This document shows positions 1-64,000 of a DNA stretch of 64,000 bases, in pieces. The DNA comes from Candidatus Obscuribacter sp. (GTDB taxonomy: Bacteria > Cyanobacteriota > Vampirovibrionia > Obscuribacterales > Obscuribacteraceae). The position numbers and the translations under genes were made by a program. The notes below the pieces were generated by a model, which was not told where the DNA came from, made no database searches, and saw nothing but the letters and a program-made list of their open reading frames with translations. Numbering within the stretch: the first letter of the stretch is position 1; each line of letters starts with the position of its first letter. The DNA is taken from contig JADYXQ010000189.1 of NCBI GenBank assembly GCA_021772135.1, forward strand, positions 1-64,000. Reading direction: 5' to 3'.

Positions 1-463
1 CCTTGGATTTCAAAATATCAATCATGCGAGTAACCATTGATTGAATCTCACGTTCGCTCCCTTGGCCAACAAGAGTTGTCAGAGGATCTATGACAACAGA
101 TGTTGGTTTGAATTCTTCAAGGAGCTTGTACAGATCGAGTAAGTGCTGCTCTAAACCAACAAAAGCAGGTCTGGTAGACACCATCTTCAAGAGTCCTTTT
201 TTCACCAATGGTTCAAGATCAAAACCAATAGAACTCATGTTTTTAGTGAGCTGCCCTGAAGATTCTTCATAAGACAAGTAAAGACAGCGTTCTCCGCGTT
301 TACACCTTTCTACTGCGAATGCAACCGCGAGGCTTGTTTTTCCAGTGCCGGCGGTACCTGAAACGAGTATCGTGCTGCCTTTGGTAAAACCGCCACCCTT
401 AAACATCTTGTCTAAAGAGGGGATTCCTGTCGAAACTCTCTTGTTTGAGCCTTCTTGATCAAG
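1..463 (-). pseudogene. kaiC: KaiC-type ATPase, second RecA-like half (CII), separated from the first half by an in-frame TGA; runs off the window
   Basis: Reading the minus strand from the TGA at 464-466 downstream, the same frame stays open to the window edge and encodes the linker and second RecA-like domain of a KaiC-family protein. Visible are the linker ending STGIPSLDKM, a Walker A motif SGTAGTGKT, the catalytic Glu pair in LSYEESSGQL and a Walker B strand VVIDPLTTLVG. In intact KaiC the two halves are one polypeptide of about 520 residues. Here the conserved Gly of the linker (usually SAGLDH) is a TGA, which one GGA to TGA change would explain. No ATG lies between the stop and the Met just before the Walker A region, and no good ribosome binding site is seen, so independent translation is uncertain. 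The phosphorylation-site region (Ser/Thr pair of KaiC CII) lies beyond the window. Broken gene, sequencing error and re-initiated second gene are the alternatives. Confidence 0.75.
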
Positions 464-1207
464 TCATGCAGACGTGATCGGAATTACTGAAAGCCCGCTT
501 TTATCAATTACGAACGGATATTCGTTCGTTCCGTGATTTGAACCACGATATTTAATTACACGAATTCTACGGATGGACATTTGCTCACTGACTCTATTGT
601 CCAGGAAAATTATGCAATCGGTAATGTACTGCTCCAGTCCATGACGAGTTAAAGAGCCTCCTGGTCCCGGTTCCCCCGTAATGATTGCCGTAACTTGTTT
701 TTCTTTGAGCCACCGAAAAAGTCTTTTTAACTCTATGCGAAGAACGCCAGTATCTGTGATTCCTGCAAAGAGCGATTCAATAGAATCTAAAACAACCCGC
801 TTGGCACCAATGGAATCAATGGCATGTTCCAAACGAATGAGTATCCCTTCGAGATTAAAGTCGCTCTCTTGAATATCTTTGCGCTCCAAAATTACATGCT
901 CTAGCAGAATCTTTTTTTGTGAAACAAGCCCCCGTAAATCTAGGTTGAGAGAAGCCAAGTCGTTATAAATCTCTTCTTCTGTCTCTTCAAAAGACAGGAA
1001 AACACCTGGCTCTTTGTAATCCGCACCTTTGATTAGAAAATCTATCCCAAAAAGGGTTTTTCCAGTGCCGGCACCGCCACTAATTAGTGTGGTTCTATTT
1101 TTCGGAAGCCCGCCTTCTGTAATCAGGTCAAAGCCTTTGATGCCGGTAAGGCACTTGGGTGTTGGCTTTTGAGTCAATGGCTCCGTTTTTTTTGGAGTTT
1201 TGGGCAT
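464..1207 (-). CDS. kaiC: KaiC-type RecA-superfamily ATPase, first half (CI)
   Basis: This encodes one RecA/KaiC ATPase domain of about 247 residues. It has Walker A GGAGTGKT near residue 45, a catalytic Glu pair in SFEETEEE near 73, and Walker B RVVLDSIESL near 138. KaiC-family proteins are hexameric ATPases used in circadian timing in cyanobacteria and in less defined signalling elsewhere. I chose ATG 1207 because AAGGA sits seven bases upstream; a TTG at 1249 would also be in frame and would overlap the receiver gene. The gene directly follows the receiver gene with about 22 bases between them, so they are probably co-transcribed. The frame continues past the stop into a second KaiC half, so the natural protein is probably the full two-domain form. 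No kaiA or kaiB is in the window. Confidence 0.85.
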   Translation of the reverse strand: MPKTPKKTEPLTQKPTPKCLTGIKGFDLITEGGLPKNRTTLISGGAGTGKTLFGIDFLIKGADYKEPGVFLSFEETEEEIYNDLASLNLDLRGLVSQKKILLEHVILERKDIQESDFNLEGILIRLEHAIDSIGAKRVVLDSIESLFAGITDTGVLRIELKRLFRWLKEKQVTAIITGEPGPGGSLTRHGLEQYITDCIIFLDNRVSEQMSIRRIRVIKYRGSNHGTNEYPFVIDKSGLSVIPITSA

Positions 1208-1229
1208 AAACATTTCCTTGTTTTGACTC

Positions 1230-1631
1230 TTATGCAGGCTCTGTAGCAAAATCAGATAGTTCCTGATTCAGAAGAACAGGATCAAGTTTCTCCATGCTGA
1301 TGTATTTGGCCGCTCCTAATTCACGGGCCGCCACGCGCAACCCGTCATTGTGATACTTAGCTGGATCGGAAGGTTGTATGCTCAAGAGAACAAACGGAAT
1401 TGCACGGAGCTGCGGATCGTTCTTGAGCCATCTAAGGAAATCAAAGACGCTGCCGCCGTTTTCTAAATTCACATCGCTAAGGATCAGGTCACAGACATGA
1501 TCGAGAACGAGGGCCTTCGCCTTTCCAAGACCATGGGCAACAATCACTTCATGCCCGGCACTCAAAAGGCACGTTGTTATACGCTGGGCATGCTCTTCAT
1601 CAACCAGTAACGCTATTACAAGAGCTGCCAT
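1230..1631 (-). CDS. Single-domain response regulator (receiver only)
   Basis: A 133-residue CheY-like receiver. The acidic pair is D11/E12, the phospho-acceptor is D53 in LILSDVNLE, and the conserved Lys is K110 in GAAKYIS. There is no output domain, so it must act through a partner protein, or as a phosphate sink. It sits immediately upstream of the KaiC-type gene in the same direction, which suggests that it works with that ATPase; receiver/KaiC pairs are common in bacterial KaiC loci. No histidine kinase is adjacent in the window. The start is an ATG, after which the receiver fold begins at once. Confidence 0.9.
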   Translation of the reverse strand: MAALVIALLVDEEHAQRITTCLLSAGHEVIVAHGLGKAKALVLDHVCDLILSDVNLENGGSVFDFLRWLKNDPQLRAIPFVLLSIQPSDPAKYHNDGLRVAARELGAAKYISMEKLDPVLLNQELSDFATEPA

Positions 1632-1765
1632 CGCTCACCTTTATTGTCCGAGTAGTCACCAGACGGCGCAAGAGCGGGCGGTCAATGCACCTATGTTCGG
1701 CACCTTGGAATATCTAATCGCAATTATATCTGTTTTTGGAGGATCGCGCTCCTTGGCAACCGTTC

Positions 1766-3286
1766 TTACCAGCTCCGCGTACTCAAATAAGTACCTTTCT
1801 CTTCTCTCCTCCACCAGCGGCCGGTTCTAAGCATGACGGAAGGAGTCTCCAGCTCATAATTGAAAATTCGCACTCTTAAAAATCTCGGTGGCAACTGCGA
1901 ACATGGATTGGTTTGCACGAGGGTAAGCACACATTCATCGTTGTGTGCCAGGCCATTTAAAAAGCTGACAAACCAGCGGTTTGGTCGGGCACCACTGCTG
2001 GCATTCAGTGCTTCGAACCAGAGCTGCCAGTCAAGGCGCGGCATATGTGGTGCTATTACCGGTGGTGGCCTATCAAGAGCGCCGATTTTATAGACAAATT
2101 CATAAGGCTTGTAGTTCGCTCCGTCTGCACTACCTTCTATGATTAGCTCCGGGCGTTCTCTGGTCATACTGGCAAAAAGTCCGTAACCCGCAGATATACC
2201 CCAGCTCTGGCAGACACTGTAAGCAAACCTTGCCGGTGCTGGCAGCATATAGAAAAAGTCGCGGCCGCATGTCGTCAATGCCAGACTAGTTGAGCTGGCG
2301 AAAACAATCATGAACATGGCCGGATAAACGATAATTTTCTCCAAGACAATTGTTTCTTTACGGCCATTTTCGAGAAAAGCCGATCGGCTTAAAATCCAGT
2401 TCTTGAGGGGCGCAAGGCGCGGCCTTTGCAAAAATTTGTCCAGGTCTTGCTCTTGCAGCCATGAAAGGGCGAGAGCAGAGCTGAGCAAATTGAAAAAGCC
2501 GTAATTGCCTGAAGCGGCAATTGCTACCTGCATAAGACAAAATGAAATTGCTGCATACCGACGCAGGCGAGCTGTGGTAAATAGTAAAAAAGGCACCATT
2601 ATTTCAATAAATAGAGTGGCAGCGCAGGCCGCTTTACTTAAAAACAAAGGCATTTGCTGACAAAAAATTGCCAGTGGCGTGGGCAGTGGCTGAGTTTCAA
2701 AATGATAGGTGAGCGCAGTTAATCTTAGCCAGCTTGAGTCGTCCATGGGCTCGGTAAATAATTTGACGAATCCGGATGAAAACATTAAGCGAAATGTCAG
2801 CCAGGCAAGAGCTAAAACGGCCAGGCCGCGGCTTTTTGGTGAGAAGGAAAATAGTCTGCTGCGGCCTACAAATATTGAAATAAATCCACTTTCTAAAAGC
2901 AGCATATCCCACTGGAAAGAAAGAAAATCTTGGCCGACAGAAACTATCGACAGATAACAAAGGTAAAGAGCTAGCAGCACAAAAGGCTCGAGCACGGCAA
3001 AAAAGAGCGCCAGAGAGAGCAAACAACCGGCCGCAGTGACTGCTACAAGGGTACTAAACTGCGGTGCGAAAAGCAGAAAAGAAGGTGACTTGATGAGGCC
3101 CGGCAAAATTGAATTTTGATTTGCCAGAGCCGCCTCTTGCAGAAATAAATTTACAGGAGCGATGCCATGATCACCATAAAGGCCATTCAGTTGCGGCCAG
3201 AGCGACGCAAAGGCACAGAAGTAGACCACTGCCAGTAAACGCAGATAAAAGGCAATGATCAAATCTGGAGATTTATTCAGTATCAA
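1766..3286 (-). CDS. Lipase maturation factor (LMF)-family multi-pass membrane protein
   Basis: A 506-residue integral membrane protein with many hydrophobic segments in its first 350 residues and a soluble C-terminal region of about 150 residues. Family signatures of lipase maturation factor/DUF1222 proteins are visible: LYGDHGIAPV near residue 37, VGQDFLSFQWDMLLLESGF near 120, and YHFETQPLPTPLA near 195. In animals LMF1 helps fold lipases in the ER; the bacterial homologues have no settled role. Its start overlaps the idi stop by four bases (ATGA type), so it is translationally coupled to idi and the glycosyltransferase upstream. That suggests a role in a cell-envelope or lipid process rather than lipase folding, but this is inference. 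Confidence 0.85.
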   Translation of the reverse strand: MILNKSPDLIIAFYLRLLAVVYFCAFASLWPQLNGLYGDHGIAPVNLFLQEAALANQNSILPGLIKSPSFLLFAPQFSTLVAVTAAGCLLSLALFFAVLEPFVLLALYLCYLSIVSVGQDFLSFQWDMLLLESGFISIFVGRSRLFSFSPKSRGLAVLALAWLTFRLMFSSGFVKLFTEPMDDSSWLRLTALTYHFETQPLPTPLAIFCQQMPLFLSKAACAATLFIEIMVPFLLFTTARLRRYAAISFCLMQVAIAASGNYGFFNLLSSALALSWLQEQDLDKFLQRPRLAPLKNWILSRSAFLENGRKETIVLEKIIVYPAMFMIVFASSTSLALTTCGRDFFYMLPAPARFAYSVCQSWGISAGYGLFASMTRERPELIIEGSADGANYKPYEFVYKIGALDRPPPVIAPHMPRLDWQLWFEALNASSGARPNRWFVSFLNGLAHNDECVLTLVQTNPCSQLPPRFLRVRIFNYELETPSVMLRTGRWWRREEKGTYLSTRSW

Positions 3287-3804
3287 TTTATAAGGGCGAC
3301 ACCGTTCTGATAAATCTTAGGCCACATCACTTTGAGCCAGTATGTAAAGTCTCCTGGCGTACTTTGCATCTCGCTATCTAATTGGTCAAGAGCAAACCAG
3401 CGCCAGTCCATTACCTCAGCGGGGTTGGGCAAAGCGTCGCCATTCCAACGGCCGAAAAATACGTGATCAAATTCGTGCTCGATCAGGCCTTTGTCAAGCT
3501 GCACCTGATAGATAAATGAGAAGGCAAATTCCAGATCGGCTGCAATGCCCATCTCAAATTGAAGACGGGTGCTGGCGGCATCTACGGTAGATTGTCCGGG
3601 TTCGGGATGCGTGCAACAAGTATTACTCCACTGACCTGGAGAATGATACTTTTCCATTGCCCGCTGTTGCAGCAGTATTTCTTTTTTGTCGTTAAATAAG
3701 ATCACCGAAACAGCGCGGTGCAACTGCCCAGTCTGATGCGCCAGAAGCTTCTCTGCTTGACCTAGCGCTTGATCTAAGCTGTCCACAAGAATAACATCGG
3801 TCAT
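3283..3804 (-). CDS. idi: Isopentenyl-diphosphate delta-isomerase, type I (Nudix fold)
   Basis: Interconverts isopentenyl diphosphate and dimethylallyl diphosphate for isoprenoid synthesis. The 173 residues match the family length. The catalytic Cys region is present as NTCCTHPEPG (active Cys about residue 64), the catalytic Glu lies in LIEHEFDHVFFG, and the Nudix-derived WRWFALDQL follows EVMD, as in E. coli Idi. It overlaps the upstream glycosyltransferase stop and the downstream LMF-like gene start by four bases each, so the three form a coupled unit. The type I enzyme is not essential where the MEP pathway makes both isomers; its place beside a glycosyltransferase may point to undecaprenyl or other polyprenyl carrier supply. 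Confidence 0.93.
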   Translation of the reverse strand: MTDVILVDSLDQALGQAEKLLAHQTGQLHRAVSVILFNDKKEILLQQRAMEKYHSPGQWSNTCCTHPEPGQSTVDAASTRLQFEMGIAADLEFAFSFIYQVQLDKGLIEHEFDHVFFGRWNGDALPNPAEVMDWRWFALDQLDSEMQSTPGDFTYWLKVMWPKIYQNGVALIN

Positions 3805-4895
3805 GGTTTCACCACTCCGTCCAAAGATTCTTTGCCTGCCGCTTTATCTGGAAAAATCTGAAGTCTGCGCAACCAGCTGCTTGCTTGAGCCGAGGTGGTG
3901 GCAGGCTGAGCCACTGATTTAGCGCTATTTTGAGCGGCGCGACCAAGAGCGTTAAGGGCATGGAAAGTCAACTCTCTAAAAATTTGAAAATCGGACTCGT
4001 CCCATTTTCCTGTTGCCGTCGCCACCATTGCCTCCGTCTGGCGGACTGATTCTAACGACAATTGATTATTGTTGACAAAACCGGTTATGTGAGAACCCAG
4101 AATGGTAACTACTTTCTGCAAAAATTCTTCTTCAGTTTCACCTTGCAAAGGCAACCGCCCCTGATAAATTTTCATCAGCCTGATTGTGTCGACGGCATGC
4201 AACATGTGCTTGGCATTGGCTGTAGAAGTGGAAGCCGGGTGAAATCTAAAGTCGCACAAATTCTGATCGACAAAATAATATTGTCCGCCATCCAGAATGC
4301 GCAGCCAGTATTCCAGGTCACCTAATTGATGAAATCTGATATTAAAACCGTCTCCGATTAAATGGCTTCTAAATGCCACCGTGCATGGTTCACCAATAAA
4401 ATTATCTATATAGAGCAAAGATGCTTTGATTACCTCACCTGCACTCACCGGCGTGTTGGCTGGGCAATATTTAGAGGCCGAATTAATCGACACTGATTGA
4501 TCCGCGGGGCAACCAGAACCGTCTATCCACCGTCGTCTAACACTGACCAGAGCCACTTCAGGGTGAGATTGCAAAACCTGGTGTACGGTCGCTAACATTT
4601 CAGGGTGAAGAATGTCGTCCTGAGCAAATGGTTTAACCACAGGTGCAGTCGCTAACTTTAGACAAGCATTGTAATTGGCAAACAGCCCAAGATTTTTATC
4701 GTTGCTTGACCAGCGGATGCGCTTGTCTTGTTGGGCGTAGGTGGAAATGAGTGCTGCAGACTGATCTGTTGAAGCGTCATCGCAAATAATCAGTTCGAAA
4801 TCATTCAGAGTTTGAGCGAGAATGCTTTCAATAGCTTCATTTAGATATTTAGCGCCGTTATAGACAGGCATGCAAACAGAAACTAAAGGCGGCAT
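3801..4895 (-). CDS. Family 2 glycosyltransferase
   Basis: A 364-residue GT-A fold glycosyltransferase. The N-terminus VSVCMPVYNGAKYLNEAI and ICDDASTDQS are the classic GT2 nucleotide-sugar binding strand and first Asp pair, and KPFAQDDILHPEML near residue 95 supplies the metal-binding DXD-like motif. After about residue 240 the protein becomes helical and unlike known domains, ending in an Ala/Ser-rich tail. No membrane segment is evident, so it is probably a cytoplasmic enzyme acting at the inner membrane. It is the first gene of the coupled glycosyltransferase-idi-LMF set. Donor and acceptor cannot be told from the sequence. Confidence 0.9.
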   Translation of the reverse strand: MPPLVSVCMPVYNGAKYLNEAIESILAQTLNDFELIICDDASTDQSAALISTYAQQDKRIRWSSNDKNLGLFANYNACLKLATAPVVKPFAQDDILHPEMLATVHQVLQSHPEVALVSVRRRWIDGSGCPADQSVSINSASKYCPANTPVSAGEVIKASLLYIDNFIGEPCTVAFRSHLIGDGFNIRFHQLGDLEYWLRILDGGQYYFVDQNLCDFRFHPASTSTANAKHMLHAVDTIRLMKIYQGRLPLQGETEEEFLQKVVTILGSHITGFVNNNQLSLESVRQTEAMVATATGKWDESDFQIFRELTFHALNALGRAAQNSAKSVAQPATTSAQASSWLRRLQIFPDKAAGKESLDGVVKP

Positions 4896-4988
4896 TGTCT
4901 TTCCTTTGCCAGAAGCGGGCTGACAGGATCATATAATGTCATAGTTTGGTGGTCATGAAGCCAGGCTTAGATTTGCCTTCGCTCAAGG

Positions 4989-6476
4989 CTAATGTTCAAC
5001 TCTGACAGCTTTCTTGCAATACCAGAATACTGGTATGCCGGCCAGCAAGATGATTATTCCTGTAAGCTGCTCCAGCCAGTGCACGCAAATAAAGGCGGCA
5101 TAGCCCCAAATTGACATAGCAATCAAGGCCATGATCCAGGCGAGAAAGTTTCCGGTTTTGCCTATTCTAAAGGGTCTGGCCAGATCGGGGTCGGTATAGC
5201 GCAGGCTGAGCAGGCAAAAACCATAGAGAATGGCCACAAAGGCATACATAAAGCCAAAGGTATCGCCGAGAAAAGCATAGGCGTCAGGAAATAATTTAGT
5301 ACGCGCTACTAAATTCGCACCCACAGCCACCAGGCTGATAAACCAAAATTGAAACAACAACGAATACTTTGGCACTTTTGTGACAGGGTCCAACTGAGCA
5401 AACTGAGCGGGGAAAAGTTTCGTTTCGGCCATGGAATAGCTTACCCTGGCTGCACCCAAGAGAGCCGTAAAGCTGCAGCCGACAATAGATGCCACCACAC
5501 AAGCACTAAATAACTGACCGCAAAGGGGGCCGCCTAACCAACCGGCAAGGGCAGGGCAAGTCGCTTGCACAGCCGTTCCTGATATAAGCAATGTACTTTG
5601 ATCGGCGCTTAACACATATGGCGAACAGACACTGATGCTCAAACACATAATCAAATAGATGGCGGTAATTGATACCAAGGTCAAAATCAGCCCTCTAGGC
5701 ACGCTGCTCTTAGCGTTGACGGTTTCTGAAGAAACGCAGCATGATAGTTCTAAAAAAGAAAACCCGGCCATTGCCAGCATCAGCACCGAAGATACGTTAG
5801 CTAAAAAATTGGTGCCACCACTGGGGTTAGTAAAGTTCAAAGCATAATCGATTTTCCAGTGCGGCGAGCCGAAAGCAAGGACGGCAAAGAATAACGCCAT
5901 TACTAATTTCATTATGGTAAATAGAATACTGGCACGGCTGGCTTTTCCCACGGGCAAAAAATTGAGAAAAGTTGTGCTGCCGAATAATGCAAAGATAATC
6001 ACCGGTCCGAACCACAAAGGCGCTGTGCCTTCGCCCCAGATACTAGAGACGAGCAAATTCGTTAGACCATTGGCCATGCAAGCAAGACCGACGATTAGAG
6101 ACGACCAGAAAAGCCAACCGGTTAAAAATCCTAAAAGCTCTGCGTAAGAGTGGCCCGGAAAAATTCTCTTTAAAGCATAGTATTTGAATACATACGGACC
6201 GCCGGCAGTGGGAAACATGGAAGACAATTCCATCAAAATCAAAGTCAAAGGTAGCGATAAGAGACCGGCGAGAAGCCAGGCAAATAAGCATGCGGCAGTA
6301 CCTGCCCTGGCTAACATGGGGCCGTGCATGAGCCAGGCCATAGAGCCGATAATTGTGCCTACCCCGAGCATCCAGGAGCCAAACGAAGTAATACCGATTT
6401 TTAATCCGGAACCGATTTGCAATGGCGGCGAGTTACCTTCCGCGCCATCGGCCGGCGTCTGCTCAGACAATGACAT
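4989..6476 (-). CDS. APC-superfamily amino acid/polyamine permease
   Basis: A 495-residue transporter with about twelve hydrophobic segments. The first membrane helix carries the APC-type glycine-rich break in SFGSWMLGVGTIIGS, and SSMFPTAGGPYVF near residue 88 is typical of APC permeases (PxxGGxY). It probably imports an amino acid or amine across the inner membrane by cation or exchange coupling; substrate unknown. It lies 93 bases before the glycosyltransferase operon and 22 bases after the pseudo-helicase gene, so it may be transcribed with either. The Asn/Pro-rich N-terminal 25 residues are cytoplasmic. Confidence 0.9.
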   Translation of the reverse strand: MSLSEQTPADGAEGNSPPLQIGSGLKIGITSFGSWMLGVGTIIGSMAWLMHGPMLARAGTAACLFAWLLAGLLSLPLTLILMELSSMFPTAGGPYVFKYYALKRIFPGHSYAELLGFLTGWLFWSSLIVGLACMANGLTNLLVSSIWGEGTAPLWFGPVIIFALFGSTTFLNFLPVGKASRASILFTIMKLVMALFFAVLAFGSPHWKIDYALNFTNPSGGTNFLANVSSVLMLAMAGFSFLELSCCVSSETVNAKSSVPRGLILTLVSITAIYLIMCLSISVCSPYVLSADQSTLLISGTAVQATCPALAGWLGGPLCGQLFSACVVASIVGCSFTALLGAARVSYSMAETKLFPAQFAQLDPVTKVPKYSLLFQFWFISLVAVGANLVARTKLFPDAYAFLGDTFGFMYAFVAILYGFCLLSLRYTDPDLARPFRIGKTGNFLAWIMALIAMSIWGYAAFICVHWLEQLTGIIILLAGIPVFWYCKKAVRVEH

Positions 6477-6498
6477 AAATCAAACTCCGCAAGAATTG

Positions 6499-8187
6499 CT
6501 ATCTTACCTCAAGCACTCGTAAGGGTCTAATAGACTGACTAATTTCGTGAGTTGATAGTTTAGCTGTGCCGCGCGGCAGTAATTTTGTCATGGCGCTGGA
6601 GCTGCCCACAACATATAACTTTTCGCTGGCCCGCTCGGCCAGGAGATAGCAAAAGTACTGTAGTTTCCAGTCAGTAAGTCTTTCGATTCCTGATTCAAGG
6701 CCGGTTAATATAACCACCCTGGCGGTGAGCGCGCGAAATTGAAACAGAGAAGTTTCGAGCACGGTTGGCTTGCCTTTAGGTTTAGCCAGTTGCCGACTGC
6801 TTCTGACACCGTCATTAAATCTGAGCCGTCTTTTGCCTCTATCGTTACCGGCACGCAAAATCACTATATCGCCTGCTCCATAAGCGCCCGTGGCAATTAA
6901 ATCATTGACGACAAATTCGACCGTGTCTGCTATCTCCGATTCATTTCTACTTTCGAATAGCTCCATTTTTTCACTGACATTGTTGTGCAAGAAGTTTTGG
7001 TTTTGTTCTTGTTCAGGAAAGAAAGTCAGCTGCCAGTTTAAGGTTTGTGCCGCTACCGGCACCACGCTCAAACGATTAAACCTGAGCAACTGTGGGTCGT
7101 AAAAATAGACGTAGTGTCCTTTGACCGTGTCTCTCAAACAGTGCTTAAGAGAGCGCCACATGTTCGGCCCGAAGCAATGGCCTTCAAGCACGATGATGGC
7201 ATCAAATTGATTTTCTGGTCGGAGGTGCACAGCCTCCACTAACAATTCAGGAAATGTTTCGTTGAAGATTCTGGCACTGCTAGATCTTGGCGTCTTCAGT
7301 TGAGCGGCCTGGGCTGCCCAGTGGCAGAACGCATGGAAAGTTGAAATTGTCACTGCATTTGAAGGATTATTGGACCCTTCACTTGTGACATTCTGGTTGT
7401 GCACGTTTCGCAGATGCAAAGCCAGCATACGCGAATGATTGACGAGCAGAACTTTTTTGCCGGCGGCAGCGAGATCAAGAGTCAGGCTATATGCGGTTTC
7501 TGCTTCACGAAGACCATTGCCACAGGAGACATTTATGGTACTCACAGTTTTCATCAGAGTGGTGAGCTCTTCCACCATATGTGATTTCTCCGTATTTACC
7601 GGCCATTCAATCAACTGAACTGAGCGTTTTTGCATTCGTAAAGCCCGATAGAGGCTGGTGCGCATGAAATTGGCCAGGACGGAGTTGAGTAATCCTTCAA
7701 GCAAATCACGCACCAGCTGCGACTGCAATCTGGCTTTAAGGCGAATTAGAAGCTGTTTAGTTTCAAGAGTGGTCAGCTCCAACTTCAATGCAATAGCGCT
7801 GCTAGTGCATGGGGTGCCGCCGTAAAAGCCATAAAGTAATTTAGCAGCGTTGAACGAACGCCGGCCTTCTTCGGTGATGCTCATTTGCTTGCTGAACTGC
7901 TCGAACAGTTCAGCGCAGACCGGCGCGTATCCTAGTTGTTCAAGCAATTCCACTGTGAGGCTCTCACAACCAACATTTTTTAGCAGTGTTGAAAGGGTGG
8001 TGGGTTTTCCATAAATGGTTTCCAGCAAACTTTCAAATGCTCTCACTTGCACCATCTGGCCAAGATTTTTAACCACGACTCCGGGTTGTGGTTTGTCGAA
8101 AAAAGATGGCAGAGGCTCCAGCAAGCATGCTTCGGCTACGGAGGCTGTGGCTCCAGTCTGAGCCGCTGCAGTAATGATTTCAACCAT
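6499..8187 (-). CDS. Degenerate UvrD/NERD-type SF1 helicase-like protein with an N-terminal HTH
   Basis: A 562-residue protein that keeps the order of SF1 (UvrD-like) helicase motifs while losing their catalytic residues. At 218-232 the expected GxxGTGKT loop is VSCGNGLREAE. VLLVNHSRMLALHL and TISTFHAFCHW (near 245 and 282) match motif Ia regions. Walker B, usually VDEGQDF, reads FDAIIVLEGHCF near 330. Motif V is SLFQFRALTARVVILTGLE, and motif VI near the end is LLAERASEKLYVVGSS, without the SRA arginine. Residues 110-155 resemble sigma-70 region 4 (LLYGFYGGTP then an HTH). I therefore expect no ATP hydrolysis, but possible nucleic-acid or protein binding. The frame is intact, and AGGGGGT five bases before the ATG is a strong ribosome binding site. 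Function unknown. Confidence 0.75.
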   Translation of the reverse strand: MVEIITAAAQTGATASVAEACLLEPLPSFFDKPQPGVVVKNLGQMVQVRAFESLLETIYGKPTTLSTLLKNVGCESLTVELLEQLGYAPVCAELFEQFSKQMSITEEGRRSFNAAKLLYGFYGGTPCTSSAIALKLELTTLETKQLLIRLKARLQSQLVRDLLEGLLNSVLANFMRTSLYRALRMQKRSVQLIEWPVNTEKSHMVEELTTLMKTVSTINVSCGNGLREAETAYSLTLDLAAAGKKVLLVNHSRMLALHLRNVHNQNVTSEGSNNPSNAVTISTFHAFCHWAAQAAQLKTPRSSSARIFNETFPELLVEAVHLRPENQFDAIIVLEGHCFGPNMWRSLKHCLRDTVKGHYVYFYDPQLLRFNRLSVVPVAAQTLNWQLTFFPEQEQNQNFLHNNVSEKMELFESRNESEIADTVEFVVNDLIATGAYGAGDIVILRAGNDRGKRRLRFNDGVRSSRQLAKPKGKPTVLETSLFQFRALTARVVILTGLESGIERLTDWKLQYFCYLLAERASEKLYVVGSSSAMTKLLPRGTAKLSTHEISQSIRPLRVLEVR

Positions 8188-8284
8188 AATCTACCCCCTC
8201 GATGCATGAATCTATGCATGCATGCTAAAGGTGGGCGCACTGATTTGCACTGTGCAAAAGCACAGACTTAGTTAGTGACAATCA
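8188..8284 (-). promoter_or_regulatory. Palindromic leader upstream of the pseudo-helicase gene
   Basis: The 97 bases between the TPR gene stop and the pseudo-helicase start hold two palindromic stretches. One is a 7-1-7 inverted repeat TTTGCAC-T-GTGCAAA at 8244-8258. The other is a run of overlapping ATGCAT/GCATGC palindromes at 8202-8225. Both lie 15-70 bases before the start codon, where operators sit. No clear -35/-10 pair was found. Operator function is inferred from position only. Confidence 0.3.
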
Positions 8285-9397
8285 CTATTTGCGATTGTTT
8301 TTGTTCTGTTTTTCTGCGTCAGCTTCGGCCTGAAGCTTTTGTTCGATGGTCAAAGTATCTCCGCGCACTACTGCAGGCATTGCCGGCACTACAGCCGGAA
8401 CAGACTCAACAGAAGGAGTTACGACTTTATTATCCGTGACAACTTTATTGGTTTCAACTTTATCGCTGGTATTGACCGGAGCATCTGCGCCTGCTGGTGC
8501 TTCTGTAAAGTGGCTTGAGATGGCGGCAGCTTCTTCGGTCTTGCCGTTTTTAGTCAACAAGGCTGAATATGATTTCACCAGGCTGGTTCGAATTGGGCTA
8601 TAGCCTGCCTTGCTTCTGTCGACTTTGTCCAGACTCTCCACTATACCCTTGTAAAGGCTGTCGGCATCGGGCTTGCCAGCCGCATTGGCAACATCCGCCC
8701 ATTCGAGCCTGGCTTTGAGGGCATCAGTGCTGGTGGCACCAAATTGCCTCTCTTTAATCTGCGCAACTTGTTGGTAGAACGAGACAGCGTCTTTGGTATT
8801 ACCCGTTGTATGGTAGAGAATGCCCAATTTGGAAAGGGCATCAAGGCGCTGGTAGCTGCCGGAACCATCTTGCTTGGTAATGTATATGAGAGCGTTTTTG
8901 TAACAAGACTCAGCTTGAGAAGTATGTTTTTGTTGAGCATAAACGTCTCCCAGAAGCGTGAGCATTTGCGGCATAGCAGTGTCGCTGTAACCCCAGATGG
9001 AATTGCGAATGCCGATAGCATCACGCAATAGCGCTTCTGCCATTTTTAAATCAGGCGGCTTGGCTGCCATTTTAGCTTTCGCTTGTTCAAACTCTTTAAC
9101 CGTTTTGACACCAAGCATTTGAGCTTTTTTAGGATCTATTGTGGCAGTACCCAGCGCGTCTACAGACATGGGCGAATTGCCAGCGGCTGCAGCCGTCTGT
9201 GGTGTCATACCCGGTACCATGCGATAAGGATTGGTCATAGCATTAACGGTGGCCGCCGAGGGAACGCCCTTAGGCATGGCCATCAGTCCGCCATATTCCA
9301 TCATTGCCTGGGCGCCGACAGCTTGCACCGCCACAAATTGACAGCCGATCAAATTTGTGACGGCCAGTAAAATCAAGCTTTTGGAATGCCAAATCAT
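8285..9397 (-). CDS. Secreted TPR protein
   Basis: A 370-residue protein with an N-terminal signal peptide (hydrophobic stretch LILLAVTNLIGCQFVAVQAVGA; the Cys could make it a lipoprotein, but the lipobox is poor). Residues 120-270 hold three or four tetratricopeptide-like helices of the TPR_12 type (for example LLTLLGDVYAQQKHTSQAESCY). The C-terminus is a Val/Pro/Ala-rich linker ending in a highly charged tail. TPR arrays bind proteins; the partner is unknown. It is one of at least seven TPR proteins in this window with similar style. Confidence 0.8.
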   Translation of the reverse strand: MIWHSKSLILLAVTNLIGCQFVAVQAVGAQAMMEYGGLMAMPKGVPSAATVNAMTNPYRMVPGMTPQTAAAAGNSPMSVDALGTATIDPKKAQMLGVKTVKEFEQAKAKMAAKPPDLKMAEALLRDAIGIRNSIWGYSDTAMPQMLTLLGDVYAQQKHTSQAESCYKNALIYITKQDGSGSYQRLDALSKLGILYHTTGNTKDAVSFYQQVAQIKERQFGATSTDALKARLEWADVANAAGKPDADSLYKGIVESLDKVDRSKAGYSPIRTSLVKSYSALLTKNGKTEEAAAISSHFTEAPAGADAPVNTSDKVETNKVVTDNKVVTPSVESVPAVVPAMPAVVRGDTLTIEQKLQAEADAEKQNKNNRK

Positions 9398-9565
9398 GGT
9401 CTCTCCTTTTGGCTGCCGAAGGCAACATGTACAGCACTGACAATTTATGCCCTTTGTTAGAAGGCTCTATCCAATTTACACTCTTAGATACCTTCTTTAA
9501 GTTAACCGACTGCCAATATTGTGAGTGGGTACAATAAAGAGTCGAATCACTTCTCAGGTAGCATT

Positions 9566-10735
9566 GTGTCCAGCAATCAGAAATCAGTGCGAGTAGGCGA
9601 GCTTCTGGTTGACGCTCAAATAATAAGCTCAGCTGAAATGACCGAAGCAATCCAAGTATCAAAGCGTCTCGGTGTGCCGATTGGTCGCGTTTTAATGATG
9701 AGCGGCAGCGTGCGCCATGATGAGCTGGCGGCCTCTTTGCAGATTCAACCCCTGGTGCGTGAAGGGCAAATTCCTTACGACGCCGCCATCAGCGGTCTCA
9801 AGCGTGTTCACCAATTGCGCATGACCATGGCTGATGCACTGGCACGAGAAGATTTGCGGCCTGACCTGGTAGACAATCCTGAATATCTCGGCGAGCTTCT
9901 GCTCGACTCCAATTTAGTCGCCCCAGAAGATATGGAAAAGGCTATTCAAACCAGTATGGCTTCGGGAATACCTCTCGGCAGCGCTTTAGTGTTGCAGGGT
10001 CTGCTTTCGCCAGCCTTATTTCCATCTTTGCAGCGCATTCAGCAGCAACTGGTAGAGGGCACTCTCGGTCGCGAAGAAGGTATTAAAGAAGTTCAGGATA
10101 CTTTCGTTCACTGGCTTAAGGCCGAAGAATCTAAAGACCAGCCTGAAGCTGCGCTTCAACCAAGCGATGCCATTGCCGCCCCCGACCCGCCCTATCAAGC
10201 GACTGTAGCACAAGCGCCCAAAGAACCCGCCAAAAACAATGGTCAGAGTGCGCAACCTGCCGCCGTCGCCGCTGCCAGTGTCGCGCCTCAAGTTGAACCG
10301 GTCAAAGCCAGAGCCGAGGTGCAAGCAGTCGCCGATATCAGGTTGGTAGATCTATTGAAAAGCGCAGGTTTTTTTTCACAAGCAGATGTGCAAAAACGCT
10401 ACGAGGCCATGCTTAAAGACCCGGTACGTTCGGCAAAATTCTTTTTAGAACTGGGTCTATTGGCTGAAGAAGATGTAAAAAATGCTGTGCGCAGTCACGG
10501 CCTCATGACCAAGGGCAGCCTCACCCGAGAAGAAGCAATTTTTGCGCTCAGTAGTTGCCGCACCAGCGATCTGGAAAAACAGATCAGTCAAGCGGGTTCG
10601 CCGGCGGCTAATAATGCCAAAATCGATCGCTACATGGACAAAGGTCAACGCAACGTCATGTCAAAAGTGATTGGCGGCGCCCTCTTTGGTGCCATCATCG
10701 CCGGTTTTACTTTCTCTAATCGCGGCAAAAAGTAA
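9566..10735 (+). CDS. Tandem GspE-N/MshEN-like repeat protein with C-terminal membrane anchor
   Basis: The protein has two adjacent repeats of about 95 residues, each built on GELLL...(D/E)MxxAIQ...G(V/I)P(I/L)G..L, then an Ala/Pro-rich linker (about residues 195-260) and a third, more distant repeat. The repeat resembles the N-terminal domain of type II secretion/type IV pilus ATPases (GspE-N, MshEN), but no ATPase domain follows. The C-terminus carries a Gly-zipper hydrophobic segment (VIGGALFGAIIAGF) followed by basic residues, as in a tail anchor. GTG 9566 is my preferred start; GTG 9521 is in frame but would precede a TACAAT box at 9530-9535 that looks like a -10. A paralogue lies at 42714-43916. 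MshEN domains of related proteins can bind cyclic-di-GMP; whether these do is unknown. Confidence 0.75.
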   Translation: MSSNQKSVRVGELLVDAQIISSAEMTEAIQVSKRLGVPIGRVLMMSGSVRHDELAASLQIQPLVREGQIPYDAAISGLKRVHQLRMTMADALAREDLRPDLVDNPEYLGELLLDSNLVAPEDMEKAIQTSMASGIPLGSALVLQGLLSPALFPSLQRIQQQLVEGTLGREEGIKEVQDTFVHWLKAEESKDQPEAALQPSDAIAAPDPPYQATVAQAPKEPAKNNGQSAQPAAVAAASVAPQVEPVKARAEVQAVADIRLVDLLKSAGFFSQADVQKRYEAMLKDPVRSAKFFLELGLLAEEDVKNAVRSHGLMTKGSLTREEAIFALSSCRTSDLEKQISQAGSPAANNAKIDRYMDKGQRNVMSKVIGGALFGAIIAGFTFSNRGKK

Positions 10736-10756
10736 AAGCTTGTTATATAAGTAAAG

Positions 10757-11905
10757 TTAGACGCAGACGGCAGCGTCGACAATGGCGCCGGCCAGAGCGA
10801 CTTTTTCCACGGCCAGAGTTTCTCGGTTGAAAAAGACAAGATCTGCAGCTTTGCCCACCGCCAGCGAGCCAATCAGATGCTCGGCGCCAATCGCTCTGGC
10901 AGCATTGAGAGTGGCCATTCTAACGGCCTGGGCGAAAGTACAGATTTCCCAACGAACCATATTTTGAACTGCTTGTTCAAGTGTGATTGATGAGCCCGCA
11001 AGTTCGCCACCTGAGGTGCCAACGGCAGCGCGGTCGGTGACCAATATGGTCTTCTCGGCGCCCTTAAGGCCAAAAATAAGTGCGCAAGCGGCTTTGTCTA
11101 AATGCAGGCCGTCGGCAATCAGGCAACATGTTGTCTCTTTGCTCAGAAGGGCGGCACCGACAGCGCCTAACTGGCGATGATGCAAAGGCGGCATGGCGTT
11201 AAATATGTGAGTGACCAGGCCCACTCCTTGTCTAAATGCGCGGTTAGCTTCTTCGAAAGTGGCATTGGAATGCCCGAGAGCGACTACTACTCCCTGCTTT
11301 TGCAAAAGTTCGATAGCCTGACCTTCGCTGTCGCCTTCGCAAGCGGCTGTAAACAGTGCCACCACAGGGTCGCTCAATGTTTTTACGTTGGCCAGGTTGA
11401 AAGGAATAATCCACTCGGGCGGGTGCACGCCAGGGCGTTGCGGCGATAAGCATGGGCCTTCCAGGTGTACGCCCACCATGCGGGAAAGCGGTTCGCCGTC
11501 GGTAGTTGCCGTTGATAAATCACGACTGGCGCCCTGTGATTTAAGGAAGGCCATGTTTTTCAGTAAATGATTGACATCTGCGGTTATTAGAGTAGGCAAA
11601 AAGGCGGTTACGCCGTGACTAAGTAACTCAGCGCGCATGGCTTTGAGCTTTGCCTCGCCGCCGGCGGCAGAAAGATCTTGCCAGAGGTCGCAATCAGGGC
11701 CACCGTTCATTTGCAAATCAATCAGGCCCGGGGTGACGTAACAGCCTTGAGCGTCAATCTTTTTAAATGCTTCTTCAGCAACCGCCAGGCCTGTGGGCAA
11801 TTTGTCGCCAATATGGAGGATTTCGCCGCCCTGTAACCAGAGCCGTGTCATTCTTTGTTCTTCTGGCGTAATTAAATAACCGTTTTCGATAACCAGACTA
11901 TCCAT
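10757..11905 (-). CDS. nagA: N-acetylglucosamine-6-phosphate deacetylase
   Basis: Removes acetate from GlcNAc-6-phosphate, feeding amino sugars from peptidoglycan recycling or chitin into glycolysis or back to cell-wall synthesis. An amidohydrolase TIM barrel of about 382 residues. Visible family motifs are TPGLIDLQMNGG, the metal ligand region VGVHLEGPCLSP, ALGHSNA, THIFNAMPPLHHR and LIADGLHLD, and the catalytic Asp in ILVTDRAAVG. ATG 11905 is chosen because AAGGA lies five bases upstream; an ATG at 11911 and a more distal start at 11965 are less likely. It stands alone, convergent with the repeat protein gene (21 bases apart). No nagB or transporter is adjacent. Confidence 0.93.
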   Translation of the reverse strand: MDSLVIENGYLITPEEQRMTRLWLQGGEILHIGDKLPTGLAVAEEAFKKIDAQGCYVTPGLIDLQMNGGPDCDLWQDLSAAGGEAKLKAMRAELLSHGVTAFLPTLITADVNHLLKNMAFLKSQGASRDLSTATTDGEPLSRMVGVHLEGPCLSPQRPGVHPPEWIIPFNLANVKTLSDPVVALFTAACEGDSEGQAIELLQKQGVVVALGHSNATFEEANRAFRQGVGLVTHIFNAMPPLHHRQLGAVGAALLSKETTCCLIADGLHLDKAACALIFGLKGAEKTILVTDRAAVGTSGGELAGSSITLEQAVQNMVRWEICTFAQAVRMATLNAARAIGAEHLIGSLAVGKAADLVFFNRETLAVEKVALAGAIVDAAVCV

Positions 11906-12111
11906 TGACATCCTTAACAAGCCGAAGTATTGACCCAGTTCTCTTTGCAGGCGCAGTTTTCTCAAGTATGATGGATGAAAGCTACGCGCAGTCTAGATTT
12001 TATTATCCTTCTTCATCTCTTTTAGATAAATAAGAGAACAGATCCCTACCAAAGGCTGCGTAAGATATACAATTCGTAGTTAGTTCTATGCAGTAGAGTA
12101 ACGACAGGTCT

Positions 12112-12609
12112 ATGCCCGAAATAAATTCTTCCAGCGCTTCTTCCACCTCACAACCGGCAGCTTCCAATGCGGATGCCGGATCGTTGACTTTAAAGCTTCT
12201 GGAATTGCAAGAGGCTATGGTGCAATCGCAAGAAAAAAATCTCATGCTTTCAGCGCAATTGCGAGAGCTTGAGAGGAGCAGTCGCGATGGCGAAGATTTA
12301 AAATCAGAACTGATAAACCAGGGTTTGCTGCTCACGGACAAAAGTCGTGAGAACAAACAATTGCATCAAGAGCTAGGACGAATCACCAGTCTGCTCGAAC
12401 AGAAATTGCAGGAAGTGGAAGAACTTAGAGCGTCAGTGGTTGAATTAGGCCACCAGCTAAAAACTCGCGAGTCTGAACGAGATTTGCTGGCAGTGATGCT
12501 TAATGAAGCTGAAAACGCCGGACGCCGTCAATCGACGGAAGACACTTACCAGCAAGTTGCTAAAGACACGCCGGGCTGGCTAAAAGCCTTCAAAGGCAAA
12601 AGCAACTAA
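12112..12609 (+). CDS. Coiled-coil protein of unknown function
   Basis: A 165-residue acidic protein. After a Ser/Ala-rich N-terminus of about 30 residues, residues 35-140 form a strongly predicted coiled coil (Leu/Glu/Gln/Lys heptads such as LELQEAMVQSQEKNLMLSA). A short C-terminal tail ends WLKAFKGKSN. There is no signal peptide and no membrane segment. The stop lies three bases before the meaB start, so the two are almost certainly co-transcribed. Whether it acts with MeaB is unknown. I do not recognise the family. Confidence 0.75.
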   Translation: MPEINSSSASSTSQPAASNADAGSLTLKLLELQEAMVQSQEKNLMLSAQLRELERSSRDGEDLKSELINQGLLLTDKSRENKQLHQELGRITSLLEQKLQEVEELRASVVELGHQLKTRESERDLLAVMLNEAENAGRRQSTEDTYQQVAKDTPGWLKAFKGKSN

Positions 12610-12612
12610 ATC

Positions 12613-13581
12613 TTGAATTCAAATGTAGATGCCATTGCAAAAGAATTGCTGGCCGGTAACCGGCGGGCTCTTGGTCGCGCCATTTCACTGGTGGAAAACG
12701 GTGGCGCCGATGCCACCAGCCTGGTGCACGAACTGTACAGCCACACGGGCAAAGCACACATAATCGGCGTCACCGGCTCACCCGGGGTGGGCAAGTCGAC
12801 ACTGGTAGATGCACTAATAACCGAATGTCGTAAAGAAGATTTGAAAGTGGCTGTGTTGGCCGTAGATCCTTCAAGCCCTTTTACGGGCGGAGCGATTCTC
12901 GGCGATCGTATACGCATGCAAGGACACACTTTAGATCGCAACGTTTTTATTCGTTCTATGGCTAATCGTGGCCATCAGGGCGGAGTTTCACTGGCGACCT
13001 ATGACGCCATTCGCATGCTGGAAGCATCTGGCTATCAAGTGATCATTATTGAAACCGTTGGCGTTGGTCAGTCTGAGCTGGCCATCGCTCAGCATGCCGA
13101 CACAACTATTTTGGTGCTGATGCCCGGATCAGGCGATGACATTCAAGCAATCAAATCAGGCATCATGGAAATCGGCGACATTTTTGTAGTCAATAAAGGC
13201 GATTTGCCCGGCGCCAATAAATCTGCCAGCGAGATTACGGCCTCGTTAGAGCTAAATCATTTTCAGACATCGTGGCGTCCGCCTGTGGTGCTGGCCATAG
13301 CCGAAACCGGGCAGGGCATCGACCAGTTATGGCAAGCGGCCAAAGAGCACAAAAAATTCCTTACCGATGAGAATTTGCTCGACAAAAGACGCAGCTTACG
13401 TATTCGTGCCGAACTTTCAGAAATAGTGGCTGACATTGCCCGTCGCAATTTGCAAGGCTCAATGGACAGTGAAGCTGTGCGAAAAATTTTGAGCCAGATA
13501 GTCAATCGCGAAGTCGATCCGCATACAGCGGCAATCAATTTATTACCTGGTTTATTGAGCAGCGCTACAGCCCGCTCATAA
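12613..13581 (+). CDS. meaB: Methylmalonyl-CoA mutase-associated GTPase (MeaB/ArgK family)
   Basis: A G3E-type P-loop GTPase that guards and reloads adenosylcobalamin in methylmalonyl-CoA mutase. The 322 residues match the family. The P loop is GSPGVGKS at 55-62. Downstream come AVDPSSPFTGGAILGDRIRM (switch I region), IIETVGVGQSE (switch II) and NKGD for guanine recognition. The start is a TTG; no nearby ATG is in frame. No mutase gene is in the window, so the client enzyme must lie elsewhere, or may be a related B12 mutase. The gene implies propionyl/methylmalonyl-CoA metabolism. Confidence 0.92.
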   Translation: MNSNVDAIAKELLAGNRRALGRAISLVENGGADATSLVHELYSHTGKAHIIGVTGSPGVGKSTLVDALITECRKEDLKVAVLAVDPSSPFTGGAILGDRIRMQGHTLDRNVFIRSMANRGHQGGVSLATYDAIRMLEASGYQVIIIETVGVGQSELAIAQHADTTILVLMPGSGDDIQAIKSGIMEIGDIFVVNKGDLPGANKSASEITASLELNHFQTSWRPPVVLAIAETGQGIDQLWQAAKEHKKFLTDENLLDKRRSLRIRAELSEIVADIARRNLQGSMDSEAVRKILSQIVNREVDPHTAAINLLPGLLSSATARS

Positions 13582-13910
13582 CTTGTCATAGCTCTGCTGA
13601 GCCACCCTATATAGTGTCTATATGCAATGCATGAACTTCGTTGGTATCGCCGGTGATGTGACCGCTTTTGCCAGATAAATTTGAGAATTCTCTAAATAGT
13701 TTCATATTCCCGCAATACGGCTGGTACTGGGAAAGACTTCAGTTCCTTACTGATATGTCATCAAGATCTAGTGCGATCGTATATGCACCAACTATCTCAA
13801 GCGGCTTGACGTGCGGGTATCAGCACAATAGGATGGTAACGTTGAACTTCACATTTGTTTAGTCGCTTCAACCTTTCCCTTATAACCCTCTACCCGCGCG
13901 GATTACTTTC
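13582..13910. other. 329-base gap before minC
   Basis: No convincing gene. A 64-codon open frame (13668-13862) has no ribosome binding site and no recognisable composition. The main feature is a promoter-like pair near 13806-13834, described separately. An AT-richer stretch lies around 13670-13720. No terminator hairpin was seen after meaB. Confidence 0.6.
13806..13834 (+). promoter_or_regulatory. Candidate sigma-70 promoter for minCDE-rodA
   Basis: TTGACG at 13806-13811 and TAGGAT at 13829-13834 are separated by exactly 17 bases. The -35 box matches consensus at five of six bases and the -10 box at four of six. It lies about 75 bases before the minC GTG. No competing pair was found in this gap. 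Confidence 0.4.
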
Positions 13911-14768
13911 GTGTCTAAAATTGCCATAATCAGTCAACCAGATCAGGGCGTCTTAATTGATGTCGGTGGTTGTTCATCACTTAAAGAAGCACTGGAACAT
14001 TTGAGTTCGACTTTGCAATCTTCCAATCAATTTTGGAAAGGCAACAAGGTTATTCTTGGCCTCGGCGGCATCGAGCTGACTGTCGCTCAGGCAGCACAAG
14101 TTTTAGCGCTCGCTAAAGGCGTCGGGGTGTTTCCCGAAGAGGTTTATTCCAAGAACGAAAAGACTAGAAGTTCGTTTTTAAAAAATAGCGTCAAAGTAAC
14201 CAGCAGCTTGCCCATGTCGCTGCCAAAAATCAACGTTGATATTCCCGCTGGTGGCATTCCTTTTGCTACTTCAGATGCCGACAGTGATTCAGAGTCTCAC
14301 GGCAAGAATATCGTCCTCGATGTCACCATGATCGAAATGGAACATGACACTGTGGAAGATACTCCACTGCCTGACGCAAAAGTAGAGGTGGACAAAAACG
14401 GCGCGGTAGTCACTGTTGCTTTGCCCCAAGTACTGTATATCAAACAAACCTTGAGATCCGGCCAGGTGGTCAGCCATAAAGGCGATCTGGTGATTGTCGG
14501 TGACGTCAACCCTGGTGCTGAAATTTTGGCCGAAGGTGATATTACTGTCTGGGGCAGCCTGCGAGGTATCGCTCACGCTGGTATCGGCGGTAATACCGAA
14601 GCAGAAATTAGAGCGCTCAATTTGCAACCGATACAAATTCGTATCGCCCATGCCATTGCTCGCGCCCCCGACCGCCCTCGCATCACCTATGCCAACGGCA
14701 CGGGCCCTGAAATTGCGCGTATTGTCGACGGCAAAATTCGCATTCAGAAAAACAAGATTGAAAACTAG
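13911..14768 (+). CDS. minC: Septum site-determining protein MinC
   Basis: Inhibits FtsZ assembly away from midcell, recruited by MinD. The 285 residues comprise an N-terminal MinC_N-like region (about 1-110), a low-complexity linker rich in Asp/Ser, and the C-terminal beta-helix (about 170-275). The beta-helix is shown by QTLRSGQVVSHKGDLVIVGD, VNPGAEILAEGDITVWGSLRG and AHAGIGG, the standard MinC_C signature. The start is a GTG. minD follows after 64 bases and minE after that, giving the canonical order. The linker is longer than in E. coli. Confidence 0.93.
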   Translation: MSKIAIISQPDQGVLIDVGGCSSLKEALEHLSSTLQSSNQFWKGNKVILGLGGIELTVAQAAQVLALAKGVGVFPEEVYSKNEKTRSSFLKNSVKVTSSLPMSLPKINVDIPAGGIPFATSDADSDSESHGKNIVLDVTMIEMEHDTVEDTPLPDAKVEVDKNGAVVTVALPQVLYIKQTLRSGQVVSHKGDLVIVGDVNPGAEILAEGDITVWGSLRGIAHAGIGGNTEAEIRALNLQPIQIRIAHAIARAPDRPRITYANGTGPEIARIVDGKIRIQKNKIEN

Positions 14769-14832
14769 AATTGCAGATCTAGTACCTGGATTTTTTCACA
14801 GTCATTATTACAAAGCCATACGAGGATACTAA

Positions 14833-15648
14833 ATGAGCGGACGAGTAATCGTAATCACCTCCGGCAAGGGTGGTGTTGGCAAGACAACAGCTTCTGCCAA
14901 TATCGGCGTCGCTCTTGCCTCCACAGGGGTGAGCGTTGCCCTGGTTGACATGGATATAGGTCTGCGCAATCTCGACATTCTGATGGGTCTGGAAAACCGC
15001 GTGGTTTACAACCTGGTGGATGTTGTTGAAGAGCGTTGCAAACTGCGCCAGGCTCTGGTCAAAGACAAAAAGTTGCCAAACTTGAGTTTATTGCCTGCAG
15101 CTCAAACCAGAGACAAATCAGCAGTCAATGCTGAGCAGATGAAAGCGCTCTGCGGCGAACTGAAAAGCATGTATGATTTCGTGCTCGTTGACAGCCCCGC
15201 TGGTATCGAACAAGGATTTCAAAATGCCGTAGCGGGTGCTGACGAAGCCATCGTTATCACCACTCCAGAAATGTCTGCCGTGCGTGACGCCGATCGCATC
15301 ATTGGTTTGCTCGAAGCGCGCAAAGACGAAATCAAAGAATATCGCCTCGTTCTCAATCGTTATAGACCAACAATGGTGGCCAATAATGACATGATGAGCG
15401 TCGACGATGTGCTTGAAATTCTTTCTGTAAAATTGCTTGGCGTCGTGCCTGAAGATGAAGACATCATCATCTCCACCAACAAAGGCGAGCCGATTTCCGG
15501 CACCGACAACATCAGAGCTGGCCTGGCTTATCGCAACATCGCTCGCCGCATTCGCGGTGAAGATGTAGCCATAATGGATCTTGAGTCCAAGAATTCAACC
15601 TGGATCAACAAGATCGTCAGCTTCTTTAATCCCACAGTTAGAGTTTAA
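14833..15648 (+). CDS. minD: Septum site-determining ATPase MinD
   Basis: The membrane-cycling ATPase of the Min system: it binds membrane in its ATP form, carries MinC, and is released by MinE. The 271-residue protein begins with a deviant Walker A motif KGGVGKT at residues 12-18, followed by VDMDIGLRNLDILMGLE (switch I) and VDSPAGIEQGF (Walker B/switch II). The C-terminus WINKIVSFF is the expected amphipathic membrane-targeting helix. GAGG precedes the ATG. Cyanobacteria and their sister groups carry MinD of this type. Confidence 0.96.
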   Translation: MSGRVIVITSGKGGVGKTTASANIGVALASTGVSVALVDMDIGLRNLDILMGLENRVVYNLVDVVEERCKLRQALVKDKKLPNLSLLPAAQTRDKSAVNAEQMKALCGELKSMYDFVLVDSPAGIEQGFQNAVAGADEAIVITTPEMSAVRDADRIIGLLEARKDEIKEYRLVLNRYRPTMVANNDMMSVDDVLEILSVKLLGVVPEDEDIIISTNKGEPISGTDNIRAGLAYRNIARRIRGEDVAIMDLESKNSTWINKIVSFFNPTVRV

Positions 15649-15662
15649 GGGGGGAGGTAACA

Positions 15663-15926
15663 GTGCAAATGCAAATATTCAACTGGCTCTTCCCGGCTAA
15701 AGGCGACGACGTTCGTTCTACAGCTAAAGACAGAATGCGCAGCATGCTGACCCATGACCGTCTTGAACTGCCAGCCGGCCGCCTGGAAACACTGGAAGAA
15801 GAGCTCATGGCAGTGGTTGGCCGCTACTTTGAGCTTGATAAAGACACAACTCACTTCGATCTGCAACAATATGAGCGTCGGGCCAGCTTAATCGCTAATT
15901 TCCGATTGCTTCGCTCCAAGTGCTAA
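15663..15926 (+). CDS. minE: Cell division topological specificity factor MinE
   Basis: Stimulates MinD ATPase and drives pole-to-pole oscillation. 87 residues, normal length. The anti-MinCD helix region STAKDRMRSMLTHDRLELP and the following EELMAVVGRYFELD are typical. The N-terminal IFNWLF can serve as the membrane-binding segment. GGGAGGT lies a few bases before GTG 15663; an ATG at 15669 is also in frame. minD ends 14 bases upstream. Confidence 0.93.
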   Translation: MQMQIFNWLFPAKGDDVRSTAKDRMRSMLTHDRLELPAGRLETLEEELMAVVGRYFELDKDTTHFDLQQYERRASLIANFRLLRSKC

Positions 15927-15954
15927 TTCTGATCAAGAGCATAATGCAGATTTC

Positions 15955-17256
15955 GTGACCTCTCGAGTCGCACCATCATCACTGATCCCGTCCGCTGTGC
16001 GGAGCCTGTTCAATGTCGTCAACGGCATCGATTTCTGGCTCCTCGGAGCGACGGGATTTTTGATTGCCGTGGGTCTGAACGTGTTGCATTTTTCGCAGCA
16101 TACGCAGGGATACTTTGATAAACAGCTGAGTTACATGTACGCCGGCCTGGCCCTGATGCTGATTGTTAGCCGCATTCCCCATAAATTTTGGACGAATAAG
16201 TGGATGGTCAGCTTGATGTATATAGTCAATTTAGGCTTGTTGGTAGCCGTAATGCTCAAGGGTCACGCCGCTCAAGGGGCCCAAAGATGGCTCGCTCTTG
16301 GTCCAATTACTCTGCAGCCTTCGGAGCTGGCCAAGCTGGTGGTGATATTTTCACTGGCCGCCTGGTTGAGAAATCACCGCATCAATTCGTTTTTTGATAT
16401 TTTCAAAATATTGGGCATCATGGTCGTGCCGGCGGTACTGGTGTTCAAGCAACCCGACTTAGGCACATCACTTACGTTTGGCGCCGTCTTTCTTGGCCTT
16501 TCCTACTGGTCTGGCGCTACGGTAATGGACATTCTCGTTTTAATTAGTCCTCTGCTCTCACTCATTCTCAACGCTCTCAATATAGAGTGGTGGCACATGT
16601 TTTTAGGGGCACTGGCTGTGGTGCTCTTGATTTTCTGGCGCACTTTCGACTGGAAAATTTGGCTTCGCCTGGCCATGATTATCGTGGTGATGGCGGCCAA
16701 TTATGGCTGCGGCCACGCCCGTCCGCAACTCTGGGGCTTACTGAAAGAATATCAACAGAAGCGACTGACGAGTTTCGTCAATCCTTACGATGACCCCAGA
16801 GGCTCTGGTTATCATATTCTGCAAAGCTTAATCGCCATCGGCTCCGGGGGCATTAATGGCGCCGGCCTTGGACACGGTAATCAGGCCCAGGGTGCCTTTA
16901 TTCCTGAACGCCATACTGACTTTATTTTTGCCGTAATTGGCGAAGAGTTAGGTTTCCGCATCTGTCTATTTATTGTCATTGCCTATGGCATTATTTGTTT
17001 GCGCGCTCTCTTTATCGCTCATCAATCGCGGGGTGATCCAGCGGGCGCGGCCATGGCCATCGGTCTTATGTGTATGTTTCTCTTTCACGCTTTCATCAAT
17101 ATCGGTATGACCATTGGCTGTATGCCCGTGGCCGGTGTACCCCTGCCATTTCTCAGTTATGGCGGCACGGCGCTGATTGTCGATCTTGTGGCCATTGGCC
17201 TGTTGCAATCGATTTATTATCACAACCCCAAAGAAGTGAAAGACGACTGGGGTTAG
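15955..17256 (+). CDS. rodA: SEDS-family peptidoglycan glycosyltransferase RodA
   Basis: Polymerises peptidoglycan glycan strands for cell elongation, with a class B PBP. The 433-residue, roughly ten-helix membrane protein shows AQRWLALGPITLQPSELAKL near residue 110 and KRLTSFVNPYDDPRGSGYHI near 265. GSGGINGAGLGHG and ERHTDFIFAVIGEELGF follow, including the catalytic Asp region of SEDS proteins. The wording matches RodA more than FtsW. It starts at a GTG 28 bases after minE, so it appears to be part of the min operon, linking division-site control to wall elongation. The partner PBP2 is not in the window. Confidence 0.92.
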   Translation: MTSRVAPSSLIPSAVRSLFNVVNGIDFWLLGATGFLIAVGLNVLHFSQHTQGYFDKQLSYMYAGLALMLIVSRIPHKFWTNKWMVSLMYIVNLGLLVAVMLKGHAAQGAQRWLALGPITLQPSELAKLVVIFSLAAWLRNHRINSFFDIFKILGIMVVPAVLVFKQPDLGTSLTFGAVFLGLSYWSGATVMDILVLISPLLSLILNALNIEWWHMFLGALAVVLLIFWRTFDWKIWLRLAMIIVVMAANYGCGHARPQLWGLLKEYQQKRLTSFVNPYDDPRGSGYHILQSLIAIGSGGINGAGLGHGNQAQGAFIPERHTDFIFAVIGEELGFRICLFIVIAYGIICLRALFIAHQSRGDPAGAAMAIGLMCMFLFHAFINIGMTIGCMPVAGVPLPFLSYGGTALIVDLVAIGLLQSIYYHNPKEVKDDWG

Positions 17257-17327
17257 ACTCTCCTGGTTCCAACAGTGTTCACATTGCCCGCGCATAATGA
17301 ACATGAGAACCGCTGAGTGAACCCAAA

Positions 17328-17780
17328 TTGAAAGTCGAATTAGTCATTCTTGTAGTAAATGCTTTTTCGACCTGGTTCATGACTGGTTTAATTTGGTTTG
17401 TTCAGATCGTTCACTATCCATTGTTCGATGGCATTGGGGCCGAAAACTTTCAACCCTATGCAAACAGGCACCGCCACCTGACTTCGCTTGTTGTGGCAGG
17501 GCCAATGTTGACCGAAATATCTAGCTCAGTACTGCTGGTAGCTTTTTGGAGCCGCGCTTACACCTGGTTACTATGGATCAATCTTGCCCTGGTCATAGCA
17601 ATTTGGATTTCAACGGCATTATGTTCAATTCCGTGCCACGAAAAACTTTGTGCCGGTGGCTTTATACCCGCTACGCATCAATGGTTGGTTCTAAGCAACT
17701 GGTCGCGCACCTGTTTGTGGACTGTGCGCTCACTGATTCTGGCATTCGTGATTTGCAAGTTATTGACCGAAGCGAATTGA
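17328..17780 (+). CDS. Four-helix conserved membrane protein of unknown function
   Basis: 150 residues with four hydrophobic segments (about 5-28, 55-73, 78-100, 122-145). Conserved-looking polar residues flank them: QIVHYPLF, a PMLTEISS motif and THQWLVLSNWSRT. It resembles widespread small 4-TM proteins of unknown role. The start must be TTG 17328, since the upstream GTG leads into a stop. It lies 71 bases after rodA and ends 16 bases from the convergent SDR gene. No function can be assigned. Confidence 0.7.
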   Translation: MKVELVILVVNAFSTWFMTGLIWFVQIVHYPLFDGIGAENFQPYANRHRHLTSLVVAGPMLTEISSSVLLVAFWSRAYTWLLWINLALVIAIWISTALCSIPCHEKLCAGGFIPATHQWLVLSNWSRTCLWTVRSLILAFVICKLLTEAN

Positions 17781-17796
17781 TGACAATATCAGACCA

Positions 17797-18483
17797 TCAA
17801 ACAGGCACCGCCACGGGATTAAAGACAATTTCGGCATCAAAGGCGCCGGCCGGCTGATCGTGTAATTGCAAGAAGCTTTCGGCAATCACGCTGGGATCAA
17901 AAGCCGTGCCGGGAGCCACGATACCGCATATGGTGACCGTGGCCACGTGTATGCCGGATGAAGTTAACTCCTCGTGCAAACACTGGTTTAAGGCTCTTAG
18001 AGCCGCCTTGCCAACCGACAGGGCTGTGACATTAGCGGCCGGCTGTATTGCGTAGCCACCTCCAGTAAAAAGAATTGTGCCTTTGCCAAGACCTTTCATT
18101 GCTGGAATTACAGCCTGCGACGCGGTCAGGGCCGGCGTGACATTGACTGCAAGTGAGTAACTGAATTTTTCAGGGTCAATTCGAGAACCTCTTCCGGGGG
18201 TCAGGCTGAAGGCATTAAAATGCAGTACTTCTATGTCGCCATGTTTTTCTGCAATTTCAGCCAGACAAACTTTCAGCTCATCTAGATTTGAGACATCGAG
18301 ATGCCAGGCTGACGCGTTTTCGCCTAATTCGGCACTCAGGGCGTCAAGCTTTTCACGATTGCGAGCGCACAGGGCAACATGATAACCGCGCCCCAAGAAC
18401 GCTCTGGCCACCGCTTGACCCACACCTGCGCCGGCGCCGAGTACTACACATGTTGCCACTTCTTTAACCTCATAAGGATTCAC
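17797..18483 (-). CDS. Short-chain dehydrogenase/reductase-family protein lacking the catalytic Tyr
   Basis: A 228-residue Rossmann-fold SDR. The nucleotide-binding motif GAGAGVGQAVA is near residue 16, ALCARNREKL suggests NADP preference, and HLDVSN marks the adenine pocket. The usual NAG motif is NAFS. The active-site YxxxK is replaced by LSVGK (NVTALSVGKAALRAL, near 150), so Lys is kept but Tyr is absent; the catalytic Ser is also not obvious (LFTGGGYA). The start is a GTG. It may bind a dinucleotide without standard oxidoreductase chemistry, as some SDR subgroups do. Substrate unknown. Confidence 0.85.
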   Translation of the reverse strand: MNPYEVKEVATCVVLGAGAGVGQAVARAFLGRGYHVALCARNREKLDALSAELGENASAWHLDVSNLDELKVCLAEIAEKHGDIEVLHFNAFSLTPGRGSRIDPEKFSYSLAVNVTPALTASQAVIPAMKGLGKGTILFTGGGYAIQPAANVTALSVGKAALRALNQCLHEELTSSGIHVATVTICGIVAPGTAFDPSVIAESFLQLHDQPAGAFDAEIVFNPVAVPV

Positions 18484-18525
18484 TATTGAGTAATCCTAGT
18501 AGAAATTACAAGAGTTTCTCCCAGA

Positions 18526-20112
18526 TTATCTTCTGGACTCGCCGCGTTTCAATAATTCAACTACAGCAAAGTCTTTGCCGTTCGCTGCTGCTTGACGCAA
18601 ATATTTGTCTGCTTCTGCCGCTTTACCTTCGGCAATAGCGATTTTGTAATTGATTTCTTCATCTGGCCAGTCGGCATCAACGTTTTGCTTCTTAAGTTCG
18701 AAGATCAGTTTTTGAATTTTTTTGGCGCTTGCGAGATCGCCTTTGGCCAGGTAAATTTGCGCCAACACTTCCTGGCCGCACAACTGAAGCCTATCCATTT
18801 CTACAGATTTAGTGGCCAGCTTAAAAGCAGCGCTGATATTGCCGATTTTCAACTCGTTTTCGGCGGCCTTATGGTAAGTGTGAGAGTCTTTCTCTATAGA
18901 ATTGAAAACTTGCCGGGCACGTGGATATTCGCCAAGGTAATAGTAAAGATCTTGCATTGACTGATCGTCGTCAGCGTCTTCTAATGAGTCTAGATGGGCA
19001 AGTGTGTCTCTGGCTAACCTATGCCCTTTATCTGTCGGCAGTAGCTGAATAAACTCAACAATCTCTGATTCAGACTCTGTAAAATCAGGATCTTTAGCGG
19101 CTTCAGTAACTTTCACCAGTCGCTTTTCCGCCAGCGCTCTAAAATCTTTTTCTCCGTGCAATCGCTTGTAGAGCTTTAATTCTCCATTGATACCATAGAG
19201 ACGAATATGGTCTGCACCATCATTTTCAGAGGTCAGCATCTCAAGTTTTTTTTGATAATCAGAAATGGCCTGTTTATAGCTACCCATGGCCAGATTCAAA
19301 TCTGCTCTGCTCTCGTACGAAACTGAATCTTGGTCGTCTTCTATTAGCTGATTGTAATCTTTGAGTGCTATGGCATATTGGCCTCTGTCGATGTAGTAGG
19401 CGGCCCTTTCACGGAGCGCGTCTGGCTTCTCAAAATTATCGTCTCCCGAAGCGGAGATTGTTTGATTAAGATAAGCCAGATATTTATCTTGCAAACCCAG
19501 CTTGTTGTACAACTCAGCTCGATCTTTGTTGTTGCTTGCTTTTGTATATGTGGATTCAGCGTCAGGCCCGTTAGATGCTGGAATGTCTTTTTCACTTTCA
19601 GCAAGATCGGCTAAAGCTTTCTTGTTATCTTTTAAATTGAAAAATACGTCCGCTCGGGCGATAAGATTCTCGGCTGTTTTTCCTACCATAGAGATCACGG
19701 TTGTGCGCGCTTCCAGCGCTTCTTTATAACGTTCGAGGTCACCTAATTGCTCAGCCCTATGCTCGTACCATTGAACGTGTTCCGGCTCCAGCTTAATCAG
19801 TCTGTCGTAGTCGGCTAAAGCATCTTCATATTCAAAAGAATTTTCAAAAGCAATGGCCCTTTTTTTCAGAGCCGCCAAATCAGTCGGGTCGTGTTTCAGC
19901 ACCTCACTGGCTTCTTTGATCTTGACCTGATTGAGCTTTTTGTCGAAGGGGTCTGACTCCATCCCGCTTTGTCGTGCAAAAAATTGCTGCCAGGCCGTTT
20001 TACTTACCAGACGAGGAACGGCGAAGCAGGCCATGCCTACAGCCGCCACTGTGAGCAAACTGACAGCGATTATGAGAGACCACATCATTTTTTCTTTTTG
20101 GTTATTTTGCAA
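18526..20112 (-). CDS. Membrane-anchored TPR protein
   Basis: 528 residues. One N-terminal transmembrane helix (about 10-30, SLIIAVSLLTVAAVGMACFA) is followed by tetratricopeptide repeats through most of the rest of the chain (for example DALADYDRLIKLEPEHVQWYEHRAEQ split over two helices, and later YAIALKDYNQLIEDD). Probably exposed outside the cytoplasmic membrane as a protein-binding scaffold. It is divergent from the PDZ protein gene, with an inverted repeat between them. No partner can be named. Confidence 0.8.
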   Translation of the reverse strand: MQNNQKEKMMWSLIIAVSLLTVAAVGMACFAVPRLVSKTAWQQFFARQSGMESDPFDKKLNQVKIKEASEVLKHDPTDLAALKKRAIAFENSFEYEDALADYDRLIKLEPEHVQWYEHRAEQLGDLERYKEALEARTTVISMVGKTAENLIARADVFFNLKDNKKALADLAESEKDIPASNGPDAESTYTKASNNKDRAELYNKLGLQDKYLAYLNQTISASGDDNFEKPDALRERAAYYIDRGQYAIALKDYNQLIEDDQDSVSYESRADLNLAMGSYKQAISDYQKKLEMLTSENDGADHIRLYGINGELKLYKRLHGEKDFRALAEKRLVKVTEAAKDPDFTESESEIVEFIQLLPTDKGHRLARDTLAHLDSLEDADDDQSMQDLYYYLGEYPRARQVFNSIEKDSHTYHKAAENELKIGNISAAFKLATKSVEMDRLQLCGQEVLAQIYLAKGDLASAKKIQKLIFELKKQNVDADWPDEEINYKIAIAEGKAAEADKYLRQAAANGKDFAVVELLKRGESRR

Positions 20113-20144
20113 ATTGATAAGTTCTCTCTACTGTTGGCCTTTGC

Positions 20145-20179
20145 GCAGGGTGGTAGAAATCATTTTACAACCACCCTGC
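20145..20179. repeat. Ten-base inverted repeat between divergent genes
   Basis: GCAGGGTGGT at 20145-20154 and its exact complement ACCACCCTGC at 20170-20179 are separated by 15 bases. The repeat lies 33 bases before the minus-strand TPR start and 38 bases before the plus-strand PDZ start, so it could be a shared operator or a leader hairpin. Confidence 0.45.
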
Positions 20180-20216
20180 CAGGGCATAGAATGAATTAAA
20201 GGCTCCCGGTGATGCT

Positions 20217-20759
20217 ATGGAAAGATTTATACACAGGCCTACACGGCTGACCGTTTTGCTGACGCTTGCGATAGTGTCGTTTACCACTGCCACCTACTGT
20301 CAATCAAGTCCTTCTCGAACCGACGTATCGGGCACAGGCAAGCTACCGCTATGTAACTTCACAACGCATCGCCCGGCCTGCATTGATTGTCCAGACTTCT
20401 ATGGGTACGCCGGTTTCGCCTTCGAGCCAGGTGAAGATGGTCACTTCACAGTGACTAAAGTATTTCAAAAAACGCCAGCTGAAATTGCCGGCCTGAAAAA
20501 AGGTGACGAAATTTGCGGGCTGGAGATGTTGACGGGTCGTACAAGGCCCAGAGTCGACACGATTTCACTTATACAAGGCAATCCTCATGGGATGGCCTTA
20601 TTGAAAGTCAGACGTCAAAAAGAGGATATTCAAATAACTCTGCAGATTAGCTGTTTGAAGCAATATCCTAACTCTGCGTTGCTTAAACATTTACGCCGTC
20701 AAAGTTACCTACAGCTTGGTTATCATCCGAAAATCGCTGGGCACGTACATAGTGAATGA
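20217..20759 (+). CDS. Small secreted PDZ-domain protein
   Basis: 180 residues. A signal peptide (LTVLLTLAIVSFTTATYC) is followed by one PDZ-like domain at about 60-145, recognisable from YGYAGFAFEP, VTKVFQKTPAEIAGLKKGDEI and the closing GMALLKVRRQ strand. There is no protease domain. PDZ domains bind C-terminal or beta-strand peptides; a periplasmic adaptor role is plausible. The Cys cluster CIDCPD just before the domain could form a disulphide. No operon partner is evident. Confidence 0.75.
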   Translation: MERFIHRPTRLTVLLTLAIVSFTTATYCQSSPSRTDVSGTGKLPLCNFTTHRPACIDCPDFYGYAGFAFEPGEDGHFTVTKVFQKTPAEIAGLKKGDEICGLEMLTGRTRPRVDTISLIQGNPHGMALLKVRRQKEDIQITLQISCLKQYPNSALLKHLRRQSYLQLGYHPKIAGHVHSE

Positions 20760-20925
20760 TTGGCAACGCACTTCAACATAATAATGACCTTTGACCCATG
20801 GAACGATTTATTCATTTGCCGTCAAAGTTGAAGCCGACGGCAGATTACTGGCACTGCTTAACGATGTGGATGAACACGAGGCGGCCGCACTTACATCGGA
20901 ATGTTTAGCATCACAACACTAAAGC

Positions 20926-20953
20926 GGCGTAAGGAGAAAAGCTTTTTAACGCC
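20926..20953 (-). terminator. Possible terminator after the P-type ATPase gene
   Basis: GGCGT at 20926-20930 pairs with ACGCC at 20949-20953, enclosing the palindrome AAAAGCTTTT. In the minus direction it begins two bases after the ATPase stop and is followed by only a short T-rich run (GCTTTAG), so it is a weak candidate. Confidence 0.35.
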
Positions 20954-20954
20954 A

Positions 20955-23753
20955 CTACTTGCGGTGCTCAGCACCGAAGCGTTGAGCGAACTTGACGATT
21001 TCTATCACAGCCACCGGGGCCAGGGAGCAACCAGCAATAACTAACCAGTCTGTGCCGCTTGGTGGCACAGTGAGCAACACCGCTTGTAGAAGCGGAACGT
21101 ACACCGCTGCAACCTGGAGGAGCAGGCAAGCCAGCACTGCACCCCAAAGCCAGCGGTTCGTAAACAAGCGATCGTCAAAGGCCGAGCGCTGTTGAGAGCG
21201 TGCGTTGAAGGCATGGAAAACCTGTGCCAGGGCCAATGTCATAAAAGTCATAGTCACCGCATGCCGCAGGCCCATGCCTTCGGTGCCGTACCAGCGCATG
21301 CCTACCATGAAAGCCACAAGTGTCGTTGCCGCCAGTAACCCACCTTGCCAGGCCACCAGGCCCACAAAATGCGGGTTAAGCAAAGCCTCTTTCGGATCCC
21401 GGGGCGCGCGCTTCATCATGTTGGGCGCCGACGGTTCGAGAGCAAGCGCCAGGGCGGGGAAGATGTCTGTAATCATATTGAGCCAGAGAATCTGCAAGGG
21501 CCCTAATGGCAGCGGCCAGCCAACTATAATGGCGACGAATACTGTCAGGATTTCAGAAAGATTACAAGAGAAGAGGTAATGCATGAACTTGAGAATGTTG
21601 GCATAAATAATGCGACCCTGTTCCACAGCACCAACTATGGTGGCAAAGTTATCGTCGGTGATCACCATGTCGGCCGTTTCTTTTGCAATCTCGGTGCCAC
21701 TTATGCCCATAGCCACGCCAATGTCTGCCTGTTTTAATGCCGGGGCGTCGTTAACACCGTCGCCGGTCATAGCGATGATATGCCCCTGCGCTTGAAGGGC
21801 TTCGACGATCTGAAGCTTGTGCTCAGGCGAGACGCGGGCAAACACGGCTGCCTCCGCCACTATCTTCTGCCAACCGGCGGCGTCCAGATTAGTCAATTCG
21901 CTGGCGTGCACTGCCCGCAGTGCATTGCCTTTAAAATCACTATCGATGCCGAGTTGTCGCGCGATTTCAGCAGCTGTGGGCTGCTGATCACCGGTAATCA
22001 TCACAGTGCGTATACCCGCCTCGCGACAAGTATTGATAGCAGCCTTGGCTTCGTCACGCAGTGGATCGATCATACCGACCAGACCGACGAAAGTCAGCTC
22101 TTTAGTAAGATTGCCTTCATTATAACCGGCGGCTAGTTCGCCATAGGCAAGCCCCAGCACTCGCAGCGCAGCACCTGCCAGCGATTCGTTTGACTGCTCC
22201 CATTTTTGCCGGTCTTCAGGTGTAAGGGGCACTACGCCGGCTTTTCGAAATTGGGTGGTACTGTCAGCCAGCAAGCTCGCCGGCGCACCTTTGACAAAGG
22301 CCAGGGTATGGTTCTCAGGCGTGCGATGCACGGTAATCATGCGCTTACTGACGCTATCAAACGGCACCTCGCTGATGCGCTCGAACTGAGGCGCAAGCGT
22401 GGCGACACTCATTGCTGCCTTTTCTGCTAATACTATGAGCGCTGCTTCGGTGGGGTCACCGAGTATGGTGTCATCTCCGTCGGCGCGCTCAACTTTGGCA
22501 TCATTGCACATGGCCCCGATGCGAATGGCAAGGGCCAGGTGTGGGTCAGACTGCGCCTCTACGGCCTTGCCGTCGCTAGTGAACGTGCCCACTGGGGCAT
22601 ACCCCGTGCCTGTAACTTCAATTCTCTGCTGATCGAGCACCAACACACTCACCGTCATCTCATTTTTGGTCAGAGTTCCTGTTTTATCAGTGCAGATCAC
22701 GGTGGTTGAGCCAAGCGTCTCAACAGCAGGCAGGCGACGAACGAGCGCCCCCATACGCGCCATGCGCTCCATGCCAATGGCAAGAGTCATGGTCGCCACA
22801 GCCGGTAGGCCCTCAGGTACTGCTGCAATGGCTAGTGAAATACCGACTTCCAGCATGTACAAAAAGCCATTGCCGCGCAGCCAGCCCACAAGAACGATCA
22901 CTGCGCAGAGTACCATCACGATTAAAATCAGCAAACGACCAAGTCGAGTCAGTTTCTCTTCCAGAGGCGTAGCGCGAGTGGTCACTTCATCGATGAGAGT
23001 GCCGATTTTGCCCATTTCTGTTTGCGCGCCGGTGGCCGTGACCAATAGACGGCCGCGGCCATCTGTCATTGTGGTGCCCATGAAGGCCATGTTGAGCCGG
23101 TCTCCCAGGGCAGCGTCTTTATCTGTGAGCGTCTCGGTGGCCTTAATAGTCGCGTTCGATTCACCGGTTAGAGCAGCTTCCTCTATTTGCAATCTTGCGC
23201 TTTCAATAATCCTGCCGTCGGCAGGCACCCGTGCCCCGGCGGCGAGAATTACCAGGTCACCCGGCACCAAGTCTGCAGCAGGGATCTCGCTCTGATTGCC
23301 CTCCCGGACCACCTGGGCCACCGGCACCGTCTGTTTTTGCAAGGCAGATAAAGTCCGCTCCGCTTTCCATTCGGTGACGAAGCCAATCAATGCATTGAGA
23401 AAAATGACCACTAGAATGGCCCCGGCCTCAATGTGATCACCCATGGCGAAGGCAACTAAAGTGGCAACCACAAGCAATGCGACGATCAGGCTCTTGAACT
23501 GAGCAAGCAAAATAGCAAGAACAGAACGCCCGGGCTTTTGTGACAATGTATTGGGGCCATATTGCACAAGACGTGCGGCGGCTTCTGTGTTCAGTAGCCC
23601 GCGTGTCGTATCAGTCTTCTGAAGATTTGCCACCTCGTCCACAGGAAGAATGTGCCACGCTTGCCCCGACTCCTGCACCTGAACGCCGTTAGTCCCAGGT
23701 TGAGCATCTGCCTTCGACAGATTGTTGGTTGTTCTGTCAGCTGCCACAAACAC
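20955..23753 (-). CDS. P2A-type cation-transporting P-ATPase, probably calcium
   Basis: Pumps a cation out of the cytoplasm at the cost of ATP. 932 residues with the full P-ATPase set: actuator TGES at 196-199, phosphorylated D356 in CTDKTGTLT, MITGDQ, and the hinge TGDGVNDAPALKQADIGVAMG. Ion-site residues of the SERCA type are present: PEGLP at 313-317 (M4 Glu), CNLSEI in M5, and NMITDIFPA in M6. These support Ca or a related divalent ion rather than a heavy metal; there is no N-terminal metal-binding domain. It is divergent from the VIT1-type transporter (118 bases apart), suggesting linked metal homeostasis. Na transport cannot be excluded. Confidence 0.92.
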   Translation of the reverse strand: MFVAADRTTNNLSKADAQPGTNGVQVQESGQAWHILPVDEVANLQKTDTTRGLLNTEAAARLVQYGPNTLSQKPGRSVLAILLAQFKSLIVALLVVATLVAFAMGDHIEAGAILVVIFLNALIGFVTEWKAERTLSALQKQTVPVAQVVREGNQSEIPAADLVPGDLVILAAGARVPADGRIIESARLQIEEAALTGESNATIKATETLTDKDAALGDRLNMAFMGTTMTDGRGRLLVTATGAQTEMGKIGTLIDEVTTRATPLEEKLTRLGRLLILIVMVLCAVIVLVGWLRGNGFLYMLEVGISLAIAAVPEGLPAVATMTLAIGMERMARMGALVRRLPAVETLGSTTVICTDKTGTLTKNEMTVSVLVLDQQRIEVTGTGYAPVGTFTSDGKAVEAQSDPHLALAIRIGAMCNDAKVERADGDDTILGDPTEAALIVLAEKAAMSVATLAPQFERISEVPFDSVSKRMITVHRTPENHTLAFVKGAPASLLADSTTQFRKAGVVPLTPEDRQKWEQSNESLAGAALRVLGLAYGELAAGYNEGNLTKELTFVGLVGMIDPLRDEAKAAINTCREAGIRTVMITGDQQPTAAEIARQLGIDSDFKGNALRAVHASELTNLDAAGWQKIVAEAAVFARVSPEHKLQIVEALQAQGHIIAMTGDGVNDAPALKQADIGVAMGISGTEIAKETADMVITDDNFATIVGAVEQGRIIYANILKFMHYLFSCNLSEILTVFVAIIVGWPLPLGPLQILWLNMITDIFPALALALEPSAPNMMKRAPRDPKEALLNPHFVGLVAWQGGLLAATTLVAFMVGMRWYGTEGMGLRHAVTMTFMTLALAQVFHAFNARSQQRSAFDDRLFTNRWLWGAVLACLLLQVAAVYVPLLQAVLLTVPPSGTDWLVIAGCSLAPVAVIEIVKFAQRFGAEHRK

Positions 23754-23871
23754 ATCCTTAATTTAAGCCATCATCGCTTATTGACGGTTTTTAGCATTTT
23801 TACCTGGCTGTCGTAGTCAGCTAAGGCCTCATTGTGTTCAGATATGATGACGAAACATAAGAGGAAATCTA

Positions 23872-24570
23872 TTGACAGCTAATGACCATCAGGAAGATCA
23901 CGCCCTGGGCAGTATAGCCTGGCTGCGAGCCTCGGTGCTCGGCGCCAACGACGGCATTGTTTCTACCTCCAGTCTGTTGCTGGGTGTGGCGGCAGCCAAT
24001 ACTGACCACCACCTTCTACTTATCACCGGTGTAGCCGGTGTTGTCGCCGGTGCAATGTCTATGGCTACCGGCGAATATATTTCGGTCAGTTCTCAAGCTG
24101 ATACTGAAAAGGGCGCTTTAGCTAAAGAAAAGGAAGAAATTCGGGCCGACTTCGAAAGCGAGTTTAAAGAACTGGTGGGCATTTATCAGCGGCGTGGGCT
24201 TGAGCCGGATCTGGCAAAAAAGGTGGCTGAGCAACTTATGGCTCACGATGCACTTGGTGCCCATGCCCGAGATGAACTAGGCATTTCTGAAGCTTATCTC
24301 GCCAGGCCGGTTCAAGCAGCTTTGGCCTCGGCAATGAGCTTTGCCCTAGGCGGTCTCCTGCCACTGCTGGTAGTGCTTGCGGCACCGCGACATCTTCTTT
24401 CGGCAGCAATAAGCATTGCTTCTTTATTTTTCTTAGCTGTTCTTGGGGGCCTGGCCGCCAGAATAGGCAAAGCCAGCGTGCTCAAAGGAGTTTTGCGCGT
24501 TATTTTGTGGAGTGCCCTGGCGATGCTGGTCACAGCGGCTATTGGTGGCCTTGTGGGCAAAATTATCTAA
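23872..24570 (+). CDS. VIT1/CCC1-family iron/manganese transporter
   Basis: 232 residues with about five membrane helices. The N-terminal WLRASVLGANDGIVSTSSLLLGVA is the family hallmark, followed by AGAMSMATGEYISVSSQ. A charged cytoplasmic insert (about 78-150) carries the Glu-rich KEKEEIRADFESEFKEL region typical of metal-binding VIT domains. It probably exports or stores ferrous iron or Mn. The start is TTG, with AGAGGAAA seven bases upstream, a convincing ribosome binding site. It is divergent from the P-type ATPase. Confidence 0.9.
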   Translation: MTANDHQEDHALGSIAWLRASVLGANDGIVSTSSLLLGVAAANTDHHLLLITGVAGVVAGAMSMATGEYISVSSQADTEKGALAKEKEEIRADFESEFKELVGIYQRRGLEPDLAKKVAEQLMAHDALGAHARDELGISEAYLARPVQAALASAMSFALGGLLPLLVVLAAPRHLLSAAISIASLFFLAVLGGLAARIGKASVLKGVLRVILWSALAMLVTAAIGGLVGKII

Positions 24571-24580
24571 CTGTGATTAC

Positions 24581-25291
24581 TTAATCTAGAAGAAACTTAT
24601 GCAGAACATCATCTGCCTTTTTGCGCGCCTCGTCCATGGCCGGTGTCCGCAGCTTGATCATTAACTCATCCATCTGCAGTTGCACTTTAGCCGGTGCTGA
24701 AGTTACCAGGCGGAGATCAAGAGTGCGATTAACTAAAGCGGTTAAGACAGCCGGCTTCTCGCCTGTAAGAGCGGCGCCATTTGTTCGCATGGCAAGATTG
24801 ATATCGCGAATTGTACTGGTGCCAAAGCTGGTCAGATTGCTGCTCTTCAAAGCGTCAACCACGTGCTCACCTTGATGTCTGCTGCCGGTCAGTTCACCGT
24901 CGACGAAAGCAAATTTAAATTTGTTTGGCTGAATAACCAGTTCTTTGCCATCGTTGGTGATACCAGTAAAAGGTTGCAATTTTTTTATACCGGTAAACCA
25001 GGTTACTTTTTCACCTTGTTCTTCCAGCACGTGCTTAAAAGCTTTGCCCATAAAAGGTGTGTCTTCCACGAGCAATATGCCGTCTCTACCGCCGCCAGGC
25101 AACATTTTGGCCAACCTGCCGCGACTGGCGGCAATTAAGCCGATGGTGGCTGCAGCGCCACCTACAACCATGGCAGTAGTGCCGGGATTTTCATAAGCGT
25201 CTTCGAAAAGAGCGGCCACAGCTGACTGTGGTTTTGCTTTTTCTACAGCATCACTGGCTTTGTCGACTTGATCTTTTGGCACAATAAACAC
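24581..25291 (-). CDS. Divergent receiver-domain protein with an N-terminal membrane segment
   Basis: 236 residues. Residues 37-56 form a Gly/Ala-rich hydrophobic segment (MVVGGAAATIGLIAAS). Residues 71-190 follow the receiver fold: ILLVEDTPFM with the acidic pair E76/D77, and KFAFVDGELTGS with D131 as likely phospho-acceptor. A Thr/Ser region and a Lys follow in AALTGEKPAVL. The C-terminal 45 residues are charged and helical. The family is not one I recognise. It starts at GTG and is the last of three same-direction genes (with the transglycosylase-like and 170-residue proteins), although the gaps between them are 81 and 299 bases. Confidence 0.65.
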   Translation of the reverse strand: MFIVPKDQVDKASDAVEKAKPQSAVAALFEDAYENPGTTAMVVGGAAATIGLIAASRGRLAKMLPGGGRDGILLVEDTPFMGKAFKHVLEEQGEKVTWFTGIKKLQPFTGITNDGKELVIQPNKFKFAFVDGELTGSRHQGEHVVDALKSSNLTSFGTSTIRDINLAMRTNGAALTGEKPAVLTALVNRTLDLRLVTSAPAKVQLQMDELMIKLRTPAMDEARKKADDVLHKFLLD

Positions 25292-25372
25292 ACTCGGGGG
25301 ATAAGTATGTTGTACGACTTTAAAAAGCTGCTGTCACTGAGGTTTATACGCAACCAGGATTAAATCGCGACT

Positions 25373-27085
25373 TTAATATCCGCGGTAAGCGCGGCCTTGA
25401 GCCACGGCTTTTACGCCCGGTACATTTTGCAGCGATCCATAACGGCTAGTAGCGTAGCGAATGCCGGCAATCATATTGTCTACCGGGTCAAGAATATTCT
25501 TGTGCCCAGGTATGGAATAAGAATTGAAAGTAGGTCCGATTGTTTGCATCAAGCCTTTAGATGGAGTGCCTTTGCGAGCATTTGAATCCCAGTTGTTGAC
25601 GACATTTGGATTCCAGCTGCTCTCTCTTTGCACAATCAAATTCACTGCCGCCAGATTAGCAGCTGTCACCGGCACACCAGCTTTCTCAAGGGCAGTTTCG
25701 ATTAGTTCGCGTTTCTCGCCCTGAGGAATATTGCCAGTCACTTGCTGTTCAGTGTTCTGTCTGTTCATGGCTACGTCATAGAGACGCTGACCGGCATTAC
25801 TTAATTGCTGACCCTCGGCAGATGTTACATCTTCTCTAGTGACGTCCTTAGGTGGTTTTCCGGATAAAGCGGCCGCCGAAATAGCGCCGGGATTATCACC
25901 AAATTTGCCTTTGAGATCGGCAATCATGCTCGATACCATGCCTTCCTGGGCTTCTTTCGGCAAAAGATTGCGCAGTTCTTCTTTGTCCGGCGAGACGCCT
26001 TTATCCATCTTCGCCGCCATGCCTTTTAGCTTGGCGAGAAACTCGGGATTTTTCAGTTGTTCAGCAAAGCCTTTCGATAGCTTACCTTCCCTTATAAGCT
26101 TTTCAATCATGGCCGGATCTGGCGGATCGCCCAAACTTTCAAGAAAACTGGCGATTTGCCTACCTGAAAGACCATAACGTCCAACCCTGGTGTCGCCGTC
26201 TGGGTGGCGTCTGACAGTTTCATAAGCAGCATTGCGTTCCGGTTTCCACAAACCGGCCACGGCTTCTTTAACGCCCATGTCTTTGTCGGTCTCGTTAGGC
26301 TGTCTGGGCACGTCGCGTGTGCCAAAAGATCCCATGCGCTCAGTAGCGGCACGAGGCATGTCTACACCATTGCTTCCATTGAAGCGGTGAGTCTGCTCAA
26401 TGCTCTCCCTTGTTTCAGGTGTAACGTGTTTCATTTCTTTAGCCGGTCTGAGATTCTGTGAGCGCTCAATTTCCGGTGAAATTACATTGTCCTGATCGTT
26501 CAATTCAACGCCATTGGCTGCCTGGCTATTGTTTGTCTGGATACGCTCTGATAGATATTTGACCAGATCGTCCGCTGCTTTTTGTTGAGCATCGGTAGGG
26601 TTGAGCTGACCATCTTTGCGTTCGATTTGTACTTTGATATCTTTAGAATTAAGCTTTTCTGGATCGCCGTTCATCTCTACGCGGCCATCAACTTTGACTA
26701 CGAAGTGCGGTTGGGCTTTTGCCGGCTTGTCCAGGTCTTGCATTTCGACATTGATTTTCGGCACGCTTTTGTCAATGGCAGGGCTAGACTCAATGCGATG
26801 TTCAGGTGTAAGAGCGCTGTTGTCCACAATTGCCCCAGTGCGGGCCAGTTCTGATGGTGGCTTGCTAACGTCAAATTTCTTCGCCGCCACGTTCTTGGGA
26901 TGGATAGGACTCATCTCCAGCTTTTGAGGCGCGGCATTGTCAGTGCCGGCGGTTTTCAAAACCATGTCAGCGCTGGATAGCAGGTTGCCGGCCTGGAAAG
27001 CGAGTGGGCCAACATGGCCTACTTTGACGTGTGCTTTCTCGACTTGTTTATCGCCGTCGCCTGCTGATTGTTTGCCTGTGGTCAT
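25373..27085 (-). CDS. Long disordered protein with a C-terminal SLT-type lytic transglycosylase domain
   Basis: 570 residues. The first 270 or so are Lys/Asp/Pro-rich and probably disordered, with no signal peptide. The middle (about 290-450) is helical and charged. The last 110 residues resemble the soluble lytic transglycosylase-like domain found at the end of phage tape-measure proteins: IVQRESSWNPNVVNNWD, SKGLMQTIGPTFNSY, DPVDNMIAGIRYATSRYGS and a closing RAYRGY. The Glu of RESSWNP is the likely catalytic acid. AGGGA precedes the ATG by six bases. No phage structural genes surround it, so it is probably a domesticated cell-wall enzyme, exported by an unknown route. Confidence 0.75.
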   Translation of the reverse strand: MTTGKQSAGDGDKQVEKAHVKVGHVGPLAFQAGNLLSSADMVLKTAGTDNAAPQKLEMSPIHPKNVAAKKFDVSKPPSELARTGAIVDNSALTPEHRIESSPAIDKSVPKINVEMQDLDKPAKAQPHFVVKVDGRVEMNGDPEKLNSKDIKVQIERKDGQLNPTDAQQKAADDLVKYLSERIQTNNSQAANGVELNDQDNVISPEIERSQNLRPAKEMKHVTPETRESIEQTHRFNGSNGVDMPRAATERMGSFGTRDVPRQPNETDKDMGVKEAVAGLWKPERNAAYETVRRHPDGDTRVGRYGLSGRQIASFLESLGDPPDPAMIEKLIREGKLSKGFAEQLKNPEFLAKLKGMAAKMDKGVSPDKEELRNLLPKEAQEGMVSSMIADLKGKFGDNPGAISAAALSGKPPKDVTREDVTSAEGQQLSNAGQRLYDVAMNRQNTEQQVTGNIPQGEKRELIETALEKAGVPVTAANLAAVNLIVQRESSWNPNVVNNWDSNARKGTPSKGLMQTIGPTFNSYSIPGHKNILDPVDNMIAGIRYATSRYGSLQNVPGVKAVAQGRAYRGY

Positions 27086-27115
27086 TACCGATCCCTAGCG
27101 GTTAGTACGTCTATA

Positions 27116-27143
27116 TTGTTGAATATAGACCCTTATTCAACAA
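27116..27143. repeat. Perfect 10-base inverted repeat in the leader of the transglycosylase-like gene
   Basis: TTGTTGAATA at 27116-27125 and TATTCAACAA at 27134-27143 flank an 8-base spacer. The repeat lies 30 bases upstream of the start codon, so it could be an operator or a translational-control hairpin. Confidence 0.5.
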
Positions 27144-27337
27144 TGGGGAAATCACGTAGGGCCACATGGCTCCGTGCGTACTTCCCCCACAGACAGGTGC
27201 CTGCACCCGGGGCATAATGGAACTCCCCATTCGAGACGGAAAATTTTTTCACAAAGAGCTGACCCGGTCCGTGGCATTTTGCCGCGCACTCAACTAGTCG
27301 CACATATAAGGATATGCCTGGAAAACTATCACCCTGG

Positions 27338-27372
27338 AAAGCGGCACCATATCTGGTGCCGCTTTGATATTT
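27338..27372 (+). terminator. Strong 12-bp hairpin, terminator-like
   Basis: AAAGCGGCACCA (27338-27349), TATC, then TGGTGCCGCTTT (27354-27365) is a perfect stem with a four-base loop. In the plus direction it is followed by GATATTTT. In the minus direction it lies 19 bases after the stop of the 170-residue gene and ends the stem with TTT, then GC-rich sequence. It may terminate that gene, or an unannotated plus-strand transcript. Confidence 0.55.
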
Positions 27373-27384
27373 TAGTTTCCGGCT

Positions 27385-27897
27385 CTAAGTGTTAGCGTCC
27401 GACTTCGGCACGTGAGCCGACACCATGCTTTCTTCACTACGTTCAAAAGCTTCTAACTGTGACGAAGGTACATTCATGCCGGAGAGTTTGCTGCCGTATC
27501 CTAGCGTCACCATGCGATCTTGCACGGCGAATATATCTTCTACATAGCGAGCGAGTGCGCGGCCCTGAGGTAAAACTTGTTCGACTGTGGCGCTGAGGAA
27601 ATAGTCGGCGACAATTCCGCCGGCAATGTTGGCAGTGCGCTCGGCGCCCCATTTTGTGGCGAAACGCAGGCTTAGTGGAGCGCCTGGTTTAGAAATTACG
27701 CTTAATTTGCGAGTGAAACCCTGGCTGTTCATATCGATTTCGCCGATCAATTGGTTGAAAGCATCTGGCCCGCTTGGCAGTTGACCTTGCATGCGTCCGG
27801 CGGGCACGCCCAGCTCTTGCGATAAAAGCTCCACCAGCGAGGCGAAAGAAGCAACGCCCTGCAGGTCAATAGTTTTTCCTGATCCGTCAAATGTCAT
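27385..27897 (-). CDS. Unknown protein, 170 residues
   Basis: I do not recognise this protein. It is soluble, without a signal peptide or membrane helix. It begins MTFDGSGKTIDLQG and is predicted to be mixed alpha/beta, with an Ala-rich helix in its centre (TANIAGGIVADYF) and a polar tail. The start is ATG. It lies upstream of the transglycosylase-like gene in the same direction, separated by a structured 299-base gap, and is divergent from the UbiA-family gene. Confidence 0.65.
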   Translation of the reverse strand: MTFDGSGKTIDLQGVASFASLVELLSQELGVPAGRMQGQLPSGPDAFNQLIGEIDMNSQGFTRKLSVISKPGAPLSLRFATKWGAERTANIAGGIVADYFLSATVEQVLPQGRALARYVEDIFAVQDRMVTLGYGSKLSGMNVPSSQLEAFERSEESMVSAHVPKSDANT

Positions 27898-27986
27898 AAA
27901 CTTGTTCCACTGGTTAGATGAACGGTTGTGTTAAACAATCCAAATGATGCCAGTTATGAGGGAATTCTTCAAGTAGAGTAGTTTTT

Positions 27987-28883
27987 ATGCAAGCAGAAAT
28001 TGTCCCCCAAAAGAAAACTGGCCTGGCCCTCATACGCGAATGGGCCGAAATGATCAAACTGGAGCATACCGTCTTTGCTCTTCCATTTGCCCTCTCCGGC
28101 CTGGTTCTGGCGACCAATCACCTGCCTTCCTGGCATACGGTAATTTTTACCATCCTGGCTTTTGTTGGGGCGCGTTCGGCTGCCATGACCCTCAATCGCT
28201 TAATTGATGCCCGCATTGACGCCGTTAATCCACGCACAAAAGACCGCTCGATACCAGCCGGGCGCATTAAGCCAGGCACTGCTCTGCTTTTTGTTGTCGC
28301 GGCTTTTGCCCTGATGCTGGCTGCTGCCAGTCAACTGCCCCTCATCTGTCTGCAACTTTCTCCTTTTGCCGTTTTCTGGTTGAGTTTTTATTCATTCACC
28401 AAACGCTTTACCTGGCTCTGCCATATCGTGCTTGGTATCGCTCTTGGTGGTGCGGCTCTGGGCGGATGGGTGGCGGCTGCGGGCACCATTCACGGTGCGG
28501 CACCATGGCTTCTGGCATTTGCGGTGGCTACATGGGTGGCTGGATTCGACATAATTTACGCCTGCCAAGATGAACAATTTGACAGCGAACAAAAACTGCA
28601 CAGCATTCCGGCCCGGTTTGGATTGAGCAAAGCTTTACTGATCTCGAGCACGCTGCACGTTGTCACCGTAGCCGGTTTAATCGGCCTCGGTTTAACTGTA
28701 AAACCGGCCGCTGGAGTGTTTTATTATGTCGGAGTCGCCCTTGTCACACTGATGCTGATTTACGAACACAGCCTGGTTAAACCGAACGACCTTTCAAAAG
28801 TGAACGCTGCATTTTTCACCACCAATGGTATCGTTTCCATTGTCACTTTTTTCACTATTTTGCTTGACCGACTAATGCGCTAA
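27987..28883 (+). CDS. mqnP: UbiA-family polyprenyltransferase (MqnP/UbiA type)
   Basis: An eight- or nine-helix membrane prenyltransferase of 298 residues, attaching a polyprenyl chain to an aromatic quinone precursor. The two Asp-rich motifs are NRLIDARIDAVN near residue 72 and ACQDEQFDSEQKLHSIPARFG near 193, which bind the diphosphate through Mg. The N-terminal IKLEHTVFALPFALSGLVLA is typical of the putative 4-hydroxybenzoate polyprenyltransferase subgroup used in futalosine menaquinone synthesis. The exact substrate cannot be settled from sequence, so the symbol is tentative. No other menaquinone gene is adjacent. Confidence 0.88.
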   Translation: MQAEIVPQKKTGLALIREWAEMIKLEHTVFALPFALSGLVLATNHLPSWHTVIFTILAFVGARSAAMTLNRLIDARIDAVNPRTKDRSIPAGRIKPGTALLFVVAAFALMLAAASQLPLICLQLSPFAVFWLSFYSFTKRFTWLCHIVLGIALGGAALGGWVAAAGTIHGAAPWLLAFAVATWVAGFDIIYACQDEQFDSEQKLHSIPARFGLSKALLISSTLHVVTVAGLIGLGLTVKPAAGVFYYVGVALVTLMLIYEHSLVKPNDLSKVNAAFFTTNGIVSIVTFFTILLDRLMR

Positions 28884-28893
28884 ACAATAAATG

Positions 28894-31059
28894 TTAGAGG
28901 ACCATTTCAAAACAATTGACTTCACCATCTACGGTGCCTAAATAGACTTTATCTTTGACAATCAATGGTTGCGAATCTATCTGTTTGTGTAAAAAGCGTT
29001 GAAAACGCAGTTTTCCTGAAGCAGTGTCAAACCCTTCCAACCAGCCTTCTTTACTGGTGCAGATGATGTTGGCTCCAACCGTTTCAAGAGCACCGGCCGG
29101 TGCCCCTTTGAGCGGTGCCTTCCATTTTATTGTGCCTGAATATTTTTCACAGCAATAGAGCCATTTGTTTTCACTGGCGAACATCACCGAAGTAAAAACA
29201 ATAACGCCACTTCTCTGAATCGGACTGTAAGTAGGATATTCCCAAATTAATCTGCCGGCTTCGGCATCTAAAGCGAAGTAGACGCCGCCCTGGGTGCCGA
29301 CATAGACTGTATCGACAGAGGCTGACGGCGTACTGACGATACGACCGTCGGCCACGTATTTCCAGTTTAATTTACCGGTATGGGCGGCTATTGAATAAAC
29401 GTGACCGCCCCTGGTGCCAAAATAAAGTGAATCACCATGCACTCGGGGAGCCGCCACAATAGCGTCAAGTGCGCTGAAGTGCCACAGTCGCCTGCCTGAT
29501 CGCACATCAAGGGCAGTGACCTGACCCTGGCGGTCGCAAACGACGACAGTTTTGCCGGCTACCACGGGGCTTGCCACAACTGGTGCGCCACCTTCCCAAC
29601 TCCAGAGCATTTCACCGCTGCTCGAATCCAGGGCCTGAGTTTTGCCGCCACTATCGCTGAGCAGCAGTTTGCCATCAAGATATATGGGGCTGGTGAGAAT
29701 AGGTGCGTCAGCATTAAAGTTGAATGCCGGTTTGCCGCTCTCAGCTGCGAAAGCATACAGGCGGCCGTCGGTAGAACCTATATAAACAAGCTTTTCATCC
29801 TGACTGATCACGGCATTGGCAGACCAGCCGATAGGGCCGTGGGTGGGGGCAGTCCAAATAGCCGCTTCGCCGGTATTGGTTTTAACCGGCGTCTGCTCTC
29901 GATCCGGCACCACCGGTCTTTCTTTATAGGCGGGCGTAGATTTTGGTGTGGTGATAAAGAAAGGCACACCGGTGATAAATACTTCTTCGCCGCGTTGGCC
30001 TTTCTTTATCAGTGGCTGATCACGGTTGCGCACTGCATGCTTATCTGGTTCTACAACTTTGGTTGGTGGGGCCTTAGTCGGCGGTGGCACAGGTGGTGCC
30101 GCAATATCAGGCAGTGTTGATTCCGCTGCTGCTGCTGCTGCTTCAGTCTCTGCATCAATTTCGCGTCTAACTGTAGTGCGGGGTGAGAGGCCCATGCGGG
30201 CAACACGCATTTCGAAAATTAAATCGTCGACTATGCCAAGCACGTCGGTCATCGATTTATAGCGGTCATCGGGTTGCTTCGCCATCATGCGCTTCACCAC
30301 CCGGTTCAGCACTTCAGGAATTTCAGCATTTAACCGTTTTGCTGATGGCACCGGTGCATTGGTGTGCTTCATCGCCATTTCGATCATGCCCTGAGCACGG
30401 AACGGCAATTGACCTGTGCACATTTCAAAAAATAGAATGCCCATGGAATAAATGTCGGAACGGTGGTCTTGCTGCTCACCGCGGCAAAGTTCAGGCGACA
30501 TATAAGCCGGAGTGCCCATGCCTTTAGTGGCCGAATTCAAATAAACCCGACCCACCAGAAGGCGCGCCAGACCAAAATCGCCAATTTTCAGGTCGCCTTC
30601 ATTGGTGATAAAAATGTTGTCGGCTTTAATGTCCTGATGAACCACGCCCCTTTTATGGGCGAATGACAAACCGGCGGCCAGTTGTTTCATCCAGTTGAGG
30701 CAATGCTCGAGCGGAAGCGGACCCTGAGTTACCCTGGCGGCCATGTTGCCCCCGGGTAGGTATTCCATGGCGACAAAGTGGTGATCACGCCCGTTCTTGG
30801 GCTCAGCGCCAATATCGAAAACGGTAACAATATTAGGATGATCGAGCTGAGCGGCCAGTCTCGCTTCTTCCTGAAACACGTCTACATTCTTTTTGTCAGC
30901 CATGAGGCTGGGAAGAAGCATTTTAATGGCCACATCGCGCAGCAATAGTTCATCGCGGCAACGATAAACAACTCCCATGCCACCCACACCGATCTCTTCA
31001 AGCACGGTATAGTGGCCGTCCTCCAGTCGATCTCCGCGAGCAAAAATTCTTGGGGGCAT
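28894..31059 (-). CDS. Serine/threonine protein kinase with a C-terminal PQQ-type beta-propeller
   Basis: 721 residues. The kinase domain (about 17-285) has the Gly loop GVGGMG near 24, ATP Lys K46 in VAIK, catalytic loop HQDIKADN at 141-148, DFG at 161-163, and SPELCRGEQ. The HRD Arg is replaced by Gln, so it is a non-RD kinase and may not need activation-loop phosphorylation. A Pro/Ala-rich linker follows (about 300-400). The C-terminal 320 residues are PQQ/BamB-like blades (repeated GxLYAF, GxVTALD, GxVYSI strands with WxW motifs). No membrane helix is visible, so the propeller is presumably cytoplasmic and senses or docks a ligand or substrate. Divergent from kdsD. Confidence 0.92.
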   Translation of the reverse strand: MPPRIFARGDRLEDGHYTVLEEIGVGGMGVVYRCRDELLLRDVAIKMLLPSLMADKKNVDVFQEEARLAAQLDHPNIVTVFDIGAEPKNGRDHHFVAMEYLPGGNMAARVTQGPLPLEHCLNWMKQLAAGLSFAHKRGVVHQDIKADNIFITNEGDLKIGDFGLARLLVGRVYLNSATKGMGTPAYMSPELCRGEQQDHRSDIYSMGILFFEMCTGQLPFRAQGMIEMAMKHTNAPVPSAKRLNAEIPEVLNRVVKRMMAKQPDDRYKSMTDVLGIVDDLIFEMRVARMGLSPRTTVRREIDAETEAAAAAAESTLPDIAAPPVPPPTKAPPTKVVEPDKHAVRNRDQPLIKKGQRGEEVFITGVPFFITTPKSTPAYKERPVVPDREQTPVKTNTGEAAIWTAPTHGPIGWSANAVISQDEKLVYIGSTDGRLYAFAAESGKPAFNFNADAPILTSPIYLDGKLLLSDSGGKTQALDSSSGEMLWSWEGGAPVVASPVVAGKTVVVCDRQGQVTALDVRSGRRLWHFSALDAIVAAPRVHGDSLYFGTRGGHVYSIAAHTGKLNWKYVADGRIVSTPSASVDTVYVGTQGGVYFALDAEAGRLIWEYPTYSPIQRSGVIVFTSVMFASENKWLYCCEKYSGTIKWKAPLKGAPAGALETVGANIICTSKEGWLEGFDTASGKLRFQRFLHKQIDSQPLIVKDKVYLGTVDGEVNCFEMVL

Positions 31060-31133
31060 ACAGGATTATCTTATGGTAATCACGAGGTTGTAAGAAGGCG
31101 CTAAAATGAGGCTGTTAACTTCAGGACTTTACC

Positions 31134-32183
31134 ATGAGCCAACCTGCATTAAACCAGTTTAACAGCACTTGCCCGCTTCCTGGTGACGGCGCTACCGCCT
31201 CCGGCCAGGCCGAACCTCAATCACGCATGGTGGCTCAAGCCCAGGCAGTCTTGCAGGAAGAAGCCGATGCCATTTTACGAGTCAAAAGCCGTCTGGGCCC
31301 AGGTTTTGACAAAGCACTGCTGCTTCTGCTCAGCTGCAGCGGCAAAGTCGTGGTTACAGGCATGGGTAAATCAGGCCACATAGGCTGCAAAATTGCCGCC
31401 ACATTTGCATCAACCGGCACTCCGGCATTTTTCGTTCACCCCGCCGAACTGCGCCATGGCGATTTTGGCATGCTCGATGAACGCGACCTAGTGATTGCTC
31501 TATCAAGCTCAGGCGAAACCCAAGAAATAAAACTGGTACTTGAGCCCATCAAAAGACTGGGCCTTAAACTGATTGCTCTGACCGGCAATCTAAATTCCAC
31601 GCTGGCTAAATATGCCGATGTCGCTATTGATGTTTCTGTAGAAAAAGAAGCCTGTCCTCTCAATCTTGCGCCTACCACTTCCACCACAGTGGCCCTGGCC
31701 ATGGGAGATGCCATGGCTATGGTACTCATGGCCGAGAAGGGTATTGAAGCTGAAGATTTCGCCAAGAGCCATCCAGGCGGGGCGCTTGGGCAAAAACTGA
31801 TTACCGTCGAAGGCATCATGCGTTATGGCTTCGATGTGCCGATAGTTTCACTTGATGCCACTCACGAAATGGTTGTCGATGAGATAGGCAAAAAAAAATT
31901 GGGCTTTACCGCTGTCTGCGAAGACGACGGCAAGTTGCGCGGTATCATCACCGACGGTGACTTGCGCCGTTCGCTCTCTAAATATCGTGAGCAAGTCTTT
32001 GAGAAAAAGGCTCGTGATTTGATGACCGGCTCGCCCAAGACAATCGCATCGCAATCGCTGGCTGTAGAGGCTTTAAGAGTGATGGAAAAATATTCGATTT
32101 CAGATATTTTGATCGTTGACGGCAACAGCAGACCGGTTGGTTTGATCGATTTAAAAGATTTGCTGCGCGCCGGCATTATTTAG
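31134..32183 (+). CDS. kdsD: Arabinose-5-phosphate isomerase (KpsF/GutQ family)
   Basis: Converts ribulose-5-phosphate to arabinose-5-phosphate, the first step of Kdo synthesis for lipopolysaccharide. 349 residues: an SIS domain (about 50-190) with VVTGMGKSGHIGCKIAATFASTG split over its first strands, the ALSSSGET phosphate-binding motif, and LAPTTSTT. A pair of CBS domains (about 215-345) follows, ending DLKDLLRAGII. The N-terminal 30 residues are extra compared with E. coli. It implies a Gram-negative LPS-type outer membrane. The last eight bases overlap the 3' end of the convergent methyltransferase gene. Confidence 0.93.
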   Translation: MSQPALNQFNSTCPLPGDGATASGQAEPQSRMVAQAQAVLQEEADAILRVKSRLGPGFDKALLLLLSCSGKVVVTGMGKSGHIGCKIAATFASTGTPAFFVHPAELRHGDFGMLDERDLVIALSSSGETQEIKLVLEPIKRLGLKLIALTGNLNSTLAKYADVAIDVSVEKEACPLNLAPTTSTTVALAMGDAMAMVLMAEKGIEAEDFAKSHPGGALGQKLITVEGIMRYGFDVPIVSLDATHEMVVDEIGKKKLGFTAVCEDDGKLRGIITDGDLRRSLSKYREQVFEKKARDLMTGSPKTIASQSLAVEALRVMEKYSISDILIVDGNSRPVGLIDLKDLLRAGII

Positions 32184-33063
32184 AAAGAAAGATCTTTTGT
32201 TCGGCTTCACGTCGCACTAATATCTGCTCTTTGCCCGCGCCCAGATTTTCGTCACGGTAGGGCACTCGTGAGCTTGTGGTAAGTCTCTTGAGCTCGTCGG
32301 CCGACAACGTCAAAATGCAATCTCCAGGCGCGATTGTAACCGTGTCGCACTCAGCTCTAATGGCCATGGTACCGCCGACCTTACCGCCCAGGGCCGTGGT
32401 GCGAAAGACTTTGAAGCCCAGTTCAAGCAGTGCACCGCGCACGGCCGGTGCGCTGGAATATGTGAAAATCACTCCACCATCTGCCAACAGTCGGTGGTAA
32501 TGGCGGAACAAGTCGACGGTCCAGAGCTCAGGGACTTTCTTCGGTGAAAATGGATCGTGAAAAATCAAATCATAGCCGCCCATTTTTCTTTGCGCTTTTT
32601 GAACAAACAAACGCAGGTCGCAAATGAAAATTTGAAATCGAACGCTGTCAGCAGCAATGGTGCCACCATTAAAATCGGCCAGATTAACGGCACTATTTTT
32701 AAAAGCCTGAGCAATTTCACTGAGGCAGGGCTGATCTACCACCTGTGGCAACAGTTCAAGTACTGAACCGTCGATTTCAATGCAGTCTATGTCGAGGCCA
32801 ATCTTTTGGTTTTTTTGGTTTTTTTGAATATAATTGGCCAGAGCCAGGCTGTTGTAGCCCAGGCCAAAACAGCTATCTAATACGCTCAAACTGTGGCCAG
32901 CAGCCATTTTCTCTTTAAAATACTGGCAGGCAGGCTCGACGTAAGTGACCATGGCTTCGGTAAATGCGCCGGCGCGGTTGTGATAGAGTTCGTCGAGTTT
33001 GCTTTCGTGCAATGAAAAGGAGCCATCACTGGTAGTGGCTAGACTAAAGTTGGTTTTATTCAT
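32176..33063 (-). CDS. MnmC-like SAM-dependent methyltransferase
   Basis: A Rossmann-type methyltransferase related to the methyltransferase half of MnmC (tRNA 5-methylaminomethyl-2-thiouridine synthesis). Motifs: an N-terminal DGSFSLHESKLDELYHNR, the SAM-binding LSVLDSCFGLGYNSLA, DIDCIEIDGS, and the family signature FHDPFSPKKVPELWT. It lacks the FAD-dependent oxidase half, like stand-alone DUF752 proteins. ATG 33063 gives the family-like N-terminus and overlaps the upstream oxidoreductase stop by a few bases, so translation is coupled. A longer start at 33117 would be inside that gene. A tRNA substrate is likely but unproven. Confidence 0.88.
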   Translation of the reverse strand: MNKTNFSLATTSDGSFSLHESKLDELYHNRAGAFTEAMVTYVEPACQYFKEKMAAGHSLSVLDSCFGLGYNSLALANYIQKNQKNQKIGLDIDCIEIDGSVLELLPQVVDQPCLSEIAQAFKNSAVNLADFNGGTIAADSVRFQIFICDLRLFVQKAQRKMGGYDLIFHDPFSPKKVPELWTVDLFRHYHRLLADGGVIFTYSSAPAVRGALLELGFKVFRTTALGGKVGGTMAIRAECDTVTIAPGDCILTLSADELKRLTTSSRVPYRDENLGAGKEQILVRREAEQKIFLSK

Positions 33064-34057
33064 GCTCATTATCATTCTCTGCACCAAGATCAAGGACGAT
33101 TTTGCCGAAATTCTCATTGGCTTCCATCATTTTATGGGCCGCCGCTGCGTCGTTTAGCGCGAATACTTTGTCAACCACAGCTTTTAACTTTCCCTGACTA
33201 AATAGAGGCATAATTTGACTTTCAAACTCTTTTGTCACTTGTGATTTTTCTTCAGTGGAGCGGCCGCGCAGTGTCGTTCCTTTAACAGTCAGTCTTTTCG
33301 AGAGCAAGGTACCGAGGCTGAAATTGCATTTGGCACCAGCCAGCAAACCTACGACCATAATGCGTCCTTTGCTGCGCGTGCATTTTAAATCTTCGGCCAC
33401 ATAGTCACCGCCCACAAGCTCCAGCACTACGTCTACACCGCCCCCGCTAATTTCATTGACCGCGCTTTCAAACTGTGCGTTCTGCACACAAATGACATGG
33501 TCAAAATATTTTTTCAGCTCTTCAACTTTACTCGCTTGCCTGACTGTGCCGATAGATATCACACCGAGGGCACGGGCCATCTGTGCAGCAGCAATGCCCA
33601 CGCCACTACCCGCGGCACTGACAAGGAAATATTCTTTTTCTTTCAATTGAGCCTGAAGAAAAGCAGCATCATAAGCGGTAATAAAGGCTTCAGGAATGGC
33701 CGCCGCCTCAAGCCAACTGAGCTCAGCGGGAATATGCATGGCTGTGGCACTTTCAACGCCTAGATAATCTTGATAGGTGCCGCCGGCGGCCAGCCCAAAT
33801 ACTCTGTCACCAGCTTTAAAATCTGTTACTTGCGCTCCCACAGCTTCGACAATACCGGCATACTCCAGGCCAGGCACATCAGGGCTGGCGCCGGCAGGAG
33901 GTGGATAATTGCCTTTTCTTTGTAGTACATCTGCTCTGTTAACAGCAGTTGCTCTAATTCTGACAAGAATTTCACTGTGGGCGCAAACCGGCTTAGACCG
34001 GCTCTGCAACTGCAAAACATCGGGTTCACCTGGGGCAGTTATGACTATCGATCGCAA
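33056..34057 (-). CDS. Zinc-independent NAD(P)H quinone oxidoreductase (PIG3-like MDR)
   Basis: A 333-residue medium-chain dehydrogenase/reductase. The GroES-like N-half contains VNRADVLQRKGNYPPP and PGLEYAGIVEAVG. The Rossmann half has AAGSGVGIAAAQMARALG and LELVGGDYV. There is no structural zinc Cys cluster. The wording closely matches the TP53I3/PIG3 group of quinone reductases that use NADPH. The start is TTG, supported by AGGGGT seven bases upstream. It is coupled to the MnmC-like gene. The physiological substrate is unknown. Confidence 0.9.
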   Translation of the reverse strand: MRSIVITAPGEPDVLQLQSRSKPVCAHSEILVRIRATAVNRADVLQRKGNYPPPAGASPDVPGLEYAGIVEAVGAQVTDFKAGDRVFGLAAGGTYQDYLGVESATAMHIPAELSWLEAAAIPEAFITAYDAAFLQAQLKEKEYFLVSAAGSGVGIAAAQMARALGVISIGTVRQASKVEELKKYFDHVICVQNAQFESAVNEISGGGVDVVLELVGGDYVAEDLKCTRSKGRIMVVGLLAGAKCNFSLGTLLSKRLTVKGTTLRGRSTEEKSQVTKEFESQIMPLFSQGKLKAVVDKVFALNDAAAAHKMMEANENFGKIVLDLGAENDNEHE

Positions 34058-34165
34058 TATATTTACCCCTGACTAACACGTATAAATTCTCAACATAACA
34101 ATCAAGGTTTATTGTCTCAATATTGCTCGACAAGTGGTGGTTTGCACTTGTATTCTTATTGAGTT

Positions 34166-35137
34166 ATGAAGATGAAGACTTTAGAGAAAACGCAACGCGA
34201 TACATTTGATGCCGAAGAACTGTGCGAAATGGCCACAGTGCACTATCAATCTGTAATCGAAAACTCTGTAATCGAAAACTCTGTAATCGAAAAACCGGCT
34301 AAAGACATCTGGGACAAATTGGGAGCAGTGGCACCAATTGTTTCAGGCATGTTGATTTTTGTCATGGGCGGTTGGTTCACTTATACATTTAACCAACAAC
34401 AATTGCGTTTGCAAGAAATTCAAACAATTGAAAAATTTATTCCCCACTTAATGGGCAACGATCAGAGCAAAAGAGCGGCCATTTTAGCCATTTCATCGCT
34501 CACCAACGCAGAAATGGCGACTAAATTTGCGCAGATTTTCTCCAGCCCCGGAACGGTTTCGGCCTTACAATCACTGGCGGAGAACGGCACTGAAAAAGAT
34601 AAGAGCATAGCTACCGACGCCCTCGCCCGTGCTTTGGAGAATCTGGCGGCGCGTGAAAGCCGCCTTAACGACATTGAAGTTGCTTTCAATAAAACAGCCA
34701 CTGAGCGGGTCTCCAGCAATTCGAAAAATGACGGTCCTGCCGATCAAATTGACGAAGCGCAAAAGCTCGAGCATTTAGCTGTAGTTTGTCGCGAAAGAGG
34801 TCATCTGACCGCCGCCGAAGCTCTGCTTAAGCAAGCAGTAAATGTCAGGCTTAAGGCCACCGGCGACAGTAAAGATGCGGTCAATACACTGAGAAAGTTG
34901 GCGGAAGTTCAGCAGGCTCAGGGGAATAGCGCTGAAGCGGAAGAAACCAGCAAAAAAGTCGCCACGCTTGAAAACAAGCTCAACCCGTCGGTAAAAGAGC
35001 CGTCAGCCCCATCACCGCCTGCACCTCCAGCGGTCAAAGCAGTGGAAGAAAAGCAAGAAGCTAGACCAGCTCCGCAGCCTACTGAAGCTAGTGAAAAAGC
35101 CGGCAGTGAGCCAAAACCTGAAGCCGAAAATAACTGA
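34166..35137 (+). CDS. Single-pass membrane protein with TPR-like region
   Basis: 323 residues. A cytoplasmic N-terminal part of about 55 residues carries three copies of SVIEN from a 15-base tandem repeat. One membrane helix follows (about 57-75, GAVAPIVSGMLIFVMGGWFT). Next come a helical region, two TPR-like helix pairs (about 195-275; EHLAVVCRERGHLTAAEALL) and a Pro/Glu/Ala-rich tail. Partner and role unknown. The start is ATG 34166; an ATG at 34172 is also possible. Confidence 0.7.
   Translation: MKMKTLEKTQRDTFDAEELCEMATVHYQSVIENSVIENSVIEKPAKDIWDKLGAVAPIVSGMLIFVMGGWFTYTFNQQQLRLQEIQTIEKFIPHLMGNDQSKRAAILAISSLTNAEMATKFAQIFSSPGTVSALQSLAENGTEKDKSIATDALARALENLAARESRLNDIEVAFNKTATERVSSNSKNDGPADQIDEAQKLEHLAVVCRERGHLTAAEALLKQAVNVRLKATGDSKDAVNTLRKLAEVQQAQGNSAEAEETSKKVATLENKLNPSVKEPSAPSPPAPPAVKAVEEKQEARPAPQPTEASEKAGSEPKPEAENN
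34250..34294 (+). repeat. 15-base tandem repeat, three copies, in frame
   Basis: Units TCTGTAATCGAAAAC at 34250-34264 and 34265-34279 are identical; the third, at 34280-34294, differs at its last base. They encode SVIEN-SVIEN-SVIEK just before the membrane helix of the host protein. The near identity suggests recent slippage. Confidence 0.9.
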
Positions 35138-35371
35138 TCAATTTTTGATGTATTGATCCCAGTATTCAGTGCGCTCTTTCCAGGCACAGCTTTCGTTGCC
35201 GCAGATTAACGTCACTTTAGAACCTTTGGTTTCGAGGGCTGAATCGCCGGCGCCGTCCCAGACTGATTCGGTCATCTCCACAAATTTCTCGAAAGACTTA
35301 ACCGGCTTCTGGCAGGTGGGGCAAGGGATTTTGCCATTTTCGATGGCATTTTTTATAGTCGAAAGCGACAC
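35138..35371 (-). CDS. Small zinc-ribbon-like protein
   Basis: 77 residues with two Cys pairs, IPCPTCQK near residue 17 and LICGNESCAWKER near 56, spaced as in a zinc ribbon. No other domain, signal peptide or membrane helix. The start region has GGAG shortly before the ATG. It converges with the membrane protein gene, the two stop codons abutting. Family unknown; a regulator or metal-binding chaperone are guesses only. Confidence 0.6.
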   Translation of the reverse strand: MSLSTIKNAIENGKIPCPTCQKPVKSFEKFVEMTESVWDGAGDSALETKGSKVTLICGNESCAWKERTEYWDQYIKN

Positions 35372-35444
35372 TTTCTCCTCCAGGGAATAAATGACAATTG
35401 CTGCCGGTAATTGTAGTCGATACCGTTAAGAGGCGCGATCAGCC

Positions 35445-37226
35445 GTGCGCATCCGCGCTAAACTACTTCTTATGACAAAAATAACCGCTATTCTCGCTCT
35501 GGCCCTGATTATTGCCTGGCAATCAACTATTAATGCCCCGCTAGCTTCTGCACTTGACGGCGATTTGCAAAACCAGGCCAACGAGCTCTTCTGGCAACAT
35601 CACTATCGCAAAGCACACAAAGTCGTGCTCGAAATTCTCAAGGACGGCAAACTTTCTTGCGCAGATCGCGCTCGTTGCCTGACCAATCTGTCCATTTGCG
35701 AAGCCCAAATGGACGAAGAAGATTGCCAGAAGCACGCTCTGGCAGCATTAAAACTGGCCGACCCAAAATCTCTAACATATGCCGATGCCACGGCTATCAA
35801 CGCTCGCTGCCTGCTAATGAACGGTGATACAGAAAAAGCGCAGAAAGCCTACGAAGCGGCTATTCGCGTCGCTACTGCCTTGCAAGGTGAATGGGGCACT
35901 GATATAGCGCCTTTTTATGAGGGTCTGGCGGCATGCTGTATGCGCCAAAAAGATTTTGCTAAAGCAGAATCGCACTATTTTAAAGTGGCCAAACTCGACC
36001 TGATTAAATACGGTCCTGATGAAACCCACCTTGCCTGGAGCCTAATGAGTCTCAATGCTGCTGCCAGAGCCCTTAAACATGATCAGTTAGCCACCACCAT
36101 TTTTAAAAAAATGTTCTGGAATTTTCGTCATCAAAACGAACTGCGCATTTTGAGCGAGTATAAAGAAGTATCTGATAGCGAGGCATTTAAAGCGTCGCTT
36201 CGAGCACAACTTTACGGCACCGAAGGTGCCTTTGGTAATAGAGAGCTGGCACTAGATCTCATTAAAGATGGCATTCCCGAAAGCGCTCTGGCCAATCCTA
36301 TTGTTCGCCCCAAAACTTTTGATCACTGGTTTAAAGAAAGAATTGGCAGAGACCGCGCACCGGGAATGGCATTTTTTGATCCCACAAAAAAACTCAAGGG
36401 CATTATTGTCACCGTGCATGGTCTTGGTTTATATGGTGGTGCCTTTACACCATTTGCCACGCGCATTCAGCATGACGGCATCGGTGTAATTTCCTTTGAT
36501 GTGCGCGGGTTCGGCAGCTACCGCAACGATGAGCTATTGCAGCAACTAGACTTGCGTTCCACAGTGGCCGACATCAAACGCATTTTGACTGAACTGCGCA
36601 GCGATTATCCGCATACACCACTGCTAATACTTGGAGAATCAATGGGCGGGGCGGTCGCCTTGCGTATCGCCGCTGAGGCACCACACCTGGTAGACGCAGT
36701 AATTAGCTCGGTACCTTCCGGTTCGCGCTATCAATCGAAAAAAACCGCTTTAAAAGTCGGTTTGAAGTTTCTCAATAATAAACACACTCAATTTGACGTC
36801 ACTAAAGATGTTGTAGAAAAGGCCACCTGCAAGGCCGATCTGCGCGATATGTGGGAAGGAGACGAACACACGCGCATGAAACTATCGCCTTCCGAGCTTG
36901 TCAATTTTCAGAATTTCATGGGCGACAACGTCAGAGCAGCGCAAAAAATCGACAAAACTCCAGTAATCATTTATCAGGGTTACAGCGATAACCTGGTGAA
37001 ACCGATGGGCACACTGGCTATCTATCAAGCTATTCCGCAAAAAGATAAAGATCTGATTTTTATCGGCAGGGCGGAGCATCTAATTTTTGAAGAAGGCCAA
37101 TTTGATGACGTCATTTACAATGGTACTCTAGGCTGGATCTTGAGGCATTTACCCGACAAAAATACAATTTCAGCTCAAGTTGAACCTTGTGATGAGCCGA
37201 AGAAGACGCAGAGCCATGAAAAATAA
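35445..37226 (+). CDS. Secreted fusion of TPR region and alpha/beta hydrolase (monoacylglycerol lipase-like)
   Basis: 593 residues: a signal peptide (ITAILALALIIAWQSTINAPLASA), a TPR-like helical half (about 45-250), then an alpha/beta hydrolase (about 300-575) of the Hydrolase_4 type. The oxyanion region is TVHGLGLYGGAF near 325, the nucleophile Ser lies in LGESMGGAVA near 398, and the acid Asp is probably in YQGYSDNLVKP, with His in GRAEHLIFEE. Likely a periplasmic or outer-surface esterase acting on lipids or small esters, tethered by TPR contacts. GTG 35445 is used; ATG 35472 would still leave a signal peptide. Confidence 0.82.
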   Translation: MRIRAKLLLMTKITAILALALIIAWQSTINAPLASALDGDLQNQANELFWQHHYRKAHKVVLEILKDGKLSCADRARCLTNLSICEAQMDEEDCQKHALAALKLADPKSLTYADATAINARCLLMNGDTEKAQKAYEAAIRVATALQGEWGTDIAPFYEGLAACCMRQKDFAKAESHYFKVAKLDLIKYGPDETHLAWSLMSLNAAARALKHDQLATTIFKKMFWNFRHQNELRILSEYKEVSDSEAFKASLRAQLYGTEGAFGNRELALDLIKDGIPESALANPIVRPKTFDHWFKERIGRDRAPGMAFFDPTKKLKGIIVTVHGLGLYGGAFTPFATRIQHDGIGVISFDVRGFGSYRNDELLQQLDLRSTVADIKRILTELRSDYPHTPLLILGESMGGAVALRIAAEAPHLVDAVISSVPSGSRYQSKKTALKVGLKFLNNKHTQFDVTKDVVEKATCKADLRDMWEGDEHTRMKLSPSELVNFQNFMGDNVRAAQKIDKTPVIIYQGYSDNLVKPMGTLAIYQAIPQKDKDLIFIGRAEHLIFEEGQFDDVIYNGTLGWILRHLPDKNTISAQVEPCDEPKKTQSHEK

Positions 37227-37824
37227 AATTAAAAAGCTGGTTGTTTTGAGCGCCATTCTGCTGATACCGCAGGCAGTGCGCGCTCAGGGCAGCAATAACT
37301 ATCAAAACTGGTATCCACAAAGCATAGCTTTACCCAGTGGGCACAGTTATCCCTGTGCCCTTACAGCCTTACCGTCCAATCTTGAAGGCGTGCCGGCTCC
37401 TGAACGTGCTTTCATCAATCATATTTACGCCATGCTTCTGCAGTGCGTGCAAGCGAAAACTATAATGATTGACTCGCTGCGGCGAGATAGTGCAGGTGGC
37501 TTTACCCAGTCTTATGGCACCTACTATGCCAAAACCACCCAGGCAAGGCAAAAGATTATGGCTGAACCAGTACCTGGTGGCCTTCAGGGTTTTAGAGATG
37601 GAGTAGTTAGCGCCATCGACCAGCAGATACTTTTTTTCGGCAAAGCGTCAAGAGCTAGAAGTGCCGGTAAATCATTTCAGGAAATTATTGGCTATCCCGA
37701 AGGTCGGACTGCTTCCAGCTTACTGATTCAGGCCTGGGGTGCTATGCAATCGCGTTATCCTAATCTGTCTGCACCAGTGAAAGATAGCGCCTACCACCAT
37801 CTCTGCGCACTCGATTTGTTTTAG
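37216..37824 (+). CDS. Small secreted protein of unknown function
   Basis: About 202 residues with a clear signal peptide (MKNKIKKLVVLSAILLIPQ then AVRAQG cleavage). The mature part is helical, without a recognised domain; Cys residues at both ends could form disulphides. ATG 37216 is chosen because the signal peptide begins there; it overlaps the end of the hydrolase gene by 11 bases, so the two are probably translationally coupled. Function unknown. Confidence 0.7.
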   Translation: MKNKIKKLVVLSAILLIPQAVRAQGSNNYQNWYPQSIALPSGHSYPCALTALPSNLEGVPAPERAFINHIYAMLLQCVQAKTIMIDSLRRDSAGGFTQSYGTYYAKTTQARQKIMAEPVPGGLQGFRDGVVSAIDQQILFFGKASRARSAGKSFQEIIGYPEGRTASSLLIQAWGAMQSRYPNLSAPVKDSAYHHLCALDLF

Positions 37825-37826
37825 CG

Positions 37827-37856
37827 TAGGCAGTTTTTAGCTAGGCAGTTATTAGC
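37827..37856 (+). repeat. 15-base direct repeat, two copies, after a stop codon
   Basis: TAGGCAGTTTTTAGC at 37827-37841 is followed directly by TAGGCAGTTATTAGC at 37842-37856, with one mismatch. It begins two bases after the stop codon at 37822-37824. Confidence 0.8.
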
Positions 37857-37925
37857 GTAACAATGCGCCATTAATTGCCCACCACTTCCGTGGCTTAGCT
37901 ATGATCAAGGCTCTTTGAGGAAATT

Positions 37926-38354
37926 ATGAACTCGTTTCAAGTGCATCGTCGTTTTGAGACCAAAATGACTATTCGAGTAGCCACTTATGACATCGATTAT
38001 GCCAATCACGTCTCCAATATCGTCTATTTCCGCTGGTTGGAAGATTTGCGATTGCAACTTCTGGAAGAAAACTTTCCTCTGGAAGAACTGATGAGCCAGG
38101 TCTATATGCCGGTATTGGCTTCGTCATCTATTGAATACAAAAAAGCTGTCAGACTTTTTGATCGGCCGGTGGGGCACATGTGGATCGAAAGATTAGGCGC
38201 TGCCAGCATGTACTTTGTCGGCGAATTTCTGGTGGATGGCCAGGTTACTACTAAAGCCAGCCATATCGGTCTTTTTGTCGACTCAAAGACGCAAAAACCC
38301 GTAAAAATTCCAGCGCAAATAGTAGAAAAATTTGCTAATTATCGAGGCACTTAA
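37926..38354 (+). CDS. Hotdog-fold acyl-CoA thioesterase (4HBT family)
   Basis: 142 residues. The catalytic signature DIDYANHVSNIVYFRWLEDLR near residue 23 is that of 4-hydroxybenzoyl-CoA thioesterase-like enzymes, with the active Asp in the DxDxxxHV motif. It hydrolyses an acyl-CoA, type unknown. GAGGA precedes the ATG. The bdhA-like gene starts two bases after its stop, so they form an operon, perhaps dealing with short acyl-CoAs. Confidence 0.88.
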   Translation: MNSFQVHRRFETKMTIRVATYDIDYANHVSNIVYFRWLEDLRLQLLEENFPLEELMSQVYMPVLASSSIEYKKAVRLFDRPVGHMWIERLGAASMYFVGEFLVDGQVTTKASHIGLFVDSKTQKPVKIPAQIVEKFANYRGT

Positions 38355-38356
38355 CT

Positions 38357-39154
38357 TTGACCGACCAGGCTGCTCCTAATCAAAATACAGTACTTGTGAC
38401 AGGCGCTACATCGGGCATTGGTAGAGCTGTAGCACTGGGTTTCGCCAGAAATAATTATGCCGTGGCGATAAACGGGTTTGGCCAGGAAAACGAAACTAGT
38501 GCGATTTTAGACGAACTTAAAGCTAGTGGTGCCACAAAAGCAATACATGTGCCGTCAGATATGAGTCAAGCGGGTGATATAGAAACATTGATAAGCACTA
38601 CGCAAGAACAGCTTGGTTCCATTGATGTATTGATCAATAATGCCGGAATTCAGTACACCTCATTGGTTGAAGATTTTCCTGCCCAGAAGTGGGATCAAGT
38701 CATTGCCATCAATCTGACGTCGGCATTTCACACCATCAGACTGGCTTTGCCGATGATGAAAGCGCGCAATTTTGGACGCATCATCAATATTGCATCGGTG
38801 CACGGTCTGGTGGGCTCGGTGCAAAAGGCCGCCTATGTGGCGGCTAAACACGGAATTATCGGTCTGACTAAAGTGGTGGCACTGGAGAGCGCTGAGCAAA
38901 ATATTACGGCAAACTCGGTTTGCCCTGGATGGGTGCTCACCCCTTTAGTGGAAGCTCAGCTTCAAGCAAATGCTAAAAGAGATAATGTCAGCAGTGAGCA
39001 AGCAGTGCACAATTTGCTTCTGGAAAAACAGCCGAGTTTGCGATTTGTACCCTTAGACGAGCTTTCACAACTTTGCCTTTTTCTCGCCTCACCTGGTGCT
39101 TCTTCGATTAATGGTGCGGCCTTACCCATAGATGGCGGCTGGACCGCACGATAA
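38357..39154 (+). CDS. bdhA: 3-hydroxybutyrate dehydrogenase (SDR family)
   Basis: Oxidises 3-hydroxybutyrate to acetoacetate with NAD. 265 residues; VTGATSGIGRAVA (cofactor Gly motif), NNAGIQ, IASVHG (catalytic Ser), and AAYVAAKHG (Tyr and Lys) are all present. The end carries the family-specific NSVCPGWVLTPLVEAQ and LEKQPSLRFV. The start is TTG. It fits breakdown of polyhydroxybutyrate, although no PHB synthase or depolymerase is in the window. A different beta-hydroxyacid SDR is possible. Confidence 0.88.
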   Translation: MTDQAAPNQNTVLVTGATSGIGRAVALGFARNNYAVAINGFGQENETSAILDELKASGATKAIHVPSDMSQAGDIETLISTTQEQLGSIDVLINNAGIQYTSLVEDFPAQKWDQVIAINLTSAFHTIRLALPMMKARNFGRIINIASVHGLVGSVQKAAYVAAKHGIIGLTKVVALESAEQNITANSVCPGWVLTPLVEAQLQANAKRDNVSSEQAVHNLLLEKQPSLRFVPLDELSQLCLFLASPGASSINGAALPIDGGWTAR

Positions 39155-39175
39155 TAGTCTATTTTGGAAATCCCG

Positions 39176-40732
39176 ATGAAAAAAACTGTTTTCTCTTTAG
39201 CGGCCCTGGTGTCTCTTTCTTTGTCGCCGGCGCAAAGCGCCCCGGCGGCCAGAGATTGCGCTACATCATGTAAAAGCTGGCTCACTCGCGCTGACATCAG
39301 TCATTCGCGTGTGGGGGTGGAAGTAATGGAATTGCCTTCGGGCAAAATTGCATTTGAAAGCAGCGGTAGCAAAAGATTTACGCCGGCCTCCACCGCAAAA
39401 GTGATTACAACTTCTTGCATATATGACTTGCTAGGTGCCAATTATGTTTATCGCACAAGACTTTTGAGCAATGGCGTTCTTGATGGCGGAATTTTAAAAG
39501 GCGACCTGATTTTAGAAACCAGTCAGGATCCAAGCCTTAAACGCAATGACCTGGTTAAACTCGTGCGCGATGCCGGTGTCACTCAAGTTGAAGGCAAAGT
39601 CTATGTGGCATGCCCGCCGGACGGTCATGATAATTATGCCGTGAGTTGGTTAGCTGAAGATTTTGGTCAAGACTGGATGCCGGTTTCATCAAATCTGGTG
39701 GTTGACAGCAATATCGCTTATGTTAGCGGCATACCTAAACAGCTGCGCGTCACCGACACCAGATCGACCGGCATTGCGGTTTTAGACACGCTGGCGCAAT
39801 CGGGAATAGGCTCTGCCTGGCTGTCGCTTGATCCCAATACCAATATGGTAAGCGTCAATCGCGGTACCGCCTATAGTAGCAATGGCAAAATCGACGCATC
39901 AATAAAACGTGATGGTCCATTCGTTGTGGCTAACCCCGATGCTTACAATGCGGCCATTTTTCAATCAATTTTAAATGACCAACACGTCAATGCCAGCTAT
40001 CCGATGGTGACCACTTTCGGCTCATACAAAGAAGCGCGCACTATTTTGTCAGAGCATGTCTCTAAGCCACTGTCGCAAATTATTCGCCTCTGCCTGCACG
40101 AAAGTGACAACCTTTATGCTCAACAGTTACTGCGAACTATTGCCCTTGCCGGCGATACCAGAACCACGAAGTCGAAAAGTAAAAGAGTTGACGCCCGCAC
40201 TCTGGAAGAAAAAGGGCTGAACAGAATCGGCGAGTGGCTTTCTTCTTTAGGAGTACCCGGCCGAGAAGTGGTGATGTTCGACGGTTGCGGCCTCTCCCGC
40301 AAAGACTGCCTCACTCCCCACGCATTAAACCTGGTCTTGAAACACATGTCGGGTGAAGGGCTTGATGGACCCTATCTCGATTTACTCAAAGCCACCGGTG
40401 AAGGAGCCAGCTCTTTTCGCTTCAAGACCGGTGCTATGGACACCGTGCGTGCCATAAGCGGCATCTTGATCAACAATTACAATCAAAAAGAAGCAGTCAC
40501 TATTATGATCAATGGTCATACACCGTCGGTGAAAGACTTGCGCATCGCTCTTTCAGACCTGATAGAGCGATTGAAGAATTCTTCCATCAGTCGCTCTGAG
40601 TCTGCACCCCCTTCTGGCGGCGCAACCAGTAATGCTGTTGCTGTTCCAACACCTGTTAGAACTCATACTCAGCCGCAAAAGCGTGGGAGCGGACGCAGTC
40701 AGGTTCATCGCACAACAAAACGCAGGCACTAG
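39176..40732 (+). CDS. dacB: D-alanyl-D-alanine carboxypeptidase/endopeptidase, PBP4 family (S13)
   Basis: A periplasmic penicillin-binding protein that trims or cuts peptidoglycan cross-links. About 518 residues with a signal peptide. Active-site motifs are SxxK as STAK (S72), SDN in LHESDNLYAQQLL, and KTG in FKTGAMDTVRAISG. The long insert between SxxK and SDN is typical of class C PBPs. The C-terminal 50 residues are Pro/Thr/Arg-rich. ATG 39176 with GGAAA upstream is preferred over a TTG 12 bases earlier. It lies 21 bases after bdhA. Confidence 0.9.
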   Translation: MKKTVFSLAALVSLSLSPAQSAPAARDCATSCKSWLTRADISHSRVGVEVMELPSGKIAFESSGSKRFTPASTAKVITTSCIYDLLGANYVYRTRLLSNGVLDGGILKGDLILETSQDPSLKRNDLVKLVRDAGVTQVEGKVYVACPPDGHDNYAVSWLAEDFGQDWMPVSSNLVVDSNIAYVSGIPKQLRVTDTRSTGIAVLDTLAQSGIGSAWLSLDPNTNMVSVNRGTAYSSNGKIDASIKRDGPFVVANPDAYNAAIFQSILNDQHVNASYPMVTTFGSYKEARTILSEHVSKPLSQIIRLCLHESDNLYAQQLLRTIALAGDTRTTKSKSKRVDARTLEEKGLNRIGEWLSSLGVPGREVVMFDGCGLSRKDCLTPHALNLVLKHMSGEGLDGPYLDLLKATGEGASSFRFKTGAMDTVRAISGILINNYNQKEAVTIMINGHTPSVKDLRIALSDLIERLKNSSISRSESAPPSGGATSNAVAVPTPVRTHTQPQKRGSGRSQVHRTTKRRH

Positions 40733-40766
40733 CCTCGAGCTTGGCTTTCAGTTTGGATGTGAAATA

Positions 40767-41504
40767 CTAGCGGACTGCGTGATGAGCGACAGCGCTTAAA
40801 TTGGCCGCTAGAATCGTGTGACTTTCAGGTTGTTGCTGATCTTCGTAAACAGCCTTAATGCGCTTTTTCAAAGCCAGCAAAGTGCGTGGCAATTCATTTT
40901 TGACGCCTTCTCTAACGGCCCATTGCGGTACAAAGAAACCTGGATCGATAAACATGCTGTAGGTCAACGCTGTTTTAGTGCCGCCTTCAGCTGGGCTCAT
41001 GTCCCAGAAACCGCGAAAATCTTTGAGTGTGCCGCCAATGCGTTTGAATTCGATACGGCCGCCCTTTTCAGTTTGTTCGTAGCGTGACTCAACGGTGTAG
41101 GCCATTTGTGGCATGAACGGAATGGGAGCGGTATCAAGAGTCATTTTCAGAACCGAAAAATTAGCTTGATCGGTAACTACTTCTACTCTTTTGACACGCG
41201 GAGCAATGCGACCGGCGAACTCAAAAGGGTTGACCATGATTGGCCAAACTTTGTCGGGAGACTGATCAATAATGATGCGGCCGGTGACATATTTTTGCGC
41301 ACCGATTCCCTTAAGGCCAACCACTACTTCGCCACGGCCCAGCTTCTCGAGATTGGCCTTTTCTTCAAGAGCTGCCTTTTCACTGCCGCTCTTGTCGACG
41401 CTCTCAGCATATGACGGCACCACCGGTGAAGTCATTGTTACAGTCAGGGCGATGAGCAAACTTGTAGCAGCGCATTTGGCCACTTGATGAAGACTAAAAG
41501 TCAT
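40767..41504 (-). CDS. Secreted SRPBCC (START/polyketide-cyclase-like) protein
   Basis: 245 residues: an N-terminal signal peptide (CAATSLLIALTVTMTSP), then an SRPBCC fold at about 60-225 with the pocket-lid motif GRIIIDQSPDKVWPIMVNP and RGFWDMSPAEGGTKTALTYS. Such domains bind hydrophobic ligands. Unusual features are the export signal and the lack of a catalytic partner. The ATG lies about 20 bases downstream of a long inverted repeat. Ligand unknown. Confidence 0.8.
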   Translation of the reverse strand: MTFSLHQVAKCAATSLLIALTVTMTSPVVPSYAESVDKSGSEKAALEEKANLEKLGRGEVVVGLKGIGAQKYVTGRIIIDQSPDKVWPIMVNPFEFAGRIAPRVKRVEVVTDQANFSVLKMTLDTAPIPFMPQMAYTVESRYEQTEKGGRIEFKRIGGTLKDFRGFWDMSPAEGGTKTALTYSMFIDPGFFVPQWAVREGVKNELPRTLLALKKRIKAVYEDQQQPESHTILAANLSAVAHHAVR

Positions 41505-41523
41505 TATTTCTCCAGAACACTAG

Positions 41524-41572
41524 CCTGCAGCCTAATTTCAAAACGTCGTGCCCTAATTTGAAATTATGCAGG
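41524..41572. repeat. Long interrupted inverted repeat upstream of the SRPBCC gene
   Basis: CCTGCA (41524-41529) and TAATTTCAAA (41533-41542) pair with TTTGAAATTA (41557-41566) and TGCAGG (41567-41572), giving a 16-bp stem with one three-base bulge and a 14-base loop. The position suggests a leader hairpin or operator for the minus-strand gene. Confidence 0.6.
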
Positions 41573-41924
41573 ATGACGACTTCTATAGTCGACTAAAAGA
41601 TATAAGCCGTCAAGTGCACGACCAGCATAGCGCATATATCTTAGCAACCTCGCAAAGGTGCACCATGACAATCGAACGTAGTATCCGCTAGATATCAAGC
41701 GGAGCGTCGATCGAGAAAGTTTTATCTGCGTGGTGAAAAAATATCCAGTTTATTGACCGTCGAGCTTATATCACCGTATCTGGTGGCAAGAGCTAAACCT
41801 AACTGGTTCTGCTTTCACCGCCTGATAGATTTTTAGACGTGTGCCTATCTCTAAATGTTTCTCAGGTGCAATGAAAGTTTGCAAGTTTTATAAAGAGGAT
41901 TGGCCTTGACTACCTCCCTCAGAG

Positions 41925-41965
41925 TATAATAGGTGTCGCAATTGCTGCTGTCCGCTTGAGGACAG
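41925..41965 (+). promoter_or_regulatory. Candidate promoter and leader hairpin of the GGDEF-like gene
   Basis: A consensus -10, TATAAT, lies at 41925-41930. The -35 is unclear: TTGACT sits only 13 bases upstream, and TTGGCC sits 19 bases upstream. CTGTCC (41948-41953) and GGACAG (41960-41965) form a short hairpin in the leader. AAGAGGA at about 41982 is the ribosome binding site. Confidence 0.4.
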
Positions 41966-41995
41966 TGGCACTAGTAGTACTCAAGAGGATACGAG

Positions 41996-42700
41996 ATGCC
42001 TACCTTCGATAAAGATCAGCAGCCACTTTTCGCCAGAGAAGGTTTATTCAGGCAGAAATTGAATCAATTGCGCACTGGCGAAAACCAGAATCCGCGTACA
42101 CCGCCGGCTGATGCCTCCTCGCGCTATCGCGAACTGGAGCAAGGCAGCTACATTTCTAATGTCAAAGAAAGTCTCTCTAAAGCCGACCCCGATGAAAAAG
42201 ACCGTGCAGCGCTTCTGGATAACGCCACTGAACTCTACAATCGCTCGGCCATCACCACCATTATTCGCAATGAACTGAAGCGCTCTAAGCGTTACAAGCA
42301 CAATCTGAGCCTGCTTGTGCTCACCATTGATGACCTGGACACCGTGAGCCAGAAGCATGGAGCAGCAACTACTGACTCTATTATCAAAGGTGTGGCCACC
42401 TTCTTGATGGGAATCATCCGTGACGTAGACATCCCTGCCCGTTACGACAGAAATACGTTCCTTGTGCTCTGCCCTGATACCGAGCCTAAAGGCGTCAGCA
42501 TTTTGGCCGAGCGCATTCGCAGCAAAATCATGCTCACTAGAGTTTCAGACGTCGGGCAGAACTGGCACGTTACTGTCAGCCAGGGTATTGCCGGCTTCCC
42601 GGGCGCTGCTGTTAAGGGCGAAGAACTCATTGAAAATGCTGTGATCGCCGCTAATACGGCCCTCAAAAACGGCGGCAATCAAACCGTTATCGCCGAATAG
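41996..42700 (+). CDS. Degenerate GGDEF-domain protein
   Basis: 234 residues: an N-terminal polar region of about 75 residues, then a GGDEF fold (LYNRSAITTIIRNELKRSKRY onwards; LLVLTIDDLDTVSQKHG; SILAERIRSKI; VTVSQGIAGFP). The signature loop normally read RYGGDEF is RYDRNTF, so diguanylate cyclase activity is not expected. It may bind GTP or cyclic-di-GMP, or act as a scaffold. A second degenerate relative is at 62590-63285. It is convergent with the second GspE-N-like repeat protein and shares its terminator region. Confidence 0.85.
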   Translation: MPTFDKDQQPLFAREGLFRQKLNQLRTGENQNPRTPPADASSRYRELEQGSYISNVKESLSKADPDEKDRAALLDNATELYNRSAITTIIRNELKRSKRYKHNLSLLVLTIDDLDTVSQKHGAATTDSIIKGVATFLMGIIRDVDIPARYDRNTFLVLCPDTEPKGVSILAERIRSKIMLTRVSDVGQNWHVTVSQGIAGFPGAAVKGEELIENAVIAANTALKNGGNQTVIAE

Positions 42701-42713
42701 AAGCTGCTCATAA

Positions 42714-43916
42714 TCACCATTTGAAAGTAATGAGGACCTCATCGAGGTCCTCATTCTTTTTGCCGGCCAGGCGCAATTGCAAGACAAAAGCGCACTGTTC
42801 ATCGTTGAGCCTTTTACTTTTGAAATAGAAATAGGTCTGCTTGGCGAAAGCAGTAAATGAATGTTCAAAGAGCATTGATGCTTCAACCAGGTCATCGAGA
42901 GGTTTTTCTTTCTCTATCGCTTCTTTTTTGCAATCGTTTAGAACTGCTTCTGACAGCAGCCCGCAGGCTAGTAAAAATTCTGCGAACGACAATACTTGGG
43001 CAGTTTCATTTTTATATTGTTCTGCCTGTGAAAGTGCCTTTGACAGGCTTACGGCCGACGCTTTAACGCGAGCTAAAACATAGATGGCATCTTGAGCTGC
43101 TACAGTGCCCTTGCTGATCATGTCGTGAAGGGTCAAAGCCTGATTTAACTCCACATCAGATAAAAGCTTCATGCGCACCAGCATTCGCCCAAGTGGCACT
43201 TCTTCGCTAATTCCTTTGTCTAGTGCGCTCAAAAGATCAGATTGTATCACCAGGCCGGATAGCAGTAGCAGTTCGCCCAGGCGCATAGAACTTGACTTGC
43301 GCGCAGTCATTGTGGCAGCAATCAAAACGCCCCTATTACTTGCCGATTTGCCATTATCGGATTTTGCCGCCATCACAGTTTGAATGGCATTCAGTGCTTG
43401 TTCGCGAGTAAGCAATTGATCGCGTAAGAGTGATTGTGAAACCAGAGCGACAAAGGCTGTCTGTTCGCGCACCAGTCCTCGCAGTGCGAGCACTCTAGCC
43501 AATTGCAGCCCGGTGGTATAAGAAGCGTTCAAAGCCTGCTCCAAAACCGCTTTGTCGATTGCACCAGCTGAAATTAAGATTTCACCAAGTTTGTTGGCGT
43601 GATCAAAAAATTCGCTTTCAATACCTAGCTTTTTCAAAGCTGCATTTAAATCGATGCTATCCGAAGCCACGAGCTTCAATGCCGCCACGGCATCTTCTTC
43701 GCTAATCAGATGATCGCGCACAAGTGACTGCAAACTGAGAGCTTGTTTGAATTTCTCTTCACTGAGAAAAGCAGATGCGATAAGCACACGACCAACAGGC
43801 ACACCGGTTTTCAGAGCCACAGGCATAGCATCGGCAAGTTGAGGCAGGCTTACCAGCTCAGACTTCACTAAAAGGTCGCCCACCAGAATTTGAGAAGCTC
43901 TTTTTTGCATCATCAA
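42714..43916 (-). CDS. Four-fold GspE-N/MshEN-like repeat protein without ATPase
   Basis: 400 residues built of four repeats of about 95 residues (starting near 9, 104, 205 and 300). The consensus is LGELL...G(L/A)(V/I)...L..AL.......PLGR.L, a turn, then a second half containing Q.L(V/L)R(D/E) and an Ala helix. These match the N-terminal module of type IV pilus/type II secretion ATPases, but no Walker motifs follow. It is soluble, without signal peptide or anchor, unlike its paralogue at 9566. Role unknown; nucleotide (cyclic-di-GMP) binding and partner docking are possibilities. Confidence 0.75.
   Translation of the reverse strand: MMMQKRASQILVGDLLVKSELVSLPQLADAMPVALKTGVPVGRVLIASAFLSEEKFKQALSLQSLVRDHLISEEDAVAALKLVASDSIDLNAALKKLGIESEFFDHANKLGEILISAGAIDKAVLEQALNASYTTGLQLARVLALRGLVREQTAFVALVSQSLLRDQLLTREQALNAIQTVMAAKSDNGKSASNRGVLIAATMTARKSSSMRLGELLLLSGLVIQSDLLSALDKGISEEVPLGRMLVRMKLLSDVELNQALTLHDMISKGTVAAQDAIYVLARVKASAVSLSKALSQAEQYKNETAQVLSFAEFLLACGLLSEAVLNDCKKEAIEKEKPLDDLVEASMLFEHSFTAFAKQTYFYFKSKRLNDEQCAFVLQLRLAGKKNEDLDEVLITFKW
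42729..42760 (+). terminator. Rho-independent terminator after the GGDEF-like gene
   Basis: AATGAGGACCTC (42729-42740), ATC, GAGGTCCTCATT (42744-42755) is a perfect 12-bp stem followed by CTTTTTG. It lies 29 bases after the stop codon and inside the last codons of the convergent gene (stop at 42714), so one sequence serves as both coding tail and terminator. Confidence 0.8.
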
Positions 43917-43919
43917 AGT

Positions 43920-44540
43920 CTACCGTACTGTTCTAATTTTGCTGTCAATACGCCTCAGCTGAACTGCGATCTTTTCGGCCTCGGAAGTCCGCCCACACTG
44001 TGTCAGAAAGGCTTTATAGTGGGTGAGAAATTGGCAAAGTTTAGGATCGTCTTCTGGATTTTTTGAGGAGATTGTGGCGATCGCTCGTTTGTAAAGCAGT
44101 TCTGCCTGGGTGGTGTTGCCATGCCATTGATAAAGCCAGGCCAGATCGGGCAGAAAGGCAGCGAATTTCTCTGATCCCGGGCCGGCAAAACCTTCTTCAT
44201 AGCGCATCGCCAGCTCGTAGAGCCGTTCTGATTCGAAAGCATGGCCGCTTTTGTGTTCGAGCAAGGCTAAACCCACAAGACTATTCACAAGGCCGGGATC
44301 CATATTGCTATTTTTCTCAGCAATTTTCACAGCGGCTTCAAATGCTGTTTTTGCCTGATTAATTTTGCCGTCTTTAAGCAGTTGCCTGGCTTCATGATCT
44401 TTTTTCCACCATTCCTGCGCGCCAATGTCTGTAGCGGGCTCAAGAATCTCACCGAAAGTGGTATCAACGGCGAAGGCAGGCACTAAAGAAAACACCAAAG
44501 AAAACACCAAAGAAAACACTAAAGAACGCATCAAAAAGTG
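43920..44540 (-). CDS. Secreted TPR protein with a repeat-expanded signal peptide
   Basis: About 206 residues. The signal peptide core consists of near-perfect FSLV repeats (MHFLMRSLVFSLVFSLV, then FSLVPAFA), encoded by a 12-base tandem repeat. The mature part has three TPR-like helix pairs (about 60-170; GLALLEHKSGHAFESERLYE). ATG 44540 begins the signal peptide; longer upstream starts would run into the neighbouring gene. It lies two codons before the repeat-protein gene start and could be co-transcribed with it. Confidence 0.75.
   Translation of the reverse strand, partial: HFLMRSLVFSLVFSLVFSLVPAFAVDTTFGEILEPATDIGAQEWWKKDHEARQLLKDGKINQAKTAFEAAVKIAEKNSNMDPGLVNSLVGLALLEHKSGHAFESERLYELAMRYEEGFAGPGSEKFAAFLPDLAWLYQWHGNTTQAELLYKRAIATISSKNPEDDPKLCQFLTHYKAFLTQCGRTSEAEKIAVQLRRIDSKIRTVR
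44481..44528 (-). repeat. 12-base tandem repeat, four copies, within a signal peptide
   Basis: Four units of CACYAAAGAAAA, at 44481-44492, 44493-44504, 44505-44516 and 44517-44528 (the last diverging at its end). On the minus strand they encode FSLV repeats. The period is a multiple of three, so copy-number change would lengthen or shorten the hydrophobic core without a frameshift. Confidence 0.9.
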
Positions 44541-44586
44541 CATATTTGCCGCAAGCCGAATCACCAGTTGCGCCAATTTCTGCAAT

Positions 44587-45936
44587 CTATTTTTCCTTCG
44601 TTTGCAGCTTGGCCAATCTCTGTTCAAACGGCACAGCTTCTGCCGCACGGCCATTTTCTTTAAGCGTATCAATTACATATTTGAGAATGATTGGAAAATT
44701 GGCATGATTCTCGCCCTTGTGTCCCGGTGCACTCTTCGACAATTTCTCTTCCATGGCAGCAACGTGTGCAGCTGGATTAGCCAGCACTCTAGCTTTAAGA
44801 TTTTCGGCAGGTAGATCGTCGCCGTACACTGGTGCAACTACTACGGGTGCTGGTTTAACTGGCTCCGGCGCACCAGGTTTGGTGGCCCCAATCGGTTTAA
44901 AATCTTGAGCAGTTTTAAGATTGTCTTGCAGCTTGGCCAGAAGCGCCTTGAGTTTGTCGATTTTTTCTAATAACTCTACGTCTGTTGCCGTATTAGCACT
45001 CTCTTCTAAGTCAAGAAAAGCCAGCACTGCAGCTTTACCTGCACTGACCCCGGCTTTATCCAATGCCTGCATTTCAGCCAGTATGGCCGCGCGCTCTTCT
45101 TTGCGCAGGCCTTCTTTCAATTCATAAGTCTGCAGATCTAATTTGCCGTCTGCACCGCTTCCTTTAATTACGCTTACAGCCACTTCTTGCAATGAGTTGT
45201 TCAAAGCCTCACCCACGGTGGCAATGGCGCTGCGGCTCAATGTAATTACGCGATTGTCTTTATTGAGACTGGTATCGACAAAGGTTATTTGCGCTGATTT
45301 ATATTCGACCGGAGCCGCTTCCAGAGCTTGATCAGCCAGGCGCATCGCTTCTAATTTGAGCAAGCGTTCGCTTAAAGTCGTATCGAGCACGGTGCTGATG
45401 AAAATCTGATTATCACGCAGTTGAGTATTGACCTTTTTCGGCCGCACATACTGACCTTCACTTAAATAGCTAGCGACGCGCTTCGAAGGATCAAGAATAG
45501 CGTCTTCTTTGATCTCCAGAGATTTCAGCAGTTCATCTTTTGAGACCGACCCGGCGCCAAAGGCTTTAACATCGCCGGCTGTAACAGCTACTTCCTTATA
45601 AGTGCTGAGTGAAGTCGAACTGTAGAAATAAACAGTGACACGAGAAACTTGCCCCGGCGCAAAATCCATCAGGGTTTTGGCTATCAGCACGGCCTCGATT
45701 TTGCAGTCGCTGGCGTTAGCCTTGGGGTTCTTATAAGTGGCTATCTCGATTTCATCAGGGCGAACCCGAGCATTAATACGGATGGTTGGAGCGAGAATTT
45801 TGGCCTTTTCCACTACCTCCACCGCTTCGCTGTCCGAAATCAAAGCCGCTGCCGCTTGTGGCAAGAGCCAGGTGAGAGCGCAGCTGAGGGCGAAGCCGGC
45901 GCTGAATCCAGGTAAGCAATTTGAGGTTTTCTGCAA
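44587..45936 (-). CDS. Secreted protein of unknown function, 449 residues
   Basis: An N-terminal signal peptide (FALSCALTWLLPQAAAA) is followed by a repeated-looking alpha/beta region (about 40-260), with two similar stretches centred on IAKTLMDFAPGQVSRVTVYF and ALEAAPVEYKSAQITFVD. Then come an Ala/Glu-rich helical part, a Pro/Val-rich linker and a helical tail. No catalytic motif seen; I do not recognise the family. It precedes the TPR gene in the same direction (about 46 bases between them). Confidence 0.7.
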   Translation of the reverse strand: MQKTSNCLPGFSAGFALSCALTWLLPQAAAALISDSEAVEVVEKAKILAPTIRINARVRPDEIEIATYKNPKANASDCKIEAVLIAKTLMDFAPGQVSRVTVYFYSSTSLSTYKEVAVTAGDVKAFGAGSVSKDELLKSLEIKEDAILDPSKRVASYLSEGQYVRPKKVNTQLRDNQIFISTVLDTTLSERLLKLEAMRLADQALEAAPVEYKSAQITFVDTSLNKDNRVITLSRSAIATVGEALNNSLQEVAVSVIKGSGADGKLDLQTYELKEGLRKEERAAILAEMQALDKAGVSAGKAAVLAFLDLEESANTATDVELLEKIDKLKALLAKLQDNLKTAQDFKPIGATKPGAPEPVKPAPVVVAPVYGDDLPAENLKARVLANPAAHVAAMEEKLSKSAPGHKGENHANFPIILKYVIDTLKENGRAAEAVPFEQRLAKLQTKEK

Positions 45937-46029
45937 CGGACGCTCCGGACCTGATTAATTTAATGAGCTACAGTTAATATTCTAGTATTTATAGCGATTT
46001 TTGCCAATATTGCGACGAAAGATGCGGCC

Positions 46030-46058
46030 AAAAGCAGGCGGGCATCCCTAGCCTGCCT
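46030..46058 (-). terminator. Probable terminator after the coiled-coil gene
   Basis: GCAGGC at 46034-46039 pairs with GCCTGC at 46051-46056, with an inner GG/CC pair. In the minus direction the stem is followed by TTTT. It lies 33 bases beyond the stop of the coiled-coil gene at 46091. Confidence 0.5.
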
Positions 46059-46090
46059 TATAAAGTCTGATAAATACTGCCAGCCGATCT

Positions 46091-46792
46091 CTATTCGAGA
46101 TTAAAACCGAGTGAACAGCCAAGCTTGAACCAGAAAGTATCTTTCATGCGGTCGACCCGGGCCTGAGTTTTGAACAGCAAGTCGCGACTTTGCTCGTGAG
46201 TGAGTTGCTCGGTTTCGAGGGCTTCCTGCATCTCCGTCAACTGAGTTTTCAGTTCGGTGGCAAGCAATGCTTTGTTGAATAGCTCGGGCATGTATTTGAG
46301 TTGATCAGCGTTTGCCGCGATTTGCAAATCAAGAGTGCGAATATCGTATTCGCGATCTTTAAGCTTCTTGCGCAAAAGCGATAACTCACGTTGTTGAGCC
46401 TCGACTACGTGTTGCAGTCTGCTGTCTATTTCGTCTTCTTCAATAATGCTTTTTAAGATCGGAGAAGCGGTTGACTTGAAAATGTCTCCACTCTGGCCGG
46501 GAGAAAAGTCAAACAAATCAAATTGGGGCATGACTGGCTGAGATTGTTCTTCAGCTAACGCCAAAGATGCTTCTTCTTTAAGAGGAAATTCGATCAAGTT
46601 GGAAGCGGTAAGCAGATCATGGCCACCATCATCCATACTGATTTTCTCTATTTCATCACCGAATATTTTGTTGAGCAAAAGTTCGAGATGCTGAACTTCA
46701 GTGTTCATATTCAGAGGCTCAACGAAAACTTCTACTTCAGTTGATGTGGAAAAACTTTGCATGATTTCCTCAAAGAGACCGGAGCGTGACAA
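46091..46792 (-). CDS. Coiled-coil protein of unknown function
   Basis: 233 residues, acidic, without signal peptide or membrane helix. The N-terminal 110 residues are polar and probably disordered. Residues 120-215 form a coiled coil (VVEAQQRELSLLRKKLKDRE and later LKTQLTEMQEALETEQL). The end, FKLGCSLGFNLE, is more hydrophobic. Start ATG 46792. It stands alone between two hairpins. Unknown family. Confidence 0.7.
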   Translation of the reverse strand: MSRSGLFEEIMQSFSTSTEVEVFVEPLNMNTEVQHLELLLNKIFGDEIEKISMDDGGHDLLTASNLIEFPLKEEASLALAEEQSQPVMPQFDLFDFSPGQSGDIFKSTASPILKSIIEEDEIDSRLQHVVEAQQRELSLLRKKLKDREYDIRTLDLQIAANADQLKYMPELFNKALLATELKTQLTEMQEALETEQLTHEQSRDLLFKTQARVDRMKDTFWFKLGCSLGFNLE

Positions 46793-46912
46793 CCTGATAT
46801 GACTACAAGTGTCAGCGCATAAATGTTATCTCAGCAAGGCTAAATTGTACACAGTTAATCTTGTGAATTAACCAGCGCAGAATATATACGACAGTCTAGA
46901 TTGACGCTGTAC

Positions 46913-46937
46913 AGTAAGACCCAGACCGGGTCTTACT
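46913..46937. repeat. Perfect 10-bp hairpin between M16 peptidase and coiled-coil genes
   Basis: AGTAAGACCC (46913-46922), AGACC, GGGTCTTACT (46928-46937). It lies about 40 bases after the M16 stop on the minus strand, but no T-run follows on either side, so intrinsic termination is doubtful. It may protect the mRNA 3' end. Confidence 0.55.
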
Positions 46938-46976
46938 AGATATAGGCAGCCCGGAAGCAGTCCTTAATTAAGCCCT

Positions 46977-49757
46977 TCACTGCTTGGCAAGGGTGCCACT
47001 GAGGACGGTGACAGCACGCTTGGGTTGGAAATATTTATTCATGGCGGCATCGACTTTTTCTTTGGTCAAGTCGATGTAATGGCTGGAAATATTGTCTAAC
47101 TCGGCTGTGCCCAGGCCTAAGAATTCAAACTCAGTCAACACACGGGCGATGCCCAGTGAAGAAGAAAGACCAACTTTAAACGACCCTAAAGCGCGGCCGC
47201 TTTCTTTAGCCAGATCATCTTTGCTGATGCCTTTTCCAAGATAATCATTCAAGGTAGAGTCCACCAGTTGCAGGGCCCGAGCAACGTTGCGTGGGTTAGC
47301 AGAAAGAGACACAGACCAGGGGGCGCCACCGAAAGCGGTGTCGGCAAAAGTGGAATAAATTCCGTAAGTCAAACCGGCTTTATCACGCACTACCTGACCA
47401 AGTCTTGAGGTAATAGTGTCTTGACCAAGAGCGGCATTGGCTATGCGTGCCGCATAGAAGTCTGAGGCTGCTCTTTTTACGGTGCACGGATGAGCCATAA
47501 CAATATCGACGCTGGCTTTCTCCGGCAATTCCACTTCTACACGAGTGGCTTTAGCGGGCAGTGCGCACTCGGGCATGATAATGGCGGCAGGTTCGTCGCC
47601 TTGCCAGTCACCAAATTGTTTTTCAATCATTTTCAGTGCCTTATCTACATCTATATCACCCACCAGGGTTAAAATCGTGCCTTTCGGACTGAAGAGCTTT
47701 TTGTGCGAAGTATGCAAAGTTTTGCTTTGCACAGTCTCAAGTTCTTTCAATTGCTCATCAAAATCTTTGTCATAGAACAAATGATCTTTAGGGTAGAGCG
47801 ACTGTCTGAGCTTGTTCCAGGCCATAGCTCGAGTATTCATTTTCGATTCCACTACCCGTGCCTGCCACTCGATTTTAGTTTTATCGAGTTCGTCTTCTGC
47901 TAACAATGGATTGCGAATAACGTCACTGAGCAATTCTAAATAATGGGGCAGATCTGACACCACTAAATGAGTGCCAAGGCCCACACGGTAGTTGTCGACG
48001 AAGAATTCCAGACCACCTGGAATGCCCATCTCTTCGAGGTTCTCAGCAATTTTCAGTTTGTCGTATGACTGTGAACCGCGAGGCAGCAAGTCACCGATGA
48101 TTTCAGAAATGGAACCAGGAATATGCTGGCTGAAATATCGGCCGGCTTTAATATTGATTGCCAGACCGACTGATTCAGTACCGGGATTATTCATCAACAG
48201 CACAATCATGCCGTTAGGCAAGACCACTCTTTTGACTTGTTTTTCGTAGGTGCTGGGAGCGGACGATTTGAACTCTACGGTGACCGGAGTGGTTTTTATG
48301 TCGAGAAACTCTTTGACTTGATCGGCAGTGTAGAGTTCTGTAGCTTTCTCTGGCGGGCCAGCAGTGACCAGGCCCTCGCCGTCTTGACCGGCGTGATCGT
48401 GGTCATCACTGTCTTCTTCGCATTGCTCGTTAGCGCCGTCTTCTCCTTCACGAGGAATGAAGTAGCCGATGGTGCGATTGCTTCTGACAAAATAAGTCTT
48501 AGCCACACGCATAATATCTTCTTTGGTGACGGCGTCAAAGCGGTCGTCATAATTCATCAGCCAGTGCCAATCTGCTTTTGACTCTGCTTCACCAAGCATG
48601 AATGCCAGGCTCGAAGGATCGGCTTTAGCGAGAATGGTGCCTTTTAAATTAGAGCACTTGATGCGATTGAGCTCTTCATCGCCTACAGGTTCGCGGGCCA
48701 GGCGCTCGAGCTCATCGAGCAGTTCAATCTCTACCTTAATCGGGTCAACCCCAGGATTCACAGTAGCACCAATGATCATCAAACCAGGATCTTTCAAATC
48801 GTCGTGACGTGCGAAAACTTCCGCTGCCATAGAAGTATCGATAAGTCTCTTGTAGAGTCTGGAACTGCGCTCAAAGGAACTGCCTAATAGATGACGAATA
48901 GCAGCTAACGGATAATTGTCGTCGTGGGTGGCTTCGGGTACGTGATAGCCAATCCAGACACGAGGCATATCACCAGCTCTGGTAACTTCAAACCGACGCT
49001 CGCCTTCTTGCGGCGGCTCGGTTGTATAGACCTCAGGAATAGCATGAGGAGCGGTGGGGATAGTACCAAAATGTTTGTTGATTAAATCCAGGGCATGATC
49101 GGTGGTGAAATCACCCAGCGCAATCACCGTGGCATTATTTGGCCAATAAAAAGTATTGTAGAAATCACGCAAGCGAGACATTGGCACGCCTTCTACATCT
49201 GAGCGCCAGCCGATTGTGGGGTGGTGGTAGGGGTGTTCGCGAAAAGCAATGGCATAAAGTTCTTTTTCCAGAGCTTCCTCGGGATGATTCTCACCGCGCT
49301 CAAGTTCGTTGCGCACCACCGACATTTCGCTATCATGATCTTCTTGTCGCAATCTCAAATTGCGCATACGATCAGCTTCCAATTCCACACACATCTCTAG
49401 AAAATCATTCGGCACCACTTCGTAATAACTGGTGCGGTCGAACCATGTGGTGGCATTCCAGTAAGCACCAATTTGCGTGAGCAAGTCATCAATGCCGTTG
49501 CCGCCTTCAGCATTGTGATTTTCAGTACCCTTAAAAAGCATATGCTCAAGAAAATGCGTACTGCCTGTGTTGCCAACAGCTTCGTTGCGTGAACCTACTC
49601 TATAAACAACCAACAAAGTAGCTACCGGTGCGCTGTGATTTTCAGCGATTAAAACGCGCAACCCGTTTTCCAGCCTGAACTCGCTCACTCCCTTGACTTC
49701 AGACACCTTTTGCGGTGTAACGGGCGAGCCCTCTACTTTCTTGACGGCGTTTACCAT
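46977..49757 (-). CDS. M16-family zinc metallopeptidase, two-unit type, no signal peptide
   Basis: 926 residues, consisting of two M16 units fused. The N-half carries the inverted zinc motif HFLEH at 68-72 and the third-ligand Glu region NELERGE near 147. The C-half (from about 495) lacks HxxEH, as expected. Between the halves is an acidic His/Asp-rich insert (about 437-462, EEDSDDHDHAGQ). No signal peptide is visible, so it is probably cytoplasmic, unlike its paralogue at 59635. Substrates of such enzymes are small peptides; here unknown. Confidence 0.92.
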   Translation of the reverse strand: MVNAVKKVEGSPVTPQKVSEVKGVSEFRLENGLRVLIAENHSAPVATLLVVYRVGSRNEAVGNTGSTHFLEHMLFKGTENHNAEGGNGIDDLLTQIGAYWNATTWFDRTSYYEVVPNDFLEMCVELEADRMRNLRLRQEDHDSEMSVVRNELERGENHPEEALEKELYAIAFREHPYHHPTIGWRSDVEGVPMSRLRDFYNTFYWPNNATVIALGDFTTDHALDLINKHFGTIPTAPHAIPEVYTTEPPQEGERRFEVTRAGDMPRVWIGYHVPEATHDDNYPLAAIRHLLGSSFERSSRLYKRLIDTSMAAEVFARHDDLKDPGLMIIGATVNPGVDPIKVEIELLDELERLAREPVGDEELNRIKCSNLKGTILAKADPSSLAFMLGEAESKADWHWLMNYDDRFDAVTKEDIMRVAKTYFVRSNRTIGYFIPREGEDGANEQCEEDSDDHDHAGQDGEGLVTAGPPEKATELYTADQVKEFLDIKTTPVTVEFKSSAPSTYEKQVKRVVLPNGMIVLLMNNPGTESVGLAINIKAGRYFSQHIPGSISEIIGDLLPRGSQSYDKLKIAENLEEMGIPGGLEFFVDNYRVGLGTHLVVSDLPHYLELLSDVIRNPLLAEDELDKTKIEWQARVVESKMNTRAMAWNKLRQSLYPKDHLFYDKDFDEQLKELETVQSKTLHTSHKKLFSPKGTILTLVGDIDVDKALKMIEKQFGDWQGDEPAAIIMPECALPAKATRVEVELPEKASVDIVMAHPCTVKRAASDFYAARIANAALGQDTITSRLGQVVRDKAGLTYGIYSTFADTAFGGAPWSVSLSANPRNVARALQLVDSTLNDYLGKGISKDDLAKESGRALGSFKVGLSSSLGIARVLTEFEFLGLGTAELDNISSHYIDLTKEKVDAAMNKYFQPKRAVTVLSGTLAKQ

Positions 49758-49853
49758 TGCTTTGCTAGTTCCTTACTTAATATATAGAAATTCTCAGGGT
49801 CTAAGATACCGCGAAGAGGGCATCAAAGGCTCGTAACTAGATAAAATTGTAAG

Positions 49854-51119
49854 ATGGTCTCTATGCTTACGCCACAGAATCGACCAAAGGCCATGTTATC
49901 CGCCGCCACAGCCGCGCTGCTGCTCTCCTTTGGCCCAATCAACCTTGGCCCGGCCCTGGCTGAGCCGCAAACTTTTACTGCCGATCAGGCTACTGAGGCG
50001 GTTTTTGACGGGGCAAAGTGGGCCAAACTAACCAAGGCCGGCTCAAACGCTTTCATTAACTCTAATTTTGCCGCTGCCGAGCGCAATTTTAAGGAAGCCC
50101 TTGAAGAAGTCAAGCTGGCACCGGCCAACGATCTGCGCATTGCCGAAAGTTTAAACAACCTGGGAGTGCTCTACGTAGCCAGGGCTCAAGCGCCAAAAGC
50201 CGAGTCGTATTTTGAAAAGGCTGCCAGGGTGCGAGAGGCTGCTCTAGGTAGTGGCGACAAAGATGTAATAGCCGGCCAGAGCAAACTGGCGCAATTCTAT
50301 TTGACTTATGGCAAGCGCGATAAAGCCATGCTGCTAATCATCAAAATTGCCGACTATGGTGATAGCGAGGCACGTCATTTAAATGAAGTGGCTACGTCTT
50401 TTAAAAAATTGAGCGCTTACTATCAAACTCACCGTAAGTTGGAAGAGGCTGAAATCGGCGTCAAGCAAGCGGAGGAAAAGACACTGAGCGAAATGAAAGC
50501 TCAAGCGGTAGAAACGGCGGTAATGCTGGACGCCGTGGGCAATGCCGTTAAAGACATAAGCGGCGAAAAAACCGCAGCACTGGCAGAGAGACTGTTTAAG
50601 TCTGCGCTGGCACTGCGTCAAAAGACTTTGTCGAGCGAGCACGCCGCTCTGGCGTCTTCTTTAGAGAATTTAGGCCGATTATATCTGAACCAGGGTCGTA
50701 CCGCCCAGGCTGAGCCTCTGTTGAAGCGCGCCTACGAAATATCACTGGCAACACTAGGTGAAGGCCGGCGTGAGACACAGATGCGGTTAGATTATTATGC
50801 TCAAGTTTGCACAGCTCTCAACCGAGCCGGTGAGGCCGAAGCGCTGTACCGTAAAGTTCTGGACTCTCAAGAAAAAGGGGCGAAGAAAAACTCACCTGAT
50901 CTGCTGGCGAATTTTGCCGCCCTTTTAGTCAAGCAGGGCAAATGTGCCGAAGCAGTGCGCTATTATGCCCGTGCGCTGAAAATTCAAGAATCTCTGAATG
51001 GGCCGCAGCATGTCTCACTGGCAACGTTGCTGGAGGGCTATGCTTACGCCTTGAATAAGTGCAACCGTGGTGCTGAAGCGCAAAAATGTCTGGCAAGGGC
51101 CAAGTCGATTCGTGGCTAA
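49854..51119 (+). CDS. Secreted TPR protein
   Basis: 421 residues. A signal peptide (MLSAATAALLLSFGPINLGPALA) is followed by TPR_12-type repeats almost to the end: AESLNNLGVLYVARAQAPKA, ASSLENLGRLYLNQGRTAQA and YAYALNKCNRGAEAQ are clear copies. Periplasmic protein-binding scaffold; partner unknown. ATG 49854 is used; an ATG at 49863 is also possible. The next TPR gene starts 32 bases downstream, so the two form an operon. Confidence 0.85.
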   Translation: MVSMLTPQNRPKAMLSAATAALLLSFGPINLGPALAEPQTFTADQATEAVFDGAKWAKLTKAGSNAFINSNFAAAERNFKEALEEVKLAPANDLRIAESLNNLGVLYVARAQAPKAESYFEKAARVREAALGSGDKDVIAGQSKLAQFYLTYGKRDKAMLLIIKIADYGDSEARHLNEVATSFKKLSAYYQTHRKLEEAEIGVKQAEEKTLSEMKAQAVETAVMLDAVGNAVKDISGEKTAALAERLFKSALALRQKTLSSEHAALASSLENLGRLYLNQGRTAQAEPLLKRAYEISLATLGEGRRETQMRLDYYAQVCTALNRAGEAEALYRKVLDSQEKGAKKNSPDLLANFAALLVKQGKCAEAVRYYARALKIQESLNGPQHVSLATLLEGYAYALNKCNRGAEAQKCLARAKSIRG

Positions 51120-51151
51120 ACAATATATGAAATCGGTATTGGGGTAATTTG

Positions 51152-52399
51152 ATGAAAACTTATGGCATTGCTCTTAAAATAATGCTTTGCAGCACTTTTA
51201 GCTTGCAACTATTGTGGAACCTGCAAGCACTACCAGCAGTGGCGGGCGAGTCAAAAGAAGCGATTTTAACCCGCATTACGGGCCAACTTGAGAGTGAAAA
51301 CCGGCCTGATAAAGCTGGTTTGAAACAACTGGAAAGCGAACTCACTAAAATCATTGAAGCAAATCCCAGCGCTTCTGCTTATCATCTACGGGCCATGATC
51401 AAGTTTTATTTAAATGATTACGGTGGCTCGCTTATTGACTGCAATGCGGCCATAAAACTTGACAGCAAGTACAGCAAAGCTTATATGCAACGCGGCGTCG
51501 ATTATTGCTTAAACGGCAAACCTGAGCTTGGTGTGGCCGACTTCAGCAAAGCCATCGAATGCGGTGACAAGAGATTGAGCACCTATCTCAACAGAGGTTC
51601 AGCAGAGCAACAGATTAACAAACACACTGAAGCAATCGCCGACTTTAGTAAAGTGATTGCCGGCGATAAAAATGCAGAAAGCGTACTGCTGGCAAGAATG
51701 CTCAGATCGCGGTCATATCTATCAACAAAGCTCTATGAACTAGCAGTTAAAGACGCCGATTTTGTCATTGACGGTAAATCTAGCAGTATGCCTCCGGAGT
51801 CAAAAGCGGAAGTTTATAAGACTAAAGGCAGCGCTCTATTCTTCCTGGACAAATATCAAGATGCCATTGACGCTCTAAAACTGTCGGCAGCGCTTTCCAG
51901 CGGTGACGCTAAAGGCAGCACCACTTTTATTATGGCAGCCAGTTACGCCAAACTTGGTGACAAAGAAAAAGCCATGGAAGCGCTCAAAATTTCCAAGAAT
52001 CTCGGTTACAGACCGGCTGATCCGCCACCAGACAGACCGGTGCATTTGTCTTCGAGTAAAGCTGACGAGATGCTCAAGCCATTGATTGAAAAAGCCAGAG
52101 AAACACTTCCTGACGCTAAGAAACGCTTTTTATCAGGCTTACCGGATGGCTATAAATTGTCTGTCACCACCCGTATTCGCGATCAGCGTGGTCGCGTTGA
52201 GCAGGTGTTTGTGCTGGTCAAGTCGTGGAAAGCTGACACCATAGATGGTGAGCTGGCCAGCCAAGTAGCGCTTAACGATTTCAAGTTGGGGCAACCGCTG
52301 CCGGTGGCTGAAAAAGACGTGCTTGATTGGACAATTCTCAGCCCACAGGGTACTGAAGAAGGCAACTTAATCGGTAAGTTCTTGGATTCGCAACATTAG
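51152..52399 (+). CDS. Secreted TPR protein
   Basis: About 415 residues. A signal peptide (IALKIMLCSTFSLQLLWNLQ) is followed by classical TPRs at about 55-270 (SAYHLRAMIKFYLNDYGGSL, KAYMQRGVDYCLNGKPELG, TYLNRGSAEQQINKHTEAI). The last 130 residues form a separate domain, with VTTRIRDQRGRVEQVFVLV and LDWTILSPQGTEEGN, that I do not recognise; it may be an enzyme-like or binding module. ATG 51152, with GGGGT upstream, is preferred over the adjacent TTG. Confidence 0.82.
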   Translation: MKTYGIALKIMLCSTFSLQLLWNLQALPAVAGESKEAILTRITGQLESENRPDKAGLKQLESELTKIIEANPSASAYHLRAMIKFYLNDYGGSLIDCNAAIKLDSKYSKAYMQRGVDYCLNGKPELGVADFSKAIECGDKRLSTYLNRGSAEQQINKHTEAIADFSKVIAGDKNAESVLLARMLRSRSYLSTKLYELAVKDADFVIDGKSSSMPPESKAEVYKTKGSALFFLDKYQDAIDALKLSAALSSGDAKGSTTFIMAASYAKLGDKEKAMEALKISKNLGYRPADPPPDRPVHLSSSKADEMLKPLIEKARETLPDAKKRFLSGLPDGYKLSVTTRIRDQRGRVEQVFVLVKSWKADTIDGELASQVALNDFKLGQPLPVAEKDVLDWTILSPQGTEEGNLIGKFLDSQH

Positions 52400-52433
52400 A
52401 CAGGCTAGCTTATGACAAGACATATATCCAATT

Positions 52434-52462
52434 TTGACAAAAGATTTATTAACCTCTACACC
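52434..52462 (+). promoter_or_regulatory. Candidate promoter of the phytochrome/two-component operon
   Basis: A consensus -35, TTGACA at 52434-52439, is followed after 17 bases by TACACC at 52457-52462 (three of six matches). It would give a leader of about 135 bases before the hybrid-kinase ATG. Confidence 0.35.
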
Positions 52463-52602
52463 TGAAGTCAGCAACAGTTTCGGGCGGAACTGCTTTAGGA
52501 AGCTCGAGTGTTCTGACGTGGCACTGTCATGATAGTTATAGATAAGCCTGGCTATATCTGCGGAATCTATTCTAATGACACTCGCATACTGGAGAGATTA
52601 CT

Positions 52603-54474
52603 ATGCAGCCTTCCGCTCCGCAACCTTACATCGATGCCACAGTATTGCCCTACCGCATTTTATTGATTGAGGGAAACGAAGCTGATGCAAAAATTCTTCT
52701 GAACCAGATCAATACGCTCTTGGAGAAGTGGATCACAGTTGAACACTGCACCGGACAGGAAGCCGCCCTGCGCCACCTGGAAGTAGGCAGTTTTGATTTA
52801 ATTGTGCTGGATTTATCTTTGCCGGACATCGAGAGCACAAGCAAAGTTGCAAACGTTCACAGAGCGGCTCCGGCGCTGCCGATTATTGTTTTAACTGGGT
52901 CGGATAATGTCACTATGGCAGTGCATGCTTTAGATAATGGCGCCCAAGATTACTTGGTAAAAGGCGAAATAGATCAATCAACTTTCTTACGTTCTATCAG
53001 GTATGCAGTAGCAAGACAGCATTCCCTTGAGCTATCGGAACGCCTTGTGTCTCTGGTTGAGTGCTCTGATGAGTCAATTATTGGAAAAACACTAAAAGGC
53101 AAGATTACCAGCTGGAATGCAGCATCAGAACGTCTGTATGGATACACAGCAGAAGAAGCGATTGGAAAATCTGCTTCGATGCTTTTACCTCAGGGTTCAA
53201 ACGGGGAGCTGACCGGCATTCTGGACATAATCAAAGCTGGAGGGTCCGTCCGCAATAAGGAAACCGTTCACGTCGCAAAAGACGGCCACTCAATCGACAT
53301 TGACCTTTCAGTTTCGGCAATAAAGACTGATGGCGCCATCATTGGCGCCGCAGCATTTACTCGCGATATGACTCAGCGTAAACAAGGCATTCTGGCGCTA
53401 AAAGAATTTGAACATAAACTCAGTATCGCCTTAAAAACAGGAAATGTCGGCCTTTGGGATGTAGATCTTGAGACCGGTAAAGTCTGGCGCTCGATAAGGC
53501 ATGACGAGATCTTTGGCTATGATTCGCTTTTGCCGGTGTGGAACTTCGAAGTTTTCCTGACGCATGTTTCGCCGGAAGACCGAGTATATGCCAGAGACGC
53601 TTTCGAGCGCGGAGTTGCAACTGGAGACTTCTACTTGGAATGTAGAATCATTAGAACTGACAAAGTTCTGCGCTGGATTAGTGCCCGCGGTGAAATTATC
53701 AGGGACTTAGATGGAAAGGCGATCCGGATGATGGGCGCTGTGTCAGATATTACGGATCAAAAACAACAAGAAGAACAGTCGCGGCTAGCGGCCGTGGCAG
53801 AAGGGCGGGAAGAGTTTATGGCTACGCTGACTCATGATCTCAAAAACCCCCTGATTGGAGCAAATCGCTTACTTGAGCTACTGGTGGCAGGGGCGTTAGG
53901 CCCGCTTTCAACTGAGCAGGCTGAGCTTTTGGAGACATTGAGAAAGAGCAACCTTGACCTTTTATCTATGATTCACAATTTGATCGATGTCTATCGCTAT
54001 GAGAAAGATGCAGCCACCCTGGACCTTCAAGAGACAAATCTGGTCGGTCTCATTGATGAATGTATCAGTCAGGCTCAGATCCTCAGCAAAAATGTAATTA
54101 ATTCGGACCTACCAAAACAGATGGACAACATAAGGCTGGATTCTTTTGCTATCAGACGGGTTGTTCAAAATTTATTGAGCAACGCCGTGAAATTCAGTCC
54201 GGAGGGCGCAATTACAGTTCGTTTAAAAATTCAGACCGATCAAACCGTCATCGAAGTCGAGGACCATGGACCCGGCATTAAGCCAGAAGAACTGTCACGC
54301 CTCTTCAAGAGATTTTCGCAAGGAGCCGCCGGCAAACGGTACGCTGGCGGTAATGGTCTTGGACTCTATCTTTGCAAACAGATTATTGAAGCGCATGGCG
54401 GAACTATTGAATGCCGGAGCCAATTGAACGATACAACCACTTTTCGATTCTGCCTTCCCCTGAGGCAGCCATAG
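52603..54474 (+). CDS. Hybrid sensor histidine kinase: receiver-PAS-PAS-kinase
   Basis: 623 residues. An N-terminal receiver (15-140) has phospho-acceptor D70 in IVLDLSLPD and Lys in YLVKGEID. PAS 1 (about 150-255; ITSWNAASERLYGYTAEEAIG) and PAS 2 with PAC (about 270-390) follow. The kinase core has the phospho-His H411 in TLTHDLKNPLIG and an HATPase with NLLSNAVKFSPEG, VEDHGPGI and GGNGLGLYLCKQI. Cytoplasmic; no membrane helix. It lies directly before a receiver gene (stop and start abut), so it probably phosphorylates that protein. Its DHp helix closely resembles that of the downstream phytochrome kinase. Confidence 0.93.
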   Translation: MQPSAPQPYIDATVLPYRILLIEGNEADAKILLNQINTLLEKWITVEHCTGQEAALRHLEVGSFDLIVLDLSLPDIESTSKVANVHRAAPALPIIVLTGSDNVTMAVHALDNGAQDYLVKGEIDQSTFLRSIRYAVARQHSLELSERLVSLVECSDESIIGKTLKGKITSWNAASERLYGYTAEEAIGKSASMLLPQGSNGELTGILDIIKAGGSVRNKETVHVAKDGHSIDIDLSVSAIKTDGAIIGAAAFTRDMTQRKQGILALKEFEHKLSIALKTGNVGLWDVDLETGKVWRSIRHDEIFGYDSLLPVWNFEVFLTHVSPEDRVYARDAFERGVATGDFYLECRIIRTDKVLRWISARGEIIRDLDGKAIRMMGAVSDITDQKQQEEQSRLAAVAEGREEFMATLTHDLKNPLIGANRLLELLVAGALGPLSTEQAELLETLRKSNLDLLSMIHNLIDVYRYEKDAATLDLQETNLVGLIDECISQAQILSKNVINSDLPKQMDNIRLDSFAIRRVVQNLLSNAVKFSPEGAITVRLKIQTDQTVIEVEDHGPGIKPEELSRLFKRFSQGAAGKRYAGGNGLGLYLCKQIIEAHGGTIECRSQLNDTTTFRFCLPLRQP

Positions 54475-54852
54475 ATGAAAATCTTGATCGTTGAAGATGA
54501 CGACTTGTTGAATAAAGTAATGTCACTCCAGCTCACTGCCGCCGGAATGTCAGCGAGATCGGCTAGAACCGGTGAGGAAGCGCTAAGGAAGATAGAGGAA
54601 CAGGTGCCGGCGGTGCTGATTCTAGATGTCGGATTGCCTGATATGACAGCTTATGAAATCGTGGAACAGTTGCAAAAAAATCCGGCCACACGCGACATTG
54701 CTTTGATTATTCATACCTCTCTGGATCTGTCCAGCGAAGAGCAAGCAAAACTAACCCTGGGACATACGAAATTCATTACGAAGGCAACAGCATATAGCTT
54801 TGCTCTGGCAGAGATAGCGCTCAAGCTTGTGCCGGAACAAAGTGGAATTTGA
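54475..54852 (+). CDS. Single-domain response regulator
   Basis: 125 residues, receiver only. Acidic pair D8/D9 in IVEDDD, phospho-acceptor D51 in LILDVGLPD, Lys in KFITKAT. It starts immediately after the stop of the hybrid kinase, with no gap. The phytochrome kinase follows 24 bases later. It may carry phosphate between the two kinases or to a remote target. Confidence 0.92.
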   Translation: MKILIVEDDDLLNKVMSLQLTAAGMSARSARTGEEALRKIEEQVPAVLILDVGLPDMTAYEIVEQLQKNPATRDIALIIHTSLDLSSEEQAKLTLGHTKFITKATAYSFALAEIALKLVPEQSGI

Positions 54853-54876
54853 CGCGAATGAAAATTGAAAATGTAA

Positions 54877-57153
54877 ATGAAAATGATTAATACCGACATC
54901 GATCTCACCTCCTGTGACCAGGAACCTATTCACCTCATCGGTAGTATTCAGCCTCACGGCGTCCTTTTGGCAATAGAGGGCGACGACCTCCACATTTCTC
55001 ATGCCAGCGCCAACTCAAACTGTTTATTTGGTGTCACACATCAAGAGTTAATTGGTCTATCTATTGAGCGGTTTCTCAGTACCGAAGCTTGCCACCACAT
55101 CAGGCAAATTGCTAATAATCGTAAGTTGCTTGTGCTCGCGTCGCAAATCAGCAGTACAGTGACCACATCAGAGGCACAGCTGATCACGGTTCACAAAAAC
55201 GGTAGCGTCATAATTCTAGAACTAGAGCCGCTGTTAGCGCTTGGATCTGAAGCAACCGCCTATCAGGTTATTGACAGCCTAACTTCTCTATTTTCAAGCA
55301 ACGACATGACAGAAGCCTTTTCACTTGTCTGCAAGGAAGTGCAGCGAATTACCGAGTTTGACAGAGTACTGGTTTATCAGTTCTCTGATGATTTTAGTGG
55401 CTCAGTGGTAGCGGAGGAGAGGAGAGAATGCATTCCGTCGTTTCTAAACCACAAGTTTCCCGGCACGGACATTCCCAAGCAGGCCAGAGAGCTTTATGTA
55501 AAAAACACCATCAGATGCCTTGTTGACGTGCACTCTGAATCAGTGCCAGTGCTGCCGGCAATAAACGATATTACAAAATTGCCACTTGATTTGAGCTTCT
55601 CTATCCTCAGAAGCATGTCGCCCATACATGTTCAATATTTGAAAAACATGGGAGTGTCGGCCTCACTGTCTATTTCGATAATAAAAGACAGGCAACTCTG
55701 GGCTCTTATTGTCTGCCATCACCTGGAGCCAAAGTTAGTCAATTATCGAATAAGAGCATTGTGCTCGGTTCTTGCAAATGTCTTTTCTGCATTTATAACG
55801 AGATTTGAGCACGAGCAGGGTTCGCAACACATGCTCTCAACAATGCCATTGCAAGCCCGTTTACTGGGGAGTATGCATACCCACAAAAACATTGTTGCCG
55901 GACTTCTGGCTTCGTCTGCCGACCTGCCGGCTTTGACAAATGCCAGAGGATTCGCCATTAGTATTGAAGGAAAATTGACGACTGTTGGACTAACACCGTC
56001 GGATACGTCCATTTACGAACTTCTGCAATGGCTAGGCAACAATGGTGATGCTACTTTTCACACACATTGCCTATCATCTGTGTTTTCCGGCGGCACTAGC
56101 ATGTCGCAATTTGCCAGCGGAGTTCTTGCCACGCGTCCCTACGACAGCAGCTGCTGGCTCATTTGGTTTCGTCCCGAGGCTGTCGAAGAAGTGTTATGGG
56201 CAGGCAATCCACACAAATCCACCGAACTTGAAAACGGTGAACTAAACCCACGAAATTCGTTTGAAAGCTGGAAGGAATTAGTGCAAGGAAAAGCACAGCC
56301 CTGGAGGCAATTTGAGATTGATAGCGCGCTGGCTCTGGGCAAGGCCATCTCTAATTTTGTTATTCAACAGGTCCTCGAGCAGCAGTTGGTTGAAGAAAAA
56401 CTGCAAATGCAGCGCAGTGAATTTCGCAAACGGCGCAATGACTGGCTAGCAGCACTGGCCCATGACTTGCAAATTCCGTCTATTGGAGCCAATAGACTGC
56501 TCGATTTTTTACTGGATGATGCGCCCGAACCTATACCAGCAACACTGCGGCCCTTGCTTTCAGCACTTCGTGATAGCAGCGCCCAGCAACTCAAACGTAT
56601 TGGTATTTTTGTTGATGTGTTTCGTTATGAAGATAATAAGATTGATCAGTCTGCGCTATCTGCCGTTGTTCTAAAGGAAGTCATTAGCGAGTGCATACAA
56701 GAGCTATTGCCGAGCGCAACGACAAAACGTGTAACCATTCGCACCACTATTGACGCATCTGCTGCGAAGGTAATTGGCGAACCGTCATCACTCTCTCGAC
56801 TGTTACTCAACTTGCTCGACAATGCCATTAGGTTCAGTCCAGAGGGGGGCGTGATCGAACTTTTTGTTGAGCGGGCGGGCACCCAAACAGATATTCGTAT
56901 TAAGGACAATGGGCCTGGAATCTCGGCAGAGCGTCAAGAGCAGGTGTTCGAGAACTTTTGGCAAGGAGGCAAACCAGGAAAGGTTCAAGCAGGTGTCGGA
57001 ATGGGTCTGTATCTGTGCCGGCAAATCGCGAGAGCTCTTGGTGGTGAAATTTCATGTAACAGCACCGCCGGTAATGGCGCAACTTTCACGGTCACCCTCC
57101 AGTCACCAGAACTCACAGACGATATCGGAGGCGCCAATGGTAGAGCAAAGTAA
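54877..57153 (+). CDS. bphP: Bacteriophytochrome histidine kinase
   Basis: 758 residues with PAS-GAF-PHY photosensory core and a histidine kinase. Biliverdin-binding Cys is C13 (SCDQEPIHLIGSIQPHG). The GAF domain has D198 in FPGTDIPKQARELY and H251 in RSMSPIHVQYLKNMGVSA. WALIVCHH carries the second chromophore-pocket His. The PHY tongue has PRNSFESWKELV near 459. The kinase has H529 in ALAHDLQIPSIG, LLNLLDNAIRFSPEG and DNGPGIS. All residues needed for a biliverdin photosensor of the DrBphP type are present. The residue four after the phospho-His is Ile, not Asn/Thr, so phosphatase activity is doubtful. No haem oxygenase gene is in the window. It is followed by an overlapping receiver gene. 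Confidence 0.93.
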   Translation: MKMINTDIDLTSCDQEPIHLIGSIQPHGVLLAIEGDDLHISHASANSNCLFGVTHQELIGLSIERFLSTEACHHIRQIANNRKLLVLASQISSTVTTSEAQLITVHKNGSVIILELEPLLALGSEATAYQVIDSLTSLFSSNDMTEAFSLVCKEVQRITEFDRVLVYQFSDDFSGSVVAEERRECIPSFLNHKFPGTDIPKQARELYVKNTIRCLVDVHSESVPVLPAINDITKLPLDLSFSILRSMSPIHVQYLKNMGVSASLSISIIKDRQLWALIVCHHLEPKLVNYRIRALCSVLANVFSAFITRFEHEQGSQHMLSTMPLQARLLGSMHTHKNIVAGLLASSADLPALTNARGFAISIEGKLTTVGLTPSDTSIYELLQWLGNNGDATFHTHCLSSVFSGGTSMSQFASGVLATRPYDSSCWLIWFRPEAVEEVLWAGNPHKSTELENGELNPRNSFESWKELVQGKAQPWRQFEIDSALALGKAISNFVIQQVLEQQLVEEKLQMQRSEFRKRRNDWLAALAHDLQIPSIGANRLLDFLLDDAPEPIPATLRPLLSALRDSSAQQLKRIGIFVDVFRYEDNKIDQSALSAVVLKEVISECIQELLPSATTKRVTIRTTIDASAAKVIGEPSSLSRLLLNLLDNAIRFSPEGGVIELFVERAGTQTDIRIKDNGPGISAERQEQVFENFWQGGKPGKVQAGVGMGLYLCRQIARALGGEISCNSTAGNGATFTVTLQSPELTDDIGGANGRAK

Positions 57154-57541
57154 TGAGATACGAATTTTGTTAGTCGAAGATGACAAACTTATGCGACTCG
57201 GATTGAAATTAGTTTTAAATGCAATGACCGCAATAAAAGTCGTCGGAGAAGCCGAGAATGGACTGACGGCAATCGAAAAAACCAGTGAACTTCAACCTGA
57301 CCTTGTTTTACTTGATATTGGATTACCTGATCTAAGCGGGTTGGAGGCCCTTCCTGCGATTAGACAGCAATGCCCGAAGACACGGATTCTTATGCTGACG
57401 TCGCACGATGATTTGGTTATTTCTGCAATCGATGGCGGAGCGGACGGTCTATGCAAGAAGAACGTGTCAAATGAGCAGTTGTATCTGGCGATTCAGTCAG
57501 TTTTGGCGGGTGAGAAATGGTTCGACACTACAGAAGCCTAG
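57137..57541 (+). CDS. NarL-like receiver without output domain
   Basis: 134 residues. ATG 57137 is chosen because GGAGG lies five bases upstream and the receiver fold begins at once; it overlaps the phytochrome gene by 17 bases. The acidic pair is in LLVEDDK, the phospho-acceptor D60 in VLLDIGLPD, Lys in GLCKKN. The wording is that of NarL/FixJ-type receivers, but the chain ends where the linker to the HTH would begin, so there is no DNA-binding domain. A long open frame upstream (from 56864) is an out-of-phase extension inside the phytochrome gene. Confidence 0.88.
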   Translation: MVEQSNEIRILLVEDDKLMRLGLKLVLNAMTAIKVVGEAENGLTAIEKTSELQPDLVLLDIGLPDLSGLEALPAIRQQCPKTRILMLTSHDDLVISAIDGGADGLCKKNVSNEQLYLAIQSVLAGEKWFDTTEA

Positions 57542-57542
57542 T

Positions 57543-58976
57543 CTACAACGCCCGTAAAATCCTAACCAGCCTATCTATCCCGCGACGAAAAGCAGCCAGT
57601 GGAATGCGCTCATCTTTGCCGTGCATGGTAGCCAGATGCTCGGCGTCTACTTCAATTGGTTCGAAACCATAACTTTGTATTCCAAGTTCGCGAAACCAGT
57701 GTGAATCGGTAAACCATGGCACTACTACCGGTACCACCGGCGCGGTGGCTCCTTCTGCAGCATTGGCTTCTCTAATGGCGCGGAACATGTCGCTATCGTA
57801 AGGTGACGGGTCGCCCTTTTCCCACTCAATTATTTTGACGGCAATACTGGGGTCATTAATCGTCTGCTTTACCTCTGCTACGAACTCTTCTGGAGTAACC
57901 CCTGGAAGCAAGCGGCAATCGAGCTCAGCGTAAGATTGGGCCGGAATGACATTTGTTTTATAACCGGCTTTGAGTACAGTAATTGAAACCGTGTTGCGCA
58001 GCATTGAATATTTGAGTTTATCAACTGCCAGTTTTGCTTCAGTCTCTTTCGATGGATTTTCAGCAGTTTTTTCAATGTCGTTATATAGCTCTTTCAAGGG
58101 GCTTGCTTCTGTTTGGGCAATTGATTGGAAGAACTGTTTAGCAGCAGGCAGCAACTTCATTTTTGGTGGGTTGTCGGCAATGCGAGCCAGTGCTTTAATC
58201 ATTCGGTTGTTGGCCGAATCGCTCATGGGCATAGAAGCGTGGCCGGCCAGACCATCTGCTGTTAGCGAAAGCCACAAGACCGATTTCTCGGCATAATCTA
58301 CTCCCCAATATTTGGCTTTGCCACTGCTCTGCGCTTCAATTGAATAGCCTTCGTTCAATAAATATTCAGCGTCACTGACAAGTTCTTTTTTATTCTTGGC
58401 GAACCAATCAGCTCCGTATGTGCCGCCCACTTCTTCATCAGGGGTGGCAATAAAAATAATGTCTCTATCAAGCAAATGGCCTGATCGCTTGATCGCCAGC
58501 ATGGCAGCCAGCTCCATGATGCCCATGCCTTTCATATCCAGGGTGCCCCGGCCCCACAATTCGCCGTCGTGAATCTCGGCGGCAAATGGTGGATATTTCC
58601 AGTCGCTGGCCTGAGCCGGAACTACATCTATGTGGCTGAGCAAAATTACCGCTTTCTTTTTACCGGTGCCTTTCAAGCGTCCGACAACAATGGCGCGATC
58701 TTTGGCCGAGTCAAAAACTTGAGCTTCGATACCATTTACTTTAAGCACGCTTTGCAAATAAAGCGCTCCTAGTTTTTCATTGCCAGGAGGATTAGTAGTA
58801 TCAATTTTTATGTAGTTGCTAAGCAGTTTGACGGCCTGGTCATATTCGCTGTCACTGATGGCAGTCTTAGGATTGGGCTCATTGCTCTGCGCCCTGACAA
58901 ATTCAGAGGAGCTGGTAACTAAAGTGAATAAACTCAGTGTTGAAGCCAGAATCACTCTATTTAAAATCGCTGACAA
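57543..58976 (-). CDS. M20-family metallopeptidase (carboxypeptidase PM20D1-like), secreted
   Basis: About 477 residues with a signal peptide (ILNRVILASTLSLFTLVTSS). Metal-binding motifs of M20 peptidases: LLSHIDVVPA (first His), WGRGTLDMKGMG (bridging Asp), and TPDEEVGGTYGADW (Glu pair, catalytic Glu). The C-terminal His is in DAEHLATMHGKDE. Hydrolyses peptides or N-acyl amino acids in the periplasm. I prefer TTG 58976, with GAGGA upstream and a proper signal peptide; an ATG at 59072 has no ribosome binding site. It ends one base from the receiver gene, tail to tail. Confidence 0.9.
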   Translation of the reverse strand: MSAILNRVILASTLSLFTLVTSSSEFVRAQSNEPNPKTAISDSEYDQAVKLLSNYIKIDTTNPPGNEKLGALYLQSVLKVNGIEAQVFDSAKDRAIVVGRLKGTGKKKAVILLSHIDVVPAQASDWKYPPFAAEIHDGELWGRGTLDMKGMGIMELAAMLAIKRSGHLLDRDIIFIATPDEEVGGTYGADWFAKNKKELVSDAEYLLNEGYSIEAQSSGKAKYWGVDYAEKSVLWLSLTADGLAGHASMPMSDSANNRMIKALARIADNPPKMKLLPAAKQFFQSIAQTEASPLKELYNDIEKTAENPSKETEAKLAVDKLKYSMLRNTVSITVLKAGYKTNVIPAQSYAELDCRLLPGVTPEEFVAEVKQTINDPSIAVKIIEWEKGDPSPYDSDMFRAIREANAAEGATAPVVPVVVPWFTDSHWFRELGIQSYGFEPIEVDAEHLATMHGKDERIPLAAFRRGIDRLVRILRAL

Positions 58977-59160
58977 TTTGTCCTCACAGGGGCGGGAGTT
59001 GCAAAGCACAACTGGTGTATATATATGCCGACGAACCAAGTTTAGCGGCAAGATCAGTTTACTTGAAGGCAATGATATGGAATTAGGGTGGCTTATTTGA
59101 CAGAATGAATGGCTGAGAAGGTCCTTTGACTTTCCATGTGGTTCTTAAAGGATTATATAA

Positions 59161-59604
59161 ATGATTAAGTCAGCTCGTATTTTGGCCCTCACTGCCGCTT
59201 TCGCTCTTTCAGCTTTTGCGCCTTCGTGGGCCGATGACACAACTACAACATCAACTACCACCACTACTTCGACAGATACAACAGTGGCGCCAAAAAAAAC
59301 GTTTATGAACACTATCAAAACTGATAGCAAAAAAATCGAACAAGGCATGGTCAACGGCACTAAAAGTGCAGTCAAAGGTGTTGAAAAGGTCAGCAAAGAT
59401 ATAGGCAAAGGCACAAAGAAAACCGCTACTGCCGTAGTTAAAGGCACTCAAGCTTTAGTAAAAGATACCGGTAAAGGTCTCCAAAAAATGGGCGCCGGTG
59501 CCAAGAATGGCGTAGAGAAAATGACTGGTAAAGGCAAAGTAAAAACAACTGCCACAACCACTAATACTACAACCACAACAACAACTGACGATTCAGCAAA
59601 ATAG
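59161..59604 (+). CDS. Secreted Thr-rich protein with Lys/Gly amphipathic repeats
   Basis: 147 residues: a signal peptide (ARILALTAAFALSAFAPSWA), a Thr-rich stretch (TTTTSTTTTTSTDTT), a Lys/Gly/Val helix-like region of about 80 residues with repeated KG-x-x-K-x-x motifs (VEKVSKDIGKGTKKTATAV, VKDTGKGLQKMGAGAK), and a second Thr run at the end. It resembles LEA- or apolipoprotein-like amphipathic repeats. AAAGGA precedes the ATG. Function unknown. Confidence 0.7.
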   Translation: MIKSARILALTAAFALSAFAPSWADDTTTTSTTTTTSTDTTVAPKKTFMNTIKTDSKKIEQGMVNGTKSAVKGVEKVSKDIGKGTKKTATAVVKGTQALVKDTGKGLQKMGAGAKNGVEKMTGKGKVKTTATTTNTTTTTTTDDSAK

Positions 59605-59634
59605 AAAGTCAGTTACAGGGAGCAATTGAGATAT

Positions 59635-62529
59635 ATGAGATTCAGTGGCAGAGTTAAAACCGCGACGGCTACGGCTCTTAGTATTTCTCTTTTGCTGGCA
59701 CTATGGACGGTGCCATCCAGCCTTGCACAAAAGGCCTGGGCGGCACCGTCTCCTGTTAAGTCTAAAATTAGTACTAGTAATGGTACTGGTTCAGCTGCAC
59801 AATTTGTTTTTCGCGACAAGCTATTAGGTATTGAAGAATACCGGCTGCCAAGTAACGATCTGACCATCTTGCTTTGCGAAAGACACGCCACCCCGGTGGT
59901 GACCGTGAACATGGTCTACCGCGTGGGCTCTCGCAATGAAGCTGTAGGTTACACCGGCTCTACTCACTTCCTTGAGCACATGATGTTTAAGGGCACCACC
60001 GTTCATGACCCTTTGAAAAAGACAGGGCTGGACGACTTGCTGAAAAAAGTCGGTGGTATCAATAATGCCACCACGTCTTACGACCGTACCAATTATTATG
60101 AACTGGTGCCCAAGCAAGGCATCAATCTCTGCCTTGACTTAGAAGCAGACCGCATGCGCCATTTACTCTTGCGCGAAAGTGATCGTAAAGCTGAGATGAC
60201 TGTAGTTCGCAATGAGCTCGAGCGCGGCGAAGACGATCCTTCTCAACTGCTCGAGATGAATACTTTCGCAACAGCCTTTCGGGAGCACCCTTATCACCAC
60301 CCGGTTATCGGCTGGCGCTCTGATGTAGAAGGCGTCCCGACCGAGCGCCTGCGCCAGTTTTACAATGACTTTTATTATCCGAACAATGCCACTTTAGTTG
60401 TAGTTGGTGACTTTGATAAAGCAGCTGCACTTAAAGAAATTGAGACCAAATTTGCAACCATTCCAAAATCACCTAAGCCTTTTCCCAGCGTTTACACCGT
60501 TGAGCCACCTCAAATCGGCGAGCGCCGCTTTACTGTAAGCCGCGGCAAAGAACTTGCACGAGTAATGGTGGCATATCACACCCCTCGCGGTCTTGACCGT
60601 GCTACCTATCCGCTTGATGTAATGCAAAGCGTCCTCGGTGGGAGCCGCAAATCGTCGCGTCTATATAAGCGTTTAATTGAAACCGGCCTGGCATCAGATT
60701 GTTACGCAGCTAACTACACCCTCAAAGATCCGGCCTTGTTCATTATCTCGGCAACCGTTCAACCGGGCATCGATCCAAAACTCGTTGAAGCGGCCATTGA
60801 TGACGAGGTGAAAAAGCTGACCGAGCAGCCGATTACAAAGGAAGAATTACGGCTGGCCCATGCCTCTCTATCAAAACGATTTCGCTTAAGTCTCTCTGAC
60901 CCGATGGGTCTGGCGCAATCTATTACTGAAGGCATTGCTGTGGGCAACTGGAGATGGTGGGCTACGTATGCTCGCGACGTGCAAACAGCGTCGGCCGAAG
61001 AGGCACTGACCGCCGCAAAGAAATATTTTGTCGCCAGTGGAAAAACTGCGGGTTACTATCTGCCCACAGATTTCAAAATTGACGCCAGTGCTATTGCACA
61101 ATTAAAACCAGTGCAGCCGGCTTCTGAGACTACCCAATCGGCAGCCGAAACTACTGAAATGAAATTGCCGGAGACCACCGCCGACTCTGACAATTCAAAA
61201 ACCTGGCAAGAGCGCGTCGAACGCTTCCGTCTGGCCAACGGTCTTACTGTTTTGCTCGCCAGAGTGGCGGAAAATAACCCTAAAGATCCTAAAGACTCTA
61301 AAGACCCTAAAGATGCAATTCGCGGCACAGTTGCCTTTGCTGGAAAAATTCGCGCCGGCGACTATTTTGGCAGTGTAGGCAAAACTGCGGTACCCGGTAT
61401 TGCGGCCGAACTGTTGACCTATGGCACGAAAAAATTCGGTAAAGAACAAATTGCTGCCCAGATGGAAGAAATGGGTATTTCCCTCGATTTTGGTAATGGT
61501 GCGTTCTTCCATGAATTCGAAGCTGAGGTGGCGGCCGAAGACGTGCCCAAGCTAATCAGGCTGGTGAGCAGCGAGATGCGTGAACCGCAGTTCAAACAAT
61601 CTGATTTAGACCTGGTGGTGAAACTTGCCCAGGCAGACCTTAAAGAGAAATTGACCGATACTGGCGAAGTGGCCTGGAACAGTCTAGTGCGCAGTTTATA
61701 CAAACCAGGTTGCGTCTACTGGGCCCCTGAGTTGCCAAAACAAATCGAAGAACTGTCCGCAATCACCCTGAGCGATGTGGAGAAATTCCACGGTCAGTAT
61801 TACACCCCCGGCAATACCGTGCTGGCTGTTATTGGCGACATCGATAAGGCACAAGTGAAAAAGCTGTTGGAAGACGAATTTGGCAGCTGGCAGGGTGAGG
61901 CGGCTAAACCGATAGAAGTGGACGCCAGCGGCCTCGCTGAGCGGCCTGTCGGAAGTAAGAGCACTCTAGTCACCGAATTGGCCGAAAAAGCCAACGTTGA
62001 TATTGCCATGGGCAAACCTGTTGACATTTCTATGAAATCAAAAGATTACCTGGCCGCCAGCATCGGCAATGCCGTGCTCGGCTATGACAGCTTTGCTTGC
62101 CGTCTGGCACCGGTGAGAGACCGACTAGGGCTCACTTATTCGATTTCGTCGCATATAACTGAAGCACACTATCCCTATTCGCCATGGGCCATCGACCTCT
62201 CGGTCAATCCGAGCAATGTCGGGAAGTCTATTGAGGTAGTTAAAAAAATTGTGGATGATTTTGCCAGAGATGGCATTACAGAAGCTGAACTGGCAACCGA
62301 AAAAGACCATCTGGCTGGAGTTTACCTGGTGGGATTACGCAGTATTCGCTCAATTGCTAAAAGGCTAACCGATTATGAGCAATTGTCCTTGCCGGTTTCG
62401 TATATGGATACCTTTGGCAAAAGAGTAAGAGACGTCAGTTTGAAGGATGTTAATCAGGCATCCAGTCGTTATTTCCGTCTCAATGACGCTGTTACGTCGG
62501 TTTGCGGGTCTGTGTCTGACGCTAAGTAG
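59635..62529 (+). CDS. Secreted M16-family zinc metallopeptidase
   Basis: About 964 residues. Signal peptide (ATATALSISLLLALWTVPSSLA), then two M16 units. The zinc motif HFLEH is at 111-115 in TGSTHFLEHMMFKGT, with the third ligand in NELERGEDDPSQ. The C-half lacks the motif. Between the halves is a short PKD/SKD repeat linker from a nine-base tandem repeat. It parallels the signal-less paralogue at 46977, so the pair probably serve periplasm and cytoplasm. ATG 59635 is used; TTG 59626 is also possible. Confidence 0.92.
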   Translation: MRFSGRVKTATATALSISLLLALWTVPSSLAQKAWAAPSPVKSKISTSNGTGSAAQFVFRDKLLGIEEYRLPSNDLTILLCERHATPVVTVNMVYRVGSRNEAVGYTGSTHFLEHMMFKGTTVHDPLKKTGLDDLLKKVGGINNATTSYDRTNYYELVPKQGINLCLDLEADRMRHLLLRESDRKAEMTVVRNELERGEDDPSQLLEMNTFATAFREHPYHHPVIGWRSDVEGVPTERLRQFYNDFYYPNNATLVVVGDFDKAAALKEIETKFATIPKSPKPFPSVYTVEPPQIGERRFTVSRGKELARVMVAYHTPRGLDRATYPLDVMQSVLGGSRKSSRLYKRLIETGLASDCYAANYTLKDPALFIISATVQPGIDPKLVEAAIDDEVKKLTEQPITKEELRLAHASLSKRFRLSLSDPMGLAQSITEGIAVGNWRWWATYARDVQTASAEEALTAAKKYFVASGKTAGYYLPTDFKIDASAIAQLKPVQPASETTQSAAETTEMKLPETTADSDNSKTWQERVERFRLANGLTVLLARVAENNPKDPKDSKDPKDAIRGTVAFAGKIRAGDYFGSVGKTAVPGIAAELLTYGTKKFGKEQIAAQMEEMGISLDFGNGAFFHEFEAEVAAEDVPKLIRLVSSEMREPQFKQSDLDLVVKLAQADLKEKLTDTGEVAWNSLVRSLYKPGCVYWAPELPKQIEELSAITLSDVEKFHGQYYTPGNTVLAVIGDIDKAQVKKLLEDEFGSWQGEAAKPIEVDASGLAERPVGSKSTLVTELAEKANVDIAMGKPVDISMKSKDYLAASIGNAVLGYDSFACRLAPVRDRLGLTYSISSHITEAHYPYSPWAIDLSVNPSNVGKSIEVVKKIVDDFARDGITEAELATEKDHLAGVYLVGLRSIRSIAKRLTDYEQLSLPVSYMDTFGKRVRDVSLKDVNQASSRYFRLNDAVTSVCGSVSDAK
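61279..61314 (+). repeat. Nine-base tandem repeat, four copies, in the inter-domain linker of the M16 peptidase
   Basis: Units CCTAAAGAT, CCTAAAGAC, TCTAAAGAC, CCTAAAGAT at 61279-61287, 61288-61296, 61297-61305 and 61306-61314. They encode PKD-PKD-SKD-PKD between the two M16 units. Confidence 0.9.
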
Positions 62530-62589
62530 ATATTGATGTTTTAGACCCCTTTTACTGGGCACAATCCAATTACAGAGAGATTTGGGGCC

Positions 62590-63285
62590 ATGAGCGAGAA
62601 GAAAACAACTAAGTTTACTACCGGAAAATTCGAAATCGACGGCAAATGGGCGTCAGTGCGCGAGACCAAATTTACTAAGATGGTCTTAGAGACGCGTTTC
62701 GATCGGCAAAAATTTAAAGAGACAAGGCAGAAAGAAATGCTCGATAGGCAGAGAAAGCCTATGAGCGATGAAGATCTAGAAGAACTAGAACGTAAGTCTT
62801 TAAGAGATCCGATTACCGATCTTTATAATCAGAGAACTTTTCTACGCAAACTCGAATATGAAATTCGCCGGGCTAAGAGATACAAGCGCCCACTATCACT
62901 GCTCGTTATGTCAGTAGATAATTTAAGCCAGCTGCAGCGTCAATACGGCCAGATGATTGTCGATGAAGTGCAAAGATGCGCCTCGAAAATTGTTGGCACG
63001 TGCATTCGCGACGTAGATATCTCAGGTGTTTGCAACGGCACCAGAATTTCAATTATCTTTCCAGAAACGTATTCGTCGAGAGCTACTATTGTTGCCGAGC
63101 GCATTCGCGAACGCATTAAGCAAGAGCCCATCAATAGCGAGATGCGTCACTTGCGCGTCACCGCTTCAATCGGCGTAGTTTCGTTTCCAACTCATGCTCG
63201 CGACGAGCTTGATTTGATGACACGGGCAGTTGAGTTTCTCACTAAAGCAGAAGTAGAAGGCGGCGATCGGGTTCACAACGGCTAA
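62590..63285 (+). CDS. Degenerate GGDEF-domain protein
   Basis: 231 residues: a basic polar N-terminus (about 1-70), then a GGDEF fold shown by LYNQRTFLRKLEYEIRRAKRY, LLVMSVDNLSQLQRQYG, IVAERIRERI and VTASIGVVSFP. The signature loop is VCNGTRI in place of RYGGDEF, so cyclase activity is not expected. It shares the RAKRYK/RSKRYK helix with the relative at 41996, which is degenerate in a different way. It is convergent with the next gene. Confidence 0.85.
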   Translation: MSEKKTTKFTTGKFEIDGKWASVRETKFTKMVLETRFDRQKFKETRQKEMLDRQRKPMSDEDLEELERKSLRDPITDLYNQRTFLRKLEYEIRRAKRYKRPLSLLVMSVDNLSQLQRQYGQMIVDEVQRCASKIVGTCIRDVDISGVCNGTRISIIFPETYSSRATIVAERIRERIKQEPINSEMRHLRVTASIGVVSFPTHARDELDLMTRAVEFLTKAEVEGGDRVHNG

Positions 63286-63308
63286 CTAATTCAGTTAACT
63301 TGAAGTTG

Positions 63309-64000
63309 TCACTCGAGCTCTTTCATAGTTTTCTCTTCGGCTGAAGTCGGCTTGATGGCCGGCGCCACTGGCGGTACTGTGCTGTCTGGCGTTGGGGCAT
63401 TGCTTGGACTAACCGCCGTACCGGAACTTGCACCCACAGGCGCACCGGTGCTGCCGGTACCACTGGCGGTGCTACTAGCAGTTGTGCTTGTAGCTGCTCC
63501 GTCGATTTTCGGCGCTTTTACCACTTCGGTTTTTTCTACTCGTTCTTTTTTACCAATCGGATAAGTGTTATAGAGCTTGCCATCAAAATAGACCTTAAAC
63601 TCACTGCTGCCATCATTGCGCACACTAGCACCGCCTGTGAGGTCAATGCTCTTACCGCTTTTGCTGCCCAGTGGTGGCACAAATTCGTCAACCAGAGCTG
63701 TCTCTTTGCTCCACTTAACTTTGTCGCCTGATTTAGCATCAACCAGATCGACTTTCATAGTCAGAGCGTTGATGGGCGTCTCGCCGGGATTCCACACTTG
63801 AGCGGCAATGTGCGGCATGCCGCCTTGAATATCGATAGCCACTGTCTTGAGAGTAACAGTGGGCACTGCATTAGATGGATCAACCGATTTTGCTTGCTGC
63901 AAATAACCGTATCCGGCATCAAGTTCTCCGGCGTCAAGTAATTCTTTACCGCGTTTAGCCAGCAAAGCAGCCAGCTTTCTGCGTACCGAATCATCACGTG
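63309..64000 (-). CDS. Partial protein of unknown function, Thr/Ser/Pro-rich tail
   Basis: The frame is open to the window edge (reading RDDSVRRKLAALLAKRGKEL inward), so the true start lies outside. The visible part has a TPR-like helix pair (AGELDAGYGYLQQAKSVDPS), then a beta-rich domain of about 110 residues (IDIQGGMPHIAAQVWNPGET, typical of FxLYD/immunoglobulin-like folds), then a Thr/Ser/Pro tail ending MKELE. Probably extracytoplasmic; family unknown. Confidence 0.65.
   Translation of the reverse strand, partial: RDDSVRRKLAALLAKRGKELLDAGELDAGYGYLQQAKSVDPSNAVPTVTLKTVAIDIQGGMPHIAAQVWNPGETPINALTMKVDLVDAKSGDKVKWSKETALVDEFVPPLGSKSGKSIDLTGGASVRNDGSSEFKVYFDGKLYNTYPIGKKERVEKTEVVKAPKIDGAATSTTASSTASGTGSTGAPVGASSGTAVSPSNAPTPDSTVPPVAPAIKPTSAEEKTMKELE

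Follow-up and report, generated by a model that had tools for sequence, protein, structure and literature searches.

An SF1 helicase relative with a lost ATPase site under purifying selection in one Vampirovibrionia-like bacterial family

To our knowledge, bacterial pseudo-helicases are few and old, the usual examples being AddB and RecC. The inactivated helicase domains of these two proteins keep the SF1 topology, have shed most of their motifs and read Chi in a single-stranded DNA track (PMC4824097). The Schlafen group III protein SLFN11 binds ssDNA with undetectable ATP binding or hydrolysis (PMC9482658); the eukaryotic pseudohelicase Utp25 keeps a helicase fold whose ATPase motifs are dispensable (PMC9539457); and HelD, a UvrD-like RNA polymerase (RNAP) recycling factor, combines active NTPase motifs with RNAP-channel insertions, no sigma-4 helix-turn-helix (HTH) being reported there (PMC7749160). 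Here we describe one orthologous locus where, within a single bacterial family, the helicase gene may be intact, half-disabled, dead or deleted, so that the order of events leading from motor to scaffold becomes directly testable.

The protein at the center of this study is encoded in the window, the whole 64,000-nucleotide stretch of DNA that was analysed. Like AddB and RecC, it has SF1 topology with lost ATPase motifs and is probably maintained as a non-motor part. AddB and RecC differ in working as subunits within helicase-nuclease complexes, alongside an active partner and with a nuclease (or nuclease-like) domain, neither of which was found for the window protein; a non-exhaustive partner search identified no AddA/RecB-like active partner, and the host MAG (93% complete) yielded no closely related intact paralog. 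The SLFN11 helicase domain provides the top fold matches (7zel and 7zep), but SLFN11 retains its Walker motifs and possesses an RNase core domain, and Utp25 is set apart by its DEAD-box ancestry and its role in eukaryotic ribosome assembly. HelD shares the SF1-like character, and a link to RNAP is possibly ancestral in the window protein's family. The helicase core order and sequence of the window protein are also those of NERD/UvrD-type SF1 helicases (PADLOC C3a187 'NERD+UvrD'; L014, L015, L066 and the viral L069), with which the window protein has in common motif Ia, the TFHxLC element, motif II, a YDD/YDP motif III and motif VI. It departs from them in lacking both Walker A Lys and Walker B Asp, and also at its N-terminus, where Pfam finds no NERD nuclease domain and a helical module with a sigma-4-like HTH stands instead.

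The gene and its SF1 ancestry

The pseudo-helicase gene runs from an ATG at position 8187 to a stop at 6499 on the minus strand (6499-8187) and encodes 562 amino acids; the coordinates and frame originally predicted hold, with the strand now assigned as minus. A plus-strand reading of the same interval was ruled out by its 23 stops. Direct reading of the sequence places a Shine-Dalgarno-like GAGGGGG at 8194-8200 (minus strand), 6 nt upstream of the ATG, and the ortholog from a sister species, G003, is likewise preceded by GAGGGG. The host genome is a 5.9-Mb MAG, approximately 93% complete, in which the gene is single-copy; no photosystem reaction-centre families were found in the genome of this species. 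Upstream, across a 97-nt gap, lies a gene for a TPR protein (8285-9397, minus strand; TPR_12 E=1.8e-10) that adjoins the helicase gene in most genera holding the latter, and the two genes possibly constitute an operon.

Surrounding genes are of a housekeeping type (MinC, MinD, MinE, FtsW/RodA, MeaB, an amidohydrolase and a permease). The order FtsW/RodA-MinE-MinD-MinC-MeaB-F6-amidohydrolase-F2-TPR-[helicase gene] is largely kept, with local differences, in genera g1, g6, g8, g10, g24 and g2, and this conservation across genera indicates that the helicase gene has been inherited vertically. A mobile or defence origin was ruled out, since the housekeeping neighborhood is kept across genera and the PADLOC match reflects only the generic NERD+UvrD helicase core. 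Plasmid and phage matches extend over no more than ~70% of the query and are essentially limited to the helicase core, and the viral-contig matches, when examined at full length, look NERD-headed.

Three other genes of the window deserve brief mention. The neighbor F2 (9521-10735, plus strand; 404 aa) bears a weak likeness to DUF4388, and its family is hugely amplified: many genomes of the bacterial family have ~17-34 matches each, mostly to the N-terminal ~190 aa. The MinD-like protein (14833-15648, plus strand), whose gene adjoins MinC- and MinE-like genes and the FtsW/RodA gene, shows 100% identity across 271 aa when the window species is compared with G003, despite a synonymous pS of 0.29. 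A Lipase maturation factor 1 homolog (1766-3286, minus strand; LMF1 E=3.5e-44, plus LMF1_C) belongs to a family best known in animals.

Searches of Pfam, NCBIfam and PDB sequences with the window protein alone gave no match above chance, as is expected from the divergence of this copy. The PADLOC profile 'NERD+UvrD' matches it directly (E=1.1e-10, residues 157-352), and intact-motif relatives from the same family match AAA_19, ResIII, UvrD_C_2 and similar domains. An AlphaFold2 model built on a 15-row ortholog alignment (pLDDT 81, pTM 0.78) displays two RecA-like domains in an SF1 arrangement. Foldseek pairs this model with RecD2, SLFN11, Ighmbp2, Upf1, Dna2 and UvrD (E 3e-9 to 2e-6 for RecD2, SLFN11, UvrD and Dna2); global TM-scores are low (0.3-0.4) because the N-terminus and domain arrangement differ. 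The original prediction had proposed a likeness to NERD/UvrD helicases that would fall if no RecA-like core were present; the profile match and the modeled fold place that likeness beyond chance, and the model contains such a core. The window protein is thus an SF1 (UvrD/NERD-type) helicase by descent. Ahead of the core, residues 36-105 (7873-8082, minus strand) form a helical module that aligns across the family (AlphaFold2 helices 42-102, pLDDT ~90); for comparison, the NERD helicase L015 carries a NERD domain scoring 42 bits.

All six genomes of the genus carry an ortholog, as do 15 of the 50 family genomes, with long open frames wherever the contig allows. No full-length sigma-4 helicase was found outside the family in either a class sample (146 genomes) or a phylum sample (292 genomes); phyla beyond its own were covered by a close-relative scan only. 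Four matches in the phylum sample span just the helicase core, and three of these look NERD-headed, L065 being the other. In the samples searched, the sigma-4 plus SF1 architecture was therefore found only in one Vampirovibrionia-like family.

The ATPase motifs

To assess the catalytic site, we compared its motifs one at a time against 14 orthologs (all coordinates that follow refer to the minus strand). In the former Walker A (motif I; residues 222-229, CGNGLREA; 7501-7524), the invariant Lys has become Glu228. The corresponding sequence is GGTGTGKT in the genus and GGNGMGET in G003, and neither the window protein nor G003 retains a GxxGxGK[TS] pattern; the P loop, as predicted, is gone, and its erosion in the window protein (G222C, G227R and T229A) exceeds that in G003. 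In the former Walker B (motif II; residues 330-338, AIIVLEGHC; 7174-7200), VDEGH in the genus is replaced by VLEGH in the window protein and AIEGH in G003. The Asp-Glu pair accordingly reads LE (Leu334-Glu335) in the former and IE in the latter: both residues had been thought missing, but only the Asp is lost and the Glu stays.

Several elements outside this pair are kept. These comprise motif Ia (residues 246-256, VLLVNHSRMLA; 7420-7452), with the invariant R253 and A256; the Ib-like TFH element (residues 279-288, VTISTFHAFC; 7324-7353), with the invariant H285 and C288; and motif III (residues 358-366, YVYFYDPQL; 7090-7116), which the ortholog alignment shows to be as in the rest of the genus. 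Motif VI (residues 514-524, YLLAERASEKL; 6616-6648) retains Arg519, a residue invariant in the family that the original prediction had reported as missing. The former motif IV region (residues 376-405; 6973-7062) is the fastest-diverging segment, with low pLDDT at 388-404 and 26% identity between the window protein and G003, as compared to 75-96% in intact pairs; its Arg is a Lys in intact g1 members and is lost in the window protein and G003. At the motif V position (residues 482-488, FQFRALT; 6724-6744), the FKGLE or FQGLE of canonical members has given way to FRALT in g1 and g5, a loss that extends to the whole subclade and predates the window protein.

Across 12 full-length members outside the window-G003 pair, 22 alignment columns are invariant. 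Seventeen of these are kept in both species (including R253, H285, D364 and R519) and two, Walker A K228 and Walker B D334, are lost from both; G222, G227 and L385 are additionally lost in the window protein. The idea that every ATPase motif is degraded thus overstated the damage: the P-loop and Walker B Asp have been lost, whereas the Walker B Glu, motif Ia, TFH element and motif VI Arg persist. Sequencing or assembly error was ruled out as the cause of the dead site, since the independent G003 MAG has the same K-to-E change and Asp loss.

In P-loop enzymes, ATP turnover is expected to cease when a K-to-E substitution is coupled with loss of the Asp that ligates Mg. From this chemistry, the window protein probably cannot hydrolyse ATP, and productive binding of Mg-ATP is also unlikely; lacking hydrolysis, it would not translocate. 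A rewired NTPase, in which a noncanonical site binds or hydrolyses nucleotide by means of Glu335 and Arg519, would explain why these two residues are conserved in both species, but would have to operate with a charge-reversed Lys (to Glu) and a hydrophobic residue in place of the Mg-ligand Asp in both, and, in the window copy, with two P-loop glycines also gone and no compensating Lys in the aligned motif. We regard such an enzyme as very improbable.

Phylogenetic analysis, using NERD helicases as an outgroup, joins the window protein and G003, which are 60% identical and have the dead site in common, with support of 100/100; the pair sits within its genus (100/99), which in turn falls within a subclade containing g5 and g10 (100/100). 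Orthologs at the same locus elsewhere in the genus and family possess intact P-loops and Walker B motifs. The ancestral protein was probably a sigma-region-4 HTH/SF1 (NERD-UvrD-type) helicase, inherited vertically at one locus, whose HTH module occupied the place of the NERD nuclease domain in related helicases. Its losses would have begun in the ancestor of g1, g5 and g10 with motif V and the residues by which sigma-4 reads DNA, continued in g1 with the motif IV Arg, and reached Walker A Lys and Walker B Asp in the ancestor shared by the window species and G003; placing this third step on their shared stem is simplest given the 100/100 grouping.

Selection, divergence and gene loss

For the window-G003 pair, the pairwise maximum-likelihood omega is 0.142, with an upper 95% bound below 0.196 and an LRT against omega=1 of 239.6; the estimate is approximate because synonymous sites are near saturation, yet the upper bound suffices to rule out neutral evolution. 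In simulations of neutral drift at 0.2 changes per site, ~10 stops accumulated and none of 500 runs remained stop-free. A dN/dS in this range indicates that the gene is not an unselected pseudogene. The loss of catalytic ligands is thus coupled to purifying selection, as expected of a maintained pseudoenzyme, and the earlier proposal of such a protein is supported by a second species with the same Lys and Asp losses.

Omega for the pair lies near the values for flanking genes in these two species (0.10-0.11) and for intact pairs (0.086-0.089). Selection on the pair is nonetheless moderately relaxed, its omega being ~1.6 times that of intact pairs. Divergence measured relative to three flanking genes is likewise higher in this pair (2.2) than otherwise (1.3-1.6). 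Compared with the intact pair G002-G004, which has similar flank divergence, and using segments set after the alignment had been seen, the excess falls in the N-terminal module, the linker and motifs I-Ia, IV and V-VI; in the segments that hold the HTH and motifs II and III, conservation matches that of the intact pair.

This relaxation bears on the main rival to a maintained pseudo-helicase, namely slow reductive decay, in which a dispensable helicase loses its motifs stepwise and the window copy is either a late intermediate that retains some function or a gene about to be lost. The losses are ordered along the tree, the window-G003 pair shows both the raised omega and the faster relative rate, and P-loop loss has gone further in the window copy than in its sister. 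In genus g11 (G032, G064 and G015), moreover, synteny reveals a clean empty site: the gene order is the same and the helicase gene is missing between the TPR gene and the next genes (L072 11413-11430; L073 about 12090-12742). Of the 50 family genomes, 35 lack the gene, and the dead site is carried by two species only; both observations count, as does the relaxed omega, against a maintained pseudo-helicase. Set against decay are the complete lack of stops and frameshifts in two lineages at 60% identity with near-saturated synonymous sites, together with the low omega and the deep-invariant columns kept in both species. Intact homologs, which the original prediction had named as a sign that this copy might be decaying, do exist, but simple decay is not borne out, and on balance we consider slow decay unlikely.

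A candidate scaffold and its N-terminal HTH

Maintenance of the protein as a pseudo-helicase, acting as an ATP-independent scaffold for nucleic acids or proteins by analogy with the inactivated helicase domains in AddB and RecC, is in our judgment the probable explanation. We favor it because AddB/RecC and SLFN11 are the closest functional models and because both the body and the nucleic-acid-side motifs remain. Motifs Ia, TFH and III and the motif VI Arg persist in a rigid 1A/2A body that could statically bind single-stranded nucleic acid or a partner protein; it is these kept motifs that suggest nucleic-acid binding. The remodeled HTH bundle, its -35 reading lost, may serve as a protein-contact or unspecific DNA-contact module.

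The HTH itself maps to residues 106-160 (7708-7872, minus strand) and is a degenerate version of sigma-70 region 4; the original placement at 110-155 was correct, and ancestry confirms its nature. Distant intact relatives bear a textbook sigma-70 region 4 (YYGLDG...SRERVRQIKERAL), with Pfam Sigma70_r4 scoring 26.0 and 28.2 bits in the two relatives L012 and L013, above the cutoff of 24.1, and the N-terminal profile matches sigma factors in the PDB (best SigB, E=1.4e-6). The Sigma70_r4 profile gives no match in the window protein, which reads TTLETKQ where relatives read SRERVRQ, and no other sigma regions were found in it. Six relatives keep the -35 recognition residues (SRE-R-RQ); none of the nine members that make up the g1/g5/g10 subclade does. 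Since the subclade as a whole had already lost these residues, sigma-like contact by the window copy is unlikely.

This history weakens the suggestion of a transcription-linked regulator: relatives do have a genuine sigma-4-like HTH, but the residues that would read a -35 element are missing from the subclade to which the window protein belongs. One could still envisage a motorless HelD-like device, its HTH bundle seated on RNA polymerase or promoter DNA and its dead helicase clamping DNA or RNA. Such a device would draw on a true ancestral sigma region 4, on an HTH segment whose identity in the pair (67%) equals that in intact pairs (65-71%), and on the precedent of HelD, which disassembles stalled complexes without NTP hydrolysis (PMC7749160). 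The loss of SRE-R-RQ speaks against it, as does the locus, where no transcription genes co-localise. HelD is marked by a coiled coil for the RNAP secondary channel and a split 1A; in the AlphaFold2 helix list of the window protein, its defining channel insertions were not seen and no inserted coiled coil is evident. We therefore judge this a decidedly improbable role.

Returning to the scaffold, a broader proposal can be offered tentatively, as one plausible account: that these proteins constitute an undescribed sigma-region-4 HTH/SF1 family confined to one family of non-photosynthetic cyanobacterial relatives, and that, step by step, one of its subclades exchanged the role of a promoter-reading motor for that of a scaffold binding nucleic acid or protein without ATP, a new function kept by selection. 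The intact relatives exhibit an unusual architecture, a sigma-4 HTH joined to an SF1 helicase, and may have a transcription-linked role of their own; proteins in which both the sigma-region-4 HTH and the helicase are intact are encoded at L013 1423-3102 (plus strand), L012 1399-3069 (minus strand) and L063 8921-10600 (plus strand).
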